From positions 1-27,365 of IMG/VR virus record IMGVR_UViG_3300005826_000134: a stretch of DNA of 27,365 nt; one strand, 5' to 3'. This document shows positions 1 through 27,365 of the stretch, in pieces. Origin of the DNA: a virus. The first letter of the stretch is position 1, and each line of letters opens with the position of its first letter. The notes under the pieces were generated by a model that made no database searches, was not told the origin of the DNA, and saw nothing but the letters and a program-made list of their open reading frames with translations. A program made the position numbers and the translations under genes.

Positions 1-114
1 GACCAAGCCATCGGGCCGGCGGCGGCGCTCATCCAGCTTGACCCCGAGGTCCCGCCCGAGGCACGCGACCTTGGCAGGAGCATCCGGCGAATCACCGAGG
101 GCCATGATGCGTGA
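1..114 (+). CDS. C-terminal end of an upstream protein, possibly a MoxR-type AAA+ ATPase (partial)
   Basis: The frame starting at base 1 is open until TGA at 112-114 and gives 37 residues ending IRRITEGHDA. The start lies outside the window. The fragment is too short to show Walker motifs. The AAA+ guess rests on context only: VWA proteins with a metallopeptidase-like N-terminus, like the gene at 331, are very often encoded just after a MoxR-type AAA+ ATPase. Its end overlaps the start of the first ASX gene (104) by 11 bases, so the two are probably translated together. Coding status is fairly safe; the function is inference. Confidence 0.45.
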   Translation, partial: DQAIGPAAALIQLDPEVPPEARDLGRSIRRITEGHDA

Positions 115-334
115 ATACTTGGCATCGTCTGCCTCCAGGGCATCCGATGAGTCCGATGCGTCGCACTCATCCGCTGCGTCCAAGGCATCCGATGATTCCT
201 GGGCGTCCAGTGCGTCCTGGACGTCCGATGAGACCAGGGCGGCATGGGCCTCATGGGCATCCATAGCTTACCCGGCATCCATAGCATCCATAGCACCATG
301 GGTCTCCGTAGCTGCCATGGAGGATAGGCCATGA
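104..334 (+). CDS. ASX tripeptide-repeat small protein 1
   Basis: This is a 76-residue protein made almost wholly of Ala-Ser-X tripeptides (for example WASSASW, RASDESDAS, WASWAS) after a short leader MMREYLASSAS. It has no signal peptide and no Cys. I chose the ATG at 104 because it overlaps the upstream gene's end and matches the paralogues, which start M-x-R/F-x-E/D. The last five codons (MEDRP) read ATGGAGGATAGGCC and contain the ribosome binding site of the next gene, whose ATG overlaps the TGA here. Function unknown. It sits between a possible AAA+ gene and a VWA gene, so it may belong to the same machine. Confidence 0.7.
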   Translation: MMREYLASSASRASDESDASHSSAASKASDDSWASSASWTSDETRAAWASWASIAYPASIASIAPWVSVAAMEDRP

Positions 335-1431
335 TCGACAGAGTCATGTTGGCGGCGAGGGTCCTGCGGCCCTACTACGGGCGGGCGATCGCCGCTCTGC
401 GACCCATCGCGGTGGACATGCCGGACGACTCTCCAGGAATGTCCATCGATGCCTCGTGGCGGCTCTACTGCTCGGCGAGGCACATGGCGGACTGGACCGA
501 CATGGAGTCCGCCGCGCTGGTCGGCCACATGGTCGAGCACCTGCTACACCGGCACCCAGGGCGCCGAGGACTCAGGCTGCCGTCGCCATGGGCGCGTGCG
601 TGCGACTGCGCGCTCGCCGACGACGACGATCAGATCCCGTCCTGGGTCCTCCAGCCTGGTGACTACGACCTCGACGACGGCCGGATCGAGGAGGAATACT
701 ACCCCGCCATCGCCGACATGGAGGAGCTCCCCGAGGGGTGGACCTGCGGATCTGGTGCCGGCGGGCCATCCTATCAGTGGGAACTTGCGTCCAGCCCGGA
801 TGACATGACCCAGGAGGCCATCGACTCGATCATCGTCATGACGGCCAAGGACACCGTCGACCGGCAGCGCAGGCGCGGCGACGTGCCCGCGGGAGTCATG
901 GTCTGGGCCGATGAGGAGGCAGCGGAAACGCCTCCCGTAGACTGGCGCAGGCTGCTATCCGCCGCCGTTGGGGCGACGGCCGGCGACGGGAACAAGGCGG
1001 TCGACCGCTCCAGGCTGCACCGCCGGTATCGGCACGGGTGGCCGATCGCCCCTGGATCGAGGAGCCAGAGCCCTCGAGTCTGCATCGTGGCGGATACGTC
1101 TGGCTCCATGGCGATGGACGGTGATACGGTGCTCGGCGTCGTCGCTGACCTGATGCGACGCTACGAGTGCGATATCTACGCGTGCGACGTCGATCCGGTG
1201 AAGGTCCGGCACGGACGCTACATAGGCGGAGGCGGCACGGACATGCGAGCCGGTATCGCCGCTGCCGAGAAGACAAGCCCGTCTGCGATCATCGTGATCA
1301 CGGACGGGGTGACACCATGGCCAGATGCGGCGCCGTCCGCACCTACCATCGCCGTGATGGTAGGCGAATCGGCGCCACCAGCCCCTGAGTGGGCGACAGT
1401 GATCGAGATAGGAGACAACGACGATGCTTGA
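331..1431 (+). CDS. VWA-domain protein with degenerate metallopeptidase-like N-terminus (DUF2201-like)
   Basis: This 366-residue protein looks like the family that joins a putative metallopeptidase domain (about residues 1-200) to a VWA-like domain (about 245-366). The VWA metal-ion-dependent adhesion site is complete: D255-T-S257-G-S259, T303 in GGGGTDM, and D325 in ITDG. The N-terminal zinc motif is altered: H66-M-V-E-H70-x4-H75 keeps the three His of HExxHxxxxH, but the catalytic Glu is Met, so peptidase activity is doubtful while metal binding may remain. A GGAGG site sits 7 nt before the ATG. Such proteins usually work with MoxR AAA+ ATPases as metal-dependent chaperone or remodelling pairs. 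The position among ASX genes suggests that ASX proteins could be clients or partners; that is inference. Confidence 0.85.
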   Translation: MIDRVMLAARVLRPYYGRAIAALRPIAVDMPDDSPGMSIDASWRLYCSARHMADWTDMESAALVGHMVEHLLHRHPGRRGLRLPSPWARACDCALADDDDQIPSWVLQPGDYDLDDGRIEEEYYPAIADMEELPEGWTCGSGAGGPSYQWELASSPDDMTQEAIDSIIVMTAKDTVDRQRRRGDVPAGVMVWADEEAAETPPVDWRRLLSAAVGATAGDGNKAVDRSRLHRRYRHGWPIAPGSRSQSPRVCIVADTSGSMAMDGDTVLGVVADLMRRYECDIYACDVDPVKVRHGRYIGGGGTDMRAGIAAAEKTSPSAIIVITDGVTPWPDAAPSAPTIAVMVGESAPPAPEWATVIEIGDNDDA

Positions 1432-1753
1432 GATCGGCAATACCTACATGTGGCACACGATGCCGGGCTGGCTCCTCGCGGGCCGCTACGCTGGACCCGT
1501 GGAGGGCCGACCGGACTGGGGAGTCTTCGACGGCGGCATCTACATCGTGGCCGTGAAGAAAACGGCGCACGATGCGGCGGCAGCGAAGACGGCGGCGCAG
1601 CTCCGTTCCGCGATCACCAGCCACCGGACCATCCCCGACGGGATGATGGTGAACCTGGGGTTCGTGACCCACTTCGTGCCGTGCGCCAGGGACATGAGCC
1701 CGCTCCACGGCGCCGACGACGCCAACGCCATCAGCGAGGCCGCTGGTGGCTAA
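1424..1753 (+). CDS. Hypothetical protein, unknown family
   Basis: This 109-residue protein starts MLEIGNTYMWHTMPGW. AGGAG lies 9 nt upstream and the gene overlaps the VWA gene by 8 bases. It has an N-terminal part rich in aromatic residues and glycine that looks like a small beta fold (WGVFDGGIYIVAVKK), an Ala-rich helix (residues about 48-62), and a C-terminal VTHFVPCARDM segment. No transmembrane helix or known motif is seen. It overlaps the following ASX gene by 8 bases. I do not recognise it. Its fixed place between the VWA gene and the ASX array suggests the same pathway. Confidence 0.7.
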   Translation: MLEIGNTYMWHTMPGWLLAGRYAGPVEGRPDWGVFDGGIYIVAVKKTAHDAAAAKTAAQLRSAITSHRTIPDGMMVNLGFVTHFVPCARDMSPLHGADDANAISEAAGG

Positions 1754-2042
1754 GGATGCTTCCAAGGCGTCCAAGGCATCGGAGTTCACTGGTGCGGCCA
1801 ATGCGTCGCACCATGCCTCATTGGTGTCCATGGCGTCCTACTGGAGTCTGGAGGCCCACGGGTACAACATCCCCGATCCCAAGTGGGCTGCCCGTGCTTC
1901 CTATGCGTCCGACGAGATATGGTGGCGGCATTCCGGTGTTTCCATGGCGTCCGATGAGTCCTCGGCATCCGAAGCGTCCATGGCGTCCAAGACATCAAAT
2001 GCGTCCTTGGCTGCCGATGCGATGCCTTGGCGTGACCCATGA
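1746..2042 (+). CDS. ASX tripeptide-repeat small protein 2
   Basis: This 98-residue protein begins at GTG 1746 inside the end of the preceding gene (GAGG site just upstream). It opens with KASKASEF, has a non-repeat centre with aromatic and charged residues (EAHGYNIPDPKWAARASYAS, DEIWWRHSG), then a dense Ala-Ser-X stretch. The non-repeat centre differs from the other paralogues, so members may share the scaffold but present different surfaces. Its stop overlaps the next start (ATGA, 2039-2042). Function unknown. Confidence 0.65.
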   Translation: MAKDASKASKASEFTGAANASHHASLVSMASYWSLEAHGYNIPDPKWAARASYASDEIWWRHSGVSMASDESSASEASMASKTSNASLAADAMPWRDP

Positions 2043-2360
2043 ACTACCGATGCGCTGATGAGGCATCCATGGCTTCCGACATCTCCCGGGCGTCCTGGGC
2101 GTCCTGGGCGTCCGCGATGGCCTGGGCGTCCGATTCCTCCGATGCGTCCATGGCGGCCTGGGCGTCCGATGCGTCCATGGCGGACTGGGCGTCCGATGCG
2201 TCCATGGCGGACTGGGCGTCCGAGGCATCCCCACTTTTCGGCGCCTGCGCTGCATCAGCGGCCCACTTCGGTGAGTCGTTTCGCTGTCTGTGACCTGGCC
2301 CATGATTCATCCAAGGCATCCGATGCGGCCTGGGCGTCCATCATCGAGGTCGACCAATGA
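2039..2360 (+). pseudogene. ASX tripeptide-repeat protein 3, split by a one-base frameshift
   Basis: From ATG 2039 the frame gives an ASX protein that stops at TGA 2291-2293 after 84 residues. The missing tail is present in another frame up to TGA 2358-2360 and matches paralogues 4 and 5: CDLAHDSSKASDAAWAS here against VDLAHESSMASD and IDMAHDPSRASDA. Removing one T from the run at 2279-2281 restores a 106-residue protein with GESF-AVCDLAHDSS across the join. The repaired end overlaps the next ATG (2357) in the usual ATGA manner, which the short frame does not. Causes could be a real inactivating indel, a sequencing error, or a +1 shift at TTT-C. The gene also holds three 27-bp tandem units at 2144-2224. 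Confidence 0.75.
2144..2224 (+). repeat. Three tandem 27-bp units in ASX gene 3
   Basis: Units lie at 2144-2170, 2171-2197 and 2198-2224. Units 2 and 3 differ only at the last base; unit 1 has GCC in place of GAC. Each encodes the nine residues A-S-M-A-(D/A)-W-A-S-(D/E). Because 27 is a multiple of three, gain or loss of units would lengthen or shorten the protein in frame. Confidence 0.9.
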
Positions 2361-2641
2361 TGAGGTTCAGCGAACGCTACGCGCACATGGCGTCCATGGC
2401 GTCCATGGCGTCCGATGTCGACAGTGCGTCCAACGCATCTAGGTATGCTGCCTGGGCTTCCGATGCAGCACCTTATTTCGGCGCCGGCACGGCATCAACG
2501 GCGAACGTCTGTGGGTCGTGGCGTATGGTGGACCTGGCCCATGAGTCATCCATGGCATCCGATGTGACCAGGGCATCCAGCGCATCCATGGCATCCTGCG
2601 CCCAGGTCAAGCTCGGTAGCTTCTGGGAGCTCGGCCCATGA
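2357..2641 (+). CDS. ASX tripeptide-repeat small protein 4
   Basis: This 94-residue protein starts MMRFSERYAHMASMASMAS. It has three blocks: an Ala-Ser-X head, a middle with FGAGTASTA...GSWRMVDLAHESS, and a tail AQVKLGSFWELGP. It is the clearest paralogue of protein 5; the RF.ER.AHMASMAS head, the GSW/GESW..D.AH core and the VKL.S.WEL tail are shared. The tail codons include GGGAG ahead of the next ATG, which overlaps this stop at 2638-2641. No signal or membrane segment. Function unknown. Confidence 0.75.
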   Translation: MMRFSERYAHMASMASMASDVDSASNASRYAAWASDAAPYFGAGTASTANVCGSWRMVDLAHESSMASDVTRASSASMASCAQVKLGSFWELGP

Positions 2642-2925
2642 GGTTCAACGAACGCGACGCGCACATGGCGTCCATGGCGTCCGATGCTACCCATGCGTCC
2701 AGGGCGTCCGAGTTTCCAGAGGGCCGAGATGCCGCCTCTGCTTCCGATTCGTCCTGGCGCTTCGCTGCATCCATGGCATCAGCGGCCCACTTCGGTGAGT
2801 CGTGGGGCATGATAGACATGGCTCATGACCCTTCCAGGGCATCCGATGCGGCCAGGGTCTCCTGGGCGTCCATGGCCTCCGCTGCTCACGTCAAGCTCAG
2901 TAGCTACTGGGAACTCGACACATGA
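2638..2925 (+). CDS. ASX tripeptide-repeat small protein 5
   Basis: This 95-residue paralogue of protein 4 has head MRFNERDAHMASMASDA, centre SAAHFGESWGMIDMAHDPS and tail AHVKLSSYWELDT. The two genes are back to back with ATGA overlaps, which implies tandem duplication followed by divergence outside the repeats. The regular three-residue period puts small residues at two of every three positions. This could suit a tightly packed helix bundle or a beta-solenoid; the sequence alone does not decide. Confidence 0.75.
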   Translation: MRFNERDAHMASMASDATHASRASEFPEGRDAASASDSSWRFAASMASAAHFGESWGMIDMAHDPSRASDAARVSWASMASAAHVKLSSYWELDT

Positions 2926-3164
2926 TCTTCTCTGCTGATGATGCGTCCTCAGCATCCAATGAGTCCAGTGCTTCCTGGGCGTCACGGGCTTCCGATACGC
3001 CCGTCGATTCGTACTGGGTACCATGGGCGTCCTGGGCATCCTTGTCGCCGTCGTCCAGGACATCCGACGGGAAGTTCGCTGATATGGCTTCAACGTCTTG
3101 CCCCTATACACGGGCTAGTGCCGCCTCCAGCGCCTTCAGAGGACCGTTCGGTAACCTACCATGA
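2922..3164 (+). CDS. ASX tripeptide-repeat small protein 6 (divergent)
   Basis: This 80-residue protein starts MIFSADDASSASNESSAS at an ATG overlapping the previous TGA. The first half is Ala-Ser-X (WASRASD, WASWAS); the second half loses the pattern and ends in a Gly/Pro-rich tail. It is the last clear member of the plus-strand array. The ribosome binding site is weak, so it probably depends on coupling to gene 5. Function unknown. Confidence 0.65.
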   Translation: MIFSADDASSASNESSASWASRASDTPVDSYWVPWASWASLSPSSRTSDGKFADMASTSCPYTRASAASSAFRGPFGNLP

Positions 3165-3379
3165 CTCTGACCCGTTCTCAGATGCCCCCCCTCCCCCCAT
3201 CCCCAGGTCCGGGTTTCACCTCGGAGAGCTGGAGCGGAGTTGCGGAGAGGGGTACGCCCCCGGGCCTTCGTTTATCCTCGCGCCCGAGCTTAGCCCCCGC
3301 GAGCCGCCCCTACCCTGGGTGTGTCACTCTCTCCCAAGGTCGCAGGGACTCCGATCACCCTCGTTCTCGATCTGGGTGA
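3161..3379 (+). CDS. Doubtful small ORF after the ASX array
   Basis: A 72-codon frame starts at an ATG overlapping the TGA of ASX gene 6 (ATGA). That is the only support. The product is Pro/Ser/Arg-rich, lacks the Ala-Ser-X pattern and has no known motif. The region may instead be an untranslated 3' leader or part of a structured RNA that continues to 3650. Confidence 0.25.
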   Translation: MTLTRSQMPPLPPSPGPGFTSESWSGVAERGTPPGLRLSSRPSLAPASRPYPGCVTLSQGRRDSDHPRSRSG

Positions 3380-3438
3380 GTCCATGTCGGTGCAGCAGCC
3401 GACGGACCGTCCGCTAGGGTAGTTGCCTGCGGGGGTTC

Positions 3439-3527
3439 GTAGCCGATGTCATCTGCACGCCTGGATCGTACCACGGCCCTGCGGCATGGGCACAAAAAAG
3501 CCACCGCGGTGTGCAGACATCGGCTAC
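3439..3527. repeat. Long inverted repeat, possible structured RNA
   Basis: The left arm 3439-3458 (GTAGCCGATGTC-ATC-TGCAC) pairs with the right arm 3511-3527 over 17 bp if the three bases ATC bulge out; the outer 12 bp are perfect. The loop is about 52 nt. The right arm lies inside the loop of the terminator-like stem at 3500-3563, so the two structures cannot form together except as a pseudoknot. Confidence 0.6.
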
Positions 3528-3563
3528 GCCCTTGGGGAGGAAGCAGAGAAGTCACGCGGTGGC
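3494..3563 (-). terminator. Terminator-like stem with large loop (second, weaker)
   Basis: On the minus strand GCCACCGCG (3563-3555) pairs perfectly with CGCGGTGGC (3508-3500) and is followed by six T (3499-3494). The loop of about 46 nt is long for a simple terminator and contains one arm of the 3439-3527 inverted repeat. It lies downstream of the stronger terminator and may be a backup or part of a regulatory RNA. Confidence 0.4.
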
Positions 3564-3610
3564 CGGGATCAGTGGGACCCCGTCAAGACACCATACACCG
3601 AACAGAGGCC

Positions 3611-3646
3611 AAAAAAAAGCCCCCCCGGGGGATGAGGCCGGGGGGG
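3611..3646 (-). terminator. Strong intrinsic terminator of the minus-strand early operon
   Basis: On the minus strand a 9-bp GC stem, CCCCCCCGG (3646-3638) with CCGGGGGGG (3628-3620), has a 9-nt loop and is followed by C then eight T (3618-3611). This is a textbook rho-independent shape. It ends the operon that starts at the promoter near 8510 and closes with the ASX genes. Confidence 0.85.
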
Positions 3647-3703
3647 CAGGGCGGGCAAAAGGAGACGACCCATTCTACCCTCATGGCTGGCCTCTTGCCA
3701 AGC

Positions 3704-3766
3704 CTACAGCCCCCACCTCGCTGGCGGCACCCAGGAAGCCTCGGATGCCGAGCAGTCACGCTTCAT
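3704..3766 (-). pseudogene. Truncated ASX gene (20 codons)
   Basis: ATG 3766 overlaps the stop of ASX gene 7 (ATGA). It reads MKRDCSASEASWVPPARWGL and then TAG. The first nine residues copy the start of ASX gene 7 (MKRDCWAFEAS), which identifies it as a decayed or cut-back duplicate at the operon end, about 60 bp before the terminator stem. It could still be translated as a short peptide. Confidence 0.5.
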
Positions 3767-3981
3767 GGCCTCTCCATGGATGCCCAGGATGACATGGAGT
3801 CATAGAAGGCCTCGGAGGCATCAGATACATCGGACGCATCGGAGGCCCATGCCGCGTTGCACTCATCCGATGCTTCGGACGCCTCGCATGACTCGAACTC
3901 ATCGGACGCATCGGACGCTCTGGACGCCCAGGACGCATCGGAGGAATCGGAAGCCTCGAAGGCCCAGCAGTCACGCTTCAT
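3763..3981 (-). CDS. ASX tripeptide-repeat small protein 7
   Basis: This 72-residue protein starts MKRDCWAFEASDSSDAS and is Ala-Ser-X with many Asp/Glu (DASDEFESCEASEASDECNAAWAS). It is more acidic than the plus-strand members and contains three Cys. It ends SSWASMERP, where ATGGAGAGGCC again supplies the binding site for the next ATG. Its own ATG is preceded by GAGGATAGGCC, encoded by the REDRP end of ASX gene 8. Translation is clearly coupled along the series. Function unknown. Confidence 0.7.
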   Translation of the reverse strand: MKRDCWAFEASDSSDASWASRASDASDEFESCEASEASDECNAAWASDASDVSDASEAFYDSMSSWASMERP

Positions 3982-4229
3982 GGCCTATCCTCTCGGGATG
4001 CCATGGATGCCCAGGAAGCCCCGGTCCCCTCGGAATCCCAGGACGCCCAGGATGCCCAGCACGATGGCTTACCGGACGCCAAGGACGGATCGGTAGCCCA
4101 ATACTCCTCGGACTCGCTGGCCGTGGACGCACAGTGCGCTTCGGTCTCATCGGACGCATCGGATGCCCTGGACGCCCAGTGCGCTTCGGTCTCATCGGAT
4201 GCCCTGGACGCCCAGTAGTATGGCCTCAC
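3978..4229 (-). CDS. ASX tripeptide-repeat small protein 8
   Basis: This 83-residue protein starts at GTG 4229, which overlaps the TGA of the nuclease gene (GTGA), with GGAGG four bases upstream inside the nuclease gene's last codons. It contains the duplicated block DETEAH(W/C)AS, from direct DNA repeats at 4132-4154 and 4177-4199, and a centre with GKPSC. It ends MASREDRP, whose codons form the binding site of gene 7. It is carried in the replication/recombination operon rather than with the AAA+/VWA pair, so the family is not tied to that pair alone. Confidence 0.7.
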   Translation of the reverse strand: MRPYYWASRASDETEAHWASRASDASDETEAHCASTASESEEYWATDPSLASGKPSCWASWASWDSEGTGASWASMASREDRP

Positions 4230-4540
4230 AGCCCCTCCTCGCCCTTCCCTTGGTACAGCCCGAAACCCAGCGCCCGCAACACGTCGTCCTCTGTCTTCAC
4301 GACCCGAACAGATCCCTTCCAGGTAGACACGAACCTGATCTGGTCCTTCGTCAGCTCCTGGTCCCTGGTCGGCACCGTCGGGTCCTTCACCTCGAGGAGC
4401 AGATTCCGACCCTTGTACCCCACCAGCAGGTCCGGGACGCCCTTCCCCACGCTCGACAGGCTCACCACCGACGCGCCCAGCTTCACCAGGAGGCTGACCA
4501 GCGTGCTCTGGTTCCCGTCTACCCTCGCGGCTCGCCTCAT
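4226..4540 (-). CDS. VRR-NUC-like small nuclease (PD-(D/E)XK fold)
   Basis: This 104-residue protein has the pattern of phage VRR-type nucleases: a basic N-terminal helix, G33-x-G-V-P-D37, the E50-V-K52 catalytic core on a beta-strand (RNLLLEVKD), and Q67 in the following helix (LTKDQIRF). Such proteins cut branched or flapped DNA and often replace Holliday-junction resolvases in phages. The ATG 4540 overlaps the stop of the HhH gene. A relic of its own 5' end survives at 5037-5069, which shows that the gene once followed the gene at 5066 directly. Recombination or replication repair is the likely role. Confidence 0.8.
   Translation of the reverse strand: MRRAARVDGNQSTLVSLLVKLGASVVSLSSVGKGVPDLLVGYKGRNLLLEVKDPTVPTRDQELTKDQIRFVSTWKGSVRVVKTEDDVLRALGFGLYQGKGEEGL
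4508..4539. repeat. 32-bp perfect direct repeat, copy 1
   Basis: It covers the first codons of the nuclease gene and is identical to 5037-5068. The two copies are 529 bp apart and flank the HhH gene. Confidence 0.95.
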
Positions 4541-5022
4541 GGGTCTACAGCATCGTCCCGCAAGCTCAGGCCGTGCTTTGACAGTACCTCCTCGATGTGC
4601 TTGATGGTGGATTTCCCGATCCCCTCAACGCTCCACAGGTCTGACAGCGTCAGCTTGGCTACGTCGTTCAGGTCAGCCATCGGGATGCCACGATCCACGG
4701 CAAGCCATGTCAGCTTTCTCACCGCATGACCTTTCATCCCACACATGACCTTCATTTCATCCCTGACCCTCTGGTAGGCGGTTATCCTCTCCGGCTCTTT
4801 ATATGTCATCCTGTAATGCCACCCCTGCGCGTAGCTGAGGAAGTTCTTCATCTCGGTCATGTCGAAGGAGTCGAGGGTGAACTTCAGGGCTTCGCCATCA
4901 TCGACACAGAACGACACCTTGTCGTAGTCTGGACCCTTGATGCTGCCGATCCTCACGCCACCTGGCAGCACGACATGGAACTCCATCTCCAACTTCAACG
5001 GGCCCTTCTGACTCATCCTCAT
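4537..5022 (-). CDS. Helix-hairpin-helix protein (RpoA-CTD-like tail), inserted gene
   Basis: This 161-residue protein has an N-terminal beta-rich domain of unknown type (residues 8-70, EFHVVLPGGVRIGSIKGPDYD), a linker, and a C-terminal pair of helices with L126-SDLWSVEGIGKSTIKHIEE. That matches the HhH fold of the RNA polymerase alpha C-terminal domain and related DNA-binding modules (the S-V-E-G-I-G-K hairpin). The start at 5022 is preceded by AAGGAG five bases away. The gene lies exactly between 32-bp direct repeats and interrupts an older gene junction, so it is a recent insertion. DNA binding or transcription modulation is possible; I would not go further. Confidence 0.75.
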   Translation of the reverse strand: MRMSQKGPLKLEMEFHVVLPGGVRIGSIKGPDYDKVSFCVDDGEALKFTLDSFDMTEMKNFLSYAQGWHYRMTYKEPERITAYQRVRDEMKVMCGMKGHAVRKLTWLAVDRGIPMADLNDVAKLTLSDLWSVEGIGKSTIKHIEEVLSKHGLSLRDDAVDP

Positions 5023-5069
5023 CCTGTCTCCTTCTGCTGGTTCCCGTCTACCCTCGCGGCTCGCCTCAC
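5019..5069 (-). pseudogene. Relic 5' end of the VRR nuclease gene (16 codons)
   Basis: GTG 5069 overlaps the stop of the upstream gene and has a GGAGG site. It reads MRRAARVDGNQ, identical to the nuclease N-terminus, then QKETG and TGA. That TGA overlaps the HhH start ATG (ATGA), so the relic may act as a translated leader that couples the HhH gene to the upstream gene. Confidence 0.6.
5037..5068. repeat. 32-bp perfect direct repeat, copy 2
   Basis: It is identical to 4508-4539. It begins with the TGA stop of the upstream gene and continues with nuclease codons 2 to 11. Confidence 0.95.
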
Positions 5070-5542
5070 AGCCCCTCCAGGAGCCTCTGGGAGCCGCCCT
5101 GGCCCTCAAGGGCACTCAGAGCCCGTGCCCGCCTCCTCACCGCCTCATACGCCCTCACGTACTGCGCATGGAACACCCCGACCTGGTCCTGCTCCATCCC
5201 ACAGAGAGCCTCCCACCCAATCCCCTCCATCGCCTCCCCCACATCCGGACAGCTCCACGTCGGAGTCCCGTAGAACCCCACCGCTCGGATCTGCTTCCTG
5301 ACCTCGATCCACGCCGACTCACCGTCCAGGTACGTCGGCAAGTGGGACCTCAACTGCCGTGGAGATGGGAAATAGTCCCCACCTGTCTCAACGTAGGCTC
5401 GAGCCGCCTCGGCCAGCAGGTCCGCCGGCTCCTCCGCGAAGTAGGGAGACCAGTGCTTCGCGAGCTCCAGGCCAACGTCGTCACGCCGGTAGACCAGCGC
5501 CAGGTGGGCCAGGACCGTCAGAATCTCGTCAGCGGTCGCCAT
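5066..5542 (-). CDS. Helicase-loader/replisome-organiser-like protein
   Basis: This 158-residue, mostly helical protein has N-terminal MATADEILTVLAHLALVYRR, then AEAARAYVETGGDYFPSPRQLRSHLP (to about residue 69). The last part resembles the short segment in phage G39P-like helicase-loader or inhibitor proteins, in which a small helical N-terminal domain ends with a (F/P)PSP-x-(E/Q)-(L/I) turn. The start at 5542 overlaps the upstream TGA (TGATG). It sits next to the other replication-like gene at 5542-5979. Role in loading a replicative helicase is inference from pattern and place. Confidence 0.5.
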   Translation of the reverse strand: MATADEILTVLAHLALVYRRDDVGLELAKHWSPYFAEEPADLLAEAARAYVETGGDYFPSPRQLRSHLPTYLDGESAWIEVRKQIRAVGFYGTPTWSCPDVGEAMEGIGWEALCGMEQDQVGVFHAQYVRAYEAVRRRARALSALEGQGGSQRLLEGL

Positions 5543-5979
5543 CACGCCGTCCCCCGCCTGATCGCCTGGGCCTGCTCCCACAGCCGCAGACCACCCTCGC
5601 CGCGCCTCGACTTCGTGTTCCGGTAGGCCCCGCTCTCCCACTTCGCCCGATTCCGCGGACCAAGCAGCCACAGCAGACTCGCCTGCCAGCCGCTGTCCGA
5701 CCGGCCCATCAGCCAGTCCGATCCCCTCACCTCGCGGAAGTAGGCTCCCCAGGACTCCAGCGGCTCCCGCTTCAGCGCCGCACTGATGGCCTTGGCCACC
5801 CCGGCCGAGAGCGGGCGCTTCGGCTGGGGCAGCTCGGGCAGGATCCCCAGGAACAGGTCAGCCAGCCTCTCGATGTCCTCGACCGTCACCTTCTCTTTTG
5901 GCGGAGGGAACTCCTCCTCCAAGGCATCAGCGGCATCGTGGAATCCACGCGCACGCAGGAACGAGATCGCGGCCTTCAT
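5542..5979 (-). CDS. Phage replication protein-like (C-terminal W-W motif)
   Basis: This 145-residue protein contains G86-SDWLMGRSDSGWQASLLWLLGP, then NRAKWESGAY to residue 119. The pattern SxxLxGxxxxGWxAxLxWLLxxxNxxKxxxGxY is typical of the C-terminal part of phage and prophage replication initiators and DnaT/helicase-loader proteins. The N-terminal half is helical, with an Asp/Glu/Pro linker EEEFPPPKEKVTVED. The usual N-terminal winged helix is not evident, so this may be the loader-binding half only. With the gene at 5066 it likely forms the initiation module. Confidence 0.55.
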   Translation of the reverse strand: MKAAISFLRARGFHDAADALEEEFPPPKEKVTVEDIERLADLFLGILPELPQPKRPLSAGVAKAISAALKREPLESWGAYFREVRGSDWLMGRSDSGWQASLLWLLGPRNRAKWESGAYRNTKSRRGEGGLRLWEQAQAIRRGTA

Positions 5980-5980
5980 G

Positions 5981-6235
5981 TCAGCGGTCCGACTTCGTCT
6001 TGCTCATCGGCCAGAAACAGCCACACCCGTCCATCGCCGACACAGGAGGATTCGCCCAGCCCTTATCGGTCCAAACTGGTGGGTTCTTGACGCATTCGCC
6101 GCCAGTGCTGAGAACGCGGGCAGTGTGCAGAAAGAACATGCACGACTGACAGTTGCCTGTTGCGTGGCGAACTGATGAGTACGCCGCGGTTTCCACCCTC
6201 CGCTCGACTCTCACTGGCTTTTCCTTCCGAACCAT
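5981..6235 (-). CDS. Small Cys-rich zinc-binding phage protein
   Basis: This 84-residue protein contains NCQSCMFFL, GGECVKNPPVW and DGCGCFW. The spacing C-x2-C-F ... G-x-C-x-x-N-P-P ... W/D-x-C-G-x-F recurs in many small phage and prophage proteins and looks like a rubredoxin-like zinc knuckle. I prefer ATG 6235 because AAGGGAG lies 8 bases before it; ATG 6241 in the same frame is also possible. Precise role unknown; it travels with replication genes. Confidence 0.65.
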   Translation of the reverse strand: MVRKEKPVRVERRVETAAYSSVRHATGNCQSCMFFLHTARVLSTGGECVKNPPVWTDKGWANPPVSAMDGCGCFWPMSKTKSDR

Positions 6236-6249
6236 GGCCATGTCTCCCT

Positions 6250-6450
6250 TCAATTCCATCCCATCGAGGACGCCAGCCACACGTCTGACTTCATCCTCTC
6301 CTCGATGCAGTTCTCCTGGTGCTCGTTGATGTAGACCAGACGCGCCGTCACGCCTTTGTAGGGCTCGATGGCAACGCCGCAGGATGAACACACGACTCCT
6401 TCGCTCTCTCCAGATGGGAGGTAGGCGAGGGATCCACGCTCGAGATTCAT
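6250..6450 (-). CDS. Small zinc-finger-like protein
   Basis: This 66-residue protein is MNLERGSLAYL...VVCSSCGVAIEPYKG...YINEHQENCIEERMKS. The arrangement C-x2-C with a downstream H-x3-C (HQENC) gives a likely C2HC zinc site. GGAGG precedes the ATG at 6450. It overlaps the 42-codon gene before it (ATGA), and its stop lies just upstream of the next gene's ribosome binding site. Function unknown; possibly nucleic-acid binding. Confidence 0.65.
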   Translation of the reverse strand: MNLERGSLAYLPSGESEGVVCSSCGVAIEPYKGVTARLVYINEHQENCIEERMKSDVWLASSMGWN

Positions 6451-6575
6451 GGTGCCCCTCCATAGAAGCTGGCTGGTGGAGGAGGGGTGCGCTCGGATGC
6501 GAGATGGCTGATCTTCAGCGCAGCTTCTGCCTCGATTACTCCCCGGCAGAGAGACCACCTTCCAGCGTTTTTCAT
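6447..6575 (-). CDS. Small hypothetical protein (42 aa)
   Basis: This short frame starts at ATG 6575, overlapping the ERF stop (ATGA), and ends with TGA 6449-6447, overlapping the next ATG (ATGA). The product MKNAGRWSLCRGVIEAEAAL...ends in a Pro-rich tail. The exact overlaps at both ends are the main support and match the operon's style. It is too short for domain recognition. Confidence 0.5.
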   Translation of the reverse strand: MKNAGRWSLCRGVIEAEAALKISHLASERTPPPPASFYGGAP

Positions 6576-7282
6576 GCTCCACCCTCGGGGGTGTCCAGCA
6601 TCACCCCAAGGATTCCGTTCAGTTGCCCGTTCGCCGAGATGTCGCCTTCCTCGCACTTCTCCAGGAACTCGATCATCTCCGACGCGCCCTTCTTCGTCAG
6701 GTTCTTGCGGCTGCCGTCCGACGATCCAAACGACAGCGCCACCGCCTTGCACTCCTCGGGAGTCAACGCCATCGACTTCACGAGCACCCCCAGCTTTGCG
6801 ATCTGCGCCGCCGTCGGTGCGTCAGCGGCTGGCGCGGCAGCAGGGCGCTCCACCCTGCGGATCTCCTTCTGGGGGCGAGCAGGCGCCACCTGGCCAACGT
6901 CGCCGTCAAGGTCGTCCTCTGCGGCCACGCCGATCATCGCGCAGAAGGAATATTTCCTCAGGTAGGTGATCTGGCCGCCCATCTTCTGGAGGTCCGCGAG
7001 GGCGTTCACGGTGATGGAGCTCTCGAACCGGCCACCGTCCTTGTGGACGAGCGCCGTCGATACGCTCACCTTTCCGTCGCTGCCGCCGATGCTCTGCACG
7101 ACCGCGAGCCCGTGCTTCGCCAGCGCAGGGCGCACCGCCTCGAGTACGTCCGCGAGATCAGCGTAGGTGTAGGAGTACGAGCCAGCCTTCGCCGTCCGCC
7201 CCTTCTTGATCGGAGGGAACTCCCCCTGCGCCTTGGACAGCGCCTCTGCTATCGCGCCTTGGATCACCATGTCATCACTCAT
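6572..7282 (-). CDS. erf: ERF-family single-strand annealing recombinase
   Basis: This 236-residue protein matches ERF annealing proteins: N-terminal IQGAIAEALSKAQGEFPPI, then SYSYTYADLADVLEAVRPALAKHGLAVVQ, then the conserved end of the core DLQKMGGQITYLRKYSFCAMIGVAAEDDLDGD (to about residue 129). A Pro/Ala linker (about 133-160) leads to a smaller C-terminal helical domain. ERF proteins coat single-stranded DNA and anneal complementary strands during phage recombination. It is encoded two genes downstream of an exonuclease-like gene, so the two may form a two-part recombination system. Its start overlaps the previous gene by 8 bases. Confidence 0.9.
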   Translation of the reverse strand: MSDDMVIQGAIAEALSKAQGEFPPIKKGRTAKAGSYSYTYADLADVLEAVRPALAKHGLAVVQSIGGSDGKVSVSTALVHKDGGRFESSITVNALADLQKMGGQITYLRKYSFCAMIGVAAEDDLDGDVGQVAPARPQKEIRRVERPAAAPAADAPTAAQIAKLGVLVKSMALTPEECKAVALSFGSSDGSRKNLTKKGASEMIEFLEKCEEGDISANGQLNGILGVMLDTPEGGA

Positions 7283-7496
7283 CGTCGTAGTCCCTGTCGT
7301 AGCCGCCGTTGGCGTGGTGGCCCATGATGGACTCGTTGATCATGGTGACGACCTGGGGGATCGACTCGCACGGGTCCACCTCGAACTCGATGCCCTCGAA
7401 GACGAAGTGGACACAGTCCTCCTCCTTCTTCGCCATCTTGAGAGCCCTGCGCGCCAAAGACCTGACGCTCTCACCTGGAATCGGTTCCAATCTCAT
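7275..7496 (-). CDS. Small hypothetical acidic protein
   Basis: This 73-residue protein starts MRLEPIPGESVRSLARRALK with AAGGAG six bases before the ATG at 7496. A helix with basic residues is followed by a short beta hairpin (VHFVFEGIEFEV) and an acidic end DRDYDDE. No family recognised. It lies between the nuclease and the ERF gene and may be an accessory factor. Confidence 0.65.
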   Translation of the reverse strand: MRLEPIPGESVRSLARRALKMAKKEEDCVHFVFEGIEFEVDPCESIPQVVTMINESIMGHHANGGYDRDYDDE

Positions 7497-7508
7497 CCCT
7501 GTCTCCTT

Positions 7509-8300
7509 TCAGTCCTTCACTGGGATACCTGCCATCCTGCACTCGTGGGCGAAAGCACACCACCGAACAGAACACTTCCACGACCCAGAAAAGAAGCCCG
7601 TCGGCCTCGCGCTCTCCGGGTTCGCGTGGATCTGCTCCATCCGCTGGTACGCCGACACCGCTGCCCTTGCCGCAAACTGCTTCTGAGCCTCCCCTACGAC
7701 CACCTCGACCTGCTGGAGCTTCGGCACCTTGGTCCGCACCACCACGTCGAAACGGAACACGCTGTCGCCAGGGTCCGCCATGGTGTAGATGATCGGGTCC
7801 AACTGCTCCGTCACCCAGCCGGCGTCCTTCGACCGGCCCGATACCTTCGTGTCCGCGACCGTCCCGTTCTCTTCCACGAGGTCCTTGTACCCCAGGACGT
7901 GGACCCCGTCGATGTCCAGGATCTCCTCGAGCTGCACCGCCACAGGGTGCATGGCCCGGCCGGCCTCCCAGTACGTCTCCACCAGCGCGGGGATCTCGTC
8001 CTTGGCCTTGGCGAAGGGGATCTCCCACTCCGTCCCGTCCTGGTCCTCCTCGATGTTCGCGACGGCAACATCGACCAGAGCGCCGACGGCCGGGTCCTTC
8101 CCCGCGATCCTCTCTCTGTGGCCCTCCGTGGCCCCCGCGTCCACCGCTGACCCGATCCGCATCGCAGCACTCGGGGCACGCCTCACGCCGTCCAGCTTCA
8201 CCCGCCGCCATTGCTGCTCGCAGAACATCACCTGGCCGATGCTCCCCTTCGAGACGTGGCCGCCAGGGGCGAACGACGCGCCAGGAACGAAGTCACTCAT
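7509..8300 (-). CDS. Cas4/RecB-like PD-(D/E)XK exonuclease with Fe-S cysteines
   Basis: From ATG 8300 this is a 263-residue protein. It keeps the layout of RecB-family Fe-S nucleases: a first Cys C27 (VMFCEQQWRR), a G-x-A-x-x-A/H-like helix (GSAVDAG, about 50-56), an acid in QLEEI (about 124), D140 in GYKDL, D150-T-K152 as the (D/E)XK element, and a C-terminal cluster C243-x4-C248-x5-C254. The four Cys would bind a 4Fe-4S cluster as in Cas4 and AddB. The start overlaps the XRE gene stop (ATGA). With ERF it gives an exonuclease plus annealing-protein pair, analogous to Red-type recombination. Confidence 0.8.
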   Translation of the reverse strand: MSDFVPGASFAPGGHVSKGSIGQVMFCEQQWRRVKLDGVRRAPSAAMRIGSAVDAGATEGHRERIAGKDPAVGALVDVAVANIEEDQDGTEWEIPFAKAKDEIPALVETYWEAGRAMHPVAVQLEEILDIDGVHVLGYKDLVEENGTVADTKVSGRSKDAGWVTEQLDPIIYTMADPGDSVFRFDVVVRTKVPKLQQVEVVVGEAQKQFAARAAVSAYQRMEQIHANPESARPTGFFSGSWKCSVRWCAFAHECRMAGIPVKD

Positions 8301-8500
8301 GAGTCGATCCCCCTTACCAACGAAGCCATGGTCACTCCGAGGGCCTTCGCAAGAGCCCGAAGACTGTCCATCTTCGGCGTCCGCTGCCCTCCCTCCCAGC
8401 GCGAAACTGTCGCCACAGAGACGTCGCACCGTAGCGCCACGTCGGTCTGCGTCAGCCTCACCTTCTTGCGTGCATCTCTGATGCGTTGGCCGAGTGTCAT
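8297..8500 (-). CDS. XRE/Cro-family repressor
   Basis: This 67-residue protein, MTLGQRIRDARKKVRLTQTD..., is a single helix-turn-helix domain of the Xre/Cro/C1 type: the HTH is LTQTDVALRCDVSVATVSRWEGG, followed by KMDSLRALAKALGVTMASLV. It has no C-terminal dimerisation or cleavage domain. It is the first gene of the minus-strand early operon. Its ATG is 7 nt after the -10 box, so the mRNA may be leaderless. An inverted repeat sits between its -35 and -10, so autorepression is likely. Upstream in-frame codons to 8536 would run through the promoter and are rejected. Confidence 0.85.
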   Translation of the reverse strand: MTLGQRIRDARKKVRLTQTDVALRCDVSVATVSRWEGGQRTPKMDSLRALAKALGVTMASLVRGIDS

Positions 8501-8507
8501 GGTCCGA

Positions 8508-8536
8508 ACTCTAAGATCGGTTTGCCAACCGGTCAA
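8508..8536 (-). promoter_or_regulatory. Promoter of the minus-strand early operon
   Basis: The minus strand has TTGACC (8536-8531), a 17-nt spacer and TAGAGT (8513-8508), close to the sigma-70 consensus. The ATG of the XRE gene begins 7 nt after the -10 box, so transcription would start at or next to the start codon. Confidence 0.65.
8518..8531. promoter_or_regulatory. Probable operator for the XRE repressor
   Basis: CGGTTTGCCAACCG is an inverted repeat of CGGTT with a 4-base centre. It fills the spacer of the minus promoter, where a bound repressor would block polymerase. Confidence 0.5.
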
Positions 8537-8553
8537 CTTTTTTCCGCCAAAGT

Positions 8554-8571
8554 CTTGACAAGTGGGTCAAG
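8554..8571. promoter_or_regulatory. Second operator-like inverted repeat
   Basis: CTTGACAAGTGGGTCAAG is a perfect 6-bp inverted repeat with a 6-base centre. It includes the -35 box of the plus-strand promoter. Its half-site (CTTGAC) differs from that at 8518-8531, so it may bind another regulator or be partly a by-product of the -35 sequence. Confidence 0.4.
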
Positions 8572-8583
8572 CTGCGCGACGAT
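8555..8583 (+). promoter_or_regulatory. Promoter of the plus-strand cassette
   Basis: A perfect TTGACA (8555-8560) is followed by 17 nt and a weak GACGAT (8578-8583). ATG 8591 lies 7 nt after this -10 box, the same geometry as the divergent promoter. The weak -10 lowers confidence. Confidence 0.45.
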
Positions 8584-8590
8584 GACCGCG

Positions 8591-8839
8591 ATGAGTACGA
8601 CGATGGAAAGGCGCACCTGTGAATGTGGACGGCCGCTCGAGGCGGCACAAGGACCGTGCGACCGATGCACCTTCCTTGGGGATGTCTGCGCTCCCTGTCT
8701 CTCCCTGTCTCTCCCTGTCGAGGAGGCGGGCCAGTCGTACTGCCACTGCTGCGGCAAATTGTCGCACCTGTGGCGATCTCCGCTCTGGGCTGGTGAACTC
8801 TGCGAGGACTGTGCAACCACGGAGACTGACCATGGATGA
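8591..8839 (+). CDS. Small multi-Cys zinc-ribbon protein
   Basis: From ATG 8591 this is an 82-residue protein with four Cys pairs: CECG, CDRC, CAPC and the later CHCCG...CEDC. This suggests two zinc ribbons. ATG 8603 is also possible; neither has a clear ribosome binding site, and 8591 fits a leaderless start from the promoter at 8555-8583. The middle is encoded by three 10-bp tandem repeats (CLSLSLPV). First gene of the plus-strand cassette. Role unknown. Confidence 0.6.
   Translation: MSTTMERRTCECGRPLEAAQGPCDRCTFLGDVCAPCLSLSLPVEEAGQSYCHCCGKLSHLWRSPLWAGELCEDCATTETDHG
8691..8720 (+). repeat. Three tandem 10-bp repeats inside the zinc-ribbon gene
   Basis: CTCCCTGTCT occurs three times in a row (the last base is G in copy 3). 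Since 10 is not a multiple of three, loss or gain of one unit would shift the reading frame. Confidence 0.85.
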
Positions 8840-9083
8840 CGATGTCTACACGACGTGTTCCACATGCGGGGCGATCCTCCACCTGGACAGTTCGGCTCTC
8901 CATGCGTCATGGCACAACCGCTACGACATCCCGCACGACACCATGCCTCCGGGCACGCCGAAGGGGATCACGGTGGAAGCCTGCGCGAACGAACTGGGGC
9001 GGTATGCGCGTTCGTACTACTCGGCGTCCAGGGAGGATCTAATGGCGATGGTTGCCCGATGGAGGCGAGGGGTAGTCCGATGA
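8832..9083 (+). CDS. Small hypothetical protein with Cys pair
   Basis: This 83-residue protein starts MDDDVYTTCSTCGAILHLDSSALHASWH. A CSTC pair with His residues (LHASWH) may form a zinc site like a treble-clef or C2H2 knuckle. The C-terminal part has an Ala/Arg-rich helix (LGRYARSYYSASREDLMAMVARWRRG). GGAG lies 7 bases before ATG 8832; it overlaps the previous gene by 8 bases and the next by 4. Function unknown. Confidence 0.65.
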   Translation: MDDDVYTTCSTCGAILHLDSSALHASWHNRYDIPHDTMPPGTPKGITVEACANELGRYARSYYSASREDLMAMVARWRRGVVR

Positions 9084-9238
9084 CGTGCCCCATGTGCGAC
9101 GGGTCCTACAGCTACGGCGGTGACCACTGCCCCCTGTGCCTGCCTGAGCCTGCTCCAGCCGTCTCTGCCTGGGCCCTGATGTGGCTCGTCATCGGGCTCA
9201 CCTGCGTTGCCGCCGGCATCGCAACGCTCATCAGTTGA
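9080..9238 (+). CDS. Zinc-ribbon protein with one membrane helix
   Basis: This 52-residue protein is MTCPMCDGSYSYGGDHCPLC followed by a Pro/Ala linker and a hydrophobic segment WALMWLVIGLTCVAAGIATLI (about residues 31-51). CPMC and CPLC form a compact zinc ribbon; the C-terminal helix would anchor it in the inner membrane with the ribbon probably in the cytoplasm. Function unknown. ATGA overlap with the previous gene. Confidence 0.65.
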   Translation: MTCPMCDGSYSYGGDHCPLCLPEPAPAVSAWALMWLVIGLTCVAAGIATLIS

Positions 9239-9259
9239 CCGCGGGGATGTTCCCTGCGG
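9239..9259 (+). other. Hairpin after the zinc-ribbon genes
   Basis: CCGCGGGGA (9239-9247) pairs with TCCCTGCGG (9251-9259), one G-U pair, 3-base loop. It begins directly after the stop codon at 9238. No T run follows, so it is not a standard terminator; it may stabilise or attenuate the transcript. Confidence 0.4.
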
Positions 9260-9328
9260 GTGACCATCGAATCGCTTTGGACACGGGCCGGTGGTCACGA
9301 ATATTCAGCGGCTAAGGAGGCCGCACGC

Positions 9329-9499
9329 ATGTCTGAAACCGTCAATCTCGAACTCACCTACACCGAGGCGAAGCTCGTCGCCGAACTCCTCCGCAGGACC
9401 TACAATGTCGGCATGAAGGACGACGCAAGCTGGTCGTCCCAGCGGAAGTCCGAGGTCGCACTCACCATCATGGAGCGCATGAAAAACGGGGAGGAGTGA
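9329..9499 (+). CDS. Small hypothetical protein
   Basis: This 56-residue protein is MSETVNLELTYTEAKLVAELLRRTY... with AAGGAGG eight bases upstream of ATG 9329. It is predicted to be two helices with a short loop (LTYTEAKLVAELL; SEVALTIMERMKNG). The spacing resembles small phage proteins of unknown role. Its TGA overlaps the next ATG (TGATG). Confidence 0.65.
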   Translation: MSETVNLELTYTEAKLVAELLRRTYNVGMKDDASWSSQRKSEVALTIMERMKNGEE

Positions 9500-11229
9500 T
9501 GGAACGCATCGAGCGGGCTTGTTGCTGGGTGGTCGTTCTCTGGCTGGTCCTCGCTGTCATCGTGAGCTACGCGGGGGGTCAGGTCCAGCCTGGGCAATCC
9601 ATCCAGGCCGCCATCGACGCCAACCCTACGGGGACGGTGACGATCGCGGCCGGGACATACGCCGAGACCCTCTACATCACGACAGGGGTCACGATCCAGG
9701 GTGCAGGGGCGCTCGAGACCATCCTCACGCCAACCCCTGGGGCCAACGCGGCGGTCATCACGCTCGAGGACGTCCCTGGAGGGGCGGTCATTCGCGACAT
9801 CCAGGTGACCGGGGGCATGCACACCGCTGGATTCCCCTACGGCGGCGGCATCTACGTCCACCGATCGCCGGTCGTCGCCGGCAGCGGGGTCGGCGTCACC
9901 GTGCAGCGGTGCGTGATCAGGGGCAACTCGGCCACCTACGGCGGCGGCGTCGGGGTGGCATCATCCAACGTGCTACTTGATCACTGCACCGTGGCCGGGA
10001 ACTCCTCGGGCAATTCCGCGGTCAGGTACTCCTCGTCGTCCGGCGGGTCCGAGATCCGCGACTCGATCATCTGGGGGAACTCGACCCCCATCGCGGTGAC
10101 CTCGTCCTCGGCCATCGTCGTGGCCAACTCCTGCCTCCAGGGTTCCGGCGTCAGCGGCGGATCGTGGACCGGGTCCTGGATATCTGCTGACCCGCTCCTT
10201 GACCCCTCGACCTACCATCTGGCCTCTGGGAGCCCCGCTGCTGGCATGGGCGCCTACCCTGACCCTGTGATCGCCCCGAGCAAGGTGGCGGTCGCCACGG
10301 GTCTGACGGCGCCCCTCCTGGTGACCCATGACCCCCAGGACCCGGGGTGGATCTACATCGTCCAGCAGGACGGGCTGATCCTCCGGCAGGAGCTCTCCGG
10401 CGGCGCCCCTGCCCTGTGGAAGGATCACTCGGCCCTGACGGCCCGGGCCGGCGAACGCGGCCTCCTGGGGCTGGCGTTCGGCCCTGACGGCTACATCATC
10501 AACTACACGTCCGTCCTCGACGGGTCCACCCACGTCGAGTTCCGGCCTCGAGACGGCCACGATGACGAGGTGACGACTCTCCTGCATGTCCAGCAGCCGC
10601 AGGGGAATCACAACGGCGGGTGGGTCGGGTTCGGCCCGGACGGGCTGCTCTACATAGCCATGGGGGACGGGGGCGGGATCTTCAACCCCGGCAACACGGC
10701 CCAGGACCCCGCCAGTCTGCTCGGGAAGGTCCTGAGGATGAAGGCCCGGGCGGGGGAGACGCCCGAGATCTGGCTCATGGGGCTGCGGAACCCGTGGCGC
10801 TGCTCCTGGGACGGGGCAGACCTCCTCATCGGCGACGTGGGGCAGTTCGAGCGCGAGGAGATGGACCGCGTCCCGATCTGGGCCGCCGCCGGCACGAACC
10901 TCGGCTGGAACTGCCTGGAGGGCACGCGCCCGACAGGGGTCTGCATCGCCGCCGGCACCTGGGCCCCGGAGATGGAGTACGATCACTCCGTCGGGGTCTC
11001 GATCATCGGTGGCTACGTCTACCGCGGTCAGGCGATTCCCGAACTCACGGGGCAGTACGTTTTCGGCGACTACGTTGGGCGCGTGTTCCGCTGGGACGGG
11101 TCGGCCATCACCGAAATGGCGAGCCTCCGAGGCGGGATCAGCGGTCTCTCGTCAATGGGTATCGACGAGAACGGGGAAGTCTACATCTGCTCCGCGAGCA
11201 ACGGCGCAGTCTACAGGGTCACACCATGA
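9499..11229 (+). CDS. Membrane-anchored or secreted beta-helix / sugar-dehydrogenase-like beta-propeller fusion
   Basis: This 576-residue protein has a hydrophobic segment at residues 9-26 (signal or anchor), then a right-handed beta-helix domain (about 30-255) that starts VQPGQSIQAAIDANPTGTV and closes with WISADPLLDPSTYHLASGSPAAG. The second domain (about 262-576) matches soluble aldose/glucose-sorbosone dehydrogenase-like propellers (YliI/HHIP type): GERGLLGLAFGPDG, GNHNGGWVGFGPDGLLYIAMGDGG, AQDPASLLGKVLRM, EIWLMGLRNPWRCSWD, DLLIGDVGQFEREEMDRV, AGTNLGWNCLEG. That family uses PQQ and calcium, but many members have no proven activity. Beta-helix domains bind or cut polysaccharide. GGAGG precedes ATG 9499. 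Such a fusion is unexpected in a phage genome and may act on the host surface. Confidence 0.8.
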   Translation: MERIERACCWVVVLWLVLAVIVSYAGGQVQPGQSIQAAIDANPTGTVTIAAGTYAETLYITTGVTIQGAGALETILTPTPGANAAVITLEDVPGGAVIRDIQVTGGMHTAGFPYGGGIYVHRSPVVAGSGVGVTVQRCVIRGNSATYGGGVGVASSNVLLDHCTVAGNSSGNSAVRYSSSSGGSEIRDSIIWGNSTPIAVTSSSAIVVANSCLQGSGVSGGSWTGSWISADPLLDPSTYHLASGSPAAGMGAYPDPVIAPSKVAVATGLTAPLLVTHDPQDPGWIYIVQQDGLILRQELSGGAPALWKDHSALTARAGERGLLGLAFGPDGYIINYTSVLDGSTHVEFRPRDGHDDEVTTLLHVQQPQGNHNGGWVGFGPDGLLYIAMGDGGGIFNPGNTAQDPASLLGKVLRMKARAGETPEIWLMGLRNPWRCSWDGADLLIGDVGQFEREEMDRVPIWAAAGTNLGWNCLEGTRPTGVCIAAGTWAPEMEYDHSVGVSIIGGYVYRGQAIPELTGQYVFGDYVGRVFRWDGSAITEMASLRGGISGLSSMGIDENGEVYICSASNGAVYRVTP

Positions 11230-12944
11230 GAATGCGATTCGACTTGTCGAGCGGGGTCACCTACGACACCGCCGACGTTCCGACCCAGGTCGTGCCGGGG
11301 CGATTGTCCTACGGCATCACGGAGCTGAGTCCGACGCACCAACGGTTCCACGTCGAGGCCCTTGACCCCTACCCCACGCCCAGGGTCGAGCCGCCGAACC
11401 CGCTGCTCATCCGGGCAATGGTCATCTCCATCCCCGACGGGTGGACCATCTGGAGAGCGGCCGAACACCGCATCGTCCCCTACATGATCGGGGAGACACA
11501 GTACCGGGTCAACGACGAGAACGTGTGGCTGGTCCACTCGGGGAGCAACAGCCAGGCACGCACCTACTCAACGGTCCCGGGCTCATCGGTGGACTACTAC
11601 CTCGCCGGCGGCACCCGCATGTGGATCGACGTCTACCAGGACGGGCACGACCCCTACGCGCCGCCGATCGCGGGGACCGACGCCCCAGAGCCCAACTCTC
11701 CAGCCGGACTGTTCGCGTCGTTCGTCGGCATGGGAGACCCGACGCCCGAGGGATTCTCCCGTCTTCCCGAACAGGCCAAGCGGGCGGTCAGCATCTTCAA
11801 GACCCGAACCGACACCGAACACCCCTACTGCTACGGGGACTGGGTCTGGGGCGCCGACCCAGCGCCGAACTGGTACGGACAGCCCGTCCTCCAGCAGCGG
11901 TTCAGCTGGGACGCCCAGTACGGTGACGCCCAGGGCGGGCTCCGCGGCCTCCTCTGGTACGGCTACACCCCCTGGGGCCAGCTTTCGGACGCCGCCCACT
12001 ACGAGGCGGTCGCCGCGTGCCTTGAGAACTACATCTGGACCCGTGACCCCGGGGCCTGGGACCTCGCCGTGATCATCTGGCGGCGATTCATGCAGAGCTT
12101 CCTGGTCACGCACACCGAGGGTGAGAAGACCTACGCCGAGAACATCTACGAGAAGACTGGGGGCGTCGGGGAGTACGCGGGCGAGCAGTGGCCCGTCGGG
12201 AAGTGGAGCCACACCTGGTACACCAACTCCATCCCCATGGCGAAGATCCTCGGAGACCCCATGGCCCTGGAGCTCTGCCAGGCTCAGTGGGACTGGCTCC
12301 GCGACCGCGACAAGGGGTACATCTGGAACAGCGCCGGCGGCTGCCGGTCGATGGGCTGGGCTCTGCGGAACGCGAGGCTCTGCCGGCACTATGGCTACGA
12401 GGGAGCCCTCGACCGGATCAACGTCCTCATCGAGCACACGTTCGCCAGCCACGACCGCTACAGCGACGGGCGCCTGCACTGGATCAACCGGACGGCGCAC
12501 ACCCGAGACAGCGCCGGGCCATGGATGAACGCCATCCTCGACACGGAACTGATCGCGTGCATGAGCACAGGGGCATCTACGGCGCGGTGGGGCCAGCTCA
12601 TGACGATGGTCCGCTGGCAGATCAACAGGTTCGTGCTGCTTCAGCCTGACGGGTCCGCGAGGGTCGTGTTCGACTCGCCGGACACGACCGACCCGAGCCG
12701 CGACACCTTCCTCTACCAGCGCACCGAGGCGGCATGGTGGTCCTCTCTCCTCTACCTGATGAAGGTCCTGGAGCCACAGTCATACACCGTCTACTGGGAC
12801 GCGATCCAGAAGACCTACCTCGCCCATGGCCCCTACTACTCGATCGACTACGCGGTCGGTGGAGGACCCGCGGCGTTCAAGTCCTGGTTGTCAGAGCGCA
12901 TCTATCACAACAAGGGCCTCCAGTGGGGGTTGGAACTGAGATGA
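11226..12944 (+). CDS. Putative (alpha/alpha)6-toroid carbohydrate-active or surface protein
   Basis: This 572-residue protein has a beta-rich N-terminal domain (about 1-180; RMRFDLSSGVTYDTADVP, then DYYLAGGTRMWIDVYQDG). A long helical, Trp/Tyr-rich domain (about 230-572) follows, with repeated helix pairs such as HYEAVAACLENYIWTRD, WDLAVIIWRRFMQSFLV, HTWYTNSIPMAKILGDP, GWALRNARLCRHYGYEG and WMNAILDTELIACM. This repeated hairpin pattern suggests a six-hairpin glycosidase or polysaccharide-lyase fold. No signal peptide is seen. It overlaps the propeller gene by ATGA, so both are probably made together. It could be a tail-associated protein or a cytosolic enzyme. The fold call is inference from pattern only. 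Confidence 0.55.
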   Translation: MRMRFDLSSGVTYDTADVPTQVVPGRLSYGITELSPTHQRFHVEALDPYPTPRVEPPNPLLIRAMVISIPDGWTIWRAAEHRIVPYMIGETQYRVNDENVWLVHSGSNSQARTYSTVPGSSVDYYLAGGTRMWIDVYQDGHDPYAPPIAGTDAPEPNSPAGLFASFVGMGDPTPEGFSRLPEQAKRAVSIFKTRTDTEHPYCYGDWVWGADPAPNWYGQPVLQQRFSWDAQYGDAQGGLRGLLWYGYTPWGQLSDAAHYEAVAACLENYIWTRDPGAWDLAVIIWRRFMQSFLVTHTEGEKTYAENIYEKTGGVGEYAGEQWPVGKWSHTWYTNSIPMAKILGDPMALELCQAQWDWLRDRDKGYIWNSAGGCRSMGWALRNARLCRHYGYEGALDRINVLIEHTFASHDRYSDGRLHWINRTAHTRDSAGPWMNAILDTELIACMSTGASTARWGQLMTMVRWQINRFVLLQPDGSARVVFDSPDTTDPSRDTFLYQRTEAAWWSSLLYLMKVLEPQSYTVYWDAIQKTYLAHGPYYSIDYAVGGGPAAFKSWLSERIYHNKGLQWGLELR

Positions 12945-13174
12945 ACCGCTACCCGAAAGTCGTCCTGCCGTGGGAAGAGTGCCCAGACGAACCCGTCAGC
13001 CAAAGCACCAAGATCCTCCCGCGGTGTGACGGCTGCCGGGCCCTCCTGGACAGCGTCTACGCTGGCGCCGGCAACGCGGAGTGCCTCTCCTGCCTCATGC
13101 GCAAGGGGGAGTCCCCCAAGCCGCCGACGTGGTGGAGGCGCAGGGTCATCGCGGCGCAGAAACGCGAGTCCTGA
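12941..13174 (+). CDS. Small zinc-finger-like protein at the end of the plus-strand cassette
   Basis: This 77-residue protein has CDGC and CLSC pairs 22 residues apart (ILPRCDGCRALLDSVY...AECLSCLMRKG), giving a four-Cys zinc site, and a basic C-terminal tail with WWRRRVIAAQKRES. ATG overlaps the previous stop (ATGA). It ends two bases before the stop of the convergent minus-strand gene. Possible nucleic-acid binding; unknown role. Confidence 0.65.
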   Translation: MNRYPKVVLPWEECPDEPVSQSTKILPRCDGCRALLDSVYAGAGNAECLSCLMRKGESPKPPTWWRRRVIAAQKRES

Positions 13175-13176
13175 AC

Positions 13177-13407
13177 TCACTTCGGACGGGCGATGGCGCC
13201 ACGGACCTCCTCGAAGAGCTTATCGATGTTCCGCTCATTCCGAGCGACGTCCTTCGACGTCGATACGACCTGTTCGCCGACCTTCTGGATCTCGAACTTG
13301 ATCGCAACGAGGAGGGTGGTCATAGAGATCACGCCAGCGGCCAGCATCAGCATGAACGGCAACGACAGCTTGACCTCAGTCTTCTCGGTCAAAGTCACTG
13401 AGGCCAT
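13177..13407 (-). CDS. Small single-helix membrane protein, holin or spanin candidate
   Basis: From ATG 13407 this is a 76-residue protein with one transmembrane segment (LPFMLMLAAGVISMTTLLVAI, about residues 16-36) and a charged helical C-terminal part (KVGEQVVSTSKDVARNERNIDKLFEEVR) that may form a coiled coil. That shape (short N-terminus, one membrane helix, periplasmic or cytoplasmic coil) fits a type III-like holin or an inner-membrane spanin. It is the last gene of the minus-strand structural operon, next to another membrane protein. AAAGGA lies 10 bases upstream of the start. Confidence 0.55.
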   Translation of the reverse strand: MASVTLTEKTEVKLSLPFMLMLAAGVISMTTLLVAIKFEIQKVGEQVVSTSKDVARNERNIDKLFEEVRGAIARPK

Positions 13408-13442
13408 GCTGGAAGTGTCCTTTAGGGGGCAGTCTTGGCTGG

Positions 13443-13646
13443 TCACTTCGGCCCTGTCTTCGCGGCCTCCTTGCCTGCGTCTGCCCACCCTTGGCCAAGG
13501 ATATAAGCCACAATCGGCGCCATGATAACGGCCAGGGCCTCGACGTCGAGGTCCAGCCCGTACCTTCCAGCGAAGCCAGCCACCACGCCGCACAGGGCCG
13601 CGATCGCCTTTTTCGACCCTGCCATCGCCTTGATCGCATCCCACAT
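13443..13646 (-). CDS. Phage holin-like membrane protein
   Basis: This 67-residue protein has two hydrophobic segments (AIAALCGVVAGFAG, about 13-27; ALAVIMAPIVAYILGQGWADAG, about 37-58) with GLDLD between them and a basic end GKEAAKTGPK. Small proteins with SKK-F/A-x-AAL..V and AYILGQG.AD.GKE are common in phage lysis regions and usually annotated as holins or holin-like. GGAGG is 8 bases before ATG 13646, and the start overlaps the upstream stop (TGATG). Confidence 0.65.
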   Translation of the reverse strand: MWDAIKAMAGSKKAIAALCGVVAGFAGRYGLDLDVEALAVIMAPIVAYILGQGWADAGKEAAKTGPK

Positions 13647-13885
13647 CACAGGAGCCTCCCCAGGGCGAACTGGCCAGCCCGAAGGACAAGGTCGAGCATC
13701 GCCACGGCGCGGGACTTGGCGTCCGCCCGCTCCATGACGCCTCGCATCTTGGACTCCAGGGCGACGATCTCGTTCTCTGAGAGCGAGGACCCAATGAGCC
13801 TCGCCAGCGTGGACGGGTCGGTCGTCGACAGGTCAGGACGGAAAGCCTCAGGCTCCGACATCACATCTTCCCAGTTGGTCGGCAT
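13646..13885 (-). CDS. Small hypothetical helical protein in the lysis cluster
   Basis: This 79-residue soluble helical protein starts MPTNWEDVMSEPEAFRPDL, with a helix VALESKMRGVMERADAKSRAVAMLDLVLR. No signal or membrane helix. ATG 13885 overlaps the preceding stop (TGATG), and GTG 13888 is a weaker choice. Function unknown. Confidence 0.6.
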   Translation of the reverse strand: MPTNWEDVMSEPEAFRPDLSTTDPSTLARLIGSSLSENEIVALESKMRGVMERADAKSRAVAMLDLVLRAGQFALGRLL

Positions 13886-14229
13886 CACTCGTCCCCCCGT
13901 GAAGAGAGACGGTCCCAGACCTGCCCGCCGACAGTCTCCAGCCTCTGGTACAGGGCCTCGTAGTCGACTTCGCCGAGCTTCCTGATGGCCATGTCCTGGG
14001 CCTCAGATAGCCTTCGGTAGTTCGACACCGCTGACCCGATCCGGCTCTTCAGGATGCCGCGCTTCTCGGCATCGGGGACGGTTGAGGCGATGGCGTCGAA
14101 CGCAGACGCAAGTCCGATGAACTCCTGGGCTCTGGCCTGCGACACCTCGAGCGTGTCCGTGACGTCCTGCTGACTGACCGACGAACAGCCGGCCAGCAGG
14201 ATCATGGCCATCATGGGAATGGTCTTCAC
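13885..14229 (-). CDS. Predicted lipoprotein, o-spanin candidate
   Basis: The GTG start at 14229 has GGGAGG five bases upstream. The 114-residue product opens with a short lipoprotein signal MKTIPMMAMILLAGC, lipobox L-L-A-G-C15, and is helical after it, with Gln/Arg-rich stretches. A lipoprotein in a phage lysis cluster next to membrane proteins suggests an outer-membrane spanin, which would fuse the outer and inner membranes at the end of lysis. It is longer than most Rz1 proteins and not Pro-rich, so other roles (exclusion lipoprotein) stay open. Confidence 0.65.
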   Translation of the reverse strand: MKTIPMMAMILLAGCSSVSQQDVTDTLEVSQARAQEFIGLASAFDAIASTVPDAEKRGILKSRIGSAVSNYRRLSEAQDMAIRKLGEVDYEALYQRLETVGGQVWDRLSSRGDE

Positions 14230-14245
14230 TTCTTCCTCCCTTCGA

Positions 14246-14953
14246 TCACGGGGTGAGGTCGCCCATCCAGATGGCCCGGAGGAACCCGACCCACGTCACC
14301 GCATCGGCCATGGTGTAGCCAAACCCCTCGTCGATGGCCTTGGTGAAGTAGAGTTCCAGGTCCACCGCCGAAGCGGTCGTATTCTCTACGATGGCTGTCG
14401 AGGCGAGCGTCATGGCATCGTTGATCCATGTAACCGTACAGGCTGCTGGAGGCGTGGACACTGAGGTCACAGCCGTGACGTGGGCGCTCCCTTGGTAGCC
14501 TGCCCCTGTGTCCGTGTTTGGTGTCCCGTCCACGTTGCAGAGCCCGAGCACTGCCTGGGGAGGAACGGTGGTCGTCGGCGTGAAGTCTGGGACGAACAGC
14601 TTCTGCCACTGAACGAGGACCCTGGTGTACGCCGGGATGATCAGCTTGTTGTTGGCCGCGTCCGCAGTGAGCACCGTCCCAGCGTCGGGGTCGCCAGCCA
14701 CCGCCTTGGACATGGTGTTGTTCGATGCGAACTCAGCGATGGCCGCGGTCCCGTAGACGTAGGTGTGAGTGGACGAGACCCCGCCACCAGTGAAGTCGCT
14801 CCTGATCTCCGCGAAGTTGTCGGACTGCGTCCCCAGCAGCTTCGACAGCGTAGCCAGCTTCCCATCGTTCCCGTCGCTTGCGTCAACGATGAACGCCCAG
14901 TCGCTGGTTGTCGGGTTGACGGCGCTGACGTCTCCGACGAATGTGCTCGGCAT
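14246..14953 (-). CDS. Hypothetical virion-associated protein
   Basis: This 235-residue protein starts MPSTFVGDVSAVNPTTSDWAFIVDASDG and is rich in Thr, Ala and Val with predicted beta structure. It has an AIIPAYTRVLVQWQKLFVP-like stretch in the middle (about 105-125) and a C-terminal helix GFGYTMADAVTWVGFLRAIW. No enzyme motif. It follows the large tail protein within two bases and is probably a tail or fibre accessory protein. No family recognised. Confidence 0.55.
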   Translation of the reverse strand: MPSTFVGDVSAVNPTTSDWAFIVDASDGNDGKLATLSKLLGTQSDNFAEIRSDFTGGGVSSTHTYVYGTAAIAEFASNNTMSKAVAGDPDAGTVLTADAANNKLIIPAYTRVLVQWQKLFVPDFTPTTTVPPQAVLGLCNVDGTPNTDTGAGYQGSAHVTAVTSVSTPPAACTVTWINDAMTLASTAIVENTTASAVDLELYFTKAIDEGFGYTMADAVTWVGFLRAIWMGDLTP

Positions 14954-14954
14954 G

Positions 14955-17900
14955 TCACATCACCTCGTAAAGTTGCGTCAGACCAGGAGACACCGTCGCG
15001 GTGATCTGGAGACCTGCGGATACCGTTGTCCCTGCAAGAACTGACGTATTGTCCTTCGATTTCTGCCTGCAAGTTCCGGAAACCACTTCCGGGTACGCCT
15101 GCTTGTCGATCACAAATTCGATGTCATAGGACGAGGCCGCGCTCAAGATCCTGTGACTCACGAATACCAGAAGCTCGCCTGGGTAATCCGTGTGCCGGTA
15201 TACCGTCACAAGGATCGTTCCATTGTTCAGGATCTCCTCGCTCGCGCCTTCCCAGGACTCCATGAACAGGTCGAACCCGAGGACTGGAGGTCCAGGGTAC
15301 CCTCGCCTGCGGAACTCTCTGGCGCGAGGCAGCCTGTCCCACTCGACCAGGTCCTTGATGGTGGCGTTCAGCTTGGCCTCGTTCGCCTGGTAGTCGGCCC
15401 CTGCCGGAGTCCCCGGCGCAAAGGTCGACGTGGCCAGAGAATCCATCTCGCCGATCGTGTTGACGCCCGTCACCCATCCAGAGTGGAACTTGTGGATTGC
15501 AGCGCCACCGTAGATGTCAAGCTGGAGTTCGGTGAAGTCGTTGCCAGCGGTCGCCACCCTCGTGCCTGCAACCGCCGGCTGGTTCGTCAGGTCCCACTGC
15601 TCGGTGCGACCCTCCATGATCACCCTCCAGATTTCGGGGATCGGGATCACGGAGAACGGGAGGACGTCCAGGTACTTCGTCCCCATGCTCTGGAACAGGT
15701 CAGCGTAGAACTGGGACGGGTACTCCGTCGTGAAGTGGGCATTCCCAGGCCGCTTGTGCTCCCTCGAGAGGGTGATCGTGCTCCCGTCTGCGAGGGTCAG
15801 CGTCCCAGACCGTGCCCTGAGCGACGTCTTCACAGGACCGTAGGCGTCGTACTCGGTGGCCATCACGAGCTTCGTCAGGCTCGACCCAGAGCGGACCAGG
15901 AGGCTCGAGCCGTCCGCGAGCGTGATCAAGGACCCGTCGGCAAGGACCAGGTCGGCGACACCCCCGGTAGAGCTCCCCTTCGTGGCCAGCGTCGTCCCGT
16001 CGGCCAAGCCGATCGTGTTCCCGTTGGCAAGCGTCAGCTCCTGGTTGCCCTTCAGGCCGATGGCGTTCCCGTTCCGAAGGACGAGTTCGCTCGGGGCATC
16101 GTCTGCGTAGTCGTCCAGGGCCCCCTTCATCCTCAGCTTGAGCTGCTTCACGATGTCCCTGCGGAGGGTGGTCTGGTACGCGATGTCCCCCCTGTTCGCC
16201 TCGGGGATTCCCGTTGCGTAGTTCCTGCGCTGCGGAGGGCCGAGGCCGGTGAAGGCGTCCAGGTAGAACCCCTTGGCGCCCATGTAGGCGCCCACGTCCT
16301 CCAGTTGATCGACGAACAGCTTGGAGTGCGCCGGAGACTCTGAATACTGGAGGCCCGTGACCCCGCTCATCCCGATGGTTGTCCCGTATCTCTCCTGGCC
16401 GTCCTCGTCGTCAACGGCGATGAAGTCGCTTGCGCCGATGGCTGCGGAGACAGTCTCCTGGCCCTCGCGGAAGTCGATGCAGTACGCGAGGACGTCCATG
16501 GAGCCCTCGTAGGCCCTGAACGTCGTGACCGTGTCCTCGGGCATTCCGCTCTGGAGGCCCCACAACGGCACGTTGATGTTCCGCGGGTCGCCGTAGGACC
16601 AAACCTGCCCGTACCCCATCCAGTTGTAGACCTGGAGCCAGGCTTCTTCCGCGCTCGCCAGCGACAGGTACTCGACATAGTCGTCGGCGTTGCCTGCCAT
16701 GGCGGAGACCACCTGGTATTTGGTCGGGTCCGAAATGCCCCTGACCATGAGGCTGTCGCCATCCTCGATGGCGAACTGGACACCTCGGTCAAGCCACAGG
16801 ACTGCCGACCCTCCTCCAAGGTCTGCAACCTGGATCATCCGGTAGGAGATCCCCGTGAACTCCGAGTTGTTCGGGTCCGGGGTCGGCTGGAAGAGCTCGC
16901 AGTTCGTCGTCGTAGGGACACCAGATAGGCCAGAGACCGTGACCGATCGGTCACCAACAGCGTAGGATCCGTCCGCGGTCACGGAGTCCAGGCCGACGTC
17001 CGAGGAGTCCTCGGGCGCGACAACGTAGTGCACCATCCCGATGAGCTTGGACTTCACCTCATGGGGCCATGGCTGCGTTTTGTACCAGTCGGGGACCGCA
17101 GAGAGGCTCTGAATCCACGTCTTGAAGCGGACGGCCATGTCGTACCAGTGGCGCCCAGTCGAGGAGGACCCGATGGTCAGGCGCACCGAGTAGGGCAGCG
17201 TCGGCTCATTCCCCGTAGCGCCTCCAGGGAGCCAGTTCCGGAGGCTCAGAAGGGTGCTCTCCGTGGTATCCGTGGACGCCACGCCGATGCCGTACTCCTT
17301 CCCGTTGCCGTCCACGTCGGTCGTCTGGAGGAGCAAGTAGGCCGGACTCGGCCGGCTGTAGTAGCCAACGAAGTCCAGGATGAACTCGCCAGGCGAGCCA
17401 TAGAACGCGGCGTTATGCCCTATCACCGAGTCGTAGAGGGCCGCGTTCGAGTAGGCGGATGGAGCATCGTAGATCACGCCTCCGCACCAGAACGGGACCA
17501 CGACCACCTCGTCCCGAGCCCTGTCGAACTGCCTCCGCTTCACCTTCAGGTTCGGGAAGTAGAGGGACCTGATCCTCTTCGAGCTGTCGTTCGACGTCAC
17601 ATCAGGGACGAACTCGAGCGTGTCCCCGCTGATGGTCATTGTCACCTCGACCGTCACGCTCCCGGCGACCCAGGTGAACAGCCAGCTCGTATCGGACAGG
17701 TAGGTCACCGTCTCCGTCCCGGTCTTCACCGACGACAGCGACGACCCCACGCCACCGTCCTGGAACTGGATGGCCCAGAAGGGGAAGTCCTCGAACTCGA
17801 AATAGCTGTACGGTGAGTCCGATCTCGAGATCCTGATCGGCTGGAAGCCTGCGGAGGTGTACCCCCACTCCACAGAGATCGCACCGTTCGTCATGATGTT

Positions 17901-17987
17901 GGACGGACCCTCGCCGACGACGTTCGTCGACACGCGAATCGGCGTGTTGCTCCCGTCAGGATCTCGGATCCGTACCGATCGTGTCAC
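14955..17987 (-). CDS. Large tail-tip/spike protein with glycoside-hydrolase-like barrel and inserted beta-repeats
   Basis: This 1010-residue protein starts at GTG 17987 (GTGA overlap with the gene before it). The N-terminal part (about 1-300) looks like beta-sandwich carbohydrate-enzyme modules (FEDFPFWAIQFQDG, VTMTISGDTLEFVPDVTSND). The centre (about 440-620) has barrel-like segments such as NWMGYGQVWSYGDP then NVPLWGL near 457-470, and KGFYLDAFTG near 577, as in GH-like TIM barrels of DUF6259 type. Residues about 634-740 hold repeated (L/I)-A-(D/N)-G-(S/N/T)-x-I-x-L units, which interrupt the enzyme-like region and resume with HFTTEYPSQFYADL. A host-surface depolymerase or receptor-binding role is likely. 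No catalytic acid can be fixed with certainty. Confidence 0.7.
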   Translation of the reverse strand: MTRSVRIRDPDGSNTPIRVSTNVVGEGPSNIMTNGAISVEWGYTSAGFQPIRISRSDSPYSYFEFEDFPFWAIQFQDGGVGSSLSSVKTGTETVTYLSDTSWLFTWVAGSVTVEVTMTISGDTLEFVPDVTSNDSSKRIRSLYFPNLKVKRRQFDRARDEVVVVPFWCGGVIYDAPSAYSNAALYDSVIGHNAAFYGSPGEFILDFVGYYSRPSPAYLLLQTTDVDGNGKEYGIGVASTDTTESTLLSLRNWLPGGATGNEPTLPYSVRLTIGSSSTGRHWYDMAVRFKTWIQSLSAVPDWYKTQPWPHEVKSKLIGMVHYVVAPEDSSDVGLDSVTADGSYAVGDRSVTVSGLSGVPTTTNCELFQPTPDPNNSEFTGISYRMIQVADLGGGSAVLWLDRGVQFAIEDGDSLMVRGISDPTKYQVVSAMAGNADDYVEYLSLASAEEAWLQVYNWMGYGQVWSYGDPRNINVPLWGLQSGMPEDTVTTFRAYEGSMDVLAYCIDFREGQETVSAAIGASDFIAVDDEDGQERYGTTIGMSGVTGLQYSESPAHSKLFVDQLEDVGAYMGAKGFYLDAFTGLGPPQRRNYATGIPEANRGDIAYQTTLRRDIVKQLKLRMKGALDDYADDAPSELVLRNGNAIGLKGNQELTLANGNTIGLADGTTLATKGSSTGGVADLVLADGSLITLADGSSLLVRSGSSLTKLVMATEYDAYGPVKTSLRARSGTLTLADGSTITLSREHKRPGNAHFTTEYPSQFYADLFQSMGTKYLDVLPFSVIPIPEIWRVIMEGRTEQWDLTNQPAVAGTRVATAGNDFTELQLDIYGGAAIHKFHSGWVTGVNTIGEMDSLATSTFAPGTPAGADYQANEAKLNATIKDLVEWDRLPRAREFRRRGYPGPPVLGFDLFMESWEGASEEILNNGTILVTVYRHTDYPGELLVFVSHRILSAASSYDIEFVIDKQAYPEVVSGTCRQKSKDNTSVLAGTTVSAGLQITATVSPGLTQLYEVM

Positions 17988-18346
17988 CTCGTCACCTCTG
18001 GGGTCACCGCGAAGTCGCCCTCGACGATTCGGAAGACCCTTGTAGGATTCGACTTATACACCTCGACGTCGTATTTGTACAGGGTCTGAGGGTAGCTGGC
18101 AGGAATCCCAGCCGTGACCGAAGGCTCCATCTCGATCGTCACGATGCCGTTGGAAGGGTCGCTCACGGTGGCGGAGAAGCTGGCGAGGATGTTGTTGGAT
18201 GCGTGCGATGTTCGCACTTTCCCGCGTGCGAAGTACCCCGTGATGTCCTTCGTCCCCTCGATGGTCGTGACCTCGAAGTCCTCCGAGAACGTCGATCCCT
18301 GCTGGCACACCAGGTTGATCCGTGCTGTTTTGTACTGGGTCGACAT
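17984..18346 (-). CDS. Small tail/baseplate Ig-like adaptor protein (BppU-like)
   Basis: This 120-residue protein follows the pattern QGSTFSEDFEVTT...KDITGYFARGKVR...SFSATVSDPSNGIVTIEM...YKYDVEV...RIVEGDFAVTPEVTR. It matches small beta-sandwich domains of phage tail or baseplate proteins: charged N-term, D-I-T-G-Y turn, a DP-xx-G-x-V/I-T-I strand and a final EG-x-x-V-T-PEVT strand. It is encoded directly ahead of the large spike-like gene and probably links it to the tail. Start ATG 18346 overlaps the stop of the 1406-residue gene (TAATG). Confidence 0.75.
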   Translation of the reverse strand: MSTQYKTARINLVCQQGSTFSEDFEVTTIEGTKDITGYFARGKVRTSHASNNILASFSATVSDPSNGIVTIEMEPSVTAGIPASYPQTLYKYDVEVYKSNPTRVFRIVEGDFAVTPEVTR

Positions 18347-21300
18347 TACTGTTGCGTCCTCTCCTGGAGGCCCTGCACGAGCTGGCGCTTGGCCTCCGTC
18401 TTCGCCAGCAGATCACGAAGCGTCTTCATGTTCCCCTCTTGGCCCTTCACCGCGGCGTGCTTGAGGAAGTACCGCAGCTTCCCCTTCTCCCGCAGCTCCT
18501 GCCCCGAGATGCGGTCCAGGGTCTGGGAGAGCATCAGCCTGGGGTTCTTGAACGGCAGGATGCCGAAGGCCGAGGAGAGCCAGTCCGTCTGGAGCTCGCG
18601 GTTCTTCACCCCGTCGAACAGGATCTTCCCGGCGCCCGAGTTCGCGTTCAGGATGTTCATCCTGTCCACCGACGAGAGGAATCGGACGTTGTCGATCAGC
18701 TCGGCCGCCGAGGACGGCATCTCCACCCCGAACCGCTCCTCGTTCTCGCCAGGGTAGTTCGATCGGTCCCGCCCGCTGTAGAAGCTCCGATTGAAGCTCG
18801 CCTCGAGGGGCACCCTGATGAACGGGTTCAACTGAGAACCGATGGTGTCCGTGAACTGCTGCCCCTCTCCACTGAACAGGCTCCGAACACCATTGGCCAG
18901 CCGGCCGAGGGACCCGATGGGCACGAAGGACCCGAACATCAGGAAACTCGGGTTGCCGTCCTTGTCTGCCTTCCAGGGGATGCCCAGCTCGTCCTTGACG
19001 AAGTTGGGCATCACCGTGTTCAGTTCCTGCTCGTCCAGCCCTGAGAGGCCCACAGCCGCGTCCCTGAGCTTCTGCCACGCCGTCACCGTCCCCGGGCGCG
19101 TAAGGAACGCCTCCACCTGGGACTTCACCGCGAACCTCGTGAAGCGGTAGAAGGGGATGAACCTGCCCAGGAAGTTCTTCTCGAAGCTGGTCAGTCCTGT
19201 CCCGACCCTCGAGTTGTAGGACCACTTCTTCACCAGGGCGATGGAGTCCTCCAGGGAGTTCCCAGCGTGCCAGTGAGAGAGGACGCCGATCAGCTTCGTC
19301 TGGTTGTCCCCCCACTCGGCCACGTCCGCCGCACGCCCGATGACGGAATCCCATCCCGTGCGGAACGCCTTGCCGAGCTTCGTCCTGGCGTCCGCGGCGA
19401 AAGCGTCGCCCATGTACCCAACGGCGTCGCCCAGCTCGTCCCTGATCCAGCCGCTGTTGAGCAGACCCTCCTTGTGCAGTCTGCTGACGAAATCGACCGC
19501 CTCGATGGTTTCCCCGCCGGGACTGGTGAGGGTCCCAACGGCCTTGACCGCCTCGTCGAATCCGCCCGTGAACTGCTTGATAGGGTCGTCGGCCCTCTTG
19601 ATCAGGGTTCCAAGAAGGCCCTTCCTCATGCCGCCGAGGAGCCTGTTCGCGTCCTTCCATGCCTGCGGCTTCCAGATATTCACGCCACCCTGGCCGAGCA
19701 GCATGATGTTGCTGACCCAGTCCCTGATCCTGGACTGGGGGAACGGAAGAGCGGTTGCAGCCTTCCAGAAGGAAGTGGCGTGATCCATGGCGTGGATGAT
19801 CGTCCCGGCCCAGTCGGGATTCGACAGGTTGGCCAGCAGTCCCTTGGGACCGAAGACTCCGTCGTAAGCCTCCTGGTGCATCCACTTCACCCGGGCTCCG
19901 CCGTACCTCTCGGCCATCTTCTTGAGCAGGTCCGGGTTCGTCTGAGCCAGCTCCAGCATCGGGAGGTGCCCGTTCCGCCGATGGGCCATGTAGATGCTGA
20001 ACTCGTCGGCGAAGGCTGGCTCGTCCAGCTTCTTGTTGAAGATGTCCCGCACCTTCTTCGACTTCTCTGCCGACGCGCTCCTCGCGCTGGCGAAGAAGTC
20101 CTCCCTGGCCGATCTGAGGTCGCTGATCTCCCTCTTCAATGCGTCCTTGAAGGTGTCGACCATCTCCATGCTTCGGTCGATCTCTCGGGACAGCGTGTCC
20201 TTGATGTCAGGGTCGCGCTCAGCCTTGAACCGCTGCTTCAGATCACGAAGGGCCGCCTCGTGATCCCGCATCCTCTCGCCGGCAGGAGTGTGCAGCGTCG
20301 CGCCGTCGAGGTCCTTCGCGCCGACGACTCGGAGATCCTCACGGAGGAGGTCGATCTGGCTGTTGACCGTCTGCTTCTTGGAGATGATCTGGTCAGTTGT
20401 CCACTTCCGAAGGTCCTGTAGCGCGATGTCCTTCGACGCCGCGGACTCGTTGGAGATGCCAATCGACAGGGCCTTGCCGTTGCTCAGGTCGTGGTACTTC
20501 GGAGCCTTGCCGCCAAGGAGAGTGTCTTCGGTCACCTCCATGATCGGCTTGAGGCCGAGCTGGATCTTCGCCTGGATCTCGGTGACGCCGATCTTCCCGA
20601 GGGTGTCGATGCTGTGGAGCATCATGGACCCGTCGTCGAGCGCGCTTTTTGTGATGCCGACCGTGTTCTGTAGCTTCGATCCTCCAGAGATCCGCAAGGC
20701 CCAGTCAAGGGCTGGGTTGGTGCCAAAGAACTCCGCAGTCTTGGGGTCCACCATCGCAATGGACCTGATGAACTTCGTCCCGAACACCTTGGACTCAACC
20801 GCTGCGGCTACGTCTCCACCCTTCTGAACGATCTTCCTGAAGCCGGTGGTCCTGGTGCCGATCTCTCTGAACAGAAGGTTCGCCTCGAACTTGGTGAGGT
20901 CGCTGAGCTTCCTGCCCTGGAGGAACCCAGCCATCCACTTCATGCCCCTGCTGGACACGAAGCCGGCGAACTGCTTGTTGATCAGGTCCATCCCCTCGGG
21001 GGTGATGTTGCGCGGCAGGTAGAGCTCGCTGACAGTGCCAAGGAGTCCGTCTACGCTCTCCTTGCGAGCCACCTGCTCCATGATGGAGCGGCCGTTCTCG
21101 ATGTACTCGAAGAGCTCCTGGCGGTCGATCTTCTCGTTGTTCAGTACCTTCTCGAGGACGGACTTCCCCTCTTCCCGCGCCCTGTCGAACAGCGTGACGG
21201 TCGCACCGCCAGCCTCCTCTGCGCCAGCCGCTCGACCCTTGACGCCAGGGCCTCCAGCTTCTCCAAGGACCCTGTCGGCAAGCGTGTCCCTCGGTGTCCT

Positions 21301-22566
21301 GACCCCCCTCGTGTCGTACTCAAGGTCGATCGGCCTCGCCTGGCCGTAGGCTTGGGCGATGACCTTCGCCTCCTCGTCTGGGAGGGTCGCGTTCGGGAAC
21401 CGCTCGATCCATTCCGCAATGGCGTCCAGCTTGTCTTCCGTGCTGCCAGTCTTCATGGCAGCAGCAAGCTCCTGCGCCACGTCGTTCATGTACTCTGTCT
21501 TGCCCGCGTACCTGCCTCTGCCAAGCAGCTTCCTGGTGACGTCCTCGCCGTTGGCGATCTCCTTGCCCTTGTTGATCGCCGTTCCGATTGCAAGCCCGTT
21601 GTCGGTCTCGTGAATCCCGAGTTCCGTGATGATCGAGATGGCGTCCTGAATGGTGCGGTCATTCTTAGCGAGCTGCCCTATCGGGCTGTTCACGTTCTTC
21701 AGCACCATCGGCATCATCTCGGCCATCCATGCCGTTGACTTGCCTGCGCCCGCCTGTTCAACCCTGCGAAGCTCGCCCCTCAGGATGGAGCCCGACATGC
21801 CTTCCCCGCCACCGACTGCGCCGATGCTGCTGAACTTCTTGACGATTGCCCCCGTCACGGGGTTCGTGTTCATGAAGTTCACGGCGCCCTCGATGCCGCG
21901 TGCGAGAGGGACGTCGAGAGCCGTGAACCCCTTGAAGACGAACTGTGTGTCTACGAACGGGATCTTGAACACCGAAAGTGCGCGCTGCCCAAGCTGGACC
22001 TGCTGCACCAGCTTCCCTGCGTCGGCTACGAGTTCCCCAGCGCCAGCGACAACGGACAGGCCCTTGAAGGTCTTGGCGCCCGCACCGATCTTGGCGTATG
22101 GCGTGATGAACGTGCCGAACGGGTCAAGCAGTAGCTCGCCGCTGAAGTTGATCAGGAAGTCACCGACGGTGTCCTGCTTCGACTTGTTGCCCCAAGCCTT
22201 CCTGATGTCAGAGAAGCTGACGTCATCGACAATGTCAAAGCCAGGGATAGCGTCCAGAACCTGTACTGGTGGACTGTTCTGTAGGAACTTCACCACCGCT
22301 CCCAGGAAGTCTCCCTGGACTACCTTCTCAGCCGCACCCTTGATGGACTGGCCGAACAGAAGCCGTTCTGGGATCTGGAGGAGCTTGAATAGGAAGTTGG
22401 TTTCCTCGTCGTCCTGCTGCCCCGCTGCGTTGATCTCCTCCTGCGTTGGCAGGAACGGCTGCAACGGATCTGGATTAGGGGACCTCCTCCTTCTTCGGAG
22501 CGGCGCCGACGACAGCGACCCGAATGATGTTTCCTGACTCCCGAAGTTTCCGAACTCGCCAGGCAT
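18346..22566 (-). CDS. Large internal virion / DNA-ejection protein
   Basis: This 1406-residue protein is by far the longest in the window. It is mainly helical: a Pro/Arg-rich N-terminus (PLRRRRRSPNPD), an Ala/Gly-rich helical region (about 130-230), and a long coiled-coil part (about 720-870; KFGAERDP-like segments with REISDLRSAREDF). A C-terminal half follows with aromatic-rich stretches (SVIGRAADVAEWGDN, FYRFTRFAVKSQVEAF). Podoviruses carry such giant proteins beside two or three smaller helical proteins, and together they form the internal core that is ejected with the DNA. The two genes upstream (22566-24127) fit that pattern. The end is near-basic. Exact family not established. Confidence 0.65.
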   Translation of the reverse strand: MPGEFGNFGSQETSFGSLSSAPLRRRRRSPNPDPLQPFLPTQEEINAAGQQDDEETNFLFKLLQIPERLLFGQSIKGAAEKVVQGDFLGAVVKFLQNSPPVQVLDAIPGFDIVDDVSFSDIRKAWGNKSKQDTVGDFLINFSGELLLDPFGTFITPYAKIGAGAKTFKGLSVVAGAGELVADAGKLVQQVQLGQRALSVFKIPFVDTQFVFKGFTALDVPLARGIEGAVNFMNTNPVTGAIVKKFSSIGAVGGGEGMSGSILRGELRRVEQAGAGKSTAWMAEMMPMVLKNVNSPIGQLAKNDRTIQDAISIITELGIHETDNGLAIGTAINKGKEIANGEDVTRKLLGRGRYAGKTEYMNDVAQELAAAMKTGSTEDKLDAIAEWIERFPNATLPDEEAKVIAQAYGQARPIDLEYDTRGVRTPRDTLADRVLGEAGGPGVKGRAAGAEEAGGATVTLFDRAREEGKSVLEKVLNNEKIDRQELFEYIENGRSIMEQVARKESVDGLLGTVSELYLPRNITPEGMDLINKQFAGFVSSRGMKWMAGFLQGRKLSDLTKFEANLLFREIGTRTTGFRKIVQKGGDVAAAVESKVFGTKFIRSIAMVDPKTAEFFGTNPALDWALRISGGSKLQNTVGITKSALDDGSMMLHSIDTLGKIGVTEIQAKIQLGLKPIMEVTEDTLLGGKAPKYHDLSNGKALSIGISNESAASKDIALQDLRKWTTDQIISKKQTVNSQIDLLREDLRVVGAKDLDGATLHTPAGERMRDHEAALRDLKQRFKAERDPDIKDTLSREIDRSMEMVDTFKDALKREISDLRSAREDFFASARSASAEKSKKVRDIFNKKLDEPAFADEFSIYMAHRRNGHLPMLELAQTNPDLLKKMAERYGGARVKWMHQEAYDGVFGPKGLLANLSNPDWAGTIIHAMDHATSFWKAATALPFPQSRIRDWVSNIMLLGQGGVNIWKPQAWKDANRLLGGMRKGLLGTLIKRADDPIKQFTGGFDEAVKAVGTLTSPGGETIEAVDFVSRLHKEGLLNSGWIRDELGDAVGYMGDAFAADARTKLGKAFRTGWDSVIGRAADVAEWGDNQTKLIGVLSHWHAGNSLEDSIALVKKWSYNSRVGTGLTSFEKNFLGRFIPFYRFTRFAVKSQVEAFLTRPGTVTAWQKLRDAAVGLSGLDEQELNTVMPNFVKDELGIPWKADKDGNPSFLMFGSFVPIGSLGRLANGVRSLFSGEGQQFTDTIGSQLNPFIRVPLEASFNRSFYSGRDRSNYPGENEERFGVEMPSSAAELIDNVRFLSSVDRMNILNANSGAGKILFDGVKNRELQTDWLSSAFGILPFKNPRLMLSQTLDRISGQELREKGKLRYFLKHAAVKGQEGNMKTLRDLLAKTEAKRQLVQGLQERTQQ

Positions 22567-23180
22567 TAGCCTCCACCGCCGAATATTCGGGATATCGCCT
22601 GTAGGGCAGCACCGAGGTCGCCCTGGTTGGGCTGGATCGCGGGCCCTGCGAACGGTGTCCCAGTGTTCGGTGTGAACAGGGACTGGATCTCAGGCAGCGC
22701 CGCGATGGTCGGATTCAGTTGGCTCAGGATCTGCTGGCCGAGATCGCCAACAGATGGGACGGCTCCAGGTCCAAGGATGTTGTTGGCGGACGGGTAACTC
22801 TGCTGGTTCGCGTAGGGCACACCGAAGGCGTTCAGGGCTCCCTGGAAGAATCCTCCAGCGCCTTGCCCTATGAGGGCCTGGAGCAGCATGGCCTGCTGGA
22901 TGGCTTGCGGGTCGATGGTCGGCACCTGCGGAGCCGCGGGCGCCTGCTGCTGCTGCTGAGGCTGCTGCTGATATCCCTGCGTCTGGGGGAACTGTACGAC
23001 CTGCTGAGTCTGAGGCCGGTCGAACACGTCGGGCACCGTCTGGCGCGTGCCTGCCTCCGACGACACACCACTGACATCAGAGCGAGAGCCTGTCGGAATC
23101 GGTCCGATCTGGATGCCCGCTACAGGCTGGAACGCTCGTTGGAGAAGAGTGCCTGTGATGATGTCGAGTGGTGTCGCCAT
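22566..23180 (-). CDS. Gln/Pro-rich virion protein
   Basis: This 204-residue protein has a hydrophobic-polar N-terminus (MATPLDIITGTLLQRAFQP), a low-complexity Gln/Pro stretch (QQQPQQQQQAPAAPQ, about 68-85, from CTG/CAG-like repeats near 22940-22975), and Ala/Gly/Leu-rich helices after it (AIQQAMLLQALIGQGAGGFFQGAL). Its last residues are glycines. It sits between two putative ejection proteins, so a structural or internal virion role is likely. No known motif. Confidence 0.55.
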   Translation of the reverse strand: MATPLDIITGTLLQRAFQPVAGIQIGPIPTGSRSDVSGVSSEAGTRQTVPDVFDRPQTQQVVQFPQTQGYQQQPQQQQQAPAAPQVPTIDPQAIQQAMLLQALIGQGAGGFFQGALNAFGVPYANQQSYPSANNILGPGAVPSVGDLGQQILSQLNPTIAALPEIQSLFTPNTGTPFAGPAIQPNQGDLGAALQAISRIFGGGG

Positions 23181-23182
23181 GG

Positions 23183-24127
23183 TTAGAGCACCTTATTGAG
23201 TAGCGCCTCAAGAGCCATCCCCTGAGGGCTGACGCCCAGAATAGGCTTGTAACCCTTCCCTCGAGACGGGATTGGATGCGGCTTGTTGCCGGTCGGGTCG
23301 TAGCTGTTCAGGATCTCGGCGAACGTCTTCTGCTTGCCGTTGGTCCCAGACTCGACCATCCTGGTCAGAAGACCTTTGATCGTTTCGCTGTCTGTGACCT
23401 CAGCTATCGAGGAGAGCAGTTGGATGCTCCTGTCCTGCCCCATCCTCCGGATGGCATCGTAAGTATCCTCAGCGATGGCGCCGACCTCGCCAGGCTTTGC
23501 CGTTTGCAGCCTGGCGTCCATGGCCCGCAGGATTGCCTCAGTCATGAATGCGCCTGGCTCCTGCTTGGCTGCCTCGAGAGTGAACTGTCGCACGAGGTCC
23601 TCATCGCCAGCCGTCTTTCGGAACTCATTGGCGAGCTTGTCCCTCGCAATCTCATGGTCCTGCCGCAAGACCGACAAGGCCCTCTGGGTTGAGAACTGCC
23701 GAGCATCAGAATCAGAGAGGTTCTGGTTCCTCAACTTCTCAAGGCTGAGCTGGAACTCGTTGGACGACTTCGAGATGGACTCTCGCAGCTGCAGTTCCTG
23801 CCTCATGATGGCCTGGTCTTCCTTCTTCTGCTCGTACGCAGCAAGGGCCTGGCTCACGTTGAAATTGTGCTTCCTCGCAAAGTCAGCGGCTGCCTGCCTC
23901 GTGTAGTCGATCTCTGCGGCAGCCTTTGGCTTCTCAATGTCCCGAAACCTCTGCCCCGTGAGATCCGCCAACGTCTTCTGAATGCCAAGCTGGCCCTCGG
24001 CGATAGTCTGCTGGCCCTTCTGCTCCTCGGCCCTCTGCTCCCTGTCAAGGCGGCCAGAGATGTTCGGGCCAAGGAACTTCGTCCCTTCGCTGAGCCCCTG
24101 CGCTGCACCTGCTGCGAACTCACCCAT
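23183..24127 (-). CDS. Coiled-coil internal virion protein
   Basis: This 314-residue protein has AGGAG seven bases before ATG 24127. It is nearly all helix, with heptad-rich stretches: LDREQRAEEQKGQQTIAEG, AEIDYTRQAAADFARKHNF, EQKKEDQAIMRQELQLRES. The N-terminal GEFAAGAAQGLSEG resembles the Ala/Gly-rich start of other phage core proteins. It is likely an internal or ejection protein partnered with the 1406-residue protein. Confidence 0.6.
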   Translation of the reverse strand: MGEFAAGAAQGLSEGTKFLGPNISGRLDREQRAEEQKGQQTIAEGQLGIQKTLADLTGQRFRDIEKPKAAAEIDYTRQAAADFARKHNFNVSQALAAYEQKKEDQAIMRQELQLRESISKSSNEFQLSLEKLRNQNLSDSDARQFSTQRALSVLRQDHEIARDKLANEFRKTAGDEDLVRQFTLEAAKQEPGAFMTEAILRAMDARLQTAKPGEVGAIAEDTYDAIRRMGQDRSIQLLSSIAEVTDSETIKGLLTRMVESGTNGKQKTFAEILNSYDPTGNKPHPIPSRGKGYKPILGVSPQGMALEALLNKVL

Positions 24128-24186
24128 GGGTCAACTCCTCAGAATACCCTGTATGCGCCTGTCGGCTGCCCAAGCCCAGGCTGGGG

Positions 24187-24798
24187 CTACTGGGTCCTCT
24201 GACCTCCGAAAAGGCTGCCAAACCCTCCTGCGCTGCCCGCTGCGCTGGTCACGTTGCCGAGCGTCCCGAAGATGCCCTGCCCGATCTGCTGGAGCGTGCT
24301 CGGCTGCGCGCCGATCTGGGCCAACAGGCTCCCCGAACCCAAGTAGGCGTTGGAGATGTCCCGGTCGAACTGGAACTGCTGGCCCAGGATCTGACTCACC
24401 AGGTTCACCGCGTTCAGGATGTCCGCCGGCCTCTGCTGCGCCGCGGCGATGTCGATGTCCCTCTGACCCGTGGCGATGTCCGAACCAAGCCTCGACGCCG
24501 TCTCTGCCCGAAGGCCATTCGCCGCGCCGCTCCTCACTCCGCTTGTCCCGGTCAGACCCGAGAGCCCCTGGTCCAGGTTCGACCTCGCGGCGTTCTGCGC
24601 CGTGTCCGCGACGTTCGCCTTCAGAAGGGCCACCACCTCGGGCGGCAGACTCTCCGGGTTCTGAGCGAACGACAGCGCCAGGTCCCGGCCGATCTGGAAC
24701 AGCGGACTCTGCTGGAACTCCGACTTCGCGTCCTGAAGGGTGCTGACAGCCTTCTTGCTGTACCGCTTCGCGGTCCCTGTCCCTTCGCTGCTACTCAT
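24187..24798 (-). CDS. Hypothetical helical virion protein
   Basis: This 203-residue protein has a basic Ser/Lys-rich start MSSSEGTGTAKRYSKKAV, helical centre (LALSFAQNPESLPPEVVALLKANVADTAQNAARS), Ala/Asp-rich helix with IDIAAAQQRPADIL, and a Gly-rich hydrophobic C-terminus (IFGTLGNVTSAAGSAGGFGSLFGG) that could contact membrane. These traits suit a podoviral ejection protein. It overlaps the GNAT gene by 8 bases. Unknown family. Confidence 0.55.
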   Translation of the reverse strand: MSSSEGTGTAKRYSKKAVSTLQDAKSEFQQSPLFQIGRDLALSFAQNPESLPPEVVALLKANVADTAQNAARSNLDQGLSGLTGTSGVRSGAANGLRAETASRLGSDIATGQRDIDIAAAQQRPADILNAVNLVSQILGQQFQFDRDISNAYLGSGSLLAQIGAQPSTLQQIGQGIFGTLGNVTSAAGSAGGFGSLFGGQRTQ

Positions 24799-25291
24799 TC
24801 GGCCACCTCCTCTCGTAGACCACGGCCACAGGCTCCCACCCGGTCCGCTCTAACTGTGCGGCCATGTCACGGTTATGATACAGGACCACCGTCTGCAAGC
24901 CACTCAGATCGTGCTTCCTCATCACCGACTTCATCCTGCGGACCAGTGGAGGGCCTGCCCCTGACCCTGGCTGTGCGTAGAAGTGCTGAACGGTCACGTC
25001 CGTCCTGTGGCCGTATCCGGCGACGTGGCCCTCTCTGAAGGTCAGGAGGCCCACGGGCCCACCTTCTTCCGTCTCGGCCAGCAGGACCACCGTGGAGGGA
25101 CTGATGACGCAGTCCAGGGTCGCCCGGTACATCTCGAGCGCGTAGGTGCCCGACCAGAACCTCGGAGGGTTCGTCTGCATCTCCACCGTGGCCATGGCCA
25201 TCCGCATGGCCCACACCTTGTGGATGTCCGCCGGCCCAGCCTCGCGGACGACGAGCTTGGAGACCTTCTCGGCTTCAGCTTGTTCGGTCAT
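24791..25291 (-). CDS. GNAT-fold acetyltransferase-like protein
   Basis: This 166-residue protein has the GNAT pattern: VVREAGPADIHKVWAM at the start, a strand VVLLAETEEGGPVGLLTFREG, then DVTVQHFYAQPGSGAGPPLVRRMKSVMRK, where the V-x-x-x-Y/F-xx-P-x-x-G-x-G-x-x-L segment is motif A for acetyl-CoA (Q-x-x-G-x-G/A equivalent: QPGSGAG), and ending TVVLYHNRDMAAQLERTGWEPVAVVYERRW. Podoviruses often have a GNAT-fold protein next to the internal core genes (T7 gp13 is known to have this fold), so a structural role is possible besides enzyme activity. Confidence 0.75.
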   Translation of the reverse strand: MTEQAEAEKVSKLVVREAGPADIHKVWAMRMAMATVEMQTNPPRFWSGTYALEMYRATLDCVISPSTVVLLAETEEGGPVGLLTFREGHVAGYGHRTDVTVQHFYAQPGSGAGPPLVRRMKSVMRKHDLSGLQTVVLYHNRDMAAQLERTGWEPVAVVYERRWPNE

Positions 25292-26897
25292 CGAGGATTT
25301 CCATGTTCTCCGACACTTCGTGCTGAAGTCGCACGACGTGTTTCTTCAGGTTCTCCAGCCACCAGACCAGCTTTGCAAGCTCCCTTGGAGGCGCCCCGAT
25401 CTGGATCTCCGAGATGGGGACGAGCTCTTCGATCCCAGCTTCCGCGAGGCCGGCGGACGAGGACCCTGGCGACGTCGATGCCGCGGTCCCCACAGGGTTC
25501 CCTGCCGTCCCTGTCCCGGCGGACTCCGAACTCGGTGACGTCGAGGCCCCCGTGGCCGAGATCGCCGAGGAGACCGTCCCGGTCCCGGCAGACTCAGACC
25601 CTGGAGATGTGGAGGTCGCGGTCCCGTAGGAGGTGACGACCCCTGTTCCCGTCGACTCCGACCCGGGCGACGTGGAGGCCCCTGTCGCCGAGATCGAGGT
25701 CACCCCTACGCCGGCAGACTCCGATCCGGGCGACGTGGACGCTCCCGTCCCGTAGGACGTGATGACGCCCGTCCCTGCCGACTCCGAGCCGGGGGATGTC
25801 GAGGCACCCGTCGCTGAGGTCGTGGTCACCCCGATGCCGGCAGACTCCGACCCAGGGGACGTCGAGGCCGCCGTCCCGTAGGACGTGATGACGCCCGTCG
25901 CCGAGGACTCTGACCCGGGAGACGTCGATGCCCCTGTCCCGTAGGAGGTGATGACCCCGGTCGCAGAAGACTCGGACCCAGGCGAGGTGGACGCCGCCGT
26001 CCCTGTCGTGCCCGACGATGCGGTGCTCGCCTCGTCGTAGCAGCCGCAATCGTGAGTCGTTGTCCGCGTCGTCCCGATGATGTCGGTCGACGGGATACCC
26101 GTAGCCGTGGCGAAGTCGATCGCTGCGGACCCAGACTTCAACGTGAAGTCGCCGGCCGACGGGTCGGTCCACAGATCGGTGTCTACCTCGCTGTGGATGT
26201 TGTTCGTCCCGTTGGCGGTCGTGTCTCCAGAGATGTTGTAGTCGCCGGTCGGAGATCCCGCGAAATCGCTGGTGCCAGAGTCGGTGACGACGCAGTTCGT
26301 GTTGTTGCGGGTGCCAGCGATGCCGCTCACGCGGGCGTTGTAGACGGTGCAGTTGAACGCCGTTGACGTCCCGAACCCCGGGAAATTGATCCCGTTGGCG
26401 AACCCATTTGTGCCAGCAGCAACACGATAGAACAGGCAGTTGACGACCGTGTACGAGTTGCCCGCATTGATGCCGTGGGCTGAGCCAGTTCCAGAGCAGT
26501 TGTCGATCACCGTGATGCTGTCGACGGTGCTCGTCGAGGCCGCGGCTATCGCATGGTTCGAGCCGTTTCCTGAATACTCTGCGCAGAACCCGACGATCCT
26601 GGCATAGACCTCGGCCAACTGGATACACGATGAGTTACCAGAACCCGTGACCTTGGCGCCTGTATCAGCCGCTGGGTCGTACCTCGCCCCAGTGTCGAAC
26701 GTCAGCTCTCGGTATCTGGTCGAGTCGGTGGTCGCGCCGAAGATGACAACGGCCTCTGCGAAGTCCACCGCACGCATCTTTCCGCGGCAGAGTTCGTCGG
26801 CTGTCGTCAGCGCGTATCCTGTATCCGCCTCCCACCCTGCGATCGTGCTCCAGTCCGGGCTTGTTCCTCCGATCGTCGTTTCAAGGACAGTCGGCAT
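25275..26897 (-). CDS. Beta-helix virion protein with tandem 21-residue repeats
   Basis: This 540-residue protein starts MPTVLETTIGGTSPDWSTIAGWE. Residues about 60-280 form a right-handed beta-helix with Asn/Cys/Gly turns (NCVVTDSGTSDF, DYNISGDTTANG) and close with SGSAAIDFATATGIPSTDIIG, the same kind of end module as in the plus-strand propeller fusion. Residues about 290-490 hold nine repeats of STSPGSESAGTG plus a short variable strand. The C-terminus (AKLVWWLENLKKHVVRLQHEVSENMEIL) is a helix that may trimerise or attach to the virion. It overlaps the GNAT start by 17 bases. A fibre or head-decoration role is likely. Confidence 0.65.
   Translation of the reverse strand: MPTVLETTIGGTSPDWSTIAGWEADTGYALTTADELCRGKMRAVDFAEAVVIFGATTDSTRYRELTFDTGARYDPAADTGAKVTGSGNSSCIQLAEVYARIVGFCAEYSGNGSNHAIAAASTSTVDSITVIDNCSGTGSAHGINAGNSYTVVNCLFYRVAAGTNGFANGINFPGFGTSTAFNCTVYNARVSGIAGTRNNTNCVVTDSGTSDFAGSPTGDYNISGDTTANGTNNIHSEVDTDLWTDPSAGDFTLKSGSAAIDFATATGIPSTDIIGTTRTTTHDCGCYDEASTASSGTTGTAASTSPGSESSATGVITSYGTGASTSPGSESSATGVITSYGTAASTSPGSESAGIGVTTTSATGASTSPGSESAGTGVITSYGTGASTSPGSESAGVGVTSISATGASTSPGSESTGTGVVTSYGTATSTSPGSESAGTGTVSSAISATGASTSPSSESAGTGTAGNPVGTAASTSPGSSSAGLAEAGIEELVPISEIQIGAPPRELAKLVWWLENLKKHVVRLQHEVSENMEILDDRTS
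25440..26010 (-). repeat. Nine tandem 63-bp-type repeats in the beta-helix virion gene
   Basis: Each unit encodes about 21 residues beginning (A/T)STSP(G/S)S(E/S)S. Unit 7 is two residues longer and the last unit is cut. In the middle of the tract the variable strand alternates between VITSYGT-like and T(T/S)xSAT-like versions, hinting at a two-unit duplication. Confidence 0.85.
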
Positions 26898-27343
26898 CAG
26901 GGAGCCCCGGCCACGGAAGCCGCGTTCGTCAACTGCGAGATGGGGATTCCTCTCGCCGTTGGGTCGGTCGCTTCGACGATGGTCGGCCCTACGCCTTTGG
27001 CGAGTGGCTGGACGAGACGAGACGCCTCCTGAAGCCTATCCCGCCACTCAGCGGGAAGGGATGTCCACCAAGCCTCGATGACTCTGGCCGATCGGTTTAC
27101 ACCCGTGTCAGCGATGTGCTCCCTGATGCGCCGAGCCTGGTTTGCCGTCCCCTCGAAAAGGAGAGCAACGGTCCTCGTGAGCTCGTAGTCTCCATACGGG
27201 AACGGCGTAACACCGTCATCCGCGACGGGGATGAACCCGCCTCCTGGAAGCCCCGCGGCCCTCCTGACAGTGACGACAGAGCCACGGGGCATGACAGCCC
27301 CGGGTCGCTCCTTCGTCTTCAGTTGCAGGAAGAACTCGGCCAT
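26897..27343 (-). CDS. Hypothetical virion-region protein
   Basis: This 148-residue protein starts MAEFFLQLKTKERPGAVMPRGSVVTVRRA. The N-terminal half has a Pro/Gly-rich beta pattern with the phrase PFPYGDYELTRTVALLF; the C-terminal half is helical (ARVIEAWWTSLPAEWRDRLQEASRLV). No family recognised. The stop overlaps the beta-helix ATG (TGATG). Position ahead of the structural genes suggests a head-tail or small structural protein. Confidence 0.6.
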   Translation of the reverse strand: MAEFFLQLKTKERPGAVMPRGSVVTVRRAAGLPGGGFIPVADDGVTPFPYGDYELTRTVALLFEGTANQARRIREHIADTGVNRSARVIEAWWTSLPAEWRDRLQEASRLVQPLAKGVGPTIVEATDPTARGIPISQLTNAASVAGAP

Positions 27344-27347
27344 GGCT

Positions 27348-27365
27348 CTACGTTGGCAGTCCCAC
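27348..27365 (-). CDS. Possible 3' end of a further minus-strand gene (partial)
   Basis: Only five codons (VGLPT) and a TAG at 27350-27348 are in the window. It fits the close packing of this operon but cannot be proved from such a short piece. Confidence 0.25.
   Translation of the reverse strand: MGLPT

Follow-up and report, generated by a model that had tools for sequence, protein, structure and literature searches.

A family of Ala-Ser-x tripeptide-repeat mini-genes in phage genomes, some of them beside AAA+/VWA genes

A family of small genes, encoding proteins of 55-120 residues in which the tripeptide Ala-Ser-x (ASx) recurs mostly in one register, was found in virus record IMGVR_UViG_3300005826_000134, of which a stretch of 27,365 nt was analysed (the whole stretch is hereafter called the window). 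ASx is a real protein family for which no prior description was found, since the same odd genes are kept at the same place beside AAA+/VWA genes in distant viruses. That the open reading frames (ORFs) are protein-coding mini-cistrons of one phage family is established or strongly supported. The original prediction is partly supported overall. Its repeatedly duplicated paralogous family without described function stands, with two sub-families recognised and no function found described here, and the same array that it expected beside AAA+/VWA genes in other phages was recovered in one genome (G001), with an AS-rich gene in the corresponding slot of a second (G002). The lack of any homologue and the non-coding drift that it had set against its own reading are not what was found. 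The roles that it suggested (fibre or solenoid, decoy, variable surface) stay conjectural.

Organization of the ASx genes

The ASx genes and their neighbours in the window are as follows (SD, Shine-Dalgarno).

1-113, plus strand: C-terminus of a MoxR-like AAA+ ATPase (frame 1, IGPAAALIQLDPEVPPEARDLGRSIRRITEGHDA and stop); gene start outside the window
104-334, plus: ASx gene p1, in the AAA+/VWA slot; ATG start at 104 or 107
331-1431, plus: VWA protein with N-terminal metallopeptidase-like domain (DUF2201_N + DUF2201; PF09967 9.6e-10, PF13203 7.9e-7)
1424-1753, plus: 109-aa protein, conserved with the AAA+/VWA module (33% identity to L207:3072-3431, E 1e-15)
1746-2042, plus: ASx gene p2; GTG start
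2039-2293, plus: ASx gene p3, frameshifted (MAFFT of p3/p4/p5 and DNA repeats)
2357-2641, plus: ASx gene p4; dN 0.29 and dS 0.51 against p5
2638-2925, plus: ASx gene p5, paralogue of p4; AlphaFold2 pLDDT 52
2922-3164, plus: ASx gene p6, final gene of the plus operon
3620-3632, minus: short terminator-like hairpin with T-run between the convergent operons; weak (1 found against 0.4 expected in shuffles)
3766-3704, minus: truncated ASx gene m3 (MKRDCSASEASWVPPARWGL and stop), 20 residues; read from sequence
3981-3763, minus: ASx gene m2; 11/11 A-S pairs in one register
4229-3978, minus: ASx gene m1; GTG start, AGGAGG SD
4226-4540, minus: nuclease-like gene directly upstream of m1 (phrog_93 endonuclease, 5.7e-10); its stop overlaps the m1 start

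Six ASx ORFs thus lie on the plus strand, and two full and one truncated on the minus strand, which confirms the eight or more A-S-x genes in two convergent operons of the original prediction together with their coordinates. The plus-strand array (104-3164) has the six members proposed but is not a single uninterrupted run, since the VWA/DUF2201 and 109-aa genes intervene between p1 and p2. Likewise, p3 keeps its place, but it is not the ordinary member that it was taken for: a frameshift near 2280-2290 had been missed, and the tail (DLAHDSSKASDAAWAS...) runs on in another frame to 2360, matching the paralogues in the MAFFT alignment.

Nearly every ASx start overlaps the preceding stop, an SD-like 4-6-mer was found at 10/11 of the listed window starts by a loose test, and most ASx tails contain an SD-like stretch for the next gene. 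Sub-family 1 (p1, m1, m2 and the truncated m3) has its ends in common, with a tail ...ERP in the full members; the start context of m3 resembles that of m2, and m3 was also picked up as a DNA repeat. Sub-family 2 comprises p3, p4 and p5, so that the common centre and tail already recognised in the fourth and fifth paralogues (56% identical) extend to p3. Within m1 there is an approximate internal repeat of 15 residues, WASRASDASDETEAH. The origin of the copies by tandem and dispersed duplication is strongly supported. No long hydrophobic segment was seen in the ASx ORFs by inspection, in agreement with the predicted absence of signal or membrane segments.

Repeat register and reading frame

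The three-residue period withstood statistical testing: A-S dipeptides and lag-3 identity exceeded composition-preserving shuffles in 8/8 full window members (p <= 0.001), and 81% of the window A-S pairs share a single register within their gene (48% expected). The register is 100% in p1 (12/12 pairs), p3 and m2, and is kept over whole genes, diverged stretches included; in G001, 97% of A-S pairs are in one frame. At the DNA level, the pattern GCNTC-N4-GCNTC-N4-GCNTC occurs 11 times in the window, with 0.02 expected.

A translated 9-bp repeat might imitate such a family if the real frame lay elsewhere or on the other strand (collagen-like or DA-x readings), an artefact that we regard as very improbable. 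The repeat does leave several frames open, the antisense of TGG-GCG-TCC reads G-R-P, the codon use of the window ASx frame is aberrant, and the matches listed for DNA patterns in which x was W, D or M were mainly antisense Gly-x-Y genes, uniform tandem repeats and chance. However, ATGA/GTGA overlaps connect the VWA gene and the nuclease gene with ASx reading frames; between p4 and p5 the ASx frame alone is free of stops and has the highest dS and lowest dN of the frames; and at the homologous site of G001 the tripeptide is present again, written in unrelated codons.

The AAA+/VWA slot and related loci

Because bases 1-113 are the end of an AAA+ gene, p1 sits between the AAA+ and VWA genes; the AAA+ stop overlaps the start of p1, and the p1 stop overlaps the VWA start (ATGA). 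The AAA+ C-terminus in the window is similar by eye to that of G001 (...AAKVLIDATDEVPDEAQDLANRIRSAR and stop). In G001 and G002 the AAA+ gene beside VWA belongs to AAA_5 (PF07728)/phrog_1297; the window holds only the C-terminus. The window VWA protein is 36% identical to that of G001 over the full length and retains the metal-ion site (DxSxS, T, D) in its DTSGS, GGGGTD and ITDG motifs. Its metallopeptidase-like domain (PF13203 present) looks inactive from its sequence, in which HMVEH stands where relatives have HEVEH or HEIEH and the HExxH glutamate is lost. Proteins like the 109-aa one adjoin VWA in L220 and L221 (by eye).

G001 (IMG/VR 3300046788_000307, 55 kb) contains 14 intact ASx genes at operon junctions, including the AAA+/VWA slot. 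The order at L207/G001 is AAA+, ASx, VWA and a further ASx series, with the 119-aa gene also present; more than half of the G001 ASx genes lie apart from the AAA+/VWA genes. In G002 (3300046714_000212) the order is AAA+, a looser AS-rich gene (L220:5187-5432), VWA and a 109-aa gene, and upstream there is a tandem series of five AS-rich coupled mini-genes. Gene by gene, these are only modestly enriched in A-S (p <0.001 to 0.15), and no convincing alignment with ASx could be made, so that their homology rests on position and composition.

Between AAA+ and VWA, ASx was absent in G003 and in the cultured phages examined (RM378, Slickus01, phiFa), where the pair is present. Direct IMG/VR and cultured-phage searches with the VWA, the 1406-aa protein or ASx sequence returned no ASx relative, and the Erf relatives examined had other repeat proteins and no ASx. 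Among ~780 genomes, drawn from the phyla to which two loci titled Myxococcota and Lysobacter belong, the G001 9-mer pattern matched 19; these were mostly uniform tandem repeats, with mixed Y/D/R/H at x in none listed (by eye).

Codon usage and variation at x

Serine codons in Ala-Ser pairs (TCN:AGY) were 95:2 in the window, 0:238 in G001 and 27:18 in G002. TCN and AGY codons are not linked by any single silent change, and the differing classes indicate that the peptide, not one DNA repeat, is common to the three. The AS-rich genes of G002 use mixed codons and lack DNA repeats.

Position x is mostly aromatic, large or charged and is the most variable, the Ala-Ser frame being kept. In G001, Y, R, D, H, C, P, L and F make up 195/200 x residues, and G, A, V and T none. 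Variation is almost confined to the first two bases of the x codon (in 161 units, 81 changes at X1 and 52 at X2, with 3-13 at each of the other bases), and of the 5 differences between the two clearly recent duplicate pairs, 4 are at X1. The x codon ends in C in 192/200 G001 cases, and mainly in G or T in the window. With Ala-Ser and the third base near-invariant and X1/X2 hypervariable, one residue in three is scanned. The G001 genes could accordingly form a self-diversifying mini-protein array, in which x is scanned over Y/D/R/H/C/P/L/F on a constant scaffold and many interaction variants are offered to the MoxR/VWA machine, through strong diversifying selection or a targeted mutational process without detected reverse transcriptase; we consider this rather doubtful.

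The same variability would suit host-takeover or counter-defence mini-proteins, that is, duplicated, fast-diversifying small inhibitors or decoys presenting a varied bulky pattern on an Ala-Ser scaffold to changing host targets. The tandem small paralogues agree with this, as do the surroundings, which are of recombination/nuclease type (Erf, exonuclease, resolvase and regulator genes nearby) with no adjacent virion gene. We nevertheless hold it to be on the unlikely side, as no PADLOC or above-threshold Pfam match was obtained for the ASx proteins searched, two thirds of each protein is the same Ala-Ser spacer, which is odd for target-specific inhibitors, and the conserved AAA+/VWA slot is left unexplained.

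A further possibility, to which we give slightly less credence, is a proliferating mini-cistron cassette, a DNA element copying itself into operon junctions with coupling kept (SD in the tail, ATGA overlap), the peptide being a by-product of the 9-bp repeat with little function. Consistent with this, the G001 copies at scattered junctions have nearly identical 5' and 3' ends (CTAAGAGGCGG-ATGATGGTCGCT), the Ala/Ser/x codons vary no more freely at silent positions (15/483) than the Ala/Ser codons do at first and second positions (43/644), and the codons used are markedly unlike those elsewhere in the genome (GCC 88% vs 19%, AGC 93% vs 22%). Against it, the window writes the tripeptide with the alternative class of serine codons and G002 with mixed codons, the copies have stayed intact and read in the direction of their operons, small residues are excluded at x, and p4/p5 dN/dS is about 0.57.

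Two sequence likenesses were considered. A Chi-like decoy array was rejected: antisense GCTGGCG in G001 is similar to E. coli Chi, whereas the repeat unit of the window is not. G001 also has a ubiquitin-like tail, RLRGG; this stretch contains an SD-like sequence serving the following gene, and the window has a different sequence there.

Family searches, predicted fold and possible role

No match to the ASx proteins was found in Pfam, PHROGs, PADLOC or PDB sequences; the best sub-threshold hit, of composition, was Plasmodium_HRP (9.3e-7, 29.3 bits against a cut-off of 45.8). The confident repetitive fold that had been hoped for did not appear: two AlphaFold runs gave helical models of very low confidence (pLDDT 48-52, pTM about 0.2), which are unusable. 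Net charge varies, the window proteins being acidic and those of G001 mostly basic.

Our leading but tentative reading is that ASx proteins would serve the MoxR-like AAA+/VWA chaperone pair, with which they would be made together, as multivalent clients of polymer or adaptor type. Bulky or charged 'stickers' exactly three residues apart, separated by small Ala-Ser spacers, may drive self-association or partner binding as a flexible or three-residues-per-turn polymer, which the pair would load, remodel or disassemble as the phage is assembled or DNA is processed; having many copies that differ in x pattern would make for different partner strengths. An ASx or AS-rich gene in the AAA+/VWA slot of the window, G001 and G002 supports this proposal, as do the protein-level constraint seen in the serine codons, the kept register, the restricted choice of x, the SD-like sequences at the window starts and the analogy with the viral MoxR/VWA sets described below. 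The pair without ASx in G003 and the cultured phages, the location of most G001 copies elsewhere, the lack of virion genes around the window ASx genes, the lack of a confident fold and the unconserved charge speak against it.

A structural polymer independent of AAA+/VWA seems improbable to us. In such a polymer the chain would wind with three residues per turn, in the manner of polyproline-II or a 3-10 helix, with Ala, Ser and x each on a face of its own, and the helices would pack into a fibre or coat. The register kept over whole genes would suit this, and a period of exactly 3 should fit three-fold helices better than alpha-helices (3.6 residues/turn); the low-confidence models are helical, however, there are no PDB sequence relatives, and Gly, usual in polyglycine-II bundles, is rare in ASx.

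To our knowledge, the substrates of phage MoxR/VWA machines are largely unknown, and ASx, as clients of the proposed kind, offers a candidate. A three-residue code that makes up the whole sequence is also a clean case for the role of low-complexity proteins in viruses, and the family is a natural set for studying repeat-gene spread, translational coupling and diversification at single chosen codon positions.

Comparison with known systems

The variable regions of diversity-generating retroelements (DGRs) have variable codons of the form NNC, which most x codons of G001 also have but those of the window mainly do not; unlike DGRs, no reverse transcriptase (PF00078) was present in the four records G000-G003, which may be incomplete, and the variable codons are spread across dozens of repeat units in many genes. 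An Ala-rich tetrad-repeat phage protein (L190:4396-5184, AAWD/AARA, beside an Erf gene) is of low complexity with Trp/Asp/Arg between small residues, as ASx is, but has period 4, a long non-repeat N-terminal part and a single gene; neither matches a common family. Collagen-like Gly-x-Y phage proteins have the period of three in common with ASx, but Gly makes up 2.8% of window ASx residues and is not found at every third residue, and the likeness is confined to antisense frames.

A close setting is the phage MoxR/vWA-metallopeptidase pair (phrog_1297/phrog_1314), in which the same AAA+ (PF07728) and DUF2201_N-DUF2201 VWA (PF13203, PF09967) that flank p1 occur; ASx genes between or after the pair were not found described. 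For the MoxR-vWA pairs of group 2.2 jumbo phages, which include a metallopeptidase domain, a role as virion-assembly chaperones has been proposed (PMC7824862). A MoxR-vWA core with a variable third component, as here, also characterizes bacterial ternary conflict systems (VMAP, iSTAND), although their third components are multidomain proteins and no tripeptide array is described (PMC7159879). In ATV, the MoxR protein p618, which has been connected with development of the tail, binds a VWA protein and the filament-forming p800 (PMC4124505). ASx proteins differ from p800 in being short and made of tripeptide repeats; the likeness of the ATV p618-p892 (VWA)-p800 set is to our model, and lies in a MoxR ATPase and a VWA protein that would act together on a polymer-forming viral protein.

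Gene organization of the ASx region

The 27,365-bp record is probably a fragment of a virus genome. Small genes encoding Ala-Ser-x tripeptide arrays (ASx; p1-p6 and m1-m3) are arranged in it with their neighbours as follows.

1-113, plus strand: AAA+ protein, 3' end of gene
104-334, plus strand: ASx p1
331-1431, plus strand: VWA protein with DUF2201_N/DUF2201 domains (domain matches)
1424-1753, plus strand: 109-aa protein
1746-3164, plus strand: ASx p2-p6
4540-4226, minus strand: endonuclease-like gene, 5' neighbour of m1
4229-3978, minus strand: ASx m1
3981-3763, minus strand: ASx m2
3766-3704, minus strand: ASx m3, truncated

From the AAA+ gene to p6 every start touches or overlaps the preceding stop, the p3/p4 junction being so counted only when a frameshift in p3 is read through. 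This frameshift (near 2280-2290), which breaks p3 (2039-2360) relative to its paralogues, may be a real mutation, a programmed shift or an assembly error. SD-like stretches (loose criterion) precede nearly all window starts, mostly within the tail of the preceding gene. The VWA protein carries HMVEH in place of the metallopeptidase motif HExxH, and this domain is therefore probably inactive; three relatives have HEVEH or HEIEH. PHROGs (phrog_1314) tags DUF2201 metallopeptidase/VWA proteins, such as that of window 331-1431 and those of cultured phages, as 'HNH endonuclease', and phage records call them variously 'homing endonuclease' or 'DNA repair ATPase'; these labels are apparently misannotations. 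Elsewhere in the window, the ORF at 9496-11229 combines a right-handed beta-helix part with a glucose/sorbosone dehydrogenase-like domain (PF07995, 8.6e-16), which is unusual for a phage, and a protein at 25275-26897, possibly a tail protein, contains units of the ASTSPGSESAGTGV type, encoded by tandem repeats of 63/126 nt.

Identification of relatives

Direct searches of IMG/VR and cultured phages with VWA, 1406-aa protein and ASx queries found no ASx relatives. An alignment search with p1, m1 and m2 matched one place, the 55-kb record IMGVR_UViG_3300046788_000307 (G001), where the genes run in the sequence 119-aa gene, AAA+, ASx, VWA, five ASx, RuvC-like gene (phrog_159) and convergent ASx. 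The original prediction that the array would recur beside AAA+/VWA genes in another phage was thus borne out. G001 holds 14 intact ASx genes scattered over the record, plus partial copies at contig ends; almost all the proteins start with MMVA(T/I)LA and most end in RLRGG or nearly so. The modules of the two records are judged homologous from sequence, because their VWA proteins are 36% and their 109/119-aa proteins 33% identical.

Searching with both VWA proteins identified IMGVR_UViG_3300046714_000212 (G002) and IMGVR_UViG_3300037183_000015 (G003). In G002 an 81-aa AS-rich gene occupies the slot between AAA+ and VWA, with five AS-rich coupled mini-genes upstream. In G003 no ASx gene separates the members of the module; a series of coupled mini-genes unlike ASx in sequence lies elsewhere in the record. 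Position and composition, rather than alignment, suggest that the mini-genes of both are homologous with ASx. The G003 mini-genes at 13028-14300 have related starts (xTAxxxxACNPYAFG-like) and, in several, an ECTDMR... tail; like the ASx genes they are an undescribed array of small genes, here again in a phage that has the AAA+/VWA module.

Repeat proteins of other kinds were also noted. One phage protein (L190:4396-5184), adjoining an Erf gene, has AAWD/AARA tetrad repeats and no Pfam match; another (L189:7611-8312), near an Erf gene, has about 17 hexapeptide-type repeats (GGSIKA/DGDIEA) and matches the FapA beta-solenoid (PF03961). Two loci, L045 (from a Deltaproteobacteria MAG) and L129, have, at a contig end, a MASNAS-type tandem repeat comprising 13 Ala-Ser pairs.

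Coding evidence, codon usage and structure

Ala-Ser pairs and lag-3 identity exceeded own-composition shuffles in all eight full window ASx ORFs, and within each of p1, p3 and m2 all Ala-Ser pairs share a single frame. Between p4 and p5 the ASx frame is the sole stop-free frame of six, with the lowest dN (0.29) and highest dS (0.51); coding support from this single pair is modest.

Of the 97 serine codons in window Ala-Ser pairs, 95 are TCN; all 238 in G001 are AGY, and G002 uses both kinds (27:18, TCN:AGY) and has no tandem DNA repeat over the slot gene or upstream series. Since no single silent change joins TCN and AGY, what ASx genes have in common is the peptide. Position x is filled mainly by aromatic, large or charged residues: in the window by M, W, D, R, E and K, and in G001 by Y, R, D, H, C, P, L and F.

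A confident repetitive fold had also been anticipated, and AlphaFold2 did not return one: pLDDT was 52 for p5 (3 sequences) and 48 for a G001 protein (12 sequences), with pTM about 0.2 in each. Both models, nominally helical, say nothing reliable about the fold. No PDB sequence relatives of ASx proteins were found.

Variability of the x codon

Among 161 G001 units with Ala-Ser on both flanks, changes per base from the reference GCC-AGC-TAC were 13, 9 and 8 for Ala, 9, 12 and 4 for Ser, and 81, 52 and 3 for x, the first two bases of the x codon being hypervariable. Codon choice for Ala, Ser and x is far less varied in the arrays than in the rest of the genome and, with these counts, indicates that silent sites are not freer than the remaining Ala/Ser sites, which would fit arrays that are of recent origin, homogenised or constrained at the DNA level. 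In two clearly recent duplicate pairs 4/5 differences fall at X1, although data are few and the pair search favours small differences. Diversifying selection could give rise to the x pattern, as could a limit on the residues allowed or a targeted process; a search of the four records detected no reverse transcriptase. Window ASx genes are more diverged and vary also at Ala third bases (14/30).

Possible function and comparison with known systems

The AAA+/VWA pair is already known. No counterpart of the ASx mini-gene family was found in any library searched here, and we call ASx a new protein family of unassigned function. Its basis is three metagenomic records, and ASx genes are unmistakable in two of these; other public sequence was mostly covered in part. 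The conserved position of the genes, their translational coupling and analogues in the literature lead us to favour a role for ASx proteins as multivalent clients of, or adaptors for, the AAA+/VWA pair: they would be co-expressed with it and, in later steps that we infer, may serve it in either role. Live rivals to this reading are that they are host-takeover inhibitors, that they come from a proliferating coupling cassette, or that they form a polymer independent of the pair. The ATV MoxR protein p618, whose binding partners are a VWA protein and the filament former p800 (PMC4124505), offers an analogue for the whole set, and jumbo-phage MoxR-vWA pairs, for which a helper role in virion assembly is proposed (PMC7824862), are an analogue of the AAA+/VWA pair in the window.
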